DNA of 64,000 nucleotides from Romboutsia hominis (GTDB lineage: Bacteria; Bacillota; Clostridia; Peptostreptococcales; Peptostreptococcaceae). Shown here piece after piece: positions 1-64,000 of this stretch. Under the pieces are notes generated by a model that had not been told where the DNA came from, made no database searches, and worked only from the letters and a program-made list of their open reading frames with translations. The DNA lies in the NCBI RefSeq assembly GCF_900002575.1, contig NZ_LN650648.1, forward strand, positions 1,240,001-1,304,000, in the 5' to 3' direction. Position 1 is the first letter of the stretch. Each line of letters begins with the position of its first letter. The translations under genes were made by a program, and so were the position numbers.

Positions 1-1
1 T

Positions 2-826
2 GAAAAATTAGCAAGAGGTACAACAAGACTTAGAATCACTAGAAAAAATTTAGGATTAATACCTATACCACTACCTCCTGTATCTGAGCAAGAAAGGATT
101 GTTAATAGGATTGAGGGCCTTTTTGAGAAGATTGACAAGGCAAGTGAGCTTATTGATGAGGCTAGGAGAGATTTTGAGAAGAGAAGGGCTGCTATTTTGG
201 AGAGGGCTTTTTGCGGTGAGTTGACTAATACGTGGCGTGAAGAGAATGGTATTGGGTTTAGTTTAGAGATGAAAGAATTTAAAGATATTGCTACTGTTAA
301 AAGTAACTTAGTAAAACCTCAAGAGTATATGAATTATCCACATATAGCACCAGATAATATAGAAAAAAAGACAGGAAGACTTTTGGAGTATAGAACGGTA
401 GAAGAAGATAATGTAAAAAGTGCCAAGCATAAATTTTATCCTAGTCAAATTCTATATTCAAAAATAAGACCATATTTATCAAAAGTTGTAATAGTTGATT
501 TTGAAGGATTATGTAGTGCGGATATGTACCCTATAGAAACAGAGTTAGAAACTAAATATTTATATTGGTACATGCTATCTCAAAAGTTTTTAGATTATGC
601 TTCCAACTGTGGATCAAGATCTGTATTACCTAAGATAAATCAAAAAGAACTTGGTAAGATTCCAGTACCTGTAGTTACTAGAGAAGAACAAAAAGAAGTA
701 GTTAAGATTATAGATAAATTAATTGAAGCAGAAAAAAGTGTAGAACAGATTTCAGATGTAAGTGAATATACGGATATAATAAAAAAATCTATTCTTGCTA
801 AGGCTTTTAGAGGTGAACTTTCATAA
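2..826 (+). CDS. hsdS: Type I restriction-modification specificity subunit HsdS (5'-truncated by window edge)
   Basis: The frame is open from base 2, so about 274 C-terminal residues are visible and the start lies outside the window. HsdS recognises the target DNA sequence for the type I methylase/endonuclease complex. The order of parts fits: the end of the first target recognition domain (PIPLPPVSEQERIV), a charged helical spacer (residues about 35-70, ERAFCGEL at its end), a second target recognition domain (about residues 85-200) and a closing copy of the same conserved region (PVPVVTREEQKEVV, then ILAKAFRGELS). The two conserved regions are the internal repeat typical of HsdS. The central spacer (bases about 60-250) uses GAG, AAG, AGG and ATT codons unlike the A-ending codons after base 265, which suggests domain exchange. 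hsdM and hsdR are not in the window; no hsdR follows downstream. Confidence 0.93.
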   Translation, partial: EKLARGTTRLRITRKNLGLIPIPLPPVSEQERIVNRIEGLFEKIDKASELIDEARRDFEKRRAAILERAFCGELTNTWREENGIGFSLEMKEFKDIATVKSNLVKPQEYMNYPHIAPDNIEKKTGRLLEYRTVEEDNVKSAKHKFYPSQILYSKIRPYLSKVVIVDFEGLCSADMYPIETELETKYLYWYMLSQKFLDYASNCGSRSVLPKINQKELGKIPVPVVTREEQKEVVKIIDKLIEAEKSVEQISDVSEYTDIIKKSILAKAFRGELS

Positions 827-888
827 GAATAGACTATAGGAAAAAATTAATACAAGGTTATATAAAATATAGAGAGTGAGGATTTTAT

Positions 889-2307
889 GTGAATACTATA
901 AAAAATATTGTTATAGAAGTAAATATAGATGGAGATATAGAATTATTTGAGTTTAAGTATATTAAAAGTGATAAAATGTATTCTAGTAAAAATACAATAA
1001 AACTACAAATAACCTTAGATGAGTATAAGAGATGTGATACTGTCAAAAGAAAAGATGAGAGTACTTTGTTTATAAGTTATACACAAACTATTGAAGAGCT
1101 ATTCAAAGAAAAGTACAATGCAACAGTTGACAAACTGAATGAGGAAATGGCGGATGGGGTTGAGTTTACAGAATCAGAAATAGAAAGAAATGATGAAATA
1201 ATTGTACCCTATGATCCAAATTTAATAAGGGTGTCTCAAGCTAGATTCTCTTTAAAAGAAATATTTGATATGTTAGTTGGAGATGAATATGATGAAGAGC
1301 CTATACTGGATTTATCTCCAGATTTTCAAAGACGATATGTGTGGGATAATACTAGAAAGTCAAGACTTATAGAATCTATATTGCTAAAAATACCACTACC
1401 CGTGTTTTATTTATCAAGAGATTATGATGGTAAGTATCAGGTTGTAGATGGTGTCCAACGATTATCTGTTATTAAAGAGTTTTTCTCAAATGGATTTAAA
1501 TTGAAAAATTTAGAATATCTTACTGATGAATGTGAGAATAGATATTTCCACAATAAAAAGTCTGAGTCATTGCATCCTAGATTTGTAAGAACACTTAGGT
1601 CATATCAAATCGATTGTAATGTTATAGAGCCAGAAACACCTCATAAAGTAAAACTAGATATATTTAAGAGACTTAATACAGGAGGAAAAAATCTAAATAA
1701 TCAAGAAATAAGAAATTCTATTTTAAAACCCTCACCAAGAGATTTTATAAGGAAGTTAGCTAATTCAAAAGAATTTATATTAGCAACTAATAACAGTATA
1801 AGTACAACGAGAATGATGGACCAAGAGATGATAGTAAGATATATAGGTTTTTACTTTATATATAAAAGACAAGATTTATTTCCAAACTTAAAATATAATG
1901 GGAAAATGAATGAATTTCTAGACTTAACAATAGAATTATTAAATGAGAACTTTAAATATATTCCATTTGATGAAATTGAGAATAATTTCTATAAAGCGAT
2001 GATAAATGCAAGGAATATTTTTAATGAATATGCTTTTAGAAAAGTTGAAAATAGGTATTTATATAAAGATAAAAATAAAATAAATAAATCATTATTTACT
2101 ATATTTTCTATATTACTATCAGATTATGAAGTTAAAGATATTAAATCAAAAGGAATTATATTAGATCAATTTGCAGAGTTCCTGCAAGATGATAAATATA
2201 TATATGAGTCTATAACATACTTAAGTGCGGAAAAAACTAGTATAGATACAACATACTTAAGATTAAAGTTTTTCTTAAATGAAATTTATGGAGGAAAAAA
2301 TGATTAA
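889..2307 (+). CDS. DUF262 (ParB/Srx-like fold) protein, putative defence protein
   Basis: 472 residues from a GTG start at 889; the overlapping ATG at 887 reads straight into TGA, and GTGAGG lies upstream. The DUF262 core is clear: SPDFQRRYVWD (about 143-153), an IPLPVFYLS strand (168-176) and DGVQR (187-191), the counterpart of the DGQQR motif. DUF262 is the GmrS-like domain found in modification-dependent restriction proteins (GmrSD, BrxU) and in many uncharacterised defence genes. Here it is not fused to DUF1524, so no HNH nuclease is visible. Its last 8 bases overlap the next gene, so it is translated with the ATPase at 2300. The position right after hsdS supports a defence role. The molecular function is inferred only from the family. 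Confidence 0.85.
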   Translation: MNTIKNIVIEVNIDGDIELFEFKYIKSDKMYSSKNTIKLQITLDEYKRCDTVKRKDESTLFISYTQTIEELFKEKYNATVDKLNEEMADGVEFTESEIERNDEIIVPYDPNLIRVSQARFSLKEIFDMLVGDEYDEEPILDLSPDFQRRYVWDNTRKSRLIESILLKIPLPVFYLSRDYDGKYQVVDGVQRLSVIKEFFSNGFKLKNLEYLTDECENRYFHNKKSESLHPRFVRTLRSYQIDCNVIEPETPHKVKLDIFKRLNTGGKNLNNQEIRNSILKPSPRDFIRKLANSKEFILATNNSISTTRMMDQEMIVRYIGFYFIYKRQDLFPNLKYNGKMNEFLDLTIELLNENFKYIPFDEIENNFYKAMINARNIFNEYAFRKVENRYLYKDKNKINKSLFTIFSILLSDYEVKDIKSKGIILDQFAEFLQDDKYIYESITYLSAEKTSIDTTYLRLKFFLNEIYGGKND

Positions 2308-3382
2308 TTATATAAAACTAAAAAATTTTAAATGCTTTGAGAATGAACAAATAAAACTATCTAAGTCAACATTATTATTGGGTGTTAATTCAGGTGGGAA
2401 ATCATCATTAATACAATCCTTGCTATTATTCAATTCATCAATATTTAATTTACAAGATAAAGATATAAGTAGTTTAGATTTAATTAATAATAAATATAAT
2501 TTGAATTTATATTCATTTGATGAGATTCTTAATAATAAATACGATGATGATTTTTTCGAGATAAGTATATTTAATGGTAATGAAGAAACAAAAATAGAGT
2601 ATACACCAACAGATGATAATAATATTATAGATTTAAATATAGATACAAACACAAATATGGAACCTTTAGATATTATTTACTTAGGAGCAGAAAGATCAAT
2701 AACCTCATTTCAAAGGAATGGGAATATAAACAATATAGAATTGGGACGAAACAATGAATATATAGGATATATAATAGAGAAAGGTAAAAAAAGAGCAGTA
2801 AAAGCTTATGAGGATAGAAATCATTGGACATTTAAAGATACTGCGTTATTTGATTTTCAAGTGAATAAATGGTTAGACTATATTTTACCAAGTAACAAAG
2901 TATCGGCGAGTAGTATTGGTATAGATAATTATATTTCATTAACTTTTGGTGAAAAACTGAATTTACATCAAACTAATATAGGCTATGGAGTGTCATTTAT
3001 ATTGCCTATAATTGTAGGTGGATTAATAGCTAAACCAGAATCAATACTTATAGTAGAAAATCCAGAGTTACATTTACATCCAAGCGCACAATCTAAAATT
3101 GCAGAGTTCTTAGGTCTTATATCTATGGCAGGAGTACAAGTAATTGTAGAAACTCACAGTGAACATGTAGTAAATGGATTTAGAAAATCTGTTTTAAATA
3201 AAGAACATCCATTACAAAATGTTGACTTAGTTATAAACTATTTTGACAATGATGGTTCTTGTGAGATTAAAAGAATAGAGCTAAATGAAAGAGCTGAAAT
3301 AAAGTACTGGCCTAAAGGTTTCATGGATCAAGAAGAAAAAGATTTATTTGAAATGAGGAAAATGAGGCTAGGAATACAATGA
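2300..3382 (+). CDS. AAA/ABC-type ATPase (DUF3696-like), putative defence ATPase
   Basis: 360 residues. I choose ATG 2300 over the upstream ATG 2279 because GGAGG sits at 2290-2294 with ideal spacing and the product then begins MINYIKLKNFKCF, the usual first strand of this family. Walker A is GVNSGGKSS (28-36). Walker B and the following loop read LIVENPELHLHP, and the switch region is VETHSEH. These are hallmarks of SMC/OLD-like ATPases that carry a DUF3696-type C-terminus. The end (residues about 325-360) is charged and rich in D, E and K. It overlaps the preceding stop by 8 bases and the following gene by ATGA, so all three are probably made together. Such ATPases usually power or gate a partner effector; the effector here is unknown. 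Confidence 0.88.
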   Translation: MINYIKLKNFKCFENEQIKLSKSTLLLGVNSGGKSSLIQSLLLFNSSIFNLQDKDISSLDLINNKYNLNLYSFDEILNNKYDDDFFEISIFNGNEETKIEYTPTDDNNIIDLNIDTNTNMEPLDIIYLGAERSITSFQRNGNINNIELGRNNEYIGYIIEKGKKRAVKAYEDRNHWTFKDTALFDFQVNKWLDYILPSNKVSASSIGIDNYISLTFGEKLNLHQTNIGYGVSFILPIIVGGLIAKPESILIVENPELHLHPSAQSKIAEFLGLISMAGVQVIVETHSEHVVNGFRKSVLNKEHPLQNVDLVINYFDNDGSCEIKRIELNERAEIKYWPKGFMDQEEKDLFEMRKMRLGIQ

Positions 3383-4251
3383 AAAATATAATTTTAGATA
3401 ACAATAGTATGCTTAAGTTTCTAGAAAATGAGGATACCTTAAATGATGATTTTACATTGATGCTGGAGCTAATAAAAAAATTATCATTTACTGTTGATAT
3501 TAATCACAGCGATCAGGATACTTTAATAAAAATATATGAAGAACTGTATATGACTGAGGATTATAATGAAAATAAAAAGAGCATAAGTATACTATTAGAA
3601 AAATATTCAAACTGTATATATCAGGATGAGTACACAGAACGTATAAATGAACTTAATTTACTTATAAATACAGAGTCAAAAGAATTTAAAGATATACTTA
3701 AAGACACATTTATATTTGATATAGGTAAAGGATTAATTGGTTTTGATATAGACGAAGTAAATTCTGGAATAAGGCATGCAAAAGATATAAATGAAATGAA
3801 AGAAGTATTGCTTATCTTATCGTTAAGACATGAAGAAATAGAAAAATTTATGTTAGATGTAGAAAATATACTAGATACTCTAATATTTGATGAAGATATC
3901 ATTGATGGGATAGCAAAATTAAATGATGGGTTTGAAAATAGAAAAAAAGAAATAATTTATCATTTGTACTGTATAGATACACAGATTCCTAAAATAATTG
4001 CAATGAATGTAAAGGGATTTAGAGAAATTGGAGAACAAATGACATTACCATGTACGCCTGAAAGTGGAAGATATGAAGAATTAGTAAAGGTTATTAATGG
4101 AAAACGTGTAAATTGTGAATTACATACAAAAATGAAAAGAATGTCTGCTAAAGCACCTGATAGAATTTATTTTTGTCCATCTCTTCCAGAAGGTGTATTT
4201 AAAGAAGATAGTAGAAGTATTTTTATTTATAAGATAACTAAGCATGTATGA
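3379..4251 (+). CDS. Unrecognised 290-residue protein, third gene of the DUF262/ATPase operon
   Basis: It starts at an ATG overlapping the ATPase stop (ATGA), so it is translationally coupled. The protein is soluble and acidic with mostly helical composition; there is no signal peptide or membrane segment. The last 70 residues differ in character: a stretch with GKRVNCELHTKMKR and APDRIYFCPSLPEG, rich in basic and aromatic residues, which looks like a compact C-terminal domain with a conserved-looking H-x-K and RIYF strand. I do not recognise a catalytic motif. As the last gene of the operon it is the best candidate for the effector or for a partner of the ATPase, but that rests on position alone. 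Confidence 0.8.
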   Translation: MKNIILDNNSMLKFLENEDTLNDDFTLMLELIKKLSFTVDINHSDQDTLIKIYEELYMTEDYNENKKSISILLEKYSNCIYQDEYTERINELNLLINTESKEFKDILKDTFIFDIGKGLIGFDIDEVNSGIRHAKDINEMKEVLLILSLRHEEIEKFMLDVENILDTLIFDEDIIDGIAKLNDGFENRKKEIIYHLYCIDTQIPKIIAMNVKGFREIGEQMTLPCTPESGRYEELVKVINGKRVNCELHTKMKRMSAKAPDRIYFCPSLPEGVFKEDSRSIFIYKITKHV

Positions 4252-4394
4252 TCAAATTATGTGCATATACTTCTTTAATACTAATAAAAAATTATCAACA
4301 ATAAAATAAATGATAAATTTAAATAAATTAATAATGACCATATAAAACCTACTAAAAACTATAATAATTAGTATATAAGAAAAATTCAGAGGGA

Positions 4395-4425
4395 AAGAAC
4401 TTGGTTATTTGTATCAAGTTCTTTA
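4395..4425 (+). terminator. Intrinsic terminator after the defence-like operon
   Basis: Ten-base-pair perfect stem (AAAGAACTTG with CAAGTTCTTT) and an 11-base loop, 144 bases after the stop at 4251. The T-tract is short because the stem itself ends in TTT. Confidence 0.7.
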
Positions 4426-4956
4426 TATTATATGTTATAAGCTTGATAAGATAAACATACATAAATGTATATAATTTTACAGCATAAAATAAATATAAGT
4501 GAGAAGTATCATATGTAGCAAATGTCTAGTGATATTAAAGTAATATTGTATTATTTTCAATAATTATTGTAAATAAGGGTGAAGGATCACTAAGACAATT
4601 AGCTGAAAACTAAATCACTATAATACGAACCTCAAAATAAGGGTCTGATTAATAAAAATGTCCTTTTAATTCTGTAAATAATGATACATATGTGTATATA
4701 AGTAGTTATTATCATAATTCTAGTAGCTGCAAATTCTTAAATGGAGCTTGAGCTACAAAAGTTGATATAAACTCTGTAAATTGAAAACACCCTTATAATT
4801 GTGTAAAATACTAGAACTATAAAGTTAAACTACAATTAATAAATTTAACTAAATGTAACTAAGCCTCTAATATTAGGGGCTTTTCTAATGTCTAAAAATA
4901 ATATAAAATCCTAATAGGAACAAAATGTTCCTCCAAAACAACAAGGAGAGAAACAA
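4426..4956. other. Intergenic stretch without recognisable genes
   Basis: About 530 bases of very A/T-rich sequence with stops in all frames. I see no RNA gene. It contains one further hairpin at 4861-4885 and leads into the broken gene at 4957. Together with that fragment it looks like the scar of lost accessory DNA. Confidence 0.5.
4861..4885 (+). terminator. Terminator-like hairpin
   Basis: AAGCCTCT pairs with AGGGGCTT (one G-U pair) and is followed by TTTTC. No intact gene precedes it, so it probably ended a gene that has been lost. Confidence 0.6.
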
Positions 4957-5285
4957 ATGACAATTTCAAATAAACTAATAACAAACACACAAAACCAAAA
5001 TCTACTAAACGAACTAAAAAATCCCTAAAAAAATGTAAATCACCTTCATAAACTTTAGCGGACTACAAACTACTACTAGACACATTAAAAGAACTAGAAG
5101 ACAAAAGCGTACGTGGTAAAATAATAACATCAACATACCTAAACTTCACAGACCCAAAAGCACTAGACAAAATAAGAAGCTCCATTTATACAAGACGTAA
5201 TAAAAAAATACAACAACCTTTGGCAATAAGTGAAAATGTAGATTATGAATTCCTAGAAAAGTATGAAGCTTTTAATATACAATAA
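4957..5285 (+). pseudogene. Broken small gene with foreign codon usage
   Basis: A ribosome binding site (AAGGAGAG) precedes ATG 4957, giving 23 residues (MTISNKLITN...) before TAA at 5026. A second frame is open from 5052 to TAA at 5283 for 77 codons and contains LADYKLLLDTLKELED, then a basic segment YTRRNKKIQQPLAI. The two parts lie in different frames with extra stops between, so the gene is disrupted. Codons such as CTA, AAC, ACA and TAC dominate, unlike the TTA/AAT/ATA usage of the neighbours, which suggests horizontal origin. I do not recognise the protein. Confidence 0.6.
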
Positions 5286-5320
5286 ATCCCCCTACGTTTA
5301 AAAATAGACGTAGGGGGATT
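5285..5320. terminator. Strong palindromic terminator
   Basis: Perfect 13-base-pair stem (AATCCCCCTACGT with ACGTAGGGGGATT) and a 10-base loop. It lies between the broken plus-strand gene and the 3' end of prfC on the minus strand, with a T-rich tail on the plus side, so it may serve both directions. Confidence 0.75.
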
Positions 5321-5336
5321 AATATTTATTTTTAGC

Positions 5337-5378
5337 AACGGACGAAGTCGTTGGCGACATAAGCGAAGCGAATTTTTT
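5337..5378. repeat. GC-rich short element next to the prfC stop
   Basis: This 42-base segment is much richer in G and C than the region. It contains a CAACG/CGTTG hairpin with an 8-base loop followed by AAGCGAAGCGAA and a T-run. It may be a small intergenic repeat (REP-like); no second copy was found by eye in this window. Confidence 0.35.
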
Positions 5379-6975
5379 ATAAAGAAGTTTCTTTTAAAAC
5401 TATATTTTCGTTTCTCTCAATTAGAGTTCTAATAGACCATTCATTTTGGAATAACACTACTGGATTGCTATTTTTATCCTCAACTAATAATGTATCCATT
5501 GGCATTGAAAGCTTACCATATTTGGAAAGATCATTTTCAATCCAACGTACATAGCGATAAGGTAGTGAATTCATTAGCATCTCAACACCATATTCTTGTT
5601 TTAGACGATATTCTAAAACTTCAAATTGTAAAACTCCAACTACACCTATAATAAGTTCTTCCATACCAGAATTAGGTTGTTTGAATACCTGTATAGCACC
5701 TTCTTCTGATAATTGTGTAATACCCTTTACGAACTGTTTTCTTTTAAGAGCATTTTTTGTAGATACTCTTGCAAAATATTCAGGCGCAAATTGTGGTATA
5801 CCACTGTATTGTAAATTTGATTGCTTTTCACTTAATGTATCACCAATATTAAATATGCCTGGGTCATGTATACCTATAATGTCACCTGGGTAAGCAGTAT
5901 CTATTATAACACGGTCTTGTGCTACAAACTGTTGAGGTTGAGAAAGTTTTATCTTTTTCTTTCTTTGTACATGATTTACTGTCATACCTTTTTCAAATTT
6001 ACCAGAGCAAATTCGAAGGAATGCAATTCTATCTCTATGAGATTTATCCATATTGGCTTGAATTTTAAATATAAATCCTGAGAAGTTATCCGAACTAGGG
6101 TCAATATCACCTAAATTACTACTACGAGGAGTTGGTGGTGGTGTTATTTCTAGGAACGATTCTAAGAATGGTTCTACACCAAAGTTAGTAAGGGCACTTC
6201 CGAAGAACACAGGTGTTAATTCACCATTTAATATTTTATCTAAGTCAAAATTATCTCCAGCAATATCTAAAAGTTCAATATCTTCTAGTAATTTTGAATG
6301 AAGAGCATCACCTAATAAAGTATTAAATTTTTCATCAGATACATCTCCAGTTATAGAATTAGCAATAGATTGTCCATGGTTACCATCATCAAATAATTCA
6401 ACTTGATTTTTATGGCGATTAAACACACCTTTAAATTCTTTACCAGAACCAATTGGCCAGTTTACTGGACAAGAACGAATTCCTAAAACATTTTCAATAT
6501 CTTCAAGTAGCTCAAATGGATCTTTTCCTTGACGGTCCATTTTATTGATGAAAGTGAATATTGGAATTCCTCTCATTTTACAAACATGGAATAATTTCTT
6601 TGTCTGATCCTCAACACCTTTAGCAGAGTCAATAACCATTACTGCACAGTCTGCTGCCATAAGAGTTCTATAAGTGTCTTCACTGAAATCTTGATGCCCA
6701 GGAGTATCAAGAATATTTATACAAAAGTTATTATATTCAAATTGAAGAACACTTGATGCAACTGATATACCTCTTTGTTTTTCAATTTCCATCCAGTCAG
6801 ATACTGCATGTTTTTGAGATCTTCTTGATTTAACTGATCCTGCTTCACGAATGGCACCACCATATAATAGAAACTTTTCAGTTAATGTAGTCTTTCCTGC
6901 ATCGGGATGGGAAATGATTGCAAAGGTTCTTCTTCTTTTAACCTCATCAATCAAGCTTAAATTTTGTTGTGTCAT
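5377..6975 (-). CDS. prfC: Peptide chain release factor 3
   Basis: 532 residues, close to the usual RF3 length of about 530. RF3 is the translational GTPase that recycles RF1/RF2 from the ribosome. The GTPase motifs are intact: SHPDAGKTT (22-30), DTPGHQD (91-97) and NKMD (145-148). The RF3-specific stretch VKSRRSQKHAVSDWMEIEKQ (49-68) follows the P-loop. The start has AAAGGATG upstream (about 6985-6992). It is a single-gene unit on the minus strand. Confidence 0.97.
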   Translation of the reverse strand: MTQQNLSLIDEVKRRRTFAIISHPDAGKTTLTEKFLLYGGAIREAGSVKSRRSQKHAVSDWMEIEKQRGISVASSVLQFEYNNFCINILDTPGHQDFSEDTYRTLMAADCAVMVIDSAKGVEDQTKKLFHVCKMRGIPIFTFINKMDRQGKDPFELLEDIENVLGIRSCPVNWPIGSGKEFKGVFNRHKNQVELFDDGNHGQSIANSITGDVSDEKFNTLLGDALHSKLLEDIELLDIAGDNFDLDKILNGELTPVFFGSALTNFGVEPFLESFLEITPPPTPRSSNLGDIDPSSDNFSGFIFKIQANMDKSHRDRIAFLRICSGKFEKGMTVNHVQRKKKIKLSQPQQFVAQDRVIIDTAYPGDIIGIHDPGIFNIGDTLSEKQSNLQYSGIPQFAPEYFARVSTKNALKRKQFVKGITQLSEEGAIQVFKQPNSGMEELIIGVVGVLQFEVLEYRLKQEYGVEMLMNSLPYRYVRWIENDLSKYGKLSMPMDTLLVEDKNSNPVVLFQNEWSIRTLIERNENIVLKETSL

Positions 6976-7208
6976 TTTTTATCATCCTTTATTTTAATTT
7001 TATGATTATATAAATATAAAAAGTTATACTTAATAGTTTTAAAATGAACATAATTTTCTATGTACTATAAAAAACTACAGTCTTTTTGATATTATAACTT
7101 TATTTAAAAACTGTCAATATAGAAACTAACTAAATGCTACATACTGTAACACTTTCTTTGTGAAAATATTATGAAAATAGTTTTACTATTTTACTGTATA
7201 ACACAAAG

Positions 7209-7236
7209 TCCTCTTTAAGATTAAGAGGATTTTTTT
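7209..7236 (+). terminator. Terminator hairpin in the prfC / cysteine-cluster gene gap
   Basis: TCCTCTT pairs with AAGAGGA around a 7-base loop, followed by seven T on the plus strand. It lies in the 379-base gap between divergent genes, about 120 bases before ATG 7355, so it is either an attenuator in the leader of that gene or the remnant of a lost gene. Nothing else is recognisable in the gap. Confidence 0.6.
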
Positions 7237-7354
7237 ATATAAAAACTAGACTATATAATATAGGATGATGATAAGTTGTAAGAATATTTTTAGTATGGTA
7301 ATATCTTATTTGAAATTTAATAAAATCTAAATAATAAATGAGGATGAGAAATAT

Positions 7355-8026
7355 ATGAAACGAATAAATATACTAGAAGAAATATCAGATGGAAAATTAT
7401 ATGACATTGAAGACACAGTAAAAGCAGATACATGTGGTTGCGATGGATGTAGTGATTGTTGTTGTGATGTTGGAGAACTAGTAGTGCTTACACCTTTTGA
7501 TATATATGAAATGGTGAATTATTTAGGTGTAGGATTTGATGAATTACTAGGAAACCATATTAAATTACGTGAAAACAACAAAATTTTATTACCATATTTA
7601 AATATGCAAGATGATAATAAGAAAAGATGTAGCTTTTTAAATGAAGAAGGGCGATGTACTATTCATGCTAAACGACCAAATATTTGTCGTTTATTCCCTC
7701 TTGGAAGAGTGTACAAAGATGATGATTTTAAGTACTTTTTACAGGTAGGAAATTGCCCTAAAGAAAATTTAAAAGATGTTAAGGTTAAAAAGTGGGTAGG
7801 AATTGAAAACTATGATGAAAATAAGAAGTTTATTTTAGAGTGGCATAAATTTATTAAGGCATTAACTTTCCGTTTAAAGTTTGTAAGAGATGAGAGTGAA
7901 ATAAAAGAAATAAATGAAATTTTACTAGATGAATTTTATCGTATTAAGATAGATGAAGGAGAGAATTTTTACTTTGTATTTACAAAAAATTTACCTAATA
8001 TAAAGAATAGATTGGGGATTATTTAA
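7355..8026 (+). CDS. YkgJ-family cysteine cluster protein
   Basis: 223 residues. The N-terminal half has the metal-binding signature of the YkgJ / zinc- or iron-chelating family: C27, C29, C32, then CCC at 35-37, and a second group C92, C101 and C111 in the context RCTIHAKRPNICRLFP. The family is thought to bind iron-sulfur or zinc; its role is not settled. The C-terminal 100 residues are helical and charged. It is monocistronic: a terminator follows at 8150. Confidence 0.85.
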   Translation: MKRINILEEISDGKLYDIEDTVKADTCGCDGCSDCCCDVGELVVLTPFDIYEMVNYLGVGFDELLGNHIKLRENNKILLPYLNMQDDNKKRCSFLNEEGRCTIHAKRPNICRLFPLGRVYKDDDFKYFLQVGNCPKENLKDVKVKKWVGIENYDENKKFILEWHKFIKALTFRLKFVRDESEIKEINEILLDEFYRIKIDEGENFYFVFTKNLPNIKNRLGII

Positions 8027-8149
8027 AAAGAGTATAGAAAAAATAAATCAATATAAATAGCAAAGTCATTATTATATATTAATACTATAGTTAAAAAAAT
8101 AAGACTAAGTATTAAATAATTAAAAATATAGTCCTATAATAAAATAAGA

Positions 8150-8187
8150 AATCAAGCTTTTAGCGTTAGTTAGGAGCTTGATTTTTT
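8150..8187 (+). terminator. Intrinsic terminator
   Basis: AATCAAGCT pairs with AGCTTGATT (perfect 9 bp, 16-base loop) and is followed by TTTT. It ends the YkgJ-family gene. The rest of the gap to 8431 is A/T-rich with nothing recognisable. Confidence 0.85.
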
Positions 8188-8431
8188 AAAAATACTTTTA
8201 ATTATTATTATTGAAAGATAAGTTTTCATCTTTTGATTTTCCTAAAATGATTATAGAACGTATATTAATATATAGCTAGACCCAATTGAATATAATAGTG
8301 AAGCATAGCGAATATGATTAAAATAAATATTATGTTGAAATAAGCAGAATAAATAACGTTTATATAGGTATATATAGGTGGTAAAATAATTATAAGTATT
8401 ACAATCTATATTTATTATATGGAGGGATATT

Positions 8432-8695
8432 ATGCTTAAGTATTTAACTAAAGAAGATTTACCAGAGTCTTTAATTGATATTGAAGAAGTAATAGGACTT
8501 GATAATGTTAAGGAACTTATAAAATTAGCTGGTGGAAGTAGTGTTTATATACCTAGTGAAAATAGTGTATTAAAACCTATTAGAAATAAGATAATTAGAA
8601 AATCTTTTAATGGTAACTATAAAGAGCTATCTAGAAAGTTTGGTATAAGTGAAGTACAAGTTAGAAATATCATCAATTCAAATATAACATATTAA
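8432..8695 (+). CDS. Mor-like transcription activator family protein
   Basis: 87 residues with GGAGGG upstream. The pattern is that of the Mor (Mu middle operon regulator) domain: acidic N-terminal part, the strand LAGGSSVYIPSEN (about 33-45), and a C-terminal helix-turn-helix (YKELSRKFGISEVQVRNI). Mor proteins bind DNA as dimers and activate phage promoters, but lone copies are common in clostridial chromosomes. No phage genes lie nearby, so its target is unknown. Confidence 0.75.
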   Translation: MLKYLTKEDLPESLIDIEEVIGLDNVKELIKLAGGSSVYIPSENSVLKPIRNKIIRKSFNGNYKELSRKFGISEVQVRNIINSNITY

Positions 8696-8699
8696 ATAC

Positions 8700-8724
8700 A
8701 AAGAGGAACGTTTCGTTCCTCTTT
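8700..8724 (+). terminator. Hairpin after the Mor-like gene
   Basis: Perfect 11-base-pair stem (AAAGAGGAACG with CGTTCCTCTTT), 3-base loop, right after the stop codon. Confidence 0.8.
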
Positions 8725-8848
8725 ACTTGTAAACTTAAAATATAAAAATTTCCTGGTAGGAATATATAGATTATAATTTATATGTTTCGTATTAAAAATA
8801 AAATAATAACATATATATAATTAAATATAAAACTAGGGGGGATAATCT

Positions 8849-9799
8849 ATGGAGTATGCTGATTTAGACTGGAAAAACCTAGGATTTAAATATAGAGAAA
8901 CAGATTATAGTTATATATCTAGATATATAGCTAATGATTGGGATGAAGGTAAAGTAAAACAAAATATACTAAGTATAGATGAAAAAAAATTAGATGTAGA
9001 TTATATAAAACAGTATTTCGAAGGACTAAAAGCATATAGAAGTAAAGATGGAGATATATACTTATTTAGACCTTATGAAAATATAGTGAGATTAAATAGA
9101 AATTGTGAAAAGCTATTAATCCCAAATATACCAAAAGAAAAGTTTATAAAAGCATTAAAAGATGTAGTGAGAGCTAATGAAAGATTTGTACCACCATATG
9201 ATAGCAAAGCTAGCTTATATATAAGACCATTTATAAGTGAAGTATCAAACCAATCGAACCTTAAAATACCAAAAGAATACATATTTTCTATATATGTAAC
9301 GCCAGTAGGGCCTACACCTATGAATCTTTCAAATATTATAATAACCAAAGATAGGAAAAGAATAGATGAAGTTAGTAATAGTACTAAAAGTTTAAAAGAT
9401 AAAGAACTTATATATATAAATAAAAATAACAAACTTGAAGATATAAATAATACAAATCTTTTTGTTATAACTAAAAATGATGTGTTTGTAAGTTTAAAAT
9501 CTTCATCAGGACTACCTAGTATAACTAAAAATTCCCTTATGTATATTGCTAAAAATTATTTAAATATGAAGGTAGAAGAAAGAGATATATATTTAGATGA
9601 AATAGATAACTTTTGTGAAATTGGAACTTGTTCTACTAAATATATGATAAAGCCTATAAAAAGTATTATATATGAAGATAAAGAGTATATAGTGCAAAAG
9701 AATAAGATTGGACCTATTACTAATGAACTTTATGATATATTAAGAGGAATACAATATAAAGATATACAAGGACCAAAAGATTGGGTCATTAAAGTTTAA
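8849..9799 (+). CDS. Branched-chain aminotransferase-like protein (fold type IV), active site apparently degenerate
   Basis: 316 residues with AGGGGGG upstream. The N-terminal half clearly matches branched-chain aminotransferases: YFEGLKAYRSKDGDIYLFRP (56-75), N78, RL at 81-82, IPNIPKEKF and SLYIRP (122-127). The C-terminal half also fits: SGLPSITKNSL (220-230), VEERDIYLDE and GTCSTKYMIKPI (259-270), where true enzymes have GTAA. Between them (about 165-200) the block that normally contains the PLP lysine and GGNYAAS is shortened by roughly 15 residues and the GGNY motif is missing. It is therefore either an inactive paralogue or a changed enzyme. Arginase follows after a terminator. Confidence 0.75.
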   Translation: MEYADLDWKNLGFKYRETDYSYISRYIANDWDEGKVKQNILSIDEKKLDVDYIKQYFEGLKAYRSKDGDIYLFRPYENIVRLNRNCEKLLIPNIPKEKFIKALKDVVRANERFVPPYDSKASLYIRPFISEVSNQSNLKIPKEYIFSIYVTPVGPTPMNLSNIIITKDRKRIDEVSNSTKSLKDKELIYINKNNKLEDINNTNLFVITKNDVFVSLKSSSGLPSITKNSLMYIAKNYLNMKVEERDIYLDEIDNFCEIGTCSTKYMIKPIKSIIYEDKEYIVQKNKIGPITNELYDILRGIQYKDIQGPKDWVIKV

Positions 9800-9844
9800 T
9801 CAGAATACTATCAAACTTTGATGTAGCTTATAAATATGTTATAT

Positions 9845-9880
9845 AAAAATAGGGAGCTAAAAACTAGCTCTCTATTTTTA
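9845..9880 (+). terminator. Intrinsic terminator
   Basis: Fourteen-base-pair stem (AAAAATAGGGAGCT with AGCTCTCTATTTTT, one G-U pair) and a 7-base loop. Confidence 0.85.
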
Positions 9881-10052
9881 TATAACATGGATGGATTTAG
9901 ATTATTATTAAAAGATAAGAAGATAAAAGGACAAGCTAAATAGTAATTAATAAAAATAGCTTAAGAATAACTTAAAAAATGCATCATAAAATAATTACTA
10001 GTAAAGGTAGATTTTTAACTATAATAAGTAATTTCTACAAGGGGGATTTTTT

Positions 10053-10961
10053 ATGAATGTAAATTTAATAGGTGTACCTACAAATCATGGATGTGACAGA
10101 AATGGAGCTCAATACGGGCCTAAAAAGCTTAGAGAAGCTAATATAGTAAACATAATGAAAAAAAGCGAACTAAGTATATATGATATGGGAGATATCTATG
10201 TAGAAGATATTAGAGAGAAAGATAAGTTTTTAAGCGATAAAAATATAAAGTACTATAATAGCATATATAATGTTAATTTAAATTTAGCACACATGGTATA
10301 TACATCTCTAAATAATAAAGATTTTCCAATTATAATAGGTGGAGACCATAGTATAGCATTAGGAAGTATATCAGGTGCAAGTTCATACTTTAAAAATTTA
10401 GGGGTAGTTTGGATAGATGCACATGGAGACTTTAACACAGAAGTAATATCAGAAAGTAAAAATTCTCATGGTATGCCTTTAGCTTTCTTATGTGGTTATG
10501 GAGATGAAAGATTAGTAAACTTATATAGGCATAAAACTAAACTACATGAAGAGAATGTATTTCATATAGGTGGAAGAGATATAGATATAGAGGAGAGAAA
10601 ATTGTTAGACAATACTAAAGTTAGTATGTATGACAAAACTAAAATTAATAAATTAGGAATTGAAAAGATAATACATGAAATAATTGAAAAATGTAAAAAA
10701 CAAAATGTAGATGCAATCCATATAAGTTTAGATATAGATTTTATGGATAAAGATATAGTTAAAGGAACAGGAACAAGAGTTAGTGATGGATATAGCATAG
10801 AGGATACAAAACTTATATTAAAAGAACTTATAAATAGTGGACTTGTTAAATCTATGGATTTTGTAGAATTTAACCCAATTTTAGATGAAAACGATGAAAC
10901 TCTTAATATATGTACGAACTTATTAGAATATACATCTAACTTAATTAAAAAGTTAAAATAA
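10053..10961 (+). CDS. rocF: Arginase
   Basis: 302 residues, the normal length for bacterial arginase, which hydrolyses arginine to ornithine and urea with two Mn ions. Metal ligands are visible: H99 in GGDHS, D122, H124 and D126 in IDAHGDFN, D227 and D229 in SLDIDFMD. SHGMPLAFLCGYG (138-150) favours arginase over agmatinase. AAGGGGG lies before the ATG. No terminator separates it from the small gene at 11041 (79-base gap). Agmatinase or formiminoglutamase are less likely alternatives. Confidence 0.9.
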   Translation: MNVNLIGVPTNHGCDRNGAQYGPKKLREANIVNIMKKSELSIYDMGDIYVEDIREKDKFLSDKNIKYYNSIYNVNLNLAHMVYTSLNNKDFPIIIGGDHSIALGSISGASSYFKNLGVVWIDAHGDFNTEVISESKNSHGMPLAFLCGYGDERLVNLYRHKTKLHEENVFHIGGRDIDIEERKLLDNTKVSMYDKTKINKLGIEKIIHEIIEKCKKQNVDAIHISLDIDFMDKDIVKGTGTRVSDGYSIEDTKLILKELINSGLVKSMDFVEFNPILDENDETLNICTNLLEYTSNLIKKLK

Positions 10962-11040
10962 ATAAAATAATTACAGATATATAAGTTATAAATAAGAACG
11001 ATTTGTAGATAGATGCAATAGTATAGTAAGGGGTGAAGAT

Positions 11041-11205
11041 ATGACAAAAGCATATTATTGTCCTTACTGTAAAAACAGACTACAAGTAAAAACTTGTTGA
11101 GGTGGAGCCGAATATAGTTGCAGGTTCTGCAATAAGATAATTGCAAATGCTTATGTTTTGACAGAGGAAAAGTTAAGAGAAGAATTAGATAAAAAAGATA
11201 AATAA
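11041..11205 (+). CDS. Candidate selenoprotein: 54-residue zinc-ribbon protein with in-frame UGA
   Basis: AAGGGGTG precedes ATG 11041. The frame runs 55 codons to TAA 11203-11205 with one interruption, TGA at codon 20 (11098-11100). The product is a small zinc-ribbon: C7-P-Y-C10 and C27-R-F-C30, with C19 next to residue 20, giving K-T-C-[UGA]-G-G-A. The frame stays coherent after the TGA for 34 codons and ends in a charged helix. A hairpin typical of bacterial SECIS elements starts 17 bases after the UGA (see next entry). So residue 20 is likely selenocysteine in a vicinal Cys-Sec pair. The alternative is a nonsense mutation of a Cys, Trp or Arg codon. It is probably co-transcribed with arginase. 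I do not recognise the family. Amino-acid-fermenting Peptostreptococcaceae commonly use selenoproteins; the Sec machinery is not in this window. Confidence 0.6.
11098..11133 (+). promoter_or_regulatory. Candidate bacterial SECIS element
   Basis: UGA (11098-11100) is followed by 17 bases and then a stem TTGCA (11118-11122) / TGCAA (11128-11132) with loop GGTTC. The apical sequence GTTGCAGGTTCTGCA is nearly the same as the E. coli fdhF SECIS apex as I recall it (GUUGCAGGUCUGCA), including the GGU loop recognised by SelB. Part of the symmetry comes from the two Cys codons of C-x-x-C (TGC...TGC), so it could be partly coincidental. Confidence 0.55.
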
Positions 11206-11218
11206 GTGTATAAATAAT

Positions 11219-11263
11219 AAATAAAGCTACCTAATATTAGCTAAATTATAGGTAGCTTTATTT
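11219..11263. terminator. Bidirectional terminator between convergent genes
   Basis: Perfect 14-base-pair stem (AAATAAAGCTACCT with AGGTAGCTTTATTT). It sits between the candidate selenoprotein gene and the minus-strand tryptophan transporter gene and has A/T tracts on both sides. Confidence 0.85.
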
Positions 11264-11273
11264 ATTGTTTATT

Positions 11274-11813
11274 TTAAGCTCTAAAACTTCTTTTTAAAGA
11301 TAAATTGACAATATTATATAAAAATATACCAACAAATAAGTTTATAATACAAGTAGGTAGTACTATTGTTAAAAATAAAGGTAAAAATGGAGCAGGAAGT
11401 CCTACGATAGCTTTAGCAGAGATTAAAAATATTGTACCACTAACTAAAGTACCAAAAGGTAGTATAATCATAGCTAATACACTTTCTTTTTTACTTTTAA
11501 GAAATTTATCTAAAAGCTTTATTTTATAAAACATAAACATTAGTAAATATATATAATTAGCAGTTATAACTTTATCTAATAAATTTGGTATTTGGCCACC
11601 TGGAAACTTTGTAGTTAAAGCTGTAAATATTCCAGTGACAATTGCAGATATTACACAAGTTTTATAATCATCTTTATTAAGCATCATTACTATAAATAAC
11701 ATAGCAAGTGCAAAATCAGGTTGCATAGGTAAACCTAAAGCAGGGGTGATTTGATGAAGTATTAAACCTATAGCTAAAAGTATTGAATTTGTTGTTATTT
11801 TTTTTGTTTTCAT
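11274..11813 (-). CDS. trpP: Tryptophan transporter TrpP family
   Basis: 179 residues, a small hydrophobic protein with about five membrane segments. It opens MKTKKITTNSILLAIGLILHQITP and contains a conserved LPMQPDFALAMLF stretch and FPGGQIPN, as in the TrpP/YhaG family of clostridial and bacillar tryptophan importers. GGAGG lies before the start. The gene is read from a leader with a T-box whose specifier codon appears to be UGG, which supports tryptophan as substrate and predicts induction when tRNA-Trp is uncharged. Confidence 0.85.
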   Translation of the reverse strand: MKTKKITTNSILLAIGLILHQITPALGLPMQPDFALAMLFIVMMLNKDDYKTCVISAIVTGIFTALTTKFPGGQIPNLLDKVITANYIYLLMFMFYKIKLLDKFLKSKKESVLAMIILPFGTLVSGTIFLISAKAIVGLPAPFLPLFLTIVLPTCIINLFVGIFLYNIVNLSLKRSFRA

Positions 11814-11886
11814 AAACGAAAAACCTCCTAAATTTTGATATTTTAATAAAATCTAACCAATGAGCACTATTATCACAATCAATCTT

Positions 11887-11911
11887 TCATACCATAGAAA
11901 TCACCTCCTTA
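11887..11911 (-). promoter_or_regulatory. Very strong ribosome binding site with a 2-codon mini-ORF in the trpP leader
   Basis: On the minus strand AAGGAGGTGA, complementary to the 16S rRNA 3' end over 10 bases, stands 5 bases before ATG (11895-11893), followed by GTA and TGA. The mini-ORF lies between the T-box terminator and the trpP ribosome binding site. It may be a relic of a lost leader gene or a translational control element. Confidence 0.4.
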
Positions 11912-11944
11912 AATGTATTTGTATATAAAATTTTATTTTATAAA

Positions 11945-12250
11945 ATAAAAAAACTCCGTCCTAAATAAATAGGACGAAGTTTTCTCCGCGATGCCACCTA
12001 AATTGCAATTTATATACAGTGTGATATCAAATATAAATATATTTAACATAACACTAAATATAAAAATGCCTCTTAAATCAAGTACTAACATACTCTACCT
12101 TCTATAACGTGAAGGACACGGTAAATAGTACTCTCTAAATAGATTTCCCTTTACTCCTCAAAGGCCCATTCATTAAGTTTTTTCATGCTAAGATTCCACC
12201 ATCCTTAGCTCTCTATAACGAACCTAAACTTAATTACTACCCCTTATCAA
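11945..12250 (-). promoter_or_regulatory. T-box riboswitch, tryptophan-specific leader of trpP
   Basis: On the minus strand the leader has the stem I hallmarks AGAGAGCT and GGATGGTGG (about 12215-12190), then AATGAATGG with a UGG specifier candidate at 12168-12166. The T-box core TAGGTGGCATCGCGG, a close variant of the consensus, is at 12000-11984. Immediately after is a terminator (GGACGGAGTT region, stem 11982-11952, then a T-run). T-boxes bind uncharged tRNA through the specifier and prevent termination. UGG fits the TrpP product downstream. Confidence 0.93.
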
Positions 12251-12352
12251 TGGATTAATATTTATTTATATTATGATATTAATAAATTTCAAATTTGTCA
12301 ATATGAAGAAATAATTATATAAAAAAAATAAGTTATATAAGAAATATATTTA

Positions 12353-12384
12353 ATGTAAACCTAAAATAAAAAATAGGTTGACGT
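12353..12384 (+). promoter_or_regulatory. BirA operator of the biotin operon
   Basis: Imperfect inverted repeat ATGTAAACC, 14 bases, GGTTGACGT. This matches the biotin repressor BirA box (half-sites around GTAAACC/GGTTTAC with a 14-16 base spacer). The right half overlaps the -35 box of the promoter, so BirA with biotinyl-AMP should block transcription. Confidence 0.8.
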
Positions 12385-12406
12385 AAATAAAAAAGTAAAC
12401 TACTAT
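12378..12406 (+). promoter_or_regulatory. bio operon promoter
   Basis: TTGACG at 12378-12383, 17-base spacer, TACTAT at 12401-12406, about 35 bases before bioB. It overlaps the BirA box. Confidence 0.7.
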
Positions 12407-12441
12407 ATAATTAGTACCAGGTAATAAAAGGAGAATACAAA

Positions 12442-13392
12442 ATGTTATATGAAATGACAAATAAAATAAAAAATGGACATTTAATAAATAGAAAAGAAGC
12501 AATAAAACTATTAGACTATGACTTTGAAAGTTTAGGAAAGTTTGCAAATGAAATAAGAGAATATTTTTTACAAAATGAATTTGATATTTGCTCAATAGTT
12601 AATGGTAAAAGTGGAAAATGTAGTGAAGACTGTAAGTTCTGTGCACAGTCATCTTATCATACTACAGATATAGAAGTTTACCCATTAAAAGATACAGAAT
12701 ACTTTGTAGAAGATGCAAAATATCATAAAGATAAAGGGATAAAAAGATATTCAATAGTAACATCAGGAAAAAAATTAAGCAATATAGAAATAGATAAAAT
12801 AGTAAACTCTTATAAGGCTATAAACAAATATGTAGACATAAAAACATGCGCGTCACATGGTTTGCTTAGTGAAGAAGATCTAAGAAAACTTAAAGAAGCT
12901 GGTGTCAAAAGATATCATAATAATTTAGAAACATCAAGAAATTACTTTGACAATATATGCACAACACACACTTATGATGAAAAAATAAAAACTATAAAAG
13001 ACGCACAAAGTGTAGGACTAGAAGTTTGTAGTGGAGGTATATTTGGTCTTGGAGAAAGTGAAATAGATAGAATTGATATGGCTTTTGAGATTAGAGATTT
13101 AGGGATAAAGTCAATACCACTTAATGTACTAGATTATATAAAAGGAACAAAAATAGAGAGTAAATCTATTAAGGAAGAAGATTTTTTAAAGATGGTAGCT
13201 ATATATAGATTTATAAACCCAAGTGCTCAAATAAGATTAGCAGGTGGTAGAAATTTACTAACAAACTATGGAGAATTAGCTTTTAAATGTGGTGCTAATG
13301 CTACTATAAGTGGTGATTTATTGACAACTTGCGGAAATAGCATAGCTGATGATATAAAAATGATAGAAAAATTAGGATTTGAAATTAGATAA
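12442..13392 (+). CDS. bioB: Biotin synthase
   Basis: 316 residues. Radical SAM enzyme that inserts sulfur into dethiobiotin. The C-x3-C-x2-C cluster motif is C60, C64, C67 (KCSEDCKFCAQSS), followed by HHTT-like YHTTDIEVYP. N-L-E-T-S (about 165-170) and the ASGR-like RLAGGRN near the C-terminus match ligands of the [2Fe-2S] site region. AAAGGAG lies upstream. First gene of the bio cluster; the next gene begins 13 bases after its stop. Confidence 0.97.
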   Translation: MLYEMTNKIKNGHLINRKEAIKLLDYDFESLGKFANEIREYFLQNEFDICSIVNGKSGKCSEDCKFCAQSSYHTTDIEVYPLKDTEYFVEDAKYHKDKGIKRYSIVTSGKKLSNIEIDKIVNSYKAINKYVDIKTCASHGLLSEEDLRKLKEAGVKRYHNNLETSRNYFDNICTTHTYDEKIKTIKDAQSVGLEVCSGGIFGLGESEIDRIDMAFEIRDLGIKSIPLNVLDYIKGTKIESKSIKEEDFLKMVAIYRFINPSAQIRLAGGRNLLTNYGELAFKCGANATISGDLLTTCGNSIADDIKMIEKLGFEIR

Positions 13393-13405
13393 TTTAAAAG
13401 GTTGG

Positions 13406-14110
13406 ATGATAAATATGGGAAAAGGCATATTTGTAATAGGAACTAACACAGACATAGGAAAGACTTTTGTAAGTGGAGCTATAACTTATAAATTAAAAAA
13501 ACATAATAAAAATGTAATACCATATAAGCCAGTACAAAGTGGAGGTATAGAAGAAAATATAAAAATAATACCGCCAGATATTAAATATATAAGAGATATT
13601 TGTGACTTAGATATAGATTATAAAACTATGAATACTTACTGCCTAAAAACAGAAGTGTCACCTCATTTAGCGTGTAATATAGAAAATGTATATATAAATA
13701 AAGAAAATATAATAAATCATTATAACAAACTTTTAAAAACATATGATTATGTTGTAGTTGAAGGTGCTGGAGGTATAGTTGTTCCAATAACTAATGATTA
13801 TTTTTTATATGACCTTATAAAAGACTTAAATATGGATGTAGTAATAGTAGCAAGTGCATCTGTTGGAACTATAAACCATAGTGTATTAACCTATGAGTTT
13901 TTAAAGTCTAAGAATATAAAATGTAGAGGAATATTTATAAATAATTACAATAATCAGTTTTATGAAGATGACAATATAAAAATGATAGAAAAAATAACCA
14001 ACCTTAAGGTACTAGGTGTTTTAAATAAAATTAAAGAGTTTAATAAAGAAAGTATATGTAAAGAATACGACAAACTTGATTTAGAAAATATACTTTCATT
14101 GTTTGAGTAA
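13406..14110 (+). CDS. bioD: Dethiobiotin synthetase
   Basis: 234 residues from ATG 13406 (ATG 13415, three codons later, is also possible; the AAAAGG site at 13396-13401 does not decide). An ATG further upstream at 13379 overlaps bioB and is less likely. The enzyme closes the ureido ring of biotin using ATP and CO2. The P-loop GTNTDIGKT (about 12-20), KPVQSG and VEGAGGIVVP motifs are all typical of BioD. Confidence 0.95.
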   Translation: MINMGKGIFVIGTNTDIGKTFVSGAITYKLKKHNKNVIPYKPVQSGGIEENIKIIPPDIKYIRDICDLDIDYKTMNTYCLKTEVSPHLACNIENVYINKENIINHYNKLLKTYDYVVVEGAGGIVVPITNDYFLYDLIKDLNMDVVIVASASVGTINHSVLTYEFLKSKNIKCRGIFINNYNNQFYEDDNIKMIEKITNLKVLGVLNKIKEFNKESICKEYDKLDLENILSLFE

Positions 14111-14159
14111 AAATTGTATTAAACATAGATGATTTTTATAAAAGTAAGGGAGAAAAAGT

Positions 14160-15536
14160 ATGAGTATGAAAAAACTTCAAGAAAAAGATTTAAAATATAT
14201 ATGGCATCCTTGCTCTCAGATGAAGGACTATGAAACTTTTAAACCTATAGTAATAGAAAAAGGTAAAGGTGTATTTTTAGAAGATGTCAATGGAAAAAAA
14301 TATTTAGATGCAGTTTCATCTTGGTGGGTAAATTTATTTGGTCACTCAAACGAAAGAATAAATAAGGCCTTATACAATCAAGCAAATACTTTAGAACATA
14401 CTATATTTGCAAACTTTAGCCATAAACCAGCCATAAATCTATGTGAAAAAATTATAAATATAACTCCAGATAGATTAGATAAAGTATTTTTTGGAGATAA
14501 TGGATCTTCAGCTATAGAGATAGCTTTAAAACTAAGCTTTCAATATCATCAACAGATAGGAAAGTGCAAAAAAACAAAGTTTGTAAAAATTAGTGATGCT
14601 TACCATGGAGAAACAACAGGAGCTTTAGCAGTTTCTGATATGGATTTATACAGTAAAATATATAAACCAATGTTACTTGATACTGTAAAAGTAGAAGGAC
14701 CAGATTGCTTTAGATGTAAGTTTGATAAAAATAGAGACACCTGTAATGCAGAGTGTTTTATAAATATGGAAAACACTATAAAAGAAATTCATGAAGAAGT
14801 AAGTGCAATAATAGTAGAACCTATAGTTCAATGTGCGGCAGGAATGAAGATATATTCACCTAAGTATTTAGTTCATCTAAGAAAATTATGCGATAAGTAT
14901 GATATAAATCTAATAGCTGATGAAATAGCAGTAGGTTTTGGGCGTACTGGTAAAATGTTTGCTTGTGAGCATAGTGATATTTCACCAGATATAATGTGTT
15001 TATCAAAAGGACTTACAGCAGGTTATATGCCACTATCATTAGTTTTAATGAGTAACAAAATATATAATGCTTTTTATGATGAATATAATACAATGAAGGC
15101 ATTTTTACACAGTCATAGTTATTCAGGAAATGCACTAGGATGTAGTGTAGCAGTTGAGACTTTAAAAATATTTGAAGAAGAGAATGTATTAGATAAAAAT
15201 AAAGATAAAAGTGATTATTTAAGAAAAAAGGTGGAAAGTGTATTAAAAGACATACCATATGTTGGTGAGTACAGACAAATAGGTATGATAGGTGCTATAG
15301 AATTAGTTAAAAATAAAGATACTAAAGAACCATTTGAAAGTGAAAAAAGAGTAGGGTACAACATATATCAAAATGCCTTAGAAAAGGGAGTTTTACTTAG
15401 AGCTTTAGGAAATATAATATACTTTATGCCACCATATATTATAAGCAAAGAAGAAATAGACTTTATGGTAGAAGTAGCTAGAGATAGTATAATAAAATAC
15501 TTTAAGGAAAATCCAGTTATTGATAAGGAGATATAA
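14160..15536 (+). CDS. bioA: Adenosylmethionine-8-amino-7-oxononanoate aminotransferase
   Basis: 458 residues, class III PLP aminotransferase. Visible: [11 protein letters not shown] (15-25), [21 protein letters not shown] (112-120), YHGET, D254 in [12 protein letters not shown] and the PLP lysine K283 in [13 protein letters not shown]. It makes 7,8-diaminopelargonate in biotin synthesis. AAGGGAG precedes ATG 14160. It carries several extra cysteines around 183-199, also seen in related clostridial enzymes as far as I recall. Confidence 0.96.
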
Positions 15537-15537
15537 T

Positions 15538-16077
15538 ATGAACAATAAAACTAGAGAAATAACACTAGTAGCATTATTATCAGTAATAATAGCAATATCA
15601 GGAACATTTAAATTACCAGGAATTATACCAGGAACAGAATTTCAAATGTCAGCGCCAATTGCTATAGGTATATGTTCTACTTTTGGATTTAAAAGATATA
15701 TAAGTGCAGGAATAATAGCTAGTATGATAAACCTTATTATGGGAACTCATACAATTTTAAATGTAATAGTAGCTATGATATTTAGAGTAGTAGCAGGTTC
15801 ACTAATAGGTATTTTAGGTAGCAATATAATAGTAGTATCAACAGCTGGTATAGTAGGTACAGCAGTAGGTAGAGTAGTAATGGCAAGTATTACAGGTACA
15901 CCATTTAAAGCATTAATTTTATCAGCACTACCCGGGATGATTTACACATTATTGTCTTCATATTTTATATATAAGACAATAGAAAAAATAGTAAAAGTAA
16001 CACCTTATAAGTCATTTATAAAAAAGTATGATAAAAAAGAAAATGCAGTAGTAAATATTAAAGAAGAATTAGTATAA
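15538..16077 (+). CDS. Small membrane protein of the biotin operon, ECF S-component-like
   Basis: 179 residues from ATG 15538 (AAGGAGAT upstream overlapping the bioA end). An upstream in-frame start at 15520 lies inside bioA and is unlikely. Five or six membrane helices, first one LVALLSVIIAISG, which has the small-residue pattern of ECF S-components. The sequence does not show the usual BioY motifs, so it may take up biotin or a precursor (pimelate, KAPA) or be a permease of another type. The basic C-terminus ends KENAVVNIKEELV. The role is inferred only from the operon. Confidence 0.65.
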   Translation: MNNKTREITLVALLSVIIAISGTFKLPGIIPGTEFQMSAPIAIGICSTFGFKRYISAGIIASMINLIMGTHTILNVIVAMIFRVVAGSLIGILGSNIIVVSTAGIVGTAVGRVVMASITGTPFKALILSALPGMIYTLLSSYFIYKTIEKIVKVTPYKSFIKKYDKKENAVVNIKEELV

Positions 16078-16134
16078 ACCTATAAAAATAAATTAGAGAT
16101 TAGTAAATCATAAATTAAAATAGTTTTAAAATAT

Positions 16135-16180
16135 AAAATGCTATATTCAGAAGTAATATTTTATCTGAATATAGCATTTT
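16135..16180 (+). terminator. Long hairpin inside the bio cluster
   Basis: Perfect 17-base-pair stem with a 12-base loop in the 140-base gap between the membrane protein gene and bioW. It may terminate most transcripts after the first four genes. No second BirA box is visible before bioW, so bioW and bioF probably depend on readthrough. Confidence 0.75.
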
Positions 16181-16217
16181 AATTATAACTCTAAAATCAT
16201 ATAAAGGATGATAACAA

Positions 16218-17009
16218 ATGAATTTATATAGTATAAAGATGAGAGGGTCAAAAGAGCATAATCATATATCTGGAGCTGAAAGTATAGTAAGTGAAAAAGA
16301 TTTACAAAATGCAGTTAGTGTTTTAATAAAAAGAGCATTAACTCATTCAAAAGGAAAAAGTGATTTTATTAATATAAAAATAGAAGAGGTTAAAAAAGAA
16401 GAATTAAAATATATAGATCCACTTTATGTTACAACCTTAAATACCAAAAATAAAAAAGAAAGCTATGAGTTTCTATATAATAATTTATTGAAATTAAATA
16501 TAAATAGTAAAAACGCTATATATATTATAGATTTATTTAAAAGTATAAAAAATATGAGAGGTGCAGTACTTCTTGATGTTAATAATCTTAAAAGACTAGA
16601 AAAAGATAAGTTAAGAGGAATAAGAGCCACTTATATGGATTTTGAAGATTCAAAAGTAGATATGTTAGATAAACAATATGAATGTACTGATAACTTAAAT
16701 AAAAATGAAAAACTACTTCAAAATACACATTTTATAGAAGCATTATGCCTATCATCTAAGGTATGTAATGCTCCTAATATAATAGGTGAAATGTGTTGTT
16801 CTGATGATAAAAATTATACAACAGGATATATAGCAAGTAAAAAATTTGGATATATAAGAGTTAAACATATGAAAGATATAGGTGAGGATAGAGGGGGAAG
16901 AATATTTTTATATGACCCTACTATAGATTCTAAATATACACTTGAAGATACTATAAAATATCTAGAAAATACCAAAGTGATAGTTAAAGACAAAGTCATA
17001 TTTAAATAA
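16218..17009 (+). CDS. bioW: 6-carboxyhexanoate-CoA ligase (pimeloyl-CoA synthetase)
   Basis: 263 residues. BioW activates pimelate to pimeloyl-CoA. It begins YSIKMRGSKEHNHISGAES, very close to the BioW signature (YSIRMRAS...HISGAERI). GIRATYMDFED (about 134-144) and GYIASKKFGYIRVKHMKD with GGRIFL near the C-terminus are also typical. Its presence shows the cell starts biotin synthesis from free pimelate rather than from BioC/BioH. Confidence 0.94.
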   Translation: MNLYSIKMRGSKEHNHISGAESIVSEKDLQNAVSVLIKRALTHSKGKSDFINIKIEEVKKEELKYIDPLYVTTLNTKNKKESYEFLYNNLLKLNINSKNAIYIIDLFKSIKNMRGAVLLDVNNLKRLEKDKLRGIRATYMDFEDSKVDMLDKQYECTDNLNKNEKLLQNTHFIEALCLSSKVCNAPNIIGEMCCSDDKNYTTGYIASKKFGYIRVKHMKDIGEDRGGRIFLYDPTIDSKYTLEDTIKYLENTKVIVKDKVIFK

Positions 17010-17025
17010 TAAATAAGGAGATATA

Positions 17026-18162
17026 ATGGATAAAATAAAAGCAAAACTACAACAAATAAAAGAGAATAATCTTTATAGACAGATAAAATATTTAAATAAA
17101 CCACAAGATAAATATACAACTATAAATAACAAAAAAGTACTTTTAATGTCTTCTAATAATTATCTTGGGATTTGCAATAATGAAGAGGTTAAAAAAAGCG
17201 CAATAGAATCTATTAACAAATATGGATTAGGTTCTGGAGGTTCAAGATTAACTACAGGTAGCTATGATTTACACAAAAAATTAGAAGAAAAAATAGCAAA
17301 GTTTAAAGGGTATGAAGATGCAATAATATTTAATACTGGGTATATGGCAAATATAGGAGTAATCTCAGCTATATGTGATGAAGATTATTATATATTTAGT
17401 GATGAATTAAACCATGCATCTATAATAGATGGGTGTAGATTATCAAAAGGAAAAACTATAGTATATAAACATAATGATATTAAAGATTTAACTAACAAGA
17501 TAAATGAAATAAATCCAAAGCATGGGATAATAGTTACTGATAGTGTATTTAGTATGGATGGAGATATATGTAAACTAGATGAAATAGTTAAGATAGCTAA
17601 AAAACATAACCTTATATCTATAGTAGATGATGCACATGCTACAGGAGTAATAGGAAAAACTGGAAGAGGAAGTAGTGAGTATTTTAATATAAAACCAGAT
17701 ATAACAATAGGAACACTTTCTAAGGCAATAGGAAGTGAAGGAGGATTTGTATGTGCTAATAGTGATATTATTGATTATTTAATAAATAAATCAAGAAGCT
17801 TCATATTCTCAACAGCACTTTCTCCAGCAGTTATAGGAGCATCAATTAAAAGTTTTGAAATTATTGAAAATAATCCATACTTAGTTAAAAAACTAAAAGA
17901 AAATGTAGAATATCTATGTAAAGGTCTTAAGAATATTGGATTTGATATTAATAGAGAAACACCAATTATACCTATATTAATAGGAGATGAAAAAAAGGCA
18001 ATTAAAATAAGTGAAAGTTTACTAGAAGAAGGTATACATATACCAGCAATAAGATATCCAACAGTAAAAAAAGGAGAAGCTATACTTAGAGTTACACTAA
18101 TGGCAACTCATGATTTTTGTGATATAGATTTAGTAATAAATTCTATTAAAAAATTAATATAG
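17026..18162 (+). CDS. bioF: 8-amino-7-oxononanoate synthase
   Basis: 378 residues, PLP-dependent condensation of pimeloyl-CoA with alanine. Motifs: SSNNYLG (42-48), GSGGSRLTTG (69-78), H130-A-S in ELNHASIIDG, DDAHATGV (201-208) and PLP lysine K233 in TLSKAIGSEGG. AAGGAG lies 16 bases after the bioW stop. It could in principle be a glycine C-acetyltransferase, but the operon settles it. Confidence 0.95.
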   Translation: MDKIKAKLQQIKENNLYRQIKYLNKPQDKYTTINNKKVLLMSSNNYLGICNNEEVKKSAIESINKYGLGSGGSRLTTGSYDLHKKLEEKIAKFKGYEDAIIFNTGYMANIGVISAICDEDYYIFSDELNHASIIDGCRLSKGKTIVYKHNDIKDLTNKINEINPKHGIIVTDSVFSMDGDICKLDEIVKIAKKHNLISIVDDAHATGVIGKTGRGSSEYFNIKPDITIGTLSKAIGSEGGFVCANSDIIDYLINKSRSFIFSTALSPAVIGASIKSFEIIENNPYLVKKLKENVEYLCKGLKNIGFDINRETPIIPILIGDEKKAIKISESLLEEGIHIPAIRYPTVKKGEAILRVTLMATHDFCDIDLVINSIKKLI

Positions 18163-18217
18163 TAAGAAAAATAACTATGATATGTTATAATGGATTAAAA
18201 CGCCTAAGGAGGAAAAT

Positions 18218-19156
18218 ATGACAAATAGCCAAAACTTTAAGAGATATCTAAAAGAAAATGACTTAAAAGGATTAAAAACTATAAAAAAAGCAGAACTTCA
18301 CAATCATTGTGGCTTAGGTATGAAATTTGATAATATACATAGTTATACAAAAGGTAAAATAAAAAGACCTTCTAAAGATATGAAGGGAATAAAAGGATTA
18401 GATGATTTTATATTTAATGAATATATGAATCATATAAAAACTAAAGAAGATTTTCTATGGACAATAGAAGCAACTATTAAAGATGCTATAGATGATAATA
18501 TAGTAATACTTGAAGCTAGTGTAGACTGTCATGATATATTAAGATTTGAAAATGATAAAGATTTTTTTGATTGTATAGGAAGCTTAGTTGATAAGTACAA
18601 GGATAAAATAGATTTTAGACCAGAAATAGGTATAGCTAAAAGTATAAGTGATGAAAATCTTGAAAAACTAATACCTAAAATTATAGATAGTAAAGTGTTT
18701 AAGTCTATAGATTTATATGGAGATGAAGAAATAGTTGGATTTGATAGATATAAAATATACTATGATTATGCTAAAAAAAATGGACTAAAATTAAAAGTAC
18801 ATGCAGGAGAGTTTTTAGGTGCAGAAAATGTTAAAGAAGCTATAGAAATACTTAATATAGATGAACTTCAACATGGATTTAGAGCAGTTGAAAGTGATTA
18901 TGTATTGGACATGATAAAAGAAAGAAATATAAGATTAAATATATGCCCTACTAGTAATATATATCTAGGGGCAGTAGATGATATAAAAAATCATCCAGTT
19001 AGAAAAATATATGATAAAAATATAAATATAAGTATAAACACTGATGATTTAATAGTATTTGATTCCACTGTAAGTGAAGAGTATTTAGTGCTTTATAATA
19101 ATCATATATTTAATGAAGATGAACTTGATAAAATAAGAATAAATTCTTTAAGATAA
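18218..19156 (+). CDS. Adenosine deaminase family protein
   Basis: 312 residues. Metal-dependent amidohydrolase fold: HNH at 28-30 (ELHNHCGLG), HAGE at 195-198, QHGFRA (218-223, metal ligand H219), NICPTSN (241-247) and NTDD (274-277). These are the zinc and catalytic residues of adenosine/adenine deaminases. An AAGGAGG site and a TATAAT-like box (about 18186) stand upstream. The substrate may be adenosine or another purine. A terminator follows immediately. Confidence 0.85.
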   Translation: MTNSQNFKRYLKENDLKGLKTIKKAELHNHCGLGMKFDNIHSYTKGKIKRPSKDMKGIKGLDDFIFNEYMNHIKTKEDFLWTIEATIKDAIDDNIVILEASVDCHDILRFENDKDFFDCIGSLVDKYKDKIDFRPEIGIAKSISDENLEKLIPKIIDSKVFKSIDLYGDEEIVGFDRYKIYYDYAKKNGLKLKVHAGEFLGAENVKEAIEILNIDELQHGFRAVESDYVLDMIKERNIRLNICPTSNIYLGAVDDIKNHPVRKIYDKNINISINTDDLIVFDSTVSEEYLVLYNNHIFNEDELDKIRINSLR

Positions 19157-19180
19157 ATGCCATTTATATGGCATTTTTTT
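19155..19180 (+). terminator. Intrinsic terminator
   Basis: AAATGCCAT/ATGGCATTT stem, 4-base loop and eight T; it overlaps the stop codon of the deaminase gene. Confidence 0.92.
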
Positions 19181-19361
19181 TATAAATATTTAGAGTACAT
19201 TTATTATAAAGGTAGTTTTAATAAAAAAGCATAATTAAAATTACATTTTAGCAAAATAAAAAGTCTTTTATAAAAATTATAGTTTATTAACAAGTAAAAT
19301 ATTTGTATACTGAAATAGTAAGGTAAAATAATTAGAAATAGTAAAAGGATAGGGGAGTAAG

Positions 19362-20621
19362 ATGAAAAACTATAATAAAACTAAATGGGGTATATGGTCT
19401 GTACTTACATTTTCTTTTGTAATAGCTTATTTTCTAAGGTTATCTACGGCAGTTATATCTGATAATTTATCCTTAGAATTAGGATTTAGTAATATAGAAA
19501 TATCTAATATTGCATCATTTACTTTATATGCATATGCACTTATGCAAATACCAGGGGGAATACTTCTTGATAGATATGGACCTAGAAAAGTATGTAGTAT
19601 AGGTATGCTTATAGGTGGAATTGGTTCTATATTGTTTGGATTTATAGAAGGGATAAAAGTAGCCTATCTATCTAGAGTAATGATAGGTGCGGGAGTATCT
19701 GTAACTTTACTTTCTGTGTTAAAGTTTCAAGGAAGTTGGTTTAAAAAAGAAGAGTTTACATCAGCTACAGCTAAGTTTTCTTTTATAGGGTGCTTAGGTG
19801 GTGTATTTGCAACATTTCCATTAGTATTTCTAAATGATATTATAGGTTGGAGAAATTCTTTTATATTAATAGGTATTATAGGAGTTTTATGTGGGATAGT
19901 AATATATTTAGTAGTTAGAGATACCCCAAAAGAATATGGATTTAAAGTTGATATAGAAGTTATAGAAGAAGAAAAATTAAATTTACTTAAAGGATTAAAG
20001 TCTGTATTTAGAAATAAAGCGACTTGGTATAATTCTTTAATTATGTTTTCTATGGTTGGTATAACTACCGCATTTAGTAGTTTGTGGATAGTATCGTATA
20101 TTACAGATGTTTATGAAGTTAAAAAGAGTGTAGCAGCTTTTATTGCATCATTTTTGACTTATGGTCTTGTATTTGGTGCTTTATTTATGGATTATGTATT
20201 TGCTAGAATAAAAACTAATAAATTTAATGTTATAAAATTTGGCAACATAATAAATATATTCATATGGTCTTATATAATACTTATAAGTAATGTCAAGCCA
20301 CCTATTTTCACTCTTCCGATATTATTTTTTATAGTCGGAACTATAAATATGAGTCATATACAAGCATTTAATGATGTTCAATATAAAAATGAAGAAAAAT
20401 ACTCAGGATTATCTACTAGCGTTGTAAATACTTGTGAATTTATAGGTAGCGGTATAATAAATTTATTTATAGCTTTTACTATAGATATGAATGCTAGTAA
20501 TGTAGTACTTGGGTATAAAATAGGATTTGTGATATTTATAGCTATGAATATCATAGCTTTAATATCTGCTAACATGGGTATTAGAGAAGACAAAAAGGAT
20601 TTAGCTATAAAGGTAAATTAA
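19362..20621 (+). CDS. MFS transporter
   Basis: 419 residues, 12 predicted membrane segments. The loop between helices 2 and 3 reads GGILLDRYGPRK (about 64-75), the MFS signature, and the N-terminal YFLRLSTAVISDN resembles the organophosphate/nitrate/dipeptide MFS branches. A cytosolic loop follows segment 6 (DTPKEYGFKVDIEVIEEEK). The substrate cannot be told. Monocistronic, bounded by terminators. Confidence 0.85.
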   Translation: MKNYNKTKWGIWSVLTFSFVIAYFLRLSTAVISDNLSLELGFSNIEISNIASFTLYAYALMQIPGGILLDRYGPRKVCSIGMLIGGIGSILFGFIEGIKVAYLSRVMIGAGVSVTLLSVLKFQGSWFKKEEFTSATAKFSFIGCLGGVFATFPLVFLNDIIGWRNSFILIGIIGVLCGIVIYLVVRDTPKEYGFKVDIEVIEEEKLNLLKGLKSVFRNKATWYNSLIMFSMVGITTAFSSLWIVSYITDVYEVKKSVAAFIASFLTYGLVFGALFMDYVFARIKTNKFNVIKFGNIINIFIWSYIILISNVKPPIFTLPILFFIVGTINMSHIQAFNDVQYKNEEKYSGLSTSVVNTCEFIGSGIINLFIAFTIDMNASNVVLGYKIGFVIFIAMNIIALISANMGIREDKKDLAIKVN

Positions 20622-20637
20622 TATTTAATTAAACAAA

Positions 20638-20685
20638 AACACTAATGTATAGGTAATTATAAATTCTTATACATTGGTGTTTTTT
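20638..20685 (+). terminator. Intrinsic terminator
   Basis: Fourteen-base-pair stem (one G-U pair) around a 16-base loop, followed by TTTT. Confidence 0.85.
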
Positions 20686-20787
20686 ATTATATTAAAAATA
20701 ATAACTTTATACATTTATTAGATAGTATAGGAATATTGTTTAATAAATAGAAACTTCTCTATTTAATAAAATTATGGAGTTGGTATA

Positions 20788-22134
20788 ATGTTTGAATTAT
20801 TTGAAAGTTTTACTAATTGGCTATGGACATATCCTGTTTTAGTTATATTAGTAGGTGGTGGTATAGTAATGACTTTCACGCTTAAGTTTTTTCAATTTAC
20901 TAAGTTACCATTTATACTAAAACAGACTTTCGGGAAGATGTTCGCTAAAACTGATGGTGATGGGACTATAAGTCCATTTCAAGCAGCGACTTCAGCGCTT
21001 GCATCTACTATAGGAGCATCAAACATAATAGGAGTTCCACTTGCGGTAGCTACTGGAGGCCCTGGAGCTATTTTTTGGATGTGGCTTATAGCATTATTTG
21101 GATGCGCCCTTAAGTACTCAGAAATAATACTTGGTATAAAGTATAGGGTGAAAAATGAAGAAGGAGAGTATGTAGGTGGACCAATGTATTATATAAGAGA
21201 TGGATTAAAATTGCCTTGGCTTGGTAGTTTATTTGCATTTTTCTTAATGATAGAAATAGCTCCTTCAATAGCAACGCAATCAGCATCTTTTGTTCAAAGT
21301 GCAGAAACTATAAATATAGCACCTATTGTATCTGGAATATTATTAGTTGCATTTGTAGGTTTTGTAGTATATGGTGGTATAAAAAGAATAGGAAAGATAA
21401 CAGAAAAGTTAGTTCCTATAATGGCATGTCTATACATAGTTATGGCTTTAATAGTTATTGGTCTTAATTTTACTGAAATACCTAGAGCATTTATGCTAAT
21501 AATAGAGAGTGCTTTTACACCTGTAGCAGCCTTTGGTGGATTCGCGGGTTCAGCAGTAGCATCTACCATAAAAGCAGGAGCAGCAAGAGGAGCTTATTCA
21601 AATGAAGCTGGTATGGGTACATCTACTATAGCACATAGTGCAGCAATAACTGACCATCCTGCAAGACAAGGTTTATGGGGAGTATTTGAAATAATAGTAG
21701 CTACATTAATAATATGTACTATGTCAGGATTTTTAGTATTAACAACAGATATATGGACGCAAGTTGGTGCTAGTAAGGCAGCAGCTATGCCAGCTATGGC
21801 AATGCAAACTGTATTTGGAAGTAGTTTTGGTGGAGGAATGTTAACTATTTGTATGCTTTTATTTGTATTCTCAACTATGATAGTAATAATATTTTACGGA
21901 GAAAAACAAGCTGAATATTTATTTGGAAGTAAGTTTGCTAAGGTTATGAGAATAGTTTACTTGGCATTTATAATGGTAGGTGCTTTAGTAGATTTAAGAA
22001 GTGTAATTGTATTATTAGATTTTACTTTAGCTGGAGTAATAGTTACTAATATGATAGGAGTTTTACTACTTAGAAAAGAAGTTAAAAAAGAGTCTGATAG
22101 CTTTTTTAACAATAAAGAGTTAATGAATAAATAG
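20788..22134 (+). CDS. Alanine/glycine:cation symporter (AGCS family)
   Basis: 448 residues with about 11 membrane segments. Family motifs: FQAATSALASTIGASNIIGV (about 65-84), GGPGAIFWMW, EGEYVGGPMYYI, and GAARGAYSNEAGMGTSTIAHS (268-288). It brings in small neutral amino acids with sodium. The unusual N in GASNIIGV (often GTGNI) may slightly alter substrate choice. Only a weak ribosome site (GGAG) precedes the ATG. Likely feeds amino-acid fermentation together with the neighbouring RocB-like gene. Confidence 0.93.
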   Translation: MFELFESFTNWLWTYPVLVILVGGGIVMTFTLKFFQFTKLPFILKQTFGKMFAKTDGDGTISPFQAATSALASTIGASNIIGVPLAVATGGPGAIFWMWLIALFGCALKYSEIILGIKYRVKNEEGEYVGGPMYYIRDGLKLPWLGSLFAFFLMIEIAPSIATQSASFVQSAETINIAPIVSGILLVAFVGFVVYGGIKRIGKITEKLVPIMACLYIVMALIVIGLNFTEIPRAFMLIIESAFTPVAAFGGFAGSAVASTIKAGAARGAYSNEAGMGTSTIAHSAAITDHPARQGLWGVFEIIVATLIICTMSGFLVLTTDIWTQVGASKAAAMPAMAMQTVFGSSFGGGMLTICMLLFVFSTMIVIIFYGEKQAEYLFGSKFAKVMRIVYLAFIMVGALVDLRSVIVLLDFTLAGVIVTNMIGVLLLRKEVKKESDSFFNNKELMNK

Positions 22135-22227
22135 TTATTATAAATAAGTTTAGATTAAATGTTATTAACTGATTTATTTTTAAATGCATTACTATAATTT
22201 TTATATATAAAATTAGGGGGAATTTTT

Positions 22228-23880
22228 ATGTGGTTAAACAGTGAAGAACTTAAAAGTTTGGCTATTGAGTTAGTAGGTCAAAATAGTGTATCAGGAACTA
22301 ATAACGAAGAAAATATGGCAAAGTTAGTTTATAAAAAATTATCAGAACTAGACTATTACAAAGAAAATCCAAATCACCTATATTTAGTTCCTTTAAATGA
22401 TAATTTAAATAGATATTTTGTGTGTGCACTTATGAAATCTAAAAAGCCGACTAAAAAAACATTACTTACAGTAGCGCATATGGATACAGTAGGAATAGAA
22501 GATGCAGGTAATTTAAAGGAATATATATTAAAACCATATGAGTATACTAAACGATTAAGAGATAATATAGATAATCTAGATGAAGATTCTAAAAAAGATT
22601 TATTATCTGGAGAATGGTTATTTGGTAGAGGTATAATGGATATGAAGACAGGTCTTTCTATACAAATGTCTTTAATAGAGTATTTTAGCAAATTAGAAGA
22701 CTTTGAAGGAAATATAATGTTGCTTGCTGTACCAGATGAAGAAACAAATTCAGAAGGTGCAATAAATGCCATTCCTTTTGCTAATAAAATATTAGAAAAA
22801 GAAAATTTAGAAGCTATAACAGTACTTAATTGTGAACCAGATTTTGCATCTTATCCAGGTGATGACAATAAATATATATATCTAGGAACTTGCGGTAAAC
22901 TACTTCCAGGTTTTTATGTAGTAGGAAAAGAAACTCATGTTGGAGAAAGTTTATCTGGAATAAATGCTAACTTAATAGCTAGTGAGCTTATAAGTAGATT
23001 AGATGTAAATACAGAATTTTGTGAAGACGTAAGCGGTGAAGTTACTATGCCTCCAACTTGTCTAAAATATAAAGACACTAAGGATTTATATAATGTCCAA
23101 ACCCCAATATCTTCTATAATATATTATAATTTACAAACATTCAAAATGAATCCTAAAGAAGCCATAGATAAATTTAGGTATGTGTGTGAAGAATCTATAA
23201 ATGAAGCTTATAATAAAGTTAAGAAATATCAAGAAATATACAAAAATAAAAGTAATTTGCCAGTAAAAGACATGGATTTAGATGTTAAAGTTCTTACTTT
23301 TGATGAATTTTATAGTCAAGTATTAAAAGATAATGGTGAGGATTTTAAAAGTCACTTAGACGAAATGATAAATATATGGATAGAAGATGAAACTTTAGAT
23401 GAGAGAGATGTTAGTACAAATATTGTTAAAGAGGTTCATAAGTTTTCAAAAGATAGAAATCCTATGATAATAATATTCTTTGCACCACCATACTATCCGC
23501 ATGTAGGACTTGATGAGAGCAGAGAATTTGATAAAAAGCTTATCAAAGTAGCTGATAAAATAATAGAAAAAGGCAAGAGAGAGTATAACGTAGATATTAA
23601 AAAACAAAAATACTTCCAAGGATTATCTGATTTAAGTTATTTTGCACTACAAGATGCAGATGATGTTATAGACTTTTTAAAACCTAATATGCCTTCACTT
23701 GGGTACAAATATAAGTTACCACTAGAAGATATTAAAAAATTAAATCTTCCTGTTATAAACTATGGACCTCATGGAAGAGATCCTCATAAGTTTACTGAAA
23801 GAATATTAGTAGACTATTCTTATGAGGTAGCTCCAAAACTTATAAGAGATCTAGTTTATGAGATATTTAATATAAAATAA
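22228..23880 (+). CDS. rocB: RocB-like M20 family peptidase (arginine utilisation type)
   Basis: 550 residues. M20 metallopeptidase domain: HMDTVG (84-89), GRGIMDMKTG (about 134-143), DEE in VPDEETNSEGA (about 168-178). The long C-terminal part with FFAPPYYPHVG and NYGPHGRDPHKFTERI matches RocB proteins of Bacillus and clostridia. RocB is tied to arginine degradation by genetics; its reaction is not established. AGGGGGA upstream. Confidence 0.88.
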   Translation: MWLNSEELKSLAIELVGQNSVSGTNNEENMAKLVYKKLSELDYYKENPNHLYLVPLNDNLNRYFVCALMKSKKPTKKTLLTVAHMDTVGIEDAGNLKEYILKPYEYTKRLRDNIDNLDEDSKKDLLSGEWLFGRGIMDMKTGLSIQMSLIEYFSKLEDFEGNIMLLAVPDEETNSEGAINAIPFANKILEKENLEAITVLNCEPDFASYPGDDNKYIYLGTCGKLLPGFYVVGKETHVGESLSGINANLIASELISRLDVNTEFCEDVSGEVTMPPTCLKYKDTKDLYNVQTPISSIIYYNLQTFKMNPKEAIDKFRYVCEESINEAYNKVKKYQEIYKNKSNLPVKDMDLDVKVLTFDEFYSQVLKDNGEDFKSHLDEMINIWIEDETLDERDVSTNIVKEVHKFSKDRNPMIIIFFAPPYYPHVGLDESREFDKKLIKVADKIIEKGKREYNVDIKKQKYFQGLSDLSYFALQDADDVIDFLKPNMPSLGYKYKLPLEDIKKLNLPVINYGPHGRDPHKFTERILVDYSYEVAPKLIRDLVYEIFNIK

Positions 23881-23894
23881 AACAATAGAAATAT

Positions 23895-23927
23895 AAAAAG
23901 CTATCTATTAATGATAGCTTTTTATAT
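23895..23927 (+). terminator. Intrinsic terminator
   Basis: AAAAAGCTATC/GATAGCTTTTT, 7-base loop, directly after rocB. Confidence 0.9.
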
Positions 23928-24027
23928 AAGCAAATTTATATATAGATGTAATATAAATTTGTTTATATAATTTTAAATTGTAGTAGAATATTAAATATAG
24001 ACAAATAAAAAATGAGGAGCACATGGT

Positions 24028-24711
24028 ATGGACAAAAGAAAAAAAATTATAATAAGCACCATAGTAGGAGTTTTAATCATAAGTGGCTTTTTTATATTTA
24101 ATAAGAAAGAAGAAAAAGAAGTTACTATAACCCCTACTAAAAAAGAAGAAAATGTATCAAATAAAACAGAAAGCATAGAATTTTTAGAGGCAGTGGCTGG
24201 AATTAAAGCAAATAACGTAGAGATAATAAAAAATCCAGTAGGTATAAAAGGTGAATTTATAGTACCTAAAGAAGCTATTTTAAATGGAGTTAATTATTTT
24301 CTAGAAAAAACTAAAAATAATAAAATAAATAAATTAAGTATAAATATAGAAGATGGATATATAAAAGCAAGAGTAAATTATGAAATAATGAAAAATATAA
24401 CCACTCCAATAGAAGTTAAAGTTATACCATCTTTAAATAAGGATAAAGATTTAGTATTAAATATAGAAGAAGTAAAATTACTTGATTTAAAGATAGCTAA
24501 TTTTATAGTAGATATGGGATTAAATAGTTTTATAAAAGATTGGTTCCCAAAGGAAAAAGGTATATTAGTAGATTTTAATGAAGGAAATGTGATAGTACAT
24601 AAAGAAAATTTCAAAGATATAAAATTAGAAAAGATTAAATTAAACTCTAAAGGACTTAATATTGATATGATAATAAACTTAGAAAATATAATGCTAAAAG
24701 AGTCAAAATAA
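24028..24711 (+). CDS. Membrane-anchored hypothetical protein
   Basis: 227 residues. One N-terminal membrane segment (IIISTIVGVLIISGFFIF, about 7-24) behind KRKK, then a charged linker and a beta-rich extracellular domain (about 50-225). The architecture resembles YpmS/DUF2140-type or LmeA-like lipid-binding proteins, but I see no decisive motif. GAGGAG precedes the start. The next gene begins 45 bases later in the same direction. Confidence 0.7.
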   Translation: MDKRKKIIISTIVGVLIISGFFIFNKKEEKEVTITPTKKEENVSNKTESIEFLEAVAGIKANNVEIIKNPVGIKGEFIVPKEAILNGVNYFLEKTKNNKINKLSINIEDGYIKARVNYEIMKNITTPIEVKVIPSLNKDKDLVLNIEEVKLLDLKIANFIVDMGLNSFIKDWFPKEKGILVDFNEGNVIVHKENFKDIKLEKIKLNSKGLNIDMIINLENIMLKESK

Positions 24712-24756
24712 AGCTTTGTATTAGGGTTATATGAGTTATAAAAAGGAGGCGATTAT

Positions 24757-25524
24757 TTGTATAAACAAGGGGCAGTAATTTATTTTTCAGGAACAGGAAA
24801 TACAGAGTACGTAGCAAAATTATTTAAGGAAAATTTTGAGTTAAGAAATATAAGTATAGATCTTATAGATATACAAAAGCATAATAAATTAGATAGAGAG
24901 TATGATTTTTATATATTTGGTGGACCAATACATGCTGATATGATACCTGATATTTTAATAGACTGGATAAAAAATATAAAAGATACAAATAAAAAATGTA
25001 TAATATATTCAACACTTGCAGATAAAGAAGACAAACAAGGAAGAAAATATCTTGGTAAAGTAGTTAGTAAAAAAGGATTTGAAGTATTAGTGGATGAAGC
25101 TATTTCTATGCCAAATAATTACTATGTAGCTTTCTTTAAAAGAGATAGTGAAGAAGAAATAAAACAAAGCATAGTAAATGCAAAACCAAAGGTAGAGGCT
25201 ATAGTAAATAAGTTTTTAGAAGAAAATTTAAAAATTATAAATTATAGTAAAAAGGTATTTAGCAGTAAAATAGTTTATGATATGTTTTTATTGTATACTA
25301 AAAAATTTCCTAAAAAGAAATTTTCATTGGATAAAGATAAGTGTATAGACTGTAATATATGTGAAAAAAATTGTCCTACTAATAATATATCTATGAATAA
25401 TAAGCAATTGACATTTAAAAATCAGTGTATAGGATGTTTAAAGTGTATACATAGATGTCCTACTAATGCTATTTTATACAAAAAACAAAACTTTAAACAA
25501 TACAATATAAACAAATATATGTAA
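24757..25524 (+). CDS. EFR1-type flavodoxin/ferredoxin protein
   Basis: 255 residues from a TTG start with AAAGGAGG upstream. N-terminal flavodoxin domain with FMN-binding FSGTGNTEYVAK (about 9-20) and FGGPIHADMIPD; C-terminal two [4Fe-4S] clusters CIDCNICEKNCPTN and CIGCLKCIHRCPTN (about 196-240). Such EFRO proteins shuttle electrons between flavin and iron-sulfur partners; the partner is unknown here. Confidence 0.88.
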   Translation: MYKQGAVIYFSGTGNTEYVAKLFKENFELRNISIDLIDIQKHNKLDREYDFYIFGGPIHADMIPDILIDWIKNIKDTNKKCIIYSTLADKEDKQGRKYLGKVVSKKGFEVLVDEAISMPNNYYVAFFKRDSEEEIKQSIVNAKPKVEAIVNKFLEENLKIINYSKKVFSSKIVYDMFLLYTKKFPKKKFSLDKDKCIDCNICEKNCPTNNISMNNKQLTFKNQCIGCLKCIHRCPTNAILYKKQNFKQYNINKYM

Positions 25525-25527
25525 AAT

Positions 25528-25566
25528 AAAAGATATAGAAGCTAGCAAAAGCCTCTATATCTTTTT
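25528..25566 (+). terminator. Intrinsic terminator
   Basis: AAAGATATAGA-type stem with one mismatch, 7-base loop, then a long T-run. Confidence 0.85.
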
Positions 25567-26060
25567 TTATATATCACTTATACTTTTAACCTTTTAACTA
25601 TTTTCAGTGGTTTAATATATAATAAAAATATTGAGTAATTCTAAATTGAACTTTATATTTTTAAAGAAGAAAACAATTGCAAATTTATAGTTAAAAGTTT
25701 ATCAATTTAGAAATGAAGTAATCACAGTAATAAAAATAAAAGAAAAATTATTTTTTTAAAATCTTCTTATTAATCTTTCGTTTGAATAAAATTTAATCAA
25801 TTATTCAAAAAAATCAAAAATTGAAAAGTTATTAAAAATAATTAATGAATTAAATGATTAAATGATTTGAAAATACTAGTATCAAAATAAAGTAAACACA
25901 TTGAAAAATGTAGTATTAGTATATGTTAATTTTGAAAAGGCAAATACTTATGCAAAGAAAAAAATATATAAAAATGAAAATTAAAATTAATAAAAAATCA
26001 ATTTTTAGAAAAATAAAATAAGTTACAAAATAGAAAATATTGTGAAAACACTGCAGAGTA
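25567..26060. other. Long A/T-rich gap upstream of the antiporter gene
   Basis: About 490 bases without open frames or recognisable RNA structure. The extreme A/T content could act as an UP-element or curved region for the promoter at 26061. Confidence 0.4.
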
Positions 26061-26090
26061 TTGTCGAAATAGCTTGTCGAATGTTATAAT
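26061..26090 (+). promoter_or_regulatory. Promoter of the YjeM-like gene, with a direct repeat
   Basis: TTGTCG (26061-26066), 18-base spacer, TATAAT (26085-26090), about 73 bases before the ATG. TTGTCGAA occurs twice, at 26061 and 26074, on a 13-base period across the spacer, a possible regulator site. Confidence 0.6.
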
Positions 26091-26163
26091 TTTATCATCC
26101 CTTAAGTAATACAGATGAAATTACAAAAGGAATAATCAAAAATAAATATTATGAGGTGCAAAA

Positions 26164-27696
26164 ATGGGAAACAACACAAGTAGTGCAAAGAAACTTACTT
26201 TAATGTCATTAATATTAATGATATTTACATCAGTGTTTGGTTTTGCTAACATGCCAAGATCATACTACTTAATGGGATATGGAGCTATACCTTGGTATAT
26301 ACTAAGTGCATTAGTATTCTTCATACCTTATGCATTCATGATGGCAGAATACGGATCATCTTTCAAAAATGAAAGTGGTGGTATGTATTCATGGATGGAA
26401 AAATCTGTAGGACCTAAGTATGCATTCATAGGAACATTCATGTGGTATGCTTCTTATATAATATGGATGGTTAACGTATCTTCAGGTATATGGATACCGT
26501 TTTCGAATGCCATATTTGGAGCAGATATAACTCAAAGTTGGAGTTTATTTGGATTAAGTTCAACTCAAACTATAGGAATACTTGGTGCTTTATGGATAGT
26601 ATTTGTTACAGTAGTAGCAAGTAAAGGTGTTGAAAAGATAACAAAGGTTACTTCTATAGGTGGTACATTTGTTGCCTTATTAAACATAGTATTATTAGTT
26701 GGAGCATTAGCTGTAGTTATATTTAACGGTGGAGAATTAGCTCAACCAGTAAACAATTTTGCAGATGCATTTTTAACTTCTCCAAACCCTGCTTACCAAA
26801 GTCCATTAATGGTATTATCATTTGTTACATTTGCAATTTTTGCATTTGGAGGACTTGAAGTTTTAGGAGGATTAGTTGACCAAACTGAAAATGCTGAGAA
26901 AACATTCCCTAAAGGTCTTGCTATATCTGCTATAGTTATATCTATAGGATATGCTATTGGTATATTTGCATGTGGTATGTTCACTAACTGGGCTGATATA
27001 CTATCAGACAAGAGCGTTCACATGGGTAACGTTGCATATGTTTTAATGCAAAACTTAGGATACCAATTAGGACATGCTATGGGAACTACTGATGCTGTAG
27101 CTATGCAAATGGGTGCTTGGACAGCTAGATTCGTTGGTTTATCAATGTTCTTAGCATTCATGGGAGCATTCTTTACATTAACATATTCACCACTTAAAAC
27201 TTTAATATCTGGTTCACCTAAAGAAATATGGCCAGGTAAGTTTGCTGAGATGAAAAATGGTATGCCAGTAAACGCTATGAAAGTGCAAGCTATAATAGTT
27301 ATAGTTATAATATTAGTAGTAGCATTTGGTGGTAAAGGAGCAGCTGACTTCTTTAATATATTAGTTCTTATGACTAACGTAGCTATGACTATACCATACT
27401 TATTCTTATCATCAGCATTCCCAGCTTTCAAGAAAAAGCAATTAAATGGTGAAGTTGATAAAGCATTCGTAGCTTACAAGAAACAAGGTGCTGCAACACT
27501 TGCTGCTTGGATAATAGGAATAATGGTTGGATTTGCTAACTTATTCTCAATAGTACAACCTGCAATAGATGGAAAGTTCTTTGATACAATAATGATGATA
27601 TTAGGACCAACATTATTTGGTTTAATAGCGTTCTTATTATATAGTAGATATGAAAAGAATCATTTAAGCAAAAATAGTACAAAAAAAGCAAGCTAG
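26164..27696 (+). CDS. Glutamate/GABA-type antiporter, YjeM/GadC family (APC superfamily)
   Basis: 510 residues, 12 membrane segments. It starts TLMSLILMIFTSVFGFANMPRSYYLMGYGAIPWY, as in YjeM/GadC-type amino-acid antiporters, and has FGGLEVLGGLVDQTENAEKTFPKG in segment 6-7. Codon use is shifted toward TTC, AAC, TAC and GGA compared with neighbours, as expected for a highly expressed gene. It probably exchanges an amino acid with its amine or fermentation product. It stands alone between its own promoter and a terminator. Confidence 0.88.
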   Translation: MGNNTSSAKKLTLMSLILMIFTSVFGFANMPRSYYLMGYGAIPWYILSALVFFIPYAFMMAEYGSSFKNESGGMYSWMEKSVGPKYAFIGTFMWYASYIIWMVNVSSGIWIPFSNAIFGADITQSWSLFGLSSTQTIGILGALWIVFVTVVASKGVEKITKVTSIGGTFVALLNIVLLVGALAVVIFNGGELAQPVNNFADAFLTSPNPAYQSPLMVLSFVTFAIFAFGGLEVLGGLVDQTENAEKTFPKGLAISAIVISIGYAIGIFACGMFTNWADILSDKSVHMGNVAYVLMQNLGYQLGHAMGTTDAVAMQMGAWTARFVGLSMFLAFMGAFFTLTYSPLKTLISGSPKEIWPGKFAEMKNGMPVNAMKVQAIIVIVIILVVAFGGKGAADFFNILVLMTNVAMTIPYLFLSSAFPAFKKKQLNGEVDKAFVAYKKQGAATLAAWIIGIMVGFANLFSIVQPAIDGKFFDTIMMILGPTLFGLIAFLLYSRYEKNHLSKNSTKKAS

Positions 27697-27740
27697 AATA
27701 TAACTGATTAGTAAAATAAATTTCATGTTTGAAACTTTTA

Positions 27741-27782
27741 AAATATAGCTATTTAAGTTTAACTTAAGTAGCTATATTTTTT
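27741..27782. terminator. Bidirectional hairpin shared by converging genes
   Basis: A nearly perfect palindrome of 39 bases (one G-U pair). The minus-strand gene's stop at 27772-27774 lies inside its right arm. Confidence 0.85.
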
Positions 27783-28041
27783 GTATATAATTTAAAGAAT
27801 CATCTAAATTATTAAATGTTTTTCTAGGTATTATAAGTCTTTCTATATTATTGCCAACAGTATAAAAATCAAATATTTTATCTATTCTTATTTCTATAAA
27901 ATCATCAATATAACTTATATATATACATTTAGTATATTTAAAGTAGGTTTTAATAATTACTGCTTTAGTACTAGTAGTTTTTATTAAGGTATAGTCATAT
28001 AGATTTAAGTTTTTTTCTAGATAATTTATATAGTCATCCAT
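27772..28041 (-). CDS. Hypothetical 89-residue protein
   Basis: Small soluble protein with alternating hydrophobic strands (YTLIKTTSTKAVIIKTYFKY, CIYISYIDDFIEIRIDKIF) and many aromatic residues, probably a beta-sheet domain. AAGGAGG stands before ATG, so it is likely real. No family recognised. Confidence 0.65.
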   Translation of the reverse strand: MDDYINYLEKNLNLYDYTLIKTTSTKAVIIKTYFKYTKCIYISYIDDFIEIRIDKIFDFYTVGNNIERLIIPRKTFNNLDDSLNYIQKI

Positions 28042-28271
28042 ATAATTCCTCCTTAGAATATATTATAATTAGATTATTGACAAAAGATAAAAAAATAATC
28101 TATAAAACATTAAATTATATACTTAAATAGATTAAAATAGCTATTATTAATTTATGTTTCAATAACAAAAAGGTTGATTTGTCCATTTTGCCAATGGTTT
28201 TACAAAACTTGTAAAATAAATAACAATTGTGTATGATAAAATTATTAATATGAAATTCATGGAGGGCAAAT

Positions 28272-28739
28272 ATGAAATTAGTAGATTTAAACAATTACAT
28301 ATTAAATGATTTTGATAAGAATATCTTCAAAAGAATGACTAAAGATAGTGAAGTAAATTTAAATAATTATGTTTGTAGCGTTATATGTGATTTAGTAAAC
28401 TTTATACCTATGGGGGAAGAATTAAAAAAAGAAACAAAAGAAAATATAAAAAACTGTGATGAAGTAGAAGTAGGTGAAATAGCCACTTACACAAGTTTAA
28501 TACCTTATGTTCAATTAGAACTTAAAGATAATAAAGATGTGGCTATAATTGCTAATAGCTTAGTTGAAAAGCTTATAAGTTATATAGTGGGATACTTAAG
28601 CAAAGAAGAGTTTGATAAAAACTTAGAAAATATTCAAGGTATGTTAAATATTTCTTATATGTTTTATGATGGGCTAGTTAAATACTTTACTTTTAATAGA
28701 GAGTATATAGTAAGTACAATAGATAAAAATATTAAATAA
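28272..28739 (+). CDS. Hypothetical 155-residue protein
   Basis: Soluble helical protein with no signal peptide. Segments VCSVICDLVNFIPMGEEL and NSLVEKLISYIVGYL are amphipathic helices. GGAGGG precedes the ATG and a strong terminator follows. No recognised domain. Confidence 0.7.
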   Translation: MKLVDLNNYILNDFDKNIFKRMTKDSEVNLNNYVCSVICDLVNFIPMGEELKKETKENIKNCDEVEVGEIATYTSLIPYVQLELKDNKDVAIIANSLVEKLISYIVGYLSKEEFDKNLENIQGMLNISYMFYDGLVKYFTFNREYIVSTIDKNIK

Positions 28740-28742
28740 TAA

Positions 28743-28779
28743 AAATGCTGGATAAGGTAATGGGCCTTATCCAGCATTT
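28743..28779 (+). terminator. Intrinsic terminator
   Basis: Perfect 15-base-pair stem (AAATGCTGGATAAGG with its complement), 7-base loop. Confidence 0.88.
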
Positions 28780-28809
28780 AATTATTTATTAAGTTTAAAA
28801 TAAAACATG

Positions 28810-29640
28810 TTATACAAGAGATGTAAGTTGATTAGTATTTACACATTGATTAAAGTAATTATACAAATCTTCTTCTTTTTTGAATAAAGGCAGATTCATA
28901 TTTTTATGAACTTTTACAAGCCAAGGGATATTTAATCCTACTTCTTCAATAATATTAGCTTCTTTAAAAACTTCCATACAATTACCTTCAATAACAATAC
29001 TACCTTTATTTAAAACATATATATAATCACAAATCTCATATATTAAATCCATATCATGACTTGAAATAACTACTTTAATTCCATTATCGCATAAATTTTT
29101 TAAAATATTTACTATAGCTTTTGTGCTTTTAGGGTCAAGTCCTGCTGTAGGTTCATCTAAAAGAACCACTTTATTTTCCATAGCTATAACAGAAGCTATA
29201 GCCACTCTTTTTTTCTGACCATAACTTAAAAAGTGGACTGGTTTATCTATTAAATCTAAAGCATTGACTAATTTTAATGCATTATGTACTTTTTCTTTTA
29301 TTTTATCTTCGGGTACACCTATATTTCTTAGTGAAAAAGCAACATCATCGTATACTCTTGAATAAAATATTTGCTTATCTGGATCTTGAAATACTATACC
29401 TACTTCTTTTCTTAAATTGTACAAATCTTTCTTTTTATATGAAAGTTCTTTATTGTTATAAAATATACTTCCTTCAGAGGGCTTTAATATACCTACTAGA
29501 TTCATAAATAAAGTAGACTTACCAGAACCATTAGCTCCAATTATCCCAATCATATTTCCTTTTGAAAAATCTAAATTTATATTGTTTATTGCCTTATTTT
29601 CTTTTTCATATTTGTATGTTAAATTATTTACCTTAAACAT
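28810..29640 (-). CDS. cbiO: Cobalt ECF transporter ATPase
   Basis: 276 residues. ABC ATPase with Walker A GANGSGKST (35-43), Q-loop VFQDPDKQIF, signature LSYGQKKR, Walker B VVLLDEPTAGLD and switch histidine SSHDMD. The DPDKQIFY Q-loop region is typical of CbiO/EcfA. It begins 9 bases after cbiQ. It powers cobalt uptake by the CbiMNQO complex. Confidence 0.94.
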   Translation of the reverse strand: MFKVNNLTYKYEKENKAINNINLDFSKGNMIGIIGANGSGKSTLFMNLVGILKPSEGSIFYNNKELSYKKKDLYNLRKEVGIVFQDPDKQIFYSRVYDDVAFSLRNIGVPEDKIKEKVHNALKLVNALDLIDKPVHFLSYGQKKRVAIASVIAMENKVVLLDEPTAGLDPKSTKAIVNILKNLCDNGIKVVISSHDMDLIYEICDYIYVLNKGSIVIEGNCMEVFKEANIIEEVGLNIPWLVKVHKNMNLPLFKKEEDLYNYFNQCVNTNQLTSLV

Positions 29641-29649
29641 GATATTCTC

Positions 29650-30330
29650 CTATATATGAAATTTCCCATCATACAATTTCATATCTAAGGTTATACTCAT
29701 ATCTTCATATTTTCTCATCATTCTAAAGAATAAGATTTTTATAAGTAGTGCTGTTGAGTTATAAGAATTTTTTAGATTTATATAACCAAATCTTAATTCT
29801 TGAGATTTATAAATATCTTTTATTTCTTCTAAAAATATGAATATGAATCTATATGTCAAAACCATAAGTTCTACTAATGTATCTGGGATATGTAATTTTT
29901 TTAATATAATTATTAATTGGTTAAATGGTGTAGTAAGTATTAAAAAATAAATAGATATAACTGAACTTATAGCTCTTAGTAATATATAAATTGAGTTTTT
30001 AACTGAAAATAAAGTTGTTCCTATATATAAGTTAAAAACTTTGATGTTAAATATAAAGCCTTGATTTTCAAATGATATGTTAATCATATTAAGTATAGTT
30101 CCTATAATTAAAAAATATATAGGTATCCTTAAACATTTTATATATAGTTTAATATTAACTTTTGCTATAAAAATGATTAAAAAGCTTACTATTAACATTA
30201 CCAAAAAATGAAGCATTATATTATTTATAATTACAGAAATAGTTAAGGCTAAAAAGCTAATAAGCAATTTAGCCATAGGGTTAGTATTTCTTAAAGCATT
30301 TGTATATGCACATTTATCAATTTCCAGCAT
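29650..30330 (-). CDS. cbiQ: Cobalt ECF transporter membrane protein
   Basis: 226 residues, about five membrane helices with a cytosolic coupling region (ELRFGYINLKNS, then FFRMMRKYEDMSITLDMKLYDG) typical of the CbiQ/EcfT family. It couples the ATPase to CbiM/CbiN. The start follows the cbiN stop directly (AAAAGGTG ribosome site inside the cbiN end). Confidence 0.9.
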   Translation of the reverse strand: MLEIDKCAYTNALRNTNPMAKLLISFLALTISVIINNIMLHFLVMLIVSFLIIFIAKVNIKLYIKCLRIPIYFLIIGTILNMINISFENQGFIFNIKVFNLYIGTTLFSVKNSIYILLRAISSVISIYFLILTTPFNQLIIILKKLHIPDTLVELMVLTYRFIFIFLEEIKDIYKSQELRFGYINLKNSYNSTALLIKILFFRMMRKYEDMSITLDMKLYDGKFHI

Positions 30331-30630
30331 TTATTTTTTTTCACCTTTTTTTCTTCCTAGATAGTAGCCTATAAATCCAGCTCCTATAGCTGCTTGTGTA
30401 GAGAATAGTAAGCTCTCTATTTCTCCACTAGGTGGCTCGTATAAGCTACTAAACCAAGGTTTATAATCCGGATTTATCTCTGTTATTAGGCCCTCTGCCT
30501 CTCCATCAGCACCACCATATTCAGCTGATGAATTTAATAATAAAGGAGTTATTATAAGTATTATGGTTAAAGCTAATAATATTAAATTTTTATTTCTAAG
30601 TTTGTTTTTAGTTTTAGAATTTGTACTCAT
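30331..30630 (-). CDS. cbiN: Cobalt transport protein CbiN
   Basis: 99 residues from ATG 30630, chosen over the in-frame ATG 30651 because GAAGGAG precedes it at good spacing. Two membrane helices (about 16-32 and 73-88) flank an extracellular loop with [15 protein letters not shown] and [14 protein letters not shown], the CbiN signature. It overlaps the cbiM end by 17 bases. Confidence 0.9.
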
Positions 30631-31342
30631 TAATTTCAACTCCTTCTTCATTTTGTGTTATTAAATTATATACTAAAGTAGTTAATAATCCTTCTGCTAT
30701 AGCTATTGGTATTTGAGTCGTGAAAAATACTCCTAAAAATTTAACTAAAGACATCATAACTCCTCCACTAGGGTCAGGGAATGCTAGTGCCAATTGAGTT
30801 GCTGTTACTGTATATGTAGCTAAATCACCTAAGGCTGCTGCTAAAAATACACTCATTCCAACGTTTACATTTCTTTTTCTACAAAGTTTAAATATAAAAT
30901 ATGACACTATTGGTCCAACTATTGCCATTGAAAATGCATTAGCGCCTAAAGTAGTTAATCCTCCATGTGCAAGTAATAATGCTTGAAATAATAAAGCTAT
31001 TGTTCCTATTACTGCCATAACAGCTGGTCCAAATAATATTGCACCAAGACCTACTCCTGTAGGATGTGAACAACTACCTGTTAAAGACGGTATTTTTAGT
31101 GCTGATAACACAAATACAAAAGCTCCTGCTAAGGCTAATAAAACCTTCTTTTTAGGATCTTGCTTTACTATGGTATTAATAGATTTTAACCCATATATGA
31201 AAAATGGAATAAATACTATTGTCCAAAGTATAGACCATTTTGCGGGTAAATATCCTTCCATAATATGCATAGCACTAGCATTTAATGGATTTAAAATGAT
31301 AAGTAGCACACCTGCTACTAATGATAGTGGTAAAAAATTCAT
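30614..31342 (-). CDS. cbiM: Cobalt transport protein CbiM (S-component)
   Basis: 242 residues. After a signal-like N-terminus it shows MHIMEGYLP (about 25-33), the conserved metal-binding start of mature CbiM, plus [12 protein letters not shown] (about 90-101) and [15 protein letters not shown]. About seven membrane helices. First gene of cbiMNQO, located downstream of a cobalamin riboswitch, which is expected to shut the operon off when B12 is plentiful. Confidence 0.94.
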
Positions 31343-31559
31343 CTTTATACCTCACTTTCAAAGTTTATTAAATTTTTATGTGATAAATTAATGTAAGTAT
31401 ATAATGGGTAAAGACGAAATTTGATTTGCTTTAACTAGATGTCTAAAATTTATATTATTCATAATCAAAAATTAGATTAGTTTGATTAGATATATTTAAT
31501 TTTAAATTAAGTTATCAAAACTATATACATTCAAAATTAAATAGATTTTGTCACGAACT

Positions 31560-31588
31560 AAAAAATCCTAATCATTGGATTAGGATTT
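31560..31588 (-). terminator. Terminator of the cobalamin riboswitch expression platform
   Basis: On the minus strand AAATCCTAATC/GATTAGGATTT with a 4-base loop and six T, about 220 bases before cbiM. A further pairing AATACCT/AGGTATT (31605-31632) is a candidate antiterminator helix. Confidence 0.8.
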
Positions 31589-31659
31589 AAATAACTTTCT
31601 AATTAATACCTATTTATTAAAAATAAGGTATTATTCTTTATTATTTTCCTTCACCCCGA

Positions 31660-31830
31660 AGAATATAATTTAAGTATTATAGGCAGGTCTCCTGGCTTAG
31701 CTTCATTTTACTACTTTCCCTTCCCATAATAAATTACAGTGGTTTTGAAAGTTTCATCAGCTTTACAGTAGCGGGGGCTGCAGAGGAATCTAACCTCTTT
31801 CCCTATTAATTTTAATTAAAAAAACCTAAA
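31660..31830 (-). promoter_or_regulatory. Cobalamin riboswitch
   Basis: On the minus strand GGGAA (near 31804) is followed by AGATTCCTCTGCAGCCCCCGCTACTGT and, nearer cbiM, the B12 box AAGCCAGGAGACCTGCC (about 31699-31683). These are the conserved core elements of the class I adenosylcobalamin aptamer, in correct order and about 150 bases long, leading to the terminator above. Confidence 0.95.
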
Positions 31831-31970
31831 ATACAAATTTTTAATTTATCACATATTTATATAATACTACAACTTTTATTATATTCCTCTATTTTTTATA
31901 AAAAAATATTAAAAAATTTAATTAAATCTTAAAATATATAGATTTATAAATAATATTTATTTAAAATTTA

Positions 31971-32029
31971 TTGACTAAGAACAAACTAACTGTATAATAT
32001 GTATATATACAGTATATACATATTATACA
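31971..32029 (+). promoter_or_regulatory. GntR gene promoter covered by a 39-base palindrome
   Basis: TTGACT (31971-31976), 16-base spacer, TATAAT (31993-31998). A perfect 17-base inverted repeat (TGTATAATATGTATATA at 31991-32007 and its complement at 32013-32029, 5-base centre) covers the -10 box and start region, the expected autoregulatory operator of the GntR protein. Confidence 0.8.
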
Positions 32030-32042
32030 GAAAGGAGATAAA

Positions 32043-32417
32043 ATGAACATAATAATTTCAAATGCTTCTGATTTACCCATATATATGCAAATAGTAAATC
32101 ATATAAAGAAGAACATATTAAGTGGTACTTTAGAAGAAGGAAAAGCTCTACCATCTATAAGAGCATTAGCTAAAGATTTAGGAATAAGTTTTATAACTAC
32201 TAAAAGAGCTTATGAAGAATTAGAAAAACTAGGACTTATAAACACCGTACCGGGAAAAGGTTGTTACGTATCTTCTTTTAATAAAGAACTAGTATATGAA
32301 GCTAAAATGAGAGAGATAGAAGAAAAGTTAGAAGAATCTATAAATCTATCTAAAATGATGGGTTTATCAAAAAGTGAATTAATAGAAATATTAGAGAGTC
32401 TATACGAGGGGGAGTAA
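32043..32417 (+). CDS. GntR family regulator, YtrA subfamily
   Basis: 124 residues. N-terminal winged helix: LPIYMQIVNHIKKNILSG (12-29), LPSIRALAKDLGISFITTKRAYEELEKLG (about 37-65). The short C-terminal helix is typical of YtrA-type repressors, which regulate the ABC transporter encoded next to them. AAAGGAG upstream; the ABC gene starts 1 base after its stop. Confidence 0.92.
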   Translation: MNIIISNASDLPIYMQIVNHIKKNILSGTLEEGKALPSIRALAKDLGISFITTKRAYEELEKLGLINTVPGKGCYVSSFNKELVYEAKMREIEEKLEESINLSKMMGLSKSELIEILESLYEGE

Positions 32418-32418
32418 T

Positions 32419-33246
32419 ATGTTAAGACTAGAAAAGGTAAGTAAAGACTTTGATAAATTTAAGTTAGAAGATATATCTTTTGAATTAAAAGAGGGATATA
32501 TTATGGGACTTATTGGTCATAATGGTAGTGGAAAAACTACTATTATAAAATTAATAATGAATTTACTTAATGTGGATAGTGGAAATATATATTATATGGG
32601 AGAAGATATAAATAAAATTTCTAAAAAATTTAAAGAAGAAGTAGGATTTGTATATGATGAATTATATTTTTACGAACATCTTAAGGTTAAAGAATTTAAA
32701 AATATAGTTAAAAGTTTTTACAAAAACTTTGAAAATAACAAATTTGATAATTATTTAGAAAAATTTAAAATAGATAAAGACACTAAAATAAAAAACTTAT
32801 CAAAAGGGCAAAGTATAAAATTAATGCTAGCAAATGCACTAAGTCATAATGCTAAGTTACTAGTACTTGACGAGCCAAGTAGTGGACTTGACCCTATATT
32901 TAGAAAAGAAATGATAAGTATAATTCAAGAGGAATTGGAAAGCGGAGATAAATGTGCTATATTTTCGACACATATATTAACTGATTTAGAACAATGTGCA
33001 GATTATATAACACTTATAAAAAATGGGAAATTAGTATTAAGTGAAAGTAGTGAATATATAAAAGAAAACTACAAGGTAATAAAAGGAAGTAAAAAAGAAT
33101 TAGATGATAGTAATATAAATTTTATAAAAAGAGAAGACAAAAATTACTATAGTCAGGGGCTATTTATAGAAAGTGGATACGAAACTACTAATAATATAAG
33201 TATAGCAACTATAGAAGATATTATATATTTTATGGGGAGAGATTAA
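32419..33246 (+). CDS. ABC transporter ATP-binding protein
   Basis: 275 residues. Walker A GHNGSGKTT (33-41), signature LSKGQ, Walker B LLVLDEPSSGLDP and switch FSTHI. The C-terminal 60 residues resemble the bacitracin/YtrB exporter type. It pairs with the permease at 33248. Confidence 0.92.
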   Translation: MLRLEKVSKDFDKFKLEDISFELKEGYIMGLIGHNGSGKTTIIKLIMNLLNVDSGNIYYMGEDINKISKKFKEEVGFVYDELYFYEHLKVKEFKNIVKSFYKNFENNKFDNYLEKFKIDKDTKIKNLSKGQSIKLMLANALSHNAKLLVLDEPSSGLDPIFRKEMISIIQEELESGDKCAIFSTHILTDLEQCADYITLIKNGKLVLSESSEYIKENYKVIKGSKKELDDSNINFIKREDKNYYSQGLFIESGYETTNNISIATIEDIIYFMGRD

Positions 33247-33247
33247 A

Positions 33248-33889
33248 ATGATTAATATTATAAAAAAAGATTTAAGGGCATGTTTTATGACAGATTTTAA
33301 AACTATTATAAAGTTAGTAGTAGGGCTTTTTATATTTTCATCTATATTAATGGGATTATCTAGTGTAGCAATTCCATTATTTTTAAGTTATATGTTTATA
33401 TTTAGAAGCTTTTATTTAGATGAATCTAATAAATGTGATTATTTTTTTAATAGTATGCCAATAGATAAAGAAGATATAGTTTATAGTAAATATATAGTAT
33501 CTACATTAATTATAGTATTATCTATATTATTTACTTATTTTTATTCAAAAATATTAAAGCATATATTTTATGCAGACTTAATGAATACTCAAACAATGTT
33601 AAGTACTTTAAATATATTACTTATACTAGTATCTGTATCATTTCCTATAATGTTTAAATATGGATACAAAAAATCTTATATACCTATAAATTTAGTAATG
33701 GGTATTATACTTGTATTTAGTTTATATATAACACTAAAGCCAAGAGCTGATATACATATAGAGGGACAAGAAAATTCAATTATAAGTGATCCTAAGCTAC
33801 TTATTATAAGTGGTATTTGCTTAGTTATTTACATAATATCTATGTATATATCTACTAAAATATACAATAAAAAAGAAGTAGCACTTTAA
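33248..33889 (+). CDS. ABC-2 type permease
   Basis: 213 residues with six membrane segments. The pattern YMFIFRSFYLDESNKCDYFFNSMPIDKEDIVYSKY is characteristic of ABC-2 membrane proteins (substrate-side loop followed by the coupling helix). Starts 1 base after the ATPase stop. Confidence 0.88.
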   Translation: MINIIKKDLRACFMTDFKTIIKLVVGLFIFSSILMGLSSVAIPLFLSYMFIFRSFYLDESNKCDYFFNSMPIDKEDIVYSKYIVSTLIIVLSILFTYFYSKILKHIFYADLMNTQTMLSTLNILLILVSVSFPIMFKYGYKKSYIPINLVMGIILVFSLYITLKPRADIHIEGQENSIISDPKLLIISGICLVIYIISMYISTKIYNKKEVAL

Positions 33890-33899
33890 GGGGGACAAT

Positions 33900-34439
33900 A
33901 TGAATAAAAAGTTTATAAAAGTAAGTACTATAGTATTAATACCTATAATACTTTTAATAGGATTTAGTGTATTTTATGTTAAGGATATAAATGATTACTC
34001 TGATGATGAGTTTGAAGAAAGGCTAAAAATAGAATTTAAAAATTATAAAGAAGATAAATATAGCCATATTTTAACTATAAAGATAACTAATAATTCAAAA
34101 GATATAGCTAGTTTATATGATATGGATCTTTCTTTTGACCATACAGAAAAATTTATGGAGGAATTTGGAGGAATAAGTCCAAGTGATGTAAGAATTGTAG
34201 GTCGTGAAGAAGATAGGTTTGAAGAAGGTTATAAGATGGGGATAGACCCAGGAAAAAGTAAAGATATAGTATTTAAAATACCAAAGGGACTTAGTTTAGA
34301 TGAAAAAGTATTTGATATAAAACACCCTATAATAAACTACAATGCAAGTTTTTATAAGTTTAGAACTTCATCAAACTCACTTATGATAGGAAGTGGAAGT
34401 GAAGGTGGAAGTAAAACTTTATTCTTAGAGGAGTATTAA
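33900..34439 (+). CDS. Membrane-anchored hypothetical protein of the ABC operon
   Basis: 179 residues. Single N-terminal membrane segment (about 9-27), then an extracellular domain with strand-rich repeats (HILTIKITNNSKDIASLY...DIVFKIPKG) resembling an Ig-like fold. AAGGGGG before ATG. Last-but-one gene of the GntR-ABC operon; may be an accessory sensor or immunity factor. Confidence 0.7.
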   Translation: MNKKFIKVSTIVLIPIILLIGFSVFYVKDINDYSDDEFEERLKIEFKNYKEDKYSHILTIKITNNSKDIASLYDMDLSFDHTEKFMEEFGGISPSDVRIVGREEDRFEEGYKMGIDPGKSKDIVFKIPKGLSLDEKVFDIKHPIINYNASFYKFRTSSNSLMIGSGSEGGSKTLFLEEY

Positions 34440-34489
34440 AAAAAAGAGTAGGTTATACTAATAAAAAGTATTTAAAAGGATGGTGTTTT

Positions 34490-34621
34490 ATGAATAACTT
34501 TTCTATGATGCTTATTGGTATTATACCTATGATTATATGTTTGATTTTATGGATAATGCTTATATATGCATTATTTTTAGGAATAAAAGCTTTGAAAATA
34601 TATATAAATAAAAATATTTAA
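34490..34621 (+). CDS. Small membrane protein (43 residues)
   Basis: AAAAGGATGG precedes ATG 34490. The frame encodes one long hydrophobic helix (MLIGIIPMIICLILWIMLIY...) with a short basic end (KALKIYINKNI). It lies 50 bases after the previous gene and before a terminator, so it is probably the last gene of the ABC operon. No family recognised. Confidence 0.6.
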   Translation: MNNFSMMLIGIIPMIICLILWIMLIYALFLGIKALKIYINKNI

Positions 34622-34665
34622 TAAAATTTGCTTTAGTTGTTTCATAATGACTTATTATATTGCTT

Positions 34666-34698
34666 AAAATAGCTATCTGTATAGATAGCTATTTTTTA
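34666..34698 (+). terminator. Intrinsic terminator
   Basis: AAAATAGCTATCT/AGATAGCTATTTT, 4-base loop, T-run; ends the GntR-ABC operon. Confidence 0.9.
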
Positions 34699-34847
34699 TT
34701 CTCTAGGAAAAAATATATATAACTTCAACTATTAATAAATCAATAGAAAAATCAAAGATAGTGCTGACAAGCAATAATGTATAATAAACATCATATAAAT
34801 ATAAAGGGATATAGTGTACTTAAAAAGTAAATCATATAGGAGGGAAT

Positions 34848-35759
34848 ATGAAAACTTGTAAAAATTGTAATAATCATTTAGATAAAGACCAAAGATTTTG
34901 CAATAAATGTGGATATGACACTTTAAAAGATGATCTTAAGAAAAACAATCTAAAAAACATAATAATGATAGTAGTATTTATACTTGTAGTAATAGCTTTA
35001 GTAGTATTTTCACTAAAAGATAATATAGTACAAAGTTATTATATAAAAAAGGGGGATGGTGAAAATCAAAGTAAAGCTATAAACTACTACATAAAAGCCC
35101 TAGATGCAAAATATTCTGATGAAGTAGTACAAAAGCTAGAAAGCAAAATAGAGGAAAGTGAAAATTCAGAAATGGAACTTAGTAAGTTAAAAGGTATAGT
35201 TAAAAAGGATGACTTAAATAGCATGTATCTAAATGTATACATTCAAAAAGCTAAGGAAAATTTTAATAAAGAAAATTACAAAACTACAAGAAAGTATTTA
35301 GATCTAGCTAAAGATTATAATTATGATATAGAAACTTTTGAGTACTATGAAGACTTAGTAGCTATAGAAAATGAAGCGAGTGAAAGAGAAAAAGAAGAAA
35401 AACTGGATAAGGCTAAAGAAGAAACTAAAGAAAAAGAAACTGTATATATAGTAGAAAATAATCATTTTGCCTATAATTATGATAGCGCTTATGGAAATGA
35501 TGAGAGTTATTTTATAATACCAGATAGTCATATAAGATACTTAAGTAAGGAAGAATTATTAAATTATAATAAAAGTCAGCTTGGATATATAAGGAATGAG
35601 ATATTTGCAAGGTATGGATATATATTTAAAAATGATGTATACAACAACTATTTTAACTCTATGCCTTGGTATTACCCAGATAGTACTTTTTCTGGAAATA
35701 TAGAAGATTTAAATGATATAGAAAGGTATAATATAGAACTTATAAAAAGTTTAGAATAG
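34848..35759 (+). CDS. Zinc-ribbon, single-pass membrane protein with YARHG domain
   Basis: 303 residues. N-terminal zinc ribbon (C4-x2-C7 ... C18-x2-C21), one membrane helix (about 38-58), a helical and coiled charged stalk (60-200, tandem repeats that look TPR-like), and a C-terminal YARHG domain with ARYGYIF (about 260-266) and the repeated MPWYYPDSTFSG. YARHG occurs on extracellular ends of bacterial membrane proteins; its ligand is unknown. TAGGAGGG before ATG. Confidence 0.85.
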   Translation: MKTCKNCNNHLDKDQRFCNKCGYDTLKDDLKKNNLKNIIMIVVFILVVIALVVFSLKDNIVQSYYIKKGDGENQSKAINYYIKALDAKYSDEVVQKLESKIEESENSEMELSKLKGIVKKDDLNSMYLNVYIQKAKENFNKENYKTTRKYLDLAKDYNYDIETFEYYEDLVAIENEASEREKEEKLDKAKEETKEKETVYIVENNHFAYNYDSAYGNDESYFIIPDSHIRYLSKEELLNYNKSQLGYIRNEIFARYGYIFKNDVYNNYFNSMPWYYPDSTFSGNIEDLNDIERYNIELIKSLE

Positions 35760-35849
35760 AAAATATAGTTAATCATTACTTAATAGTAGAACTATTTATT
35801 ACAAATATTTATATTTTCATATAAGAAATAAAATATTTAATATAAATAT

Positions 35850-35894
35850 AAAGAGTAAGCTAGGTTATTTATTATATAAATTAACTTACTCTTT
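35850..35894. terminator. Bidirectional terminator
   Basis: AAAGAGTAAG/CTTACTCTTT with a 25-base loop, between converging genes. Confidence 0.75.
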
Positions 35895-35911
35895 TATTAT
35901 AAACTTATAAA

Positions 35912-36820
35912 CTAAGCTTTTGTTTTAGTTTCTATATTTTCTTCATCTAATTTCTTAGTTTTTAATAAACATATAGCACCAACTACTATAAAGAAGAACC
36001 CTCCAATAATGCCAACAGGAGCGGGACCTATAAACATGTTAGGATTAGGTATAGATAAGAATATAACGCCCGCTGATGCAAAACCATTTAAACTACCATG
36101 AGCAAAAGTAGCTGGAATACAGCTTTTAGTTTTTATAGTTATATAATTAAATATAGCACCAGTCATTATGCAAAATACAACCATAGCAAATATTCCTATA
36201 AATGGAGCACCAATATATCCTACACCATAGTTATGTCCCATAGCTATCATAGGCGCGTGCCATATACCCCAAATAACACCAGCTATTAAACTAGATTTAA
36301 AGTAACTATTATTTTCTATTAATTTAGGTAACAAATATCCTCTCCAACCTAACTCTTCTCCAAGACAAGGGATAAAGTTTAATATAGGTGATAAAAAAAT
36401 ACCAACAAATAATTGGATAATCATAGCAGATTTAAGCTCTAAATCACTTGGAAGTGCTTGACCTAGTGATTGTAATTGAAGCTTAAGATTTTCCACTCCA
36501 TTATTCATGCTTAAATCAAGATGAGATGGAAAGATTATAAAGTATAAAGCTGAACCTAGTATAATTAAAATTACAGGTGAAAAATATCCTATAAAGTAGT
36601 ACTTTATATTTTTTTTGAAGTTTGGCTTTATCCAAATTTCTTTAAAACTAGATTTTGTAATTAAAGTTGTAATCAATACAGATAAGGCAGGCATCATCAT
36701 GCAAAGTATCAGACCGATAGATGCAAAAGGTCCAGTTAGCCCCCCACTTTTAAATATTATAAATGTTATTGACCAAGTTAGAAAAAAAGTTATTAATAAA
36801 AATATGTTTACCTTTTTCAT
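35912..36820 (-). CDS. CPBP family intramembrane metalloprotease
   Basis: 302 residues with about eight membrane segments. Motifs of the CPBP (Abi, CAAX-protease-like) family: EELGWRGYL (about 154-162), WHAPM (about 187-191) and HGSLN (about 240-244), supplying the catalytic glutamates and zinc-binding histidines. Target peptide unknown; these often process or confer immunity to peptides. Confidence 0.9.
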   Translation of the reverse strand: MKKVNIFLLITFFLTWSITFIIFKSGGLTGPFASIGLILCMMMPALSVLITTLITKSSFKEIWIKPNFKKNIKYYFIGYFSPVILIILGSALYFIIFPSHLDLSMNNGVENLKLQLQSLGQALPSDLELKSAMIIQLFVGIFLSPILNFIPCLGEELGWRGYLLPKLIENNSYFKSSLIAGVIWGIWHAPMIAMGHNYGVGYIGAPFIGIFAMVVFCIMTGAIFNYITIKTKSCIPATFAHGSLNGFASAGVIFLSIPNPNMFIGPAPVGIIGGFFFIVVGAICLLKTKKLDEENIETKTKA

Positions 36821-37000
36821 TTTAAAAACCCCTTTATAATTATTGTTTTGTAAATTTTATTAAGTGATGATAGCTTATAAGTTTTATTATATAGTTATAT
36901 TAAATTATGCTAATTTTATAAATTATTTTAGTGAATTGTTAATTATGAAGAGCATTAGAGTTTAAGCTTTAAGGATATAATATATCCTTAAAGCTATTAG

Positions 37001-38095
37001 TTATACTGCAAGTAATGCAATTAATATCAGTATAAATGGAAGTATAAAAAATATTTTACCTTTTAAATGACCGATATTTATAGTCCATCCAACACCAAAT
37101 CTTTTGTTCACAAATAATGATGGGTCATTAGGATTATTGTAAAAAGTCCCCCATATCCATAAATCATCTTCATCGTCAATAGAATATACGGCGTCCTTAG
37201 ATTTAACTGGTGATTTATAGTATATATAAGTTAAGTATATAGATGATAGTATAATTAATATAGTACAAACTATCATTATAGCTTGATTTATATCACCAGA
37301 GTGAGCTATAGCTATTATTATATTTATAAATAAAATTTGAGTAAGAGCATTTAGTATAAAAAATGCTAAACCACTTTGATTTAAAAATCTAAGGTTTGCT
37401 TTTTTACTATTTTCAAAATCTTTGCTAGATAGCTTTATACGAGATTTTAAAGAATAGACAGCTGAGATATATATTATAATTGATATACCAACTTGCATAC
37501 TTATCATTCCAAATACACTCATAAATGATTTTTCAGTAAAACCATCAGCCTTTCCATTAAATCCCCAGTGGATAGGAATTATATCAGCCATAGAGTTGTA
37601 TTTAGTTAAAGCATAAATACCAACAATGAAAACTATAATCATAGGTATAGTATATAATATAGAGTATTTTTTTATGATTCTATTTTTTTCATTTAAAAAG
37701 TCAGTATCTAATATAATATTAGTTTTTTCTAATTCTATATCATCAACCGTTGACACTAACCTTCCTTTTAAGGCCTTTACTTTATTATAAACATCTATAT
37801 ATATGGCAAATTCATATATAGTAAATCCTAGTATTGGAACTATAGAAGATCCTACATAGTTTTTAAGAACATATATCATAAATAAGCAAAGCAAAACAGA
37901 TACTATAAATCCAAGGGTCAATAAACTTTTAAACCTCTTATCTAATCTCTTAAATTCATCTTTAGTAAAATAATCACTATTTAAGCTAACTCCATAAAAT
38001 TGTCTTTTACCACTTAACGCTTGTGTAAAATAAGTAAGTACATATACTAATGCTAAAATAGGTAAATTAATAATTAAAGCCAAAGTATTATTCAT
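37001..38095 (-). CDS. DUF1648/DUF5808 membrane protein
   Basis: 364 residues, about seven membrane segments. IPIHWGFNGKADGF (about 173-186) is the DUF1648 signature and WIWGTFYNNPNDPSLFVNKR (about 314-333) is the DUF5808 signature. Such proteins sit next to YtrA-type regulators. It overlaps the GntR gene stop by 8 bases and is probably controlled by it. Function unknown. Confidence 0.85.
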   Translation of the reverse strand: MNNTLALIINLPILALVYVLTYFTQALSGKRQFYGVSLNSDYFTKDEFKRLDKRFKSLLTLGFIVSVLLCLFMIYVLKNYVGSSIVPILGFTIYEFAIYIDVYNKVKALKGRLVSTVDDIELEKTNIILDTDFLNEKNRIIKKYSILYTIPMIIVFIVGIYALTKYNSMADIIPIHWGFNGKADGFTEKSFMSVFGMISMQVGISIIIYISAVYSLKSRIKLSSKDFENSKKANLRFLNQSGLAFFILNALTQILFINIIIAIAHSGDINQAIMIVCTILIILSSIYLTYIYYKSPVKSKDAVYSIDDEDDLWIWGTFYNNPNDPSLFVNKRFGVGWTINIGHLKGKIFFILPFILILIALLAV

Positions 38096-38477
38096 AGTCT
38101 TTCACCTCATATTTATCAAATAATTTGATACTATACTCTAAAAATTCCTCACGAGAGATACCTAAAAGATAACTTTGTGCTACTAATAAATCTAAATTTG
38201 ATTTTATATTTTTATCATTAGTATCATTTTTCTGTAGAGGAAGAGAATTTACAATAGCTCCTTTTCTTCTATCTATATTTATGTAACCCTCATCTTTTAG
38301 TAAATTATATGCTTTATTTACTGTGTGTAGATTAACTCCAATTTCACTAGCCATATTTCTGACAGATGGAAGTGATTCATTTATTTTTAAATCACCACTA
38401 GCAATTGATTTTATTATTTGTTCCCTTATTTGGGTATATATAGGAACCTCGCTATTAAAATCTAAATCTAAAAGCAT
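38088..38477 (-). CDS. GntR family regulator, YtrA subfamily
   Basis: 129 residues. Winged helix (PIYTQIREQIIKSIASGDL; LPSVRNMASEIGVNLHTVNKAYNLLKDEGYI) and a short C-terminal helix. GGAGG before ATG. Forms an operon with the DUF1648 gene; a palindrome at 38502 is the likely autoregulatory site. Confidence 0.9.
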   Translation of the reverse strand: MLLDLDFNSEVPIYTQIREQIIKSIASGDLKINESLPSVRNMASEIGVNLHTVNKAYNLLKDEGYINIDRRKGAIVNSLPLQKNDTNDKNIKSNLDLLVAQSYLLGISREEFLEYSIKLFDKYEVKDYE

Positions 38478-38501
38478 ATTACACCTCCAAATCTATAAAT
38501 T

Positions 38502-38532
38502 CTATTTGTTATATATATTATATAACAGATAG
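38502..38532. promoter_or_regulatory. Palindromic operator of the second GntR gene
   Basis: CTATTTGTTATATA with its near-complement TATATAACAGATAG (one mismatch, 3-base centre), 25 bases before the start codon on the minus strand. It differs in sequence from the palindrome at 31991, so the two regulators are likely to have separate targets. Confidence 0.65.
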
Positions 38533-38639
38533 GTAGTGTGTTACAACTAAAATAAATTTATTTAATACAATTTATTAAAAAAGTTTAAGAGATTTTAAAA
38601 ATATTAGACGTAGTATATAGTATATAGGGGAGGATATAT

Positions 38640-39176
38640 ATGGAAAAAAGAATGATTAAGAAAATAAAAAGAAAAGACCCAAAAGGTCTAGATTATATAA
38701 TTAATACCTATAGTAGTAAGGTTTATTTTTTAGTAAATAAAATAATAGGCTTTTATGGGAAAGAAGAAGTAGAAGAGTGCGTAAGTGATGTATTTTATAA
38801 GGTGTGGGAAAGTATAAATGAATTTGATGAAAAGAGAGGAGATTTTAGCAAATTTATATATATGAAAACTAAATACTTAGCATTAGACTATAAAAGAAGA
38901 TTGGAAAAAAGCAAGTTACATAATAATTTAGAAAAAGATATATCAAATGATATAAGTATAGAACATATAGCTCTTGATAGAGAAAGTAGTGAGGAAATAG
39001 TAAAAGTTATAAATAGCTTTAAAGAACCTGATAAAACTTACTTTTATCTTAAATATTTTATGTATTATAAGATTGATGACATAGCTACTAAATACAAAAC
39101 CACGAGGGCATCAGTAGAAAATAGACTATATAGATGTAGGTTAAAAATAAAAGAAATGTTAGAGAGGAGGTATTAA
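38640..39176 (+). CDS. ECF-type RNA polymerase sigma factor
   Basis: 178 residues. Region 2 (YFLVNKIIGFYGKEEVEECVSDVFYKVWESINEF...) with core-binding and -10 recognition parts, region 4 helix-turn-helix (YFLKYFMYYKIDDIATKYKTTRASVENRLYRCR). GGGGAGG before ATG. Paired with the DUF4179 gene that begins 1 base after its stop. Confidence 0.92.
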   Translation: MEKRMIKKIKRKDPKGLDYIINTYSSKVYFLVNKIIGFYGKEEVEECVSDVFYKVWESINEFDEKRGDFSKFIYMKTKYLALDYKRRLEKSKLHNNLEKDISNDISIEHIALDRESSEEIVKVINSFKEPDKTYFYLKYFMYYKIDDIATKYKTTRASVENRLYRCRLKIKEMLERRY

Positions 39177-39177
39177 T

Positions 39178-40596
39178 ATGAAAGATAAGTATACACAAAA
39201 ATTAATTGAAGGTATTGATAATATAGATAAATTAGATTTTAAATTTGATGACTTCAATGAAGATATAAAATTAGATGAAAAAGATATAGAAAATATAAAG
39301 AATAAAGCCTATGAGAAAATAGATAAATCTAATTTAAAAAAATACAAAAATAAAAAAATAAGAACTTTAGTAGCATCTATATCATTAATATTAATAATAG
39401 GAACTCCTACAATAAGAGCATTAGTGGACCATCTATATAAGTATGATATTTCTAGTGGAAAAATAATAAAAAGTGAAGAAGCTGTATATATCCTAAGAGA
39501 ACCTATAACTAAAAAAGTAGGTGATGGAAGTATAACAATAGATAGCTTTTATATAGATACAAAAGACGAAAATATAATAATAAATGAAACTGCAAAAAAT
39601 ATAAAAGGATTTGAATATATTAAAAGTGAGTTAATAGTAAATAACAAAGATATAATGAAGGATACTTATACAAAGTTAGATGAAAATACTTGGACAAAGC
39701 ATACAGGAACATATCTTAATAATAAGTACAATAAAAATGATAAGGTTAAATACATTATAAAATTAAGAGATAAAAATGATAATATAACTAAAGTTGAATT
39801 TGATATAGACTTAATAGAAGCAAAATCAGTTGAAGAATACAATAAAAATGTCCCGAAAGATACTAAAAATGATATAACACTAAGTGCCTTAACTACTCAG
39901 GAAAATAATAATTTATATGTAGATTTTATGGCGATACCTAAAAATGAAAACATGAATTTTGAAGTAGATAACTATGGGAATGATATAAATAAAAATATAG
40001 GTAGTGGCATATATTTAATAGATTCTAATGGGAAAAAGATAGAAGGAGAATATGTTCTAGAAGGTATTAGTAACAATAGATTTAAATTTAATACTAAAGA
40101 ATTAGAAAAGCCTTATAAGATAGAAGTAAGTAGTATTGATATAGGTATTAATAGAGAGGGACAAAAGCTTAAAAGTACAAAGGTAAAATTACCGAAGCTA
40201 AAAGTTAATGAGAAGTTAGAAATTTATAAAACTATAGATATCAAAGATAAAAATAATGAGTTAACATTTAAAAACAGCAAAGTAATAATCGAAAGTGTAG
40301 AAAGGAAAATACTAAACAAAGAAGATGTTTATAATATAAAGATTGCTTATCCAGATAACAAAGATAATAATGTGAAGCTAAATTATATAAGTATAGATCC
40401 TATACCGAGTATATTGGGTGGATTTAAATCTAATTTTGTTAGTTCATCACAAGATGCCATAAAAGATGGGATGTATGGAAATATTGATATATATATGAGT
40501 AATAAAGGTATAAATAAACCCAGAGGTACGGAATTTAATATGTCACCATCTGATTATACAGTAAATGGACCTTGGGTAATAAAGTTAATTGATTAG
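39178..40596 (+). CDS. DUF4179 membrane protein, putative anti-sigma factor
   Basis: 472 residues. Cytosolic N-terminal 60 residues, one membrane helix (about 62-80), DUF4179 just outside (KSEEAVYILREPITKKVGDGSITIDSFYID) and a long beta-rich extracellular part. The position after the sigma gene and this layout fit an anti-sigma factor that senses an envelope signal. Gene order sigma/DUF4179 is common in clostridia. Confidence 0.85.
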   Translation: MKDKYTQKLIEGIDNIDKLDFKFDDFNEDIKLDEKDIENIKNKAYEKIDKSNLKKYKNKKIRTLVASISLILIIGTPTIRALVDHLYKYDISSGKIIKSEEAVYILREPITKKVGDGSITIDSFYIDTKDENIIINETAKNIKGFEYIKSELIVNNKDIMKDTYTKLDENTWTKHTGTYLNNKYNKNDKVKYIIKLRDKNDNITKVEFDIDLIEAKSVEEYNKNVPKDTKNDITLSALTTQENNNLYVDFMAIPKNENMNFEVDNYGNDINKNIGSGIYLIDSNGKKIEGEYVLEGISNNRFKFNTKELEKPYKIEVSSIDIGINREGQKLKSTKVKLPKLKVNEKLEIYKTIDIKDKNNELTFKNSKVIIESVERKILNKEDVYNIKIAYPDNKDNNVKLNYISIDPIPSILGGFKSNFVSSSQDAIKDGMYGNIDIYMSNKGINKPRGTEFNMSPSDYTVNGPWVIKLID

Positions 40597-40620
40597 AAAA
40601 ATAACTCTATGAATTATAAT

Positions 40621-40648
40621 AAGACGGGGTATATACCCTGTCTTTTTA
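40621..40648 (+). terminator. Intrinsic terminator
   Basis: AAGACGGGGT/ACCCTGTCTT (one G-U pair), 4-base loop, T-run. Confidence 0.88.
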
Positions 40649-41757
40649 GATTAAATAAGTATAATTACAAAAATATTCAGAAAATATTTCTTGGGAAATT
40701 TATATTAATTATTTAAACATAAATCAATATCACTTGCACTTATTTTTTAATGGTGCAAATTTTTATAGTATTTACTGTATTTATGAGGAGACAATGATAG
40801 AATTATTTTATCAACTCCATTAGCAACTTTATAAATTGCATTTATGGATTTGTCAGACTCAGTATAAGAAATAGTATAGAAGAGAGTCTATAAAACATAG
40901 ACATCAAACTATTATATAAAGAATTTATAACTTAAAAAAGTAAAATTAATGTTAACATAATATTTGAAATTGTAAACTATAGATATCTAAACAAGATACT
41001 AATTATAATGCGTAAAGAATTAAGGTGTAAAAGATTAATATAGCTAGGTAAATCTGTAGTAAGTAGAATAATAAAATAAATGCAGTAATTACCTGGTAGG
41101 ATTAAATAATGGTATATAAAAAAGGAGGTTTTTGCAAAATTTTTATTTATCACTAAAATCCAAAAAAGTATTATCATAGTACTAACTTTAAAGTTAAAAT
41201 AATTATCTTTGCAATCTGGAATATATTTATTAAAAAAAGATAATATAGACTAATAAATTGGATAATAAATATACTTAGAAATATATATAGTTATATATAA
41301 TGGGGTTAAATAAGAAAACACTGACAAAAACATAAAAATAATAATACATGGTGTTAGATTTAATTTAAGTTTAAATAATCATAGATGCAAAAACTTCAAG
41401 TAGACTAGGATTAAAGTAAAGAAAAGAACTTTGAAATAAAGATAGATTTACGGATGAAAGTGTAGAAGAAATATAGAAAATAGCTAGTAACTATAATTTC
41501 CCCTCTTATATTTAGATTCTCTAACTTAGACTTAGATGTTACTTAACCATACCAAAATGTCAAAAATAATATAGCATTAGTGAGCGAATTGATGGTTGAC
41601 TTATTAGCCATGTATCAATGGTAAAATTAAAAATAAATGTATTTGATTAAATATTGAAATAGATCTTTTTTAGTTATAATTATTATTTGAATTTAGTTAA
41701 TTTTAAGAATATAATAATTATAAATAGACAGAAATTATGACTTTAGGGGGGAATATA
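40649..41757. other. Decayed region with gene fragments
   Basis: About 1.1 kb with stops in all frames but remnants of coding style. On the minus strand near 40870-40755 a reading gives TISYTESDKSINAIYKVANG and on through KIILSLSPHKYSKYY before a stop. On the plus strand near 41385-41510 a reading with several stops gives KTSSRLGLK and FTDESVEEI. I cannot name the original genes. It separates the sigma unit from the AraC operon. Confidence 0.4.
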
Positions 41758-42657
41758 TTGAAGTCAAAGGTTAATATTTTTAGATATAACCAGAATATGG
41801 ATAGTGAAGATTTTGAAATTTTCTATTATAAAAATATAGTCAAAAATGAAATTCCAATACATGTACATGATTTTTATGAAGTATGTGTTTTCTTATCTGG
41901 GAATATTAAGTATAAGGTTAATGATTTAGAGTATAAATTAAGATATGGTGATGTTATATTAATTCCTCCAGATGAGGAGCATGGACCTGTATTTTTAGAT
42001 ACTAAGAGTACATATGAACGTATAGTATTATGGATAAGTAAGTCTTATATGGAAAAAATATCGACGATGAAAAGTGATTTATCTTTATGCTTTAATAAAA
42101 ACTCCATTTATTATTGCAACTATTTACATCCAAATGCACCAGATTGTAAATACATAATTTCTATGTTAGATCAGTTTATAGATGAGCATTATCGTGATGA
42201 TTATGCAAGTGATATATATTCAACTTCTATATTAGGACTAATGTTAGCTAAGTTTAATAGAATGAGTATGAATCAAGTTGATTGTATATCTAATGGAGTA
42301 GGGAATGGATTTTTAATGTCCTATATTGTTGATTATATAAATAAACATTATAACGAAAAAATAACATTAGATTACCTAGAAAAGTACTTTTTTGTAAGTA
42401 AATATTATATTTCTCATGAATTCAAGAAACTTTTAGGAATTTCAATAGGTCAGTATATAACACATAAACGGTTGGAAAATGCAAAGAAATTAATGCATCA
42501 AGGATTATTACCAAGCAAGATATATGAAGAATGCGGTTATAATGATTATGCTACATTTTACAGAGCATTTAAAATGGTAAATAATATGACACCAAGTGAA
42601 TATATGAAAAAAATAAGTAAGAATAGCAAGATTACCAATATTACCAACAAAATATAA
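41758..42657 (+). CDS. AraC family transcriptional regulator
   Basis: 299 residues from TTG 41758; an in-frame ATG at 41737 lies before the AGGGGGG ribosome site and is rejected. N-terminal cupin-like sensor domain (HVHDFYEVCVFLSG about 35-48; YGDVILIPPDEEHG) and C-terminal double helix-turn-helix (about 195-290, ending YNDYATFYRAFKMVNNMTPSEY). Same direction as the symporter and creatininase genes that follow, so it likely responds to their substrate. Confidence 0.92.
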   Translation: MKSKVNIFRYNQNMDSEDFEIFYYKNIVKNEIPIHVHDFYEVCVFLSGNIKYKVNDLEYKLRYGDVILIPPDEEHGPVFLDTKSTYERIVLWISKSYMEKISTMKSDLSLCFNKNSIYYCNYLHPNAPDCKYIISMLDQFIDEHYRDDYASDIYSTSILGLMLAKFNRMSMNQVDCISNGVGNGFLMSYIVDYINKHYNEKITLDYLEKYFFVSKYYISHEFKKLLGISIGQYITHKRLENAKKLMHQGLLPSKIYEECGYNDYATFYRAFKMVNNMTPSEYMKKISKNSKITNITNKI

Positions 42658-42775
42658 TATTCAAAACGATTTCCTAGTGTACTAGTATATATTATATAAA
42701 GCAATAACAATATATTGCTAAATACATTAAAATCATTAAAAAAATCTTAAAAATGATATCTTAGGGAGGGGAATA

Positions 42776-44152
42776 ATGGATATTAAAATTGAGAGTAGTC
42801 AAAGAAAGTTTGGTTTTAAAGATATGATAGGATATACACTAGGTGATACGGGTGGAAGCTTTATTAACTTATATGTAGATTCATTCTTTTTAACATTTTG
42901 TACTTATGTTTTAGGTATATCACCATTTTATATGGGAACACTGTTTTTAGTTTCACGTTTATGGGATGCCATAAATGACCCTATTATGGGATCATTTCCA
43001 GATAGATGGAGAATAGGTAAATCAGGAGATAAGTTTAAACCATGGATAAAGCTATTCATAGTTCCATTAGCTATATCAGGGGTATTATGCTTTACAGATG
43101 TATCTTCATTTAGTAATACGGCAAAACATATATGGGTATCTGTAGCTTATATATTATATGGTATGTGTTACACAGGAACATCTATGCCATATGGATCAAT
43201 GGCAGCTGTAATAACTCAAGATCCAGTTGAAAGAACTAAATTATCTAGTGCTCGTTCTCTTGGAGGAATGATTGTTGGATTTGGCGCTTTAGCGGCATTA
43301 CCTCAAATTTTATTTGATAAAAGTGGAAATGTTGTACCATCAGCATTTTTTAAAGTTGCTATTGTATTTGGGATATTATCTATACTTTGTTATATAGGAT
43401 TACTAACACTTACAACAGAAAGACATAGTCAAGAAAATAATACAGATAGTAAATTCAACTATCTTAATGTTTTAAAAAGTGTAGTAAAAAATAGACCTTT
43501 AATTGGTGTAATGGTTGCTACAGTAGGTTCATTATTATATATTACTGCTAATAGTTCAATGGGGACATATTTATATAAAGAGTATTATAATGCTCCTCAA
43601 ATATTAACAATGGCTACTATTGCAACTTTACCAATTACAATACTTTGTGTAGTATTCATACCTACACTTACTAAAAAACTTGGAAAAAGAAACTTAATAC
43701 TTTATACTGTTTTATTTAATACTATTGGTTCTGTAGGTTTATTTTTAGTACCAATACCAAACCCATATGTATTTTTAATTTTAAATACTATATTCTGCAT
43801 AGGACAAAGTGTATTTACAGTTATAATTTGGGCTTTAGTAACAGATTGTTTAGATTATCATGAGTGGATAACAGGCGAACGTAATGATGGATCAATGTAC
43901 TCTATATATACATTTTCTCGTAAGATAGGGTCAACTTTAGCTTCAACAGTGGCAAGTTATGCTTTAGGGTTAATAGGATATGTTGCAGGAGCTGCATCTC
44001 AACCAGTAGGTGTTGCTGAAAATATAAGATATTTAAGCACAGGTATAATAGTTGTAACATGTATACTTGAACTTATAGGAATAGGTTTAATATTTAATTT
44101 AAATAATAAAAAAACTCAACAAATGTATAGTGAATTAAAAGAAAGAAGATAA
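42776..44152 (+). CDS. GPH family (MelB-like) cation symporter
   Basis: 458 residues, 12 membrane segments. GPH signature in the N-terminal half: GYTLGDTGGSF (19-29), RLWDAINDPIMGSFPDRW and GKSGDKFKPWI. Family members usually carry glycosides or glucuronides with Na+ or H+; here the pairing with a creatininase-family enzyme suggests another substrate. GGGAGGGG upstream; creatininase starts 15 bases after its stop. Confidence 0.92.
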   Translation: MDIKIESSQRKFGFKDMIGYTLGDTGGSFINLYVDSFFLTFCTYVLGISPFYMGTLFLVSRLWDAINDPIMGSFPDRWRIGKSGDKFKPWIKLFIVPLAISGVLCFTDVSSFSNTAKHIWVSVAYILYGMCYTGTSMPYGSMAAVITQDPVERTKLSSARSLGGMIVGFGALAALPQILFDKSGNVVPSAFFKVAIVFGILSILCYIGLLTLTTERHSQENNTDSKFNYLNVLKSVVKNRPLIGVMVATVGSLLYITANSSMGTYLYKEYYNAPQILTMATIATLPITILCVVFIPTLTKKLGKRNLILYTVLFNTIGSVGLFLVPIPNPYVFLILNTIFCIGQSVFTVIIWALVTDCLDYHEWITGERNDGSMYSIYTFSRKIGSTLASTVASYALGLIGYVAGAASQPVGVAENIRYLSTGIIVVTCILELIGIGLIFNLNNKKTQQMYSELKERR

Positions 44153-44167
44153 AGGGGAGAATAATAA

Positions 44168-45013
44168 ATGCGTACTCGTTTTTTACCTAGATTAACAAAT
44201 TATGAAGTTGAAAGATATTTAGATAAAAATGATATTATAATAGTTCCAGTTGGAACAGTAGAAATGCATGGTGGAATGCCTTTAGACTGCGAGACTGTAA
44301 TATCTGAAGCCTTTGCATTAAAAATGGCAGAAAAAGTTAATGGGTTAGTACTTAATAATTTACCATATTTTTATGCAGGAGCTACAGCTTCAGGTAGAGG
44401 TACAGTTCAAGTAAGTGTAAGAGCAGGAATAGATTACTTATATCAAATAGCTAAAAGCTTATTAACAAAAGGTTTTAAAAGACAAATATATATAAGTTTT
44501 CATGGACCAGCGCATATGACTTGTAGCCCGATGGTTAGAGATTTTTTTGATGATACTAAGGTTCCTATATTATACTTGGATTTATGTATGTCAATGTTTA
44601 AGAAATCATCTGGCGTATTTAAAGATATCAATGATTTTCATTACATATCGTTTGGTGCATATGAACTAATGGGGAGATTAGAAGATATACCGCTTAGCAT
44701 AGGCGAAGGAATGGATTTTTCAGAACAAGTAGAGCAAACAGTTGCTTTTGCAAATCCTTTATTTGATATGGCTTATCAATCAGGATCTATAGGATATTAT
44801 TTTGGGGATCCTAAAGACCATATGCCAACTCCTAGAGTTGAATCTGCAGAACAAAGATTAGAATATGCTAAACGTGGGATAGAGCTTATAGAGCAAATTG
44901 TTGATGATATAGATATGGAAAATGTAGTTGAAATGATTAATGATTTAGATAAATTCTATAATGAAGAAGTAGCTCCTAAATATGGAGAATGGTTACCAAA
45001 AACTAGAGTATAG
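44168..45013 (+). CDS. Creatininase family amidohydrolase
   Basis: 281 residues. The metal motif of creatininases appears as IIVPVGTVEMHGGMPLDCETV (about 24-44), with E and H ligands in VEMHG and the following acidic residue in DCET (usually GTD). FHGPAHM (about 115-121) corresponds to the second conserved histidine motif (usually NGHGGN, here altered). Relatives hydrolyse creatinine or other cyclic/peptide amides and some act in cofactor synthesis. The deviations in both motifs suggest a distinct substrate, likely imported by the upstream symporter. Confidence 0.8.
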   Translation: MRTRFLPRLTNYEVERYLDKNDIIIVPVGTVEMHGGMPLDCETVISEAFALKMAEKVNGLVLNNLPYFYAGATASGRGTVQVSVRAGIDYLYQIAKSLLTKGFKRQIYISFHGPAHMTCSPMVRDFFDDTKVPILYLDLCMSMFKKSSGVFKDINDFHYISFGAYELMGRLEDIPLSIGEGMDFSEQVEQTVAFANPLFDMAYQSGSIGYYFGDPKDHMPTPRVESAEQRLEYAKRGIELIEQIVDDIDMENVVEMINDLDKFYNEEVAPKYGEWLPKTRV

Positions 45014-45047
45014 AGAGAAAAAATATAATAATATTTGCAAAGATAGG

Positions 45048-45090
45048 GGATATAAGTAAATTTTATAAAAATTTGCTTATATCCTTTTTA
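45048..45090 (+). terminator. Intrinsic terminator
   Basis: GGATATAAGTAAATTT/AAATTTGCTTATATCC (one G-U pair) followed by TTTTT. The rest of the gap to 45292 shows nothing else. Confidence 0.88.
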
Positions 45091-45292
45091 CAATTAGCGA
45101 AAGATATATTGATTATATAGAGTTCATGAATGTAATACTTAAAAGATGTGCAATGAATTTAGTTTTTTGAACAAATTGTTGGGAGAAATATATATACAAA
45201 ATTAAATACATACATAATTTAGTAATCTAGATTTTCTTGTAAAGTAATGTTACAATGTTTAAGATTATTGGAACAATAAGGATGTGAATTGG

Positions 45293-46492
45293 ATGAAAAA
45301 GAAAATATTGTTTTTAGCAATTATTTTTATATTTATAATAGCAGTAGGTAATTGCAATTATCCTAAAAAGGGTCAACTATCTAAGGAAGAAAAGGTAGAG
45401 GATTTTGAGTATGTTTATGATGCTATAAAAAATGGATATCCTTACCTAGATGTAAATAAGAGACGTAACAATATAGATTGGCTAGGAAATAAGGACAAAT
45501 ATCTAAAAAGAATTAAAAATACTAAAAATGACGAAGAATTTATAGAAGAAATGTCATCTATATTATCTGATTTAAATAATAGGCATACTGAATTAATAGA
45601 CAATAAAAAAAGATATGAACTTTTTAAAAAATCATATTCTAAGAATAATTGGTATGATTTTCTTGACGATAAAAAAGTGGTAGATAGATATAATTCTATA
45701 AATCATAAAATAAAAATACCAAAGGATATTCTCTTAAAAAAAGAGTTAATTTTACAAGATGTAATTAAAGATAAGGTTGGATACATATACTTACCATCAA
45801 TGGCATCAAAGAATGGATCTACAGATAAAGATCTAAAGATGATTGGAGATTATATTAACACATTAGGAGAATACAAAGCTTTAATTATTGATATAAGAGG
45901 AAATTTAGGAGGAAGCGATAGGTATTGGCAAGGAATAGTATCTAAGCTTATAAAAAATGATATTAAAATGAATGGTTATAGAACTTATAGAAATAATAGT
46001 AAAATAGTTAAAAGATATACTGATGTAAGAAATATAAAGTTAGAACCTATAGAAAATCTACCAATGAATGTAAAGAAGAATGCGCCAGAGGAGACTTTAA
46101 AAAAGTTTAGTGATTTTGAAAATACGTCTTATACTATAAAATCTAATAATGATTTAAAATTTAAAGGTAATATATACTTGCTTGTAGATGAAAAAATATA
46201 TTCATCATCAGAGTCATTTTCTATGTTCTGTAAGGAAACTAAATTTGCAACATTAATAGGACAAACTACTGGAGGAGATGGTGGAGGATTAGACCCTGTG
46301 TTGTTTAAGTTAAAAAATAGCGGCTTAATAGTTAGGATGGCAAGTGGTATGTATTTAAATAAAGATGGAATATGTGATGAAGAATTTAAAACTACTCCAG
46401 ATTTTGAAATAAAAGACTGTAAAAGAACTACAAATTTTAAAAATGATAACTGCATAAAAAAGGTATTACAACTTGAAAATATTAATGCTTAA
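45293..46492 (+). CDS. S41 family (C-terminal processing) peptidase, secreted
   Basis: 399 residues from ATG 45293; the in-frame GTG at 45284 is too close to the AAGGA site. N-terminal hydrophobic segment with a cysteine (about 5-23), so it is exported or a lipoprotein. A helical N-terminal region precedes the S41 domain with IIDIRGNLGGSDRYW (about 195-209) and the catalytic serine in EKIYSSSESFSMF (about 299-311), followed by GQTTGGDGGGLDP. No PDZ domain is obvious. Substrate unknown. Confidence 0.88.
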   Translation: MKKKILFLAIIFIFIIAVGNCNYPKKGQLSKEEKVEDFEYVYDAIKNGYPYLDVNKRRNNIDWLGNKDKYLKRIKNTKNDEEFIEEMSSILSDLNNRHTELIDNKKRYELFKKSYSKNNWYDFLDDKKVVDRYNSINHKIKIPKDILLKKELILQDVIKDKVGYIYLPSMASKNGSTDKDLKMIGDYINTLGEYKALIIDIRGNLGGSDRYWQGIVSKLIKNDIKMNGYRTYRNNSKIVKRYTDVRNIKLEPIENLPMNVKKNAPEETLKKFSDFENTSYTIKSNNDLKFKGNIYLLVDEKIYSSSESFSMFCKETKFATLIGQTTGGDGGGLDPVLFKLKNSGLIVRMASGMYLNKDGICDEEFKTTPDFEIKDCKRTTNFKNDNCIKKVLQLENINA

Positions 46493-46535
46493 ATAACAAG
46501 CAAAAGTTAAATAAAGCTACCTTCTTAATATTATT

Positions 46536-46604
46536 AAAAATGATAAATAGAATGTAATTAAATTGCTTTTACACAAGTATATTTTCATCCTATTTATCAT
46601 TTTT
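46536..46604. terminator. Bidirectional terminator
   Basis: AAAAATGATAAATAG/CTATTTATCATTTTT with a long 39-base loop between converging genes. Confidence 0.7.
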
Positions 46605-46605
46605 A

Positions 46606-47001
46606 TTACCTTTCTTTTATCAATCTATTAACAGCAGATATATCAGCAGGAGCCCACTTTAAAGAATCTAAGTTTTCTCTTTTTAACCATATAATCTTAG
46701 AATGCTCGCAAGCCATTGGATTACCTTCAACTAATTTACACTTCAAACATATAAGATTCACAATGAAATTTTCATATTCATGATCAATATCATTAAATAT
46801 ATCTATAGCTTTAACATTACATTTTAACTCTTCTTTTATTTCGCGCTCTATAGCTTCATATAATGATTCGCCTTTTTCAACTTTACCGCCTGGAAACTCC
46901 CACATATTTGGAAGCACCATTTTTGGTGATCTAAGCGCGCATAAGATTTCATTATTATCATTTTCTATTATAGCAGCAACTACTTTTACCTTTTTCTTCA
47001 T
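46606..47001 (-). CDS. NUDIX hydrolase (MutT-like)
   Basis: 131 residues from ATG 47001 with AGAGGTG upstream; the in-frame GTG at 47010 lies inside that ribosome site. Nudix box GGKVEKGESLYEAIEREIKEEL (about 38-59) is intact. MPNMWEFPGG-like PNMWEFPGGK just before it resembles MutT/8-oxo-dGTPases, so nucleotide-pool cleaning is a reasonable guess. Confidence 0.9.
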   Translation of the reverse strand: MKKKVKVVAAIIENDNNEILCALRSPKMVLPNMWEFPGGKVEKGESLYEAIEREIKEELKCNVKAIDIFNDIDHEYENFIVNLICLKCKLVEGNPMACEHSKIIWLKRENLDSLKWAPADISAVNRLIKER

Positions 47002-47232
47002 TTGTTTCACCTCTAGTTTTTTTATATTTACTTATTATACTCCATGTTTAATACATTATAAATATATAAGTATAGATAATTGTAATAGGAAAATAATTGA
47101 ATAATATATATAATATAATTAAATTTAAAAATAGTAAAAAGTATACAATATTTAAAAGTATATAATTTATATGACTTAATAAGGGTAAAAATAATATAGA
47201 ATATAATAAATAGAATAAAAGGAGTGTTAACA

Positions 47233-47916
47233 TTGAAGATAACATATATTCATCATAGTAGCTTTTGTGTAGAACTTGAAAAAAATATCTTACTATTTGA
47301 TTATTTTGAAGGGGATCTACCAAAATTTGATAAAAACAAGAAACTTTACGTTTTTGTAAGTCATAATCATAGTGACCATTTTAGTCCGGTAGTATTTGAT
47401 TTAAGAGCCAATTATAAAAACATAAAATACATATTATCAGATGATATAAAGGTTAAAAAAGAAGAAGATATTTATTTTGTAAAGGAAAATGAAACAGTAT
47501 ACCTTGATGAAATGAAAATAGAAACCTTAAAATCAACAGATTTAGGAGTGGCATTTATAATAACTGTAGAAGGTAAGACTATTTATCATGCAGGTGATTT
47601 GAATTGGTGGCATTGGGAAGGTGAAATTGATAGTGAAAATAAAAAGATGGAAAAGATGTATAAACATGAAATAGAAAAGATAAAAGATAGATACTTTGAT
47701 ATTGCATTTGTACCACTTGATTCTAGACAAGGAAAATACTTTTATTTAGGATTTGATGAATTTATGAGAAACACTAATACTAAATTAGCTTTTCCTATGC
47801 ATTGTTGCGGGGACTATTCTCTTGTAGATAAGTTATCTAAAATGGAGGAATCTAAAGATTATAAGGATAGAATTATTCATGTTAATGAAATAAATAGAGA
47901 ATTTGATATCAAGTAA
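47233..47916 (+). CDS. MBL-fold metal-dependent hydrolase
   Basis: 227 residues from TTG 47233; an in-frame GTG at 47224 overlaps the AAAAGGAG site and is rejected. Metallo-beta-lactamase fold: SHNHSDHF (43-50), HAGDLNWW (about 120-127), and a late histidine in PMHCCGDY. Resembles UlaG-like/L-ascorbate lactonase-like small MBL proteins. Substrate unknown. Confidence 0.88.
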   Translation: MKITYIHHSSFCVELEKNILLFDYFEGDLPKFDKNKKLYVFVSHNHSDHFSPVVFDLRANYKNIKYILSDDIKVKKEEDIYFVKENETVYLDEMKIETLKSTDLGVAFIITVEGKTIYHAGDLNWWHWEGEIDSENKKMEKMYKHEIEKIKDRYFDIAFVPLDSRQGKYFYLGFDEFMRNTNTKLAFPMHCCGDYSLVDKLSKMEESKDYKDRIIHVNEINREFDIK

Positions 47917-47985
47917 TAAGTAAGTAGAACATATTGATAGTTACAAAAGAAATTTATACTGTATATAATGATAAACATATAGAAT

Positions 47986-48020
47986 AAAATAGGGTATCGT
48001 GAAATACGATACCCTATTTT
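47986..48020 (+). terminator. Intrinsic terminator
   Basis: Perfect 15-base-pair stem (AAAATAGGGTATCGT with its complement), 5-base loop. The remaining gap to 48254 holds nothing recognisable. Confidence 0.88.
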
Positions 48021-48254
48021 ATTATACTTATAATATTTTTAGTATTCGAATGGAATTTTGTATAACTAAGTTTCATTAAGTAGTATCCTTTAAATGTATA
48101 AATTTATAAGAATAATTGCTTATATTTATATAGTTGTAAAATATATTTATAATTTAAATTTAAAAATAAATTTTACTATTAATTTGAAAAAAAGGCAAAA
48201 TAATGTATAATTATATATAAATACAGTAAAAATAAAAAGCATAGGAGGAAGAAA

Positions 48255-48620
48255 TTGAAAAAAGTTGCTATATATACTTGTGGGGATGTTTCACAAAGGT
48301 GTACCGCTAATGGATGCTTTAGAGCATTTAATGAATGTAAAGATTCATTTGAGAGATATGAAGGTAATTGTAAATTAGTTGCTTTTAATACTTGTAATGG
48401 TTGTGATGAAAAGCCATTAGAAAGTTTAGATATAAAAATAGAAAAATTAAAAAAAGCAGAAGTTGATATAATACATATATCTACATGCATAAGAGGGAGA
48501 TGCTCTCATTACGAAGAGTATGCTAAAGAATTTGCTAAACATTTTGAAGTAATTGGATATACACACGGGTCAAAAGAAGGCAAAAAGAACAATAATATAA
48601 ATATACTAAAAAGTGAATAA
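48255..48620 (+). CDS. CGGC domain protein
   Basis: 121 residues from TTG 48255 with AGGAGGA upstream. Cysteine pattern: C9, C16, C21, C28, C39, then CNGC (47-50) in place of CGGC, and CIRGRC (78-83). CGGC-domain proteins are presumed metal or redox binding; function unsettled. Confidence 0.85.
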   Translation: MKKVAIYTCGDVSQRCTANGCFRAFNECKDSFERYEGNCKLVAFNTCNGCDEKPLESLDIKIEKLKKAEVDIIHISTCIRGRCSHYEEYAKEFAKHFEVIGYTHGSKEGKKNNNINILKSE

Positions 48621-48626
48621 TCACAA

Positions 48627-48653
48627 GAAAGCCAGGTTAAAGACTTGGCTTTC
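48627..48653 (+). terminator. Terminator-like hairpin
   Basis: GAAAGCCAGGT/ACTTGGCTTTC (one G-U pair), 5-base loop, weak T-tract. Confidence 0.7.
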
Positions 48654-48749
48654 CTATACAATCAATAAAAATTATCTATTTTTAGAAAATTTAAATAGAA
48701 AAAGTTATGTAGCTATTTAATTGGGTAATATTATATACGAGGTGATAAA

Positions 48750-50084
48750 ATGGATAATTTAGAAAGTAGTTGTATACCTGATAATGGAAATTGCTCAGAT
48801 TCTTTTAAAATAAGAATTGTTTTTGAAAGTATTTTAATAGGAGTAGGTGTAGGATTTATAGTTTCCTTGTATAGGTTATGCTCCAAATATGCAGAAAAAA
48901 TTAGTTTAAATATATATAATTTTATGGCTAATCACTTGGAATATGTAATTTTGGGAATACTAGTGTTTGCTATTATAGGATATATTGTTGGATATTCAGT
49001 TGAGAAAAATCCTATGATATCAGGTAGTGGTATTCCACAAATTGAAGGCTGTTTAAAAGGAAGATTAAAAATAATTCATTCTTTTAAAATTTTAGTAAGT
49101 AAATTTGTAAATGGTGTACTAGCAATGGGAGCTGGACTATCTCTTGGTATAGAAGGTCCATCTATTCAATTAGGTGGGAGTTTTGCACATGCTATATCTA
49201 GACGATTTAAACTAAGTAAAAAAGAATTTGTATATTTATATTCAACAGGAGCGGGAGCTGGTCTTGCAGCAGCATTTAATGCACCATTTGCTGGAGTTAT
49301 GTTTATCTTAGAAGAAGTACATAAAAGTTTTTCGCCAGTACTATTTATAACAGCTGTTGCAGCTTGTGTAAGTTCTGATTTAGTTACATGGATATTTTTT
49401 GGAGAAACACATACTTTAATAGTTGATAAAGTTTTAAATATGCCAGCTAATTACTACATATCTTTAATAGTACTTGGAATAGTTATTGGGTTAAGTGGAG
49501 TTATATATAATAAAGGATTACTTAAAACTATAGACATATATTCAAATATAAATACAAAACTAAGATATAAAATGATTATACCTTTTATGTTAGCTATTGT
49601 ATTTGGCATGTTTTTACCTCAAGTTTTAGGTGGTGGGGATAAGCTTATAAATAGTATATTAGCTAGTGGACTTACTATTAAATTAGCTATAATATTATTA
49701 ATAGGAAAATATATATTCTCACTTATAAGTTTTGCACCAGGAACTCCTGGAGGTATACTATTTCCTATTTTAACATTAGGTGGATTAGTAGGAATTATAT
49801 TTGGAAAAGTTTTAGTTTTAATGGGAGCTATAGATACTTCATATTTAAATAACTTTATATTATTAGCAATGGCAGGGATGTTTACATCTGTTGTCAGAGC
49901 TCCTATTACTGGATTTATATTAGTATTTGAAATGAGTGGAGCACTTACTCAGCTAGGGCCTATTATAGTAGTCTGTGGGGTTGCGTATTTAGTAGCTAAT
50001 TTATTAAATTGCCCTCCTATTTATGATTCTTTACTTGAAAATAAAGTTAAAACTTATGATAAAATTAAAGAAAGCAGTAAATAA
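48750..50084 (+). CDS. ClC-type chloride/proton antiporter
   Basis: 444 residues with the ClC helices and motifs GSGIPQIEG (92-100), GIEGPSIQ (133-140, gating glutamate E135), and EEVHKSF (188-194) with the inner proton glutamate position present (E189), which suggests an antiporter and not a channel. GTPGGILFPILTLGG near residue 330 is the third selectivity element. No CBS domains. GAGGTG before ATG. Confidence 0.93.
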   Translation: MDNLESSCIPDNGNCSDSFKIRIVFESILIGVGVGFIVSLYRLCSKYAEKISLNIYNFMANHLEYVILGILVFAIIGYIVGYSVEKNPMISGSGIPQIEGCLKGRLKIIHSFKILVSKFVNGVLAMGAGLSLGIEGPSIQLGGSFAHAISRRFKLSKKEFVYLYSTGAGAGLAAAFNAPFAGVMFILEEVHKSFSPVLFITAVAACVSSDLVTWIFFGETHTLIVDKVLNMPANYYISLIVLGIVIGLSGVIYNKGLLKTIDIYSNINTKLRYKMIIPFMLAIVFGMFLPQVLGGGDKLINSILASGLTIKLAIILLIGKYIFSLISFAPGTPGGILFPILTLGGLVGIIFGKVLVLMGAIDTSYLNNFILLAMAGMFTSVVRAPITGFILVFEMSGALTQLGPIIVVCGVAYLVANLLNCPPIYDSLLENKVKTYDKIKESSK

Positions 50085-50097
50085 TATTGAGATAGAA

Positions 50098-50124
50098 AAA
50101 AGCCAAGCATTAAGCTTGGCTTTT
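50098..50124. terminator. Intrinsic terminator
   Basis: AAAAGCCAAGC/GCTTGGCTTTT, 5-base loop and T-run, between clcA-like and FUSC genes. Confidence 0.9.
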
Positions 50125-50185
50125 TATTTTAGTTTATTTAGCTTTTAATAGTAATTCACTTTGTTTAATGAATAACCTTATTTTA

Positions 50186-52107
50186 TTATAGAGTTTTGTA
50201 TATAACTTTTGATATATCTTTAGATTCTATAATAGTTTCTTTTAACTCAAGTACATTTATTAATATTAACTTACTCAATCTATCATCTATATTATTTAAG
50301 AAATCTATAATATCTTTTGTAGAAATATCCTTATTTAAAAGCATATCTATATCGTAAAATAAAACTAAGTTATGTGATGAATTTTTATTAGTGTATTTCT
50401 TAAAGTTATTTACTAAGAAACGTAGTTTATTAATAAATATATGTTGCTTATGTACAAATTCATTTAAATCATCTGATAACAAAATATTATTATTAAAATA
50501 TATCTTTTTATTAAGACGTATATTTTGAGTAATTACATCCTTTAAATCGTTATTAATAGTTCCATTCACTAATCCTGTATTGTATAACTTGGCAAGTATT
50601 TGCTCATTTAAACTTAAAGAATTTTTGACTTCGTTTTTTGTAACATCACTCATTTTATATGGTAAAATTACTTTGTTTGCATATAGAGCAATTATAGTAC
50701 CTAAAAGAACGAAAAATATTCTACTAATAGATAGCTCGTTTATATTATTACCAATAGATGCTGCTCCTAGAGCCGAAATAGTTGTGCATATCATTTGATA
50801 CTTATACTCTGTTTGGTAATTACTAATATATCCAACTATAAGTATAATAAAAGCTCTCATAGAATTATCTGTTACTATAGAGAATAAAATTTCAAATATA
50901 ATTAATCCAATTATAGTTCCTAAGATTCTTTCCCTACCTTTAGTTTGTCCAGATTCAAGATAAGGCTGGACAATAGATGATAAACTGAAAACTAACCATT
51001 TACCATGTGGTATATTAAAGAAAGCAACTACAAATACACCAATACTAGTAATTAATGCACCTCTAAATGCAAAAGTAAACTTAAGAGAGTCCTTATTTAA
51101 ATTATTTTTTAAATCATTTAATCTATCAACTGCATTTGATACGAAATACTTTTTACAAACTTCTTTTGAATTTTTTTCTTTTGAAAGTATTAAGTCTTCT
51201 TTTAATAAACTTACGCAACCTTGTAATTCATAAATTTTGTAGTACTTTGAGTTAGATTTTTCGCTAGCAATTAAGAATTCATCTATTTTAAGTATAACAT
51301 CATCAACTGTTATATTTCTATCTATAAACTCATCTATATTACAAAGTAATGCTTTTATTTTATTTAAGATATAAGTAAATTCTTCATTAATTGTATTGTT
51401 TTTAACTTCCTCTAGTATTAAGTTTACACTTTCTAAAAACTGACATATAAATAATGATTGGATTAATGAAACTGGAAGTTCAATATTTTTATCCAATCTT
51501 TTATATACATCTGATATATGCTCTTTTAGTGTATCATAAGTTTTAGAATTTAAATTATTTACACTTTCTATACTATCATTATTTATCATTAATACTATTT
51601 CTTCATTAATAGACTCTATTACCGTTTTAATAGTAACTTTAGATTGCTTTTGTAACTTATTTTTATTTGCAATCATTTGTACTGTCATTATAAAAAGTCC
51701 ACAAAATATAAGAGATACTAATCTAGTAGGCAATTCATTGATGCTAACAGGTGTATAAAGCATAAAGAAATAACCTAATGTAAAAGCAACATATGTAGGT
51801 TTTTTGTATTATATGTAAATTGGTATAATATAAAAAATACAATGGCAAAAGTTATAACTAATCCTAAAAAAGCATTAGTTGATGCTAAAAATGAACCAAC
51901 CCCAAGTAATACTTCAATAAATATAAAATATATAGTACTTTTTATTGGTGTTATTGTATAATCAGTACCAAGTAAAGAAAGAGCTGCTGTAATGCCTGCA
52001 ACTCCAACTAAGGTATTAATTTCGCCAAATATAGATTTAAAACCTATTATAGCAGCTACTATAACTAAAAACATTATAGTTGTTGAAATTACTTTTTTCT
52101 TATCCAT
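50186..52107 (-). pseudogene. FUSC/aromatic acid exporter-like membrane protein, interrupted by a frameshift
   Basis: Two adjoining minus-strand frames belong together. The N-terminal frame (52107-51775, MDKKKVISTTIMF..., four membrane segments) ends LHMLLLH-stop; the second frame (51763-50186) continues with the same type of membrane protein and contains a second helical bundle with FSLSSIVQPYLESGQTKGRERILGT, the FUSC signature, and a long cytosolic domain. Adding one base to the A-run at 51800-51805 (six T on the plus strand) restores one 640-residue frame, reading NTKKPTYVAFTLGYFFMLY across the joint. Either the gene is damaged, the count is a sequencing error, or expression uses slippage. 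AAAGGAG precedes the start. Family: FUSC-type exporters of aromatic acids or glycopolymer-related proteins. Confidence 0.82.
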
Positions 52108-52337
52108 GTCAAAGCTCCTTTGTAGTTTGAAAGTTTAATTTTTTATTAAATATACCCTTATTCTTTATACTTAAATCTAGAGTGTTACAATTTTATCATT
52201 AACATATAATGATGTTTTTATTTAACATGATATAGTTCAAACAAAGGCATATATGAATTTGAAAAATTATTTAAAATAATGATATAATTATTTGGTAATA
52301 TAATAAAATGTATAACTTATAAAGGGGAATAATCAAA

Positions 52338-53033
52338 ATGAGAAATATACTAATAGTAGAAGATGACATTATGTTAAATCATGGAATTTGTTTTAATTTA
52401 CAAGCAGATGGATTTAATGTAATACCTGCCTACAATCTAAAAGAAGGGGAAAATATTTTTAATAGTAATAATATAGACTTAATAATACTAGATATAAACT
52501 TACCAGATGGAAATGGATTTGAATTTTGCAAAAAAATTAGAGAAAATTCTAATGTAGGGATACTATTTTTAACTGCATGTGATATGGAATCAGATATTAT
52601 AAATGGATTTAAAATAGGAGCTGATGATTATATAACAAAACCATTTAGTATAGACATATTAATGCAAAGGGTAGAGGCTTTGATTAGACGTTGTAGTAAT
52701 AAAGAAAAATATGAAGATACTTTAGTTGAAGGAGAATTTGAATTTAATTTTGAAAAAATGTTAGTAACTAAAAATAAAGTAAATATTGTGCTATCACCAA
52801 TAGAATACAAAATACTAAAAAAACTAGTAAAGAGCAAAAGTCAAATAGTTACAAGACAAGCCTTGATAGATTCAATCTGGGATAATGACAAAGAATACAT
52901 AGAAGAACATGCCCTAACAGTAAATATTAATAGACTAAGAAGTAAAATAGAAGATAAATCATCTAATCATAAATACATAAAAACTGTATATAAAATGGGG
53001 TATATGTGGGTTGGTGAAAAGAATGAAAAATAG
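52338..53033 (+). CDS. OmpR family response regulator
   Basis: 231 residues. Receiver domain with acidic pair at 9-10 and phospho-acceptor D52 (LIILDINLPDGNG), K in DDYITKPF, then a winged-helix output domain (about 130-225, ending TVYKMGYMWVG). AAAGGGG before ATG. It overlaps the kinase gene and presumably activates the ABC genes downstream. Confidence 0.94.
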   Translation: MRNILIVEDDIMLNHGICFNLQADGFNVIPAYNLKEGENIFNSNNIDLIILDINLPDGNGFEFCKKIRENSNVGILFLTACDMESDIINGFKIGADDYITKPFSIDILMQRVEALIRRCSNKEKYEDTLVEGEFEFNFEKMLVTKNKVNIVLSPIEYKILKKLVKSKSQIVTRQALIDSIWDNDKEYIEEHALTVNINRLRSKIEDKSSNHKYIKTVYKMGYMWVGEKNEK

Positions 53034-54084
53034 TAAAAATATTTTTAGTAACTACTATATAAACTTTTCTATTATATATATAATAATATCAATAATAGCA
53101 CTTCTTTTAATCCGACAACAAACAGAAAGTATTATATATATGTATCCAAACTCTTTTGAGGAAGTTAAAACAATTAACAATATAAGTTTTTGTTTTTTAT
53201 TTTTATCATTAACAATAGGAATATTATTTATATATATTATAAGGATAAATATTGTTAAATTTAGTAATGACATTATAGATAATATAGACGCTTTTATATC
53301 TGGCAAAGAAATAGTTTTGGAAGTTAATAAGGATACTTTACTGTCCAAAATACAAAATAAATTTAAATGTATGATAGAAATTATGGAAAATAAAAATAAC
53401 AGATACTTAGAGGAAAAAGACAGTATAAAATCTTTAATAGCTGATATTTCTCATCAAATAAAAACTCCCATAGCCAATATTTCTATGTATAATGAAACTT
53501 TAATAAATAGAGAACTAGATAGAGATAAACAGATAATATTTTTAGAAAATATGCAACATCAAGTTAATAAATTAGAGTGGCTAGTTAAGTCACTTATAAA
53601 AATGTCTAGGTTAGAAAATGGAATAATAACATTGAATATTAAAAAATATAGAATAAGTGATACAATTACAAATGCACTTAGTGGAATATATTTAAAAGCA
53701 GAAGAAAAAAACATATCTATAGATGTAGATATTGATGAAAAGTTAGAACTTTATCATGACAAAAAATGGACTAGCGAGGCAATATTTAATATTGTTGAAA
53801 ACGCAGTAAAATACACAAAAGATAATGGGCATATAAATATAAAATTAGATAAAATGGATATATTTACTAAAATAAGCATAATAGATAATGGTATTGGAAT
53901 AGATGAAGGTGAGATTAATCATATATTTAAGAGATTTTATAGAAGTTGCGATGTAATAAACACAGAAGGTGTTGGAGTTGGTATTTATCTAGCAAGAGAG
54001 ATTATAAATAAGCAAAGTGGATATATAAAAGTAGAATCTAAAAAGGATGTAGGAACAACTTTTTATGTATATATGAAAAATTAA
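53023..54084 (+). CDS. Sensor histidine kinase
   Basis: 353 residues from ATG 53023, overlapping the regulator stop; an upstream GTG at 53011 is possible. Two membrane segments with only about 30 residues between them, so it senses within the membrane like BceS-type kinases of antimicrobial peptide systems. H-box LIADISHQIKTPIANI (about 140), N-box NIVENAVKYT, G-boxes DNGIGID and GVGVGIYLAREI. Confidence 0.92.
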   Translation: MKNSKNIFSNYYINFSIIYIIISIIALLLIRQQTESIIYMYPNSFEEVKTINNISFCFLFLSLTIGILFIYIIRINIVKFSNDIIDNIDAFISGKEIVLEVNKDTLLSKIQNKFKCMIEIMENKNNRYLEEKDSIKSLIADISHQIKTPIANISMYNETLINRELDRDKQIIFLENMQHQVNKLEWLVKSLIKMSRLENGIITLNIKKYRISDTITNALSGIYLKAEEKNISIDVDIDEKLELYHDKKWTSEAIFNIVENAVKYTKDNGHINIKLDKMDIFTKISIIDNGIGIDEGEINHIFKRFYRSCDVINTEGVGVGIYLAREIINKQSGYIKVESKKDVGTTFYVYMKN

Positions 54085-54086
54085 AA

Positions 54087-54117
54087 AAAGCACTGTTAAT
54101 TTAACAGTGTTTTTATT
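54087..54117 (+). terminator. Intrinsic terminator
   Basis: AAAAGCACTGTT/AACAGTGTTTTT with a 4-base loop, ending the regulator/kinase transcript. Confidence 0.85.
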
Positions 54118-54129
54118 TTATATATCTCA

Positions 54130-54157
54130 ATATTGTTATGATTTATATAAACAATAT
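54130..54157 (+). promoter_or_regulatory. Inverted repeat upstream of the ABC genes
   Basis: ATATTGTT, 12 bases, AACAATAT, followed by TATCACAATACTG. A likely binding site for the response regulator, about 90 bases before the ABC ATPase. Confidence 0.5.
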
Positions 54158-54244
54158 CACAATACTGTGAGGATTTTTAAAATATCTATATGATAATATT
54201 TAAGTAGATAAGATAATAAAAAATCAAAAGGGGATTTTAATTAA

Positions 54245-54934
54245 ATGAAAATATTAGAAAGTAAAAATTTAAAAAAATACTATGGAACAGAAGAAAATAT
54301 AGTAAAAGCACTGGATGGGGTTGATATAAGAGTAGATAAAGGAGAGTTTGTTGCTATAGTAGGTACATCAGGGAGTGGTAAGAGTACATTACTGCATATG
54401 TTAGGAGGACTTGACAGGCCTAGTGAAGGAGAAGTGGTAATTGATAACAATAAGATATTTAAAATGAGCGATGAAGAACTTACTATATTTAGAAGACGTA
54501 ATGTTGGATTTGTATTTCAAAACTACAATCTAGTTCCGATACTTAACGTTTTTGAAAATATAGTACTGCCAATAGAACTTGATGGATGTAAGATAGATAG
54601 TGAATATATAGATGAAATAATAAACACATTAGGACTTAGTAAAAAAATAGACGCCCTGCCTAACAACTTATCAGGAGGTCAACAACAAAGAGTAGCAATT
54701 GCAAGGGCTTTAGCCACAAAACCATCTATAATATTACTAGATGAGCCAACAGGTAACCTAGATAGTAAAACAGAACAAGATGTACTTGGGCTTTTAAAAG
54801 TAACTAGTAATAAATTTAGCCAAACTATAATAATGATAACTCACAATGAACAAATAGCACAAATGGCAGATAGAATTATAAGAATTGAAGATGGAAAAGT
54901 TGTAAGTAGAGGTGAGAGCCATGCTACGAAATAA
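54245..54934 (+). CDS. MacB-like ABC transporter ATP-binding protein
   Basis: 229 residues. Walker A GTSGSGKST (40-48), FQNYNLVP (Q-loop), signature LSGGQQQRVAIARAL, Walker B IILLDEPTGNLD and switch TH. The family (MacB/LolD/SalX) serves peptide export or sensing. AAAGGGGA before ATG; overlaps the permease start. Confidence 0.94.
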   Translation: MKILESKNLKKYYGTEENIVKALDGVDIRVDKGEFVAIVGTSGSGKSTLLHMLGGLDRPSEGEVVIDNNKIFKMSDEELTIFRRRNVGFVFQNYNLVPILNVFENIVLPIELDGCKIDSEYIDEIINTLGLSKKIDALPNNLSGGQQQRVAIARALATKPSIILLDEPTGNLDSKTEQDVLGLLKVTSNKFSQTIIMITHNEQIAQMADRIIRIEDGKVVSRGESHATK

Positions 54935-57485
54935 CAATCAAGAAATTATAAAAAAGCTAAGTAAAAGAAGCTTTAAGGTTAATAAAATTAGAAACATTAT
55001 ATCTATTATAGCCATAACATTAACTACAGTTTTATTTACATCGCTATTTACAGTAGGAGTATCTATGATGGATGCTTTTAATAGTTATATGATGATGGAA
55101 TATGGAACAAGTTCTCACGTACAGATGCAGGAGGTAGATAAAAGTCAGATAGATATAATAAAAAATAGTGAAAGTATAGACAAAGATAGTATAGGTATAA
55201 TTAAAAATATTGATAGTGCTAAAAATCCAGAGTTTTTAACTCAAACTATAAATCTAGCAGTTTATGATAGACAAAGTGTAAAAAATGCTATTAATACAGA
55301 AATGGTAGAGGGGAGTTTACCAAAATCTAAAACTGATATAGTTATGCCAATAGAAGTATTAGATATGTTAAAACTACCTCATAAAATAGGTACTAATGTG
55401 AGTATAGAAATTCCAGTAGTTAAAGATGGTGCTTATACTGGAGAAAATAAAACCTACAAGTTTAAATTAAGTGGATATTTTACATATAAAACAGCAACAG
55501 CTATTCCACTTCATGATATGTATGTAAGTGATGATTTTTACAATGAATATAAAAAAGATAATGAAATAGGTCCTTTATGTATAACTTTTAATTTTAAAAA
55601 CGATAAAAATTTAGAAAAACAGCTTGAAGATTTAATTAATAAAATTAAGCCATATTCAGGGAAATATAGTGTAAATCCAGCATTTTTAGATAATCAAGTA
55701 ACAAATACTAGTGAGTTTATAAGAAATGTTCTTCCAGTAGTTTTATTAGTAATTGTAATACTTACAAGTGGTTACCTTTTAATATATAATATATTCTATA
55801 TATCAGTAGTAAAAGACATAAAACACTATGGACTTCTAAAAACAATAGGAACATCACCAAAACAACTAATAAAATTAATAATAAATCAAGCTAATAGATT
55901 ATCACTAATAGGAATACCAATAGGACTATTTTTAGGATTTATAATAGGTAAAATGTTACTGCCTGTAGCTATGAAATTTACTACTATATCAGATTTAAAA
56001 TCAATAGATTCAAGCAATATAGCTATATTTATAGGTGCTATTATATTTTCATATGTAACAGTAAGAATATCTTGCATGAAACCTGCAAAGCTTGCAAGTA
56101 GTGTATCTGAAGTAGATGCTACAAGATATAGCGATAGAGATAGCAATATAAAGAAGAAAGCAAAAAAAGGAAAAAGTGGTTCTAAGATTCATAAAATGGC
56201 GCTTTCAAATATGTTTAGAAACAAGAAAAAAGCATTGTTAGTTTTAATGTCTATGTCTTTAAGTTGTATGATATTTTTAAGTGTATCAACTATAATAAGT
56301 AGTTCAGATCCTAAAAGATCAGCAGAGGGTATGATGGTAGGTGATATAGAAATACAACATGGAGAAGCACAAAATGCAAAAATTCATGAAAATATCATAC
56401 CAATAGATGAAGAATTTATAAAAGATGTTAAAAACTTAGATGGAGTAAAAAGTGTAGATAGAATATATAAAGACTATCTAGGTCGTGTAGCGTATGAAGG
56501 AATGTTAAAAGAAGAATTTTTAAGTCAAAGAATAGATAAAGAATATGTAGATAAGTATTGGCAAGGAGAAGACCCTAGAGAACTTGCAAAATTTCATAAA
56601 AGTGTAACATTAGATATAAGTGGAGTATCTTCTGGGAAAATAATTAAAGAAATGATAGAAAATAATATGTTAGATTATTATGGTGAGGGAAATATAATAG
56701 AAGGAAAGTTAGATATAGAAAAGTTTAACAAAGGTGGATACATAATAATTAGAGGACATGAAGGTAGCAAAGTAAAAGTAGGAGATAAAATAAAGCTTAA
56801 ATACATTATAGGCAATACACCAGAGGAAGGATACACTACTAACGAGCTTGAAGTAATGGCAATACTTGATGGAGCAGATAATTTTAACATGGATGTATAT
56901 GTAAATGAAGATGACTACAAAAAAATAGTACCAAAAGCATATGTACAAAATGTAGTAGTCAATGTAGATGAAAGCGTAGATGAAGTTGAAAAGAATATAG
57001 AAAAATTAAATGATAGTTACGCTAATCCATATACTCATATTTCTTCAAAGAGAACATATATAGAAGAAGCTAAGGAAACTCAAGCTATGATAACTATTAT
57101 AGGAATGAGTGGGGTATTTATAATAGGATTAATAGGAGTTTTAAACTTTATAAATACTATGGTAACTAACATAATATCAAGAAATCAAGAATTTGCAATG
57201 CTAGAAGCAGTAGGAATGACTAAAAAACAACTTAAAAAGATGTTAGTACTAGAAGGTATGTACTATGGAGTTATAATAACCTTTATAAATCTTACTTTTG
57301 GTAGTTTAGCTACTTTTCTAGGATTTAATATTATGAAGCTTAGATACTCTGTATATACTTATCCAATAGAAGCTTTATTAATATGTACAGTGTTAGTACT
57401 TTTAGTAAGTGTAATAGTTCCTTTAATAGTTTATAAAATAATTTCTAAAGAAAGTATAGTAGATAGAATTAGAGTAAGTGAATAA
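54921..57485 (+). CDS. FtsX-type ABC permease with two large extracellular domains
   Basis: 854 residues from ATG 54921; GTG 54912 is an alternative inside the ATPase gene. Two repeated halves: membrane segments near 22-45, 272-295, 327-350 and 370-390, then KIHKMALSNMFRNKKKALLVL opens the second half (about 420), with segments near 720, 775 and 820. Each half carries an extracellular MacB-like domain and an FtsX domain (VKDIKHYGLLKTIGTSPKQL; SRNQEFAMLEAVGMTKKQL). Typical of transporters responding to lantibiotics or lipid-directed peptides, matched with the upstream kinase. Confidence 0.9.
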   Translation: MLRNNNQEIIKKLSKRSFKVNKIRNIISIIAITLTTVLFTSLFTVGVSMMDAFNSYMMMEYGTSSHVQMQEVDKSQIDIIKNSESIDKDSIGIIKNIDSAKNPEFLTQTINLAVYDRQSVKNAINTEMVEGSLPKSKTDIVMPIEVLDMLKLPHKIGTNVSIEIPVVKDGAYTGENKTYKFKLSGYFTYKTATAIPLHDMYVSDDFYNEYKKDNEIGPLCITFNFKNDKNLEKQLEDLINKIKPYSGKYSVNPAFLDNQVTNTSEFIRNVLPVVLLVIVILTSGYLLIYNIFYISVVKDIKHYGLLKTIGTSPKQLIKLIINQANRLSLIGIPIGLFLGFIIGKMLLPVAMKFTTISDLKSIDSSNIAIFIGAIIFSYVTVRISCMKPAKLASSVSEVDATRYSDRDSNIKKKAKKGKSGSKIHKMALSNMFRNKKKALLVLMSMSLSCMIFLSVSTIISSSDPKRSAEGMMVGDIEIQHGEAQNAKIHENIIPIDEEFIKDVKNLDGVKSVDRIYKDYLGRVAYEGMLKEEFLSQRIDKEYVDKYWQGEDPRELAKFHKSVTLDISGVSSGKIIKEMIENNMLDYYGEGNIIEGKLDIEKFNKGGYIIIRGHEGSKVKVGDKIKLKYIIGNTPEEGYTTNELEVMAILDGADNFNMDVYVNEDDYKKIVPKAYVQNVVVNVDESVDEVEKNIEKLNDSYANPYTHISSKRTYIEEAKETQAMITIIGMSGVFIIGLIGVLNFINTMVTNIISRNQEFAMLEAVGMTKKQLKKMLVLEGMYYGVIITFINLTFGSLATFLGFNIMKLRYSVYTYPIEALLICTVLVLLVSVIVPLIVYKIISKESIVDRIRVSE

Positions 57486-57530
57486 ATTATAAAAATGTTT
57501 TTTAGGGAATTAAAAAACAAAACATTTATA

Positions 57531-57559
57531 TACCACAACTTAATAGTTGTGGTATTTTT
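57531..57559 (+). terminator. Intrinsic terminator
   Basis: TACCACAACT/AGTTGTGGTA, 4-base loop, TTTTT. Confidence 0.92.
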
Positions 57560-57723
57560 ATATAGTATTTGAAATTCTAGATAAGTATAATTACTTAAAA
57601 TTAACATTAAAATTTAAAGGACAGAAGTTACATATTTTTATAAAATAAATTCTAAAATATTTTCTTTGAATAGAATTCTAAACTTATATAGACTAAAATT
57701 ATATTAACTTTAGGAGGTATATT

Positions 57724-57870
57724 ATGAAAATAGATATTTACGATATTAGTGAGAATCTAACAAATCTAATAAAAATAGTAGGAGAAAGTAAGTTTTTAGA
57801 AATTGAAAAAAATGCTTATAGCTTAGTTATTGAGTATGGAGTAAGTGTAAATTATATTAAGGATTTTTAA
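57724..57870 (+). CDS. Hypothetical 48-residue protein
   Basis: AGGAGG stands 5 bases before ATG 57724, and the frame gives MKIDIYDISENLTNLIKIVG... with a hydrophilic, helical character. No signal peptide or motif. Small size makes it tentative, but the ribosome site is strong. Confidence 0.55.
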   Translation: MKIDIYDISENLTNLIKIVGESKFLEIEKNAYSLVIEYGVSVNYIKDF

Positions 57871-57992
57871 TAGAATATGACTAATACTAAAAAACTCCTA
57901 TATATGATAAAATATAAATTATAAAATTTTAAAAAATAGAAGGCTAATATACTAAATATAATAATGATATTTATATAAATAGGAGAGAAATT

Positions 57993-59980
57993 ATGAACAA
58001 GACAATAGGGGTGTTAGCTCATGTTGATGCAGGTAAAACCACATTTTGCGAACAGATATTGTATCACACAAAAGTAATTAGAAATAGAGGTAGAGTAGAT
58101 AATAAAGATACATTTTTAGACAACCATAACATAGAAAAGCAAAGGGGCATAACAATATTTTCAGAACAAGGAATGTTTAACTACAACAACTCTAGTTACT
58201 ATTTAATAGATACACCAGGGCATATAGACTTTTCACCAGATATGGAAAGATCAATATCTATAATGGATTATGCAGTTATAATAGTAAGTGGAGTAGATAA
58301 AATACAATCACATACAAAAACAGTATTTAGACTACTAAATAAATACAAAGTCCCAACAATATTTTTTGTAAATAAAATGGATAGAGAAAGTGCAGAATTA
58401 AATCTAGTAATAAAAGATATACAAAATAGCTTAACTAAAGATGTTATAGATATAACTAATATTGATATTAATGGTATCTTAAATGAAGAACTTATAGAAT
58501 TTATTGCTGAAAGAGATGATAATTTATTTGAAAAGTATCTAAATGATGAGTACGATGACAATATTTGGATTAAAAATTTTAAAGAGATGATAAAGGAATC
58601 AAAAATATATCCACTATTAAGTGGTTCAGCCCTTAATGATATAGGAATAGATAATTTCTAGAAAAGCTAGATTTTTTAACATATACAAATTACAAATTAG
58701 AAGAAAGATTTATAGGCAAAGTATATAAGATAAAACATGATGACAACAAAAATAAGTTAATTTATATAAAAGCACTGCAAGGAAAAATTAAAGTAAAAGA
58801 TGAAGTTTCATACATTGTCAGTGAAGAAATAATAACGAAAAAGATAAATAACATAAGAAAATATAACTCTAATAAGTTTGAAGTTGTAAATGAAGCTACT
58901 TGTGGAGAACTATTTGTTGTAAGTGGCCTAAATCATACTGTAGTGGGAGACTTCGTAATAGAATATGGTCTTGAAAAAGAAGAAATAGAGAAAATATATA
59001 GTAGAAAAACTAAATATGAAATGACTCCAACATTAAAATCAAAGGTTAAATTTGATAACTCATTAAACATAAAAGAAGTGTTAAATGTTTTTGAAATATT
59101 AAATAAAGAAGAACCTGCATTAAATGTTTTATGGGATGAAAATCTTAAAGAAATACACATACATGTAATGGGAAAAATTCAATTAGAAATCCTAAAAGAA
59201 GTAATAAAAGAAAGATTTAACTTAGATGTAGACTTTGGAAAATGTGAAATACTATACAAAGAAAGTATATTAAAAAGTACTATAGGATACGGTCACTTTG
59301 AGCCACTTGGCCATTATGCAGAAGTTCATTTGCTAGTAGAACCAAATACTAGAAATTCAGGAATCACTTTTAATAGCAAAGCACATGTAGATGATTTAGC
59401 CATAGGCCATCAAAATTTAGTTAAAACTCATATATTTGAAAAAGAGCATAGGGGAATATTAGGTGGATATCCATTAGTTGATTTAAATATAACTTTGCTT
59501 ACTGGTAGAGCACATAAAAAGCATACTAGTGGTGGAGATTTTAGACAAGCTACTTTAAGAGCCTTAAGACAAGGATTAGAAAAAGTTGAAAATGTATTAC
59601 TTGAGCCATATTATAAATTTAAAATTAAGACAAACTTAGATTATATGGGAAGAGTAATATCAGATATTCAAAAGATGAATGGAGAATTTGAAACGCCGAT
59701 TATCAATGAAAATTTAGTAACCATAGAAGGTAGAGGACCTGTTGCTACTTTTATGGATTATAGCTTAGAGTTATCTGCTTTTAGTAAGGGAAGTTCAAGT
59801 GTTAGCTTCATATTTGATGGATATGATAGGTGTCATAATTCTGACTATGTCTTAGAACACAGGTCTTATGATAAAAATGGTGATAGTGAATATACATCAA
59901 ACTCTATATTTTGTTCAAAGGGACAAGGTTATGTTGTAAAAGGAAGTGAGGCTAAGCTTCACATGCATTGTATAAAATAA
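57993..59980 (+). pseudogene. Tet(M)-like ribosomal protection GTPase, interrupted by a frameshift
   Basis: The N-terminal frame (57993-58661) has GVLAHVDAGKTT (6-17), DTPGHID and NKMD motifs and RGITI, as in Tet(M)/Tet(P)-type EF-G relatives. It ends at TAG 58659-58661. The other frame is open from 58661 to TAA 59980 and carries the rest: GHFEPLGHYAEVHLLVEP, GRAHKKHTSGGDFRQATLRALRQGL and a C-terminal domain. Adding one base at 58657-58660 (TTCTA to TTCTTA) restores one 662-residue protein of the usual size. These chromosomal relatives of tetracycline resistance proteins are common in clostridia; whether this one gives resistance when intact is not known. Confidence 0.85.
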
Positions 59981-60140
59981 TGAATAATAGTAAATAACAT
60001 TTAAAGTTAACTATTATTAAGAAATGTATTAATTTTATTTTCAACGTTTTATAATTAAAAAAATTTAATATGAAATATTAAAAAAGCTAATGAATGATAG
60101 TATAATATAAAGAGATATAAAAGATTAAAAGGGAGAACTT

Positions 60141-61186
60141 ATGAAAAATAAGCATATATTGATCGTAGATAATAGCGTAACAAATTTAAAAAGAGCAGAA
60201 CAAATTTTAAAACCACATTGCAAAGTTAGCTTACTTACATCTGGTGCACAGACTTTAAAATTTCTAACCAAAAACAACCCAGACTTAATATTATTAGATA
60301 TAAATATGACAGATATGGATGTGTATGAAACCTTAGAAAAGATAAAATCTAATAAAGATTTAGTTGATATACCAGTAATATTTCTAACCTCACAAGTAGA
60401 TATAGAAAGTGAATTAAAAGGCATTGAAAAAGGAGCTATAGACTTTATTAGAAAGCCATTTGTTCCTCAAATTATGATAAGTCGTATAAAGATGCATTTA
60501 GAATTATATGACTATAGGATAGATTTAGAAAAAAAGTAATAGAAAAAACCGAGATGATAGAACATCTCCAAGATGTTATGATGATATCCATCGCAGAGCT
60601 TGTTGAGTGTAGGGACGAAAATACTGGGGGTCATGTTAAAAGAACTGCAAAGTATGTAGAAATACTAACTAAAGCTTTGGTAGAAAGAAATATATATAGT
60701 GATATATTAAACAAAGATTATGTAAAGGATATGATACGTTCAGCTCCACTTCATGATGTAGGTAAAATAGGTATAAATGATAAAACTTTACTTAAAAATG
60801 GTTATTTAGATGAAAAAGAGTTTGAGTTTATGAAAACTCACAGTAAACTTGGAGGAGAGACTATTCAAAGGATGATAAATCAAACTGATGGAGAAAGTTT
60901 TTTATATATAGCGAAGGATATGGCGCAATCTCATCATGAAAAGTGGAATGGAACAGGTTATCCAGATGGATTAAAGGAAGAAGAAATACCACTTAGCGCT
61001 AGAGTAATGGCAATAGCAGATGTTTATGATGCGCTAACAACAAAGAGACCTTATAAAGAAGCTTTTACACATGACAAAGCAGTTGAAATTATATTAGATG
61101 GTAAGGGGATAGCTTTTGATCCTGTTATAACTGAAGTATTTGAAGAAATAAATTCTGAGTTTGAATTAGCAAGACAGATTTTATAG
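60141..61186 (+). pseudogene. Response regulator with HD-GYP phosphodiesterase domain, interrupted by a frameshift
   Basis: The first frame (60141-60539) is a receiver domain with D53 (LILLDINMTDMD) and FIRKPF, ending LEKK-stop. A second frame from 60536 continues VIEKTEMIEHLQDVM and carries an HD-GYP domain: HDVGKIGI, HHEKWNGTGYPDG and ADVYDALTTKRPYK. One extra A in the A7 run at 60529-60535 joins them into one 348-residue protein, the usual receiver/HD-GYP arrangement that hydrolyses cyclic di-GMP. AAAGGGAG before the ATG. Confidence 0.85.
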
Positions 61187-61188
61187 TA

Positions 61189-61586
61189 AAATTTGATCAC
61201 GATGAAGTGGTTGAATTTTTCAAGAAATGTGTAGAAGATAGATATGACTTTTTAATTATTTCACCTGATGGAAGAATTATTGGTGAAAGTATAATAGAAG
61301 TGCCAATTATTGAATTGGAATATTTCATTATGACGAATGTGGAAAAGGCATAGGGTCTTAGGTTATAAAAATGACAAGAGATTTTGCATTTGAAAAATTA
61401 AATCTTCATCGCTTAGAACTAGATGTTTATTCATTTAATTCTCGTGCTGAAAAAGCATATTTGGCTGCTGGATTTAAAAGAGAAGGCGTATTGAGAGATG
61501 CAGTTTGGAATGGCAAAGAATATGCTAATGATATTCTGATGGCAATACTAGAAGACGAATGGAAACAAATAAAAGGTATTATATAA
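61189..61586 (+). pseudogene. GNAT acetyltransferase remnant
   Basis: From 61189 a frame reads KFDHDEVVEFFKKCVED and on to SPDGRIIGE and stops at 61351. The C-terminal frame, shifted by one or two bases, reads GIFHYDECGKGIGS, TAG at 61359-61361, VIK, then MTRDFAFEKLNLHRLELDVY and the rest to 61586. The pieces match a GNAT (RimJ/RimL-like) acetyltransferase with a frameshift and a nonsense codon, and the N-terminus is missing. Confidence 0.75.
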
Positions 61587-61653
61587 ATTACAATTTATCT
61601 AATTAGAAATATATATTTATATGAATAATTTTATATATACTACGAATTAAGTT

Positions 61654-61684
61654 GAGTAATAGTGTAAAAACTATTGCTCTATTT
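61654..61684 (+). terminator. Terminator-like hairpin
   Basis: GAGTAATAGT/ACTATTGCTC (one G-U pair), 6-base loop, then TATTTTATT. The rest of the 310-base gap to 61896 holds nothing recognisable. Confidence 0.75.
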
Positions 61685-61896
61685 TATTGTGCAATAAGAT
61701 ATTTGTTTTGGATATTGTTATAAAGGTATTATAAGAACAATTATAATAATTTGGAAATATATTTAACTTTTTTACTAAAAAATAAACTAAAAAATAAAAT
61801 GTATTTTTTGACAGGGTTTAACAAATATAAGTAGAAATATATATAATTAAATAATATAAATTATAAATTAGGAATAATAATTTAAGGGGGAGTTTA

Positions 61897-62832
61897 ATGG
61901 AGAAGTTTTTTGAACTAGAAGAGTATGCTCAAATTGAAGTTCTCCAAAATATCCAAGATAGCTTTGCAAATTCACTTGGTATGGGAGCAGTTATAGTAGA
62001 CTATAAAGGTGAACCTATAACAAAAGAAAGTAATTTCACTAAATTTTGTACATATATAAGAAATAATGATGAATTAAAAGGAAAGTGTTATAAATGTGAT
62101 GCATATGGAGGGGTACAATCAGCTATTACAAAAAAGCCACATATATACAAGTGTCATGCAGGATTAGTAGACTTTGCTATACCTATAATGGCAAATAATA
62201 CATATATAGGAGCAATATTAGGAGGTCAAGTAAGATTAAAAGAAGATTTAAAAGAAGAAAACAATGTTTTAAAGGATAAATATAATGAAGAATTATCTAA
62301 ATATTATAAAGATATAAAGATAAAGACTTATGAAGAAGTCAAATATGCAGCAGATCTTATGTACCAAATATCAAATTATATTTTAAATAAAGATATAGTC
62401 AAAATAAATTCCGATTTTAATAGCAATAAAGCTAAAATAGATAGAGCTACTAATATTGAATTAATAAAGGAATATAATTTAGAGAGTGAACAATACTCTG
62501 AAGAAATACACAAAGCACTAAATTATATTCATTCAAACATAAAAAAAAATATTACACTAGAGGAGGTAGCAAATCATATAAATCTAAGTCCAAATTATCT
62601 GAGTAAGACTTTTAAAAAAGATATTGGTATAAACTTTATAACTTATATAACAAATAAAAAAATAGCATTAGCAAAAGAAATGTTAAAAGATACAGATACA
62701 CCTATTCTAAATATATCTATAGATTTATCTTTTAATAAACCTAACTATTTTAGTAAAGTTTTTAAAAAAATAGTAGGTTTAACACCTAGTGAGTATAGGA
62801 ACACATTACAGAATGATCAAATAGATACCTAA
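61897..62832 (+). CDS. PocR-domain AraC family regulator
   Basis: 311 residues. N-terminal PocR ligand-binding domain: NSLGMGAVIVDYKGEPIT, FTKFCTYIRNNDELKGKCYKCDAYGG with CxxC (about 65-68), YKCHAGLVDFAIPI (90-103) and GAILGGQVR. C-terminal AraC helix-turn-helix (about 205-305, PNYFSKVFKKIVGLTPSEY). PocR controls propanediol and B12 genes in enterobacteria; in clostridia such proteins control diverse local operons. The next gene starts 12 bases later. Confidence 0.9.
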   Translation: MEKFFELEEYAQIEVLQNIQDSFANSLGMGAVIVDYKGEPITKESNFTKFCTYIRNNDELKGKCYKCDAYGGVQSAITKKPHIYKCHAGLVDFAIPIMANNTYIGAILGGQVRLKEDLKEENNVLKDKYNEELSKYYKDIKIKTYEEVKYAADLMYQISNYILNKDIVKINSDFNSNKAKIDRATNIELIKEYNLESEQYSEEIHKALNYIHSNIKKNITLEEVANHINLSPNYLSKTFKKDIGINFITYITNKKIALAKEMLKDTDTPILNISIDLSFNKPNYFSKVFKKIVGLTPSEYRNTLQNDQIDT

Positions 62833-62844
62833 AGGAGGAATTTT

Positions 62845-63855
62845 TTGAGTGTATTAAAAAAAGAATCAATAAAAGATCTTCTAAGTAAGGATTATTTAAT
62901 GCAAATACTACCTGGTTTACGAGATATAAAGTTAGAAAATATAAAAACAAACGGTTTATCAGGAGCTAAAATATATAAAATTACATTATTTTCTAGACAA
63001 GATAAAAAAAGCCTATATCTAAAAATAAATAATTTAAAGGAAGATTGGCTAGCAAAAGTAAATAAAGATGAAGGCAGAGAATTAGATATATTTAAAGATG
63101 ATATATATTCAAAATTAGAAGAGTTTATAAATGACATTTATTTAGGTTATTACATAGGGGATAATAGCTATGCAATACTTATGAATGATATGTCTGTATA
63201 CAAAAAAACAAATAACTCAGAGAAAGAGTGTCTTTACTATTTAAATAACTTAGCGAAATTCCACTCTAAATTTAAAGAACATGACGTAACAAATTATAAG
63301 GAGTTATTAAATGTAGATGAATATTGTAATTTTTTAACAAAGACTAAAGTAAGTGAAGTTGAGGAGTTTAAAGAAAATTATCAAAAAGGAGAAATAATAT
63401 TAAAAGATATTTTAGGAGAAAATTTATTTAATAAATATGATGAAATAAAGGAAATAGATAGTATATTTTCTTATTATCCTAAAACCTTTTTGCATGGAGA
63501 TTATAGACCAGATAATACACTTTACATAAATCAAAATGATATAAGAATTATAGACTGGGCTAATAGTGGATGTGGACCTTGTACATTAGATGTATTTTGG
63601 TATCTTATGACATCTGTAAATGTTAAATTTGATAAAACTATACTACTAAATTATTATAAAATGAATTTAGAAAATTATATTGGATATAAATTAACTAGAA
63701 GAACATGGGACACTTTATTGAAAGTTGGAATTTTAGCTTCCTGCAAAATGTATTTAGTATCATTATTAGCTAATTCAAATTTAGAAGATAAATATGAGTA
63801 TTTAAATATATATTATTGGATAGAGAATCTTAAAAGTGTATTAATAGACTTATAG
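62845..63855 (+). CDS. APH/choline kinase-like phosphotransferase
   Basis: 336 residues from TTG 62845 with AAAGGAGG upstream. Kinase-like fold: N-lobe lysine region (SLYLKINNLKEDW), catalytic loop LHGDYRPDN (about 215-223) and metal-binding IIDWANSGCGPCTLDVFWY (about 232-250). The family phosphorylates aminoglycosides, choline, ethanolamine or methylthioribose. Pairing with a PocR-type regulator suggests a small-molecule kinase in catabolism. Drug resistance is not indicated. Confidence 0.85.
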   Translation: MSVLKKESIKDLLSKDYLMQILPGLRDIKLENIKTNGLSGAKIYKITLFSRQDKKSLYLKINNLKEDWLAKVNKDEGRELDIFKDDIYSKLEEFINDIYLGYYIGDNSYAILMNDMSVYKKTNNSEKECLYYLNNLAKFHSKFKEHDVTNYKELLNVDEYCNFLTKTKVSEVEEFKENYQKGEIILKDILGENLFNKYDEIKEIDSIFSYYPKTFLHGDYRPDNTLYINQNDIRIIDWANSGCGPCTLDVFWYLMTSVNVKFDKTILLNYYKMNLENYIGYKLTRRTWDTLLKVGILASCKMYLVSLLANSNLEDKYEYLNIYYWIENLKSVLIDL

Positions 63856-63978
63856 ATATAGTAGAGTACAATTGGTAGGAAAAGTAACCTTTATGAAAGT
63901 TGAAATAAATGTGGATACATGAAATATAAAACAATTTAATTAAGAAATAATAAACTAAATAAAAAGTGGGGAATAGAT

Positions 63979-64000
63979 GTGGTAAAAGGTTTACATGTTA
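63979..64000 (+). CDS. Start of an unidentified gene cut by the window edge
   Basis: AGTGGGGA stands before GTG 63979; the first codons read MVKGLHV. An ATG at 63977 would stop after two codons. Seven codons are too few to name the product. Confidence 0.4.

Follow-up and report, generated by a model that had tools for sequence, protein, structure and literature searches.

Gene organization at the locus

The window, by which we mean the whole 64,000-nt stretch of Romboutsia hominis DNA that was analysed, contains a short, unannotated frame with a single in-frame TGA, situated between an arginase-family gene and a convergent gene that resembles a tryptophan transporter gene. The features of the locus, and others identified nearby in the window, are as follows.

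10053-10961, + strand: arginase-family gene, directly upstream, with no terminator-like site before the putative selenoprotein gene
11028-11036, + strand: ribosome binding site AAGGGGTGA, from the sequence
11041-11205, + strand: predicted gene for a 54-residue zinc-ribbon selenoprotein (CPYC ... U ... CRFC), ATG at 11041 and TAA at 11203-11205
11098-11100, + strand: in-frame UGA at codon 20, preceded by Cys19 and followed by Gly21; the sole in-frame TGA, predicted from homologue comparison to be read as selenocysteine
11117-11133, + strand: bacterial SECIS-type hairpin (GTTGCAG / loop GTT / CTGCAAT), under the constraints of the bSECIS model (PMC13188914)
11210-11272, + strand: terminator hairpin 3′ of the gene (fold of -28 kcal/mol, z-score -7.2)
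11274-11813, convergent to the putative selenoprotein gene: apparent tryptophan transporter gene (TrpP-like), judged by eye
11967-12259, - strand: T-box leader upstream of the 11274-11813 gene
12442-16077: apparent biotin synthesis cluster, with genes resembling bioB, bioD and bioA and one for a bioY-like or other ECF membrane protein, from sequence only
31665-31844, - strand: cobalamin riboswitch (Rfam RF00174, 120 bits)

Translation of 11041-11205 with the UGA read as selenocysteine (Sec, U) gives MTKAYYCPYCKNRLQVKTCUGGAEYSCRFCNKIIANAYVLTEEKLREELDKKDK. An earlier note on this DNA had described a frame with a ribosome site and one TGA at codon 20, which on re-reading is intact over its 54 codons, and a vicinal Cys-UGA pair between two CxxC motifs, which corresponds to Cys19-Sec20 between CPYC and CRFC. 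When all 1,880 TGAs of the window were screened on both strands by combined gene and SECIS criteria (an ATG with a ribosome site, a frame open for 30 or more further codons, and a hairpin of the bSECIS type), the TGA at codon 20 was the only one to pass. Ribosome sites of the GGGGTGA/AGGTGA type are found at the equivalent place in most relatives. The terminator hairpin at 11210-11272 is also fit to end the convergent gene.

Co-transcription with the arginase gene is possible, since no terminator-like site separates the two. The gene does lie directly behind arginase, as had been remarked, but this proximity is not conserved in relatives, where the genes alongside (judged by eye) include those for a histidine kinase, an L,D-transpeptidase and LarC, among others. 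No conserved operon partner was detected among the relatives, and no neighbour that points to a function.

Homologues and the residue at codon 20

Whole-genome searches that read through stop codons covered 71 genomes of the same family, of which 18, Romboutsia hominis included, have a homologue whose TGA falls on the identical codon. A second family of the order contributes two more such genomes (G520 and G529), giving 20 distinct genes from 20 genomes, nine genera and two families. Eleven further genomes of the order and class encode an otherwise similar protein with Cys in this column. The earlier note had proposed a search for UGA or Cys homologues and had named Trp, Arg or a random residue at codon 20, or the lack of any homologue outside the strain, as signs against selenocysteine; neither Trp, Arg nor any other residue occurs in the column among the 20 UGA and 11 Cys genes, and the UGA homologues are spread over the nine genera. 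A search of a plasmid collection returned no match. Two matches from Bacteroidales (L049 and L050) were rejected as unrelated CPYCK proteins that lack the Sec/Cys column.

The nearest points of comparison are an orthologue from Romboutsia timonensis (L048) and a paralogue, the more typical copy, elsewhere in the Romboutsia hominis genome at 867,843-868,001 (G000:C1; region 867,843-868,010, L065 9844-10011). The paralogue and the orthologues of Romboutsia timonensis and relatives share with the window copy its length, its UGA codon and its SECIS, but have the motif DGUG or SUG where the window copy has CUG, and their identity to it is about 45%. The residue before Sec20 is thus Cys19 in the window copy and Gly or Ser in other members. 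The paralogue is flanked by genes for two YhgE/Pip-like membrane proteins and by a convergent DEAD-box helicase gene.

Two side observations concern individual homologues. Genes of genus g14 (L007, L040 and L042) contain a second TGA near codon 51, which is probably a true stop, so that UGA appears to serve as both Sec and stop codon within one gene. A Cys-form zinc ribbon in genome G579 (L063 637-1647) shares one open frame with a DMT-type transporter that precedes it, possibly as a fusion or an overlapping gene.

The SECIS-type hairpin

The hairpin downstream of the UGA consists of seven base pairs formed by GTTGCAG (11117-11123) and CTGCAAT (11127-11133), closed by the loop GTT (11124-11126). 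In the bSECIS model the distance from UGA to loop is 16-37 nt and the minimum free energy is -7.5 kcal/mol or lower (PMC13188914). The apical loop, which begins 23 nt past the UGA, lies within this range; the distance of 17 bases given previously refers to the start of the stem, with 16 nt intervening. At -7.1 kcal/mol, the local hairpin is borderline against the published energy criterion, and the 56-nt region folds at -10.8 kcal/mol with a different pairing favoured and a z-score of only -0.64, so that single-sequence folding was unconvincing as proof of a SECIS. No SECIS model matched in an Rfam search. The case rests on comparative evidence; the single-sequence fold does not carry it.

Counting stem pairs against synonymous recodings was likewise not significant as a test. 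Half of the recodings of the window copy reach at least as many pairs (p = 0.52), because the amino acids force most of them; the earlier suggestion that the symmetry of the stem is partly imposed by Cys codons was accurate in this respect, synonymous recodings usually pairing equally well. Three more discriminating signals, namely the loop G, codon choice and covariation, were used in place of the pair count. Loop position 1 is G in all 20 Sec genes and in none of the 11 Cys genes, and the apical pair varies through CG, UA, UG, AU and GC forms. Of the 42 Cys codons that fall inside the hairpin (C27/C30), 37 are TGC, compared with 10 of 42 for those before the UGA (C7/C10) and a genome-wide TGC share of 24%. 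The codon for Thr28 is ACG in all five cases, a codon that makes up 3% of Thr codons. Hairpin pair counts exceed those of shuffled controls and of all slid controls. Kinship of the sequences inflates these hairpin and codon statistics, an effect from which the control of codons before versus after the UGA within the same genes suffers less. In the window copy itself the apex codons TGC AGG TTC TGC have a joint synonymous probability of ~7e-4, a codon-usage product that was computed post hoc and serves only as a guide. The hairpin-specific signals mark the UGA genes and are weak or missing in the Cys genes.

Selenocysteine decoding genes

The absence of SelB/SelC had also been named as a finding that would speak against selenocysteine; selD, selA and selB are located together at 594-599 kb of the genome, followed by tRNA-Sec, in one cluster. 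Among the other genomes, selA scores over its cutoff in 17 of 19 with the Sec form compared with 5 of 11 with the Cys form; both Sec-form genomes that lack selA over the cutoff are incomplete or fragmented drafts, and one of them has a fragment of the gene. The selD gene (L064 4177-5217; G000 about 594.2-595.2 kb) has an in-frame TGA of its own, and SelD is therefore probably itself a selenoprotein.

Predicted zinc-ribbon fold and family assignment

The earlier statement that no named family shows this pattern did not hold, since the protein falls in Pfam Zn_ribbon_6 (PF07191), the family of YfgJ, and lies near the NCBIfam family NF041197, below the cutoff of the latter. All 13 aligned members match PF07191 with E of 0.01 or lower (best 5e-15), and the window copy scores 28.7 against a gathering cutoff of 25. 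The match covers the second of the two PF07191 ribbons only (profile positions 28-64 of 67). In the reverse direction, a profile of the selenoprotein family finds the E. coli and Salmonella YfgJ structures with E of about 1e-12. A structure model, computed with Cys in place of Sec for the window protein and with 14 locus proteins, has a pLDDT of 87, and its best PDB match is YfgJ (2JNE), at 1.6 A over 39 columns. By sequence comparison the protein is not a complete YfgJ but a single-ribbon homologue, corresponding to the C-terminal zinc ribbon of the E. coli protein on its own.

The C-terminal ribbon of YfgJ (PF07191; PDB 2JNE, 2JRP) aligns end to end with the new protein (CPDCHQPLQVLKACGAVDYFC..GLISKKRV), and the Cys of its ACG motif (ACGAVDYFC) occupies the Sec column. 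YfgJ thus comprises two ribbons and this Cys, whereas the new protein has the second ribbon only, with Sec replacing the Cys, and has CxxC in place of the C-x(3)-H of YfgJ. The YfgJ ribbon retains four further residues that could bind zinc (C, C, C, H), and the Cys/Sec is therefore probably a fifth, reactive residue. No function for YfgJ-type ribbons was found.

The closest catalogued selenoprotein entry is NF041197, the dual CXXC motif small (seleno)protein (OS_HP3, WP_425411677.1; hypothetical protein DW, SMF39960.1), which is likewise small, with two CxxC motifs and Sec between them. It was the top NCBIfam match for all eight members tested, with residues 7-34 of the window protein aligned to profile positions 1-28 and both knuckles collinear, and it is conceivable, if rather doubtful, that the present family is simply a part of NF041197 that has already been catalogued. 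That reading, which contests the claim of novelty and not the explanation preferred for the gene, draws on these matches, on a name that places Sec between two CxxC motifs and on the motifs RxU and GxU listed for NF041197 selenoproteins in a review. The scores are 17.6 bits for the window copy and 17.7-25.4 for other members, below the curated cutoff of 40, which was exceeded in none of 300 genomes of the phylum, while PF07191 matches every member. Furthermore, the motif of the new family is (G/S/C)UG as opposed to RxU and GxU, and the NF041197 selenoproteins that deep-Sep names come from Desulfosarcina. As judged from profile scores and listed motifs, NF041197 may be a distantly related branch of this ribbon family. 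A literature search, which covered few subscription journals, found no paper on a zinc-ribbon selenoprotein in these bacteria. On balance we favour the reading that these single zinc ribbons from the family of Romboutsia and its relatives form a selenoprotein family uncatalogued at the curated level, in which Sec would be a fifth chalcogen beside a Cys4 zinc site, the window gene being a lineage-specific duplicate with an evolved vicinal Cys-Sec redox pair.

Function of the window copy

The earlier proposal of an unannotated candidate selenoprotein is borne out by the UGA and Cys homologues, the decoding genes and the SECIS signals, and 11041-11205 is very probably a functional gene in which the UGA is decoded as selenocysteine. 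That the UGA is instead a true stop, ending a 19-residue peptide beyond which any similarity is due to chance or is a remnant, appears extremely unlikely. Gene finders do end the frame there, and 3 of the 50 window ORFs that reach 150 aa end in UGA, but 20 genes stay homologous to YfgJ and to the Cys forms on both sides of the UGA, as far as codon 40, and the codon bias and the loop G are found downstream of it.

In the main rival account, the genuine selenoprotein gene is the one at 867.8 kb, and the window copy is a duplicate of it that is now decaying, its UGA inherited and its product no longer of consequence. The window copy, with its vicinal Cys-Sec (CUG), was found in this genome only among the genomes searched; it is the most divergent of the same-family set, at 30-50% identity to the others, and lacks the otherwise near-invariant Ser35. 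Its changes relative to the paralogue are nearly even across the three codon positions (21, 16 and 25), a more relaxed pattern than between the paralogue and the homologue L003 (8, 3 and 21). This even pattern is also compatible with functional divergence, however, and the frame is open with no frameshift and retains the four ribbon Cys and the Sec-Gly. In simulations of drift from the paralogue to the divergence of the window copy, the frame stayed open in 2-6% of runs, and the frame together with C7, C10, C/U20, G21, C27 and C30 was kept in 0.1% or less. The hairpin is likewise kept, with a G-C apical pair of its own and rare codons, and the ribosome site and terminator are intact, all of which makes decay of the copy improbable.

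Proposed mechanism and significance

If the window copy is a functional selenoprotein gene, the hairpin at 11117-11133 would guide SelB and Sec-tRNASec in decoding the UGA at codon 20 as selenocysteine. The product, 54 residues long, would form a zinc ribbon on its own, a homologue of the C-terminal YfgJ ribbon (PF07191), in which Cys7, Cys10, Cys27 and Cys30 probably bind zinc and Sec20 would stand in for a fifth conserved cysteine, located between the two knuckles on the hairpin. A reactive selenolate beside such a zinc-thiolate site would most likely engage in thiol/disulfide or oxidant chemistry or in metal transfer; for a redox role specifically, the chances appear roughly even. The computations establish homology, the exchange of Sec and Cys at one position, selection specific to the SECIS, the decoding machinery and a predicted fold; Sec insertion itself, the zinc ligands and the redox or metal role are inferences. 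Cys19 and Sec20 of the window copy could form, or cycle through, a selenenylsulfide. Mammalian thioredoxin reductase has a GCUG tail with a selenenylsulfide. Vicinal Cys-Sec pairs are present in SaoC, HgcA, MbdU and KCU-star (PMC13188914), and these proteins, like thioredoxin reductase, resemble the window protein in having adjacent Cys and Sec, the folds being unrelated and the analogy chemical only.

The finding would add a selenoprotein that is unnamed in current protein family libraries and that is shared by several genera of Romboutsia-type clostridia. It would be unusual for selenium to lie beside a probable structural zinc site, since most characterised selenoproteins are thioredoxin-like. 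That some lineages spend Sec on the conserved third cysteine suggests that this residue is probably reactive rather than structural, and Sec at this position may thus provide a testable handle on the whole YfgJ-type family.
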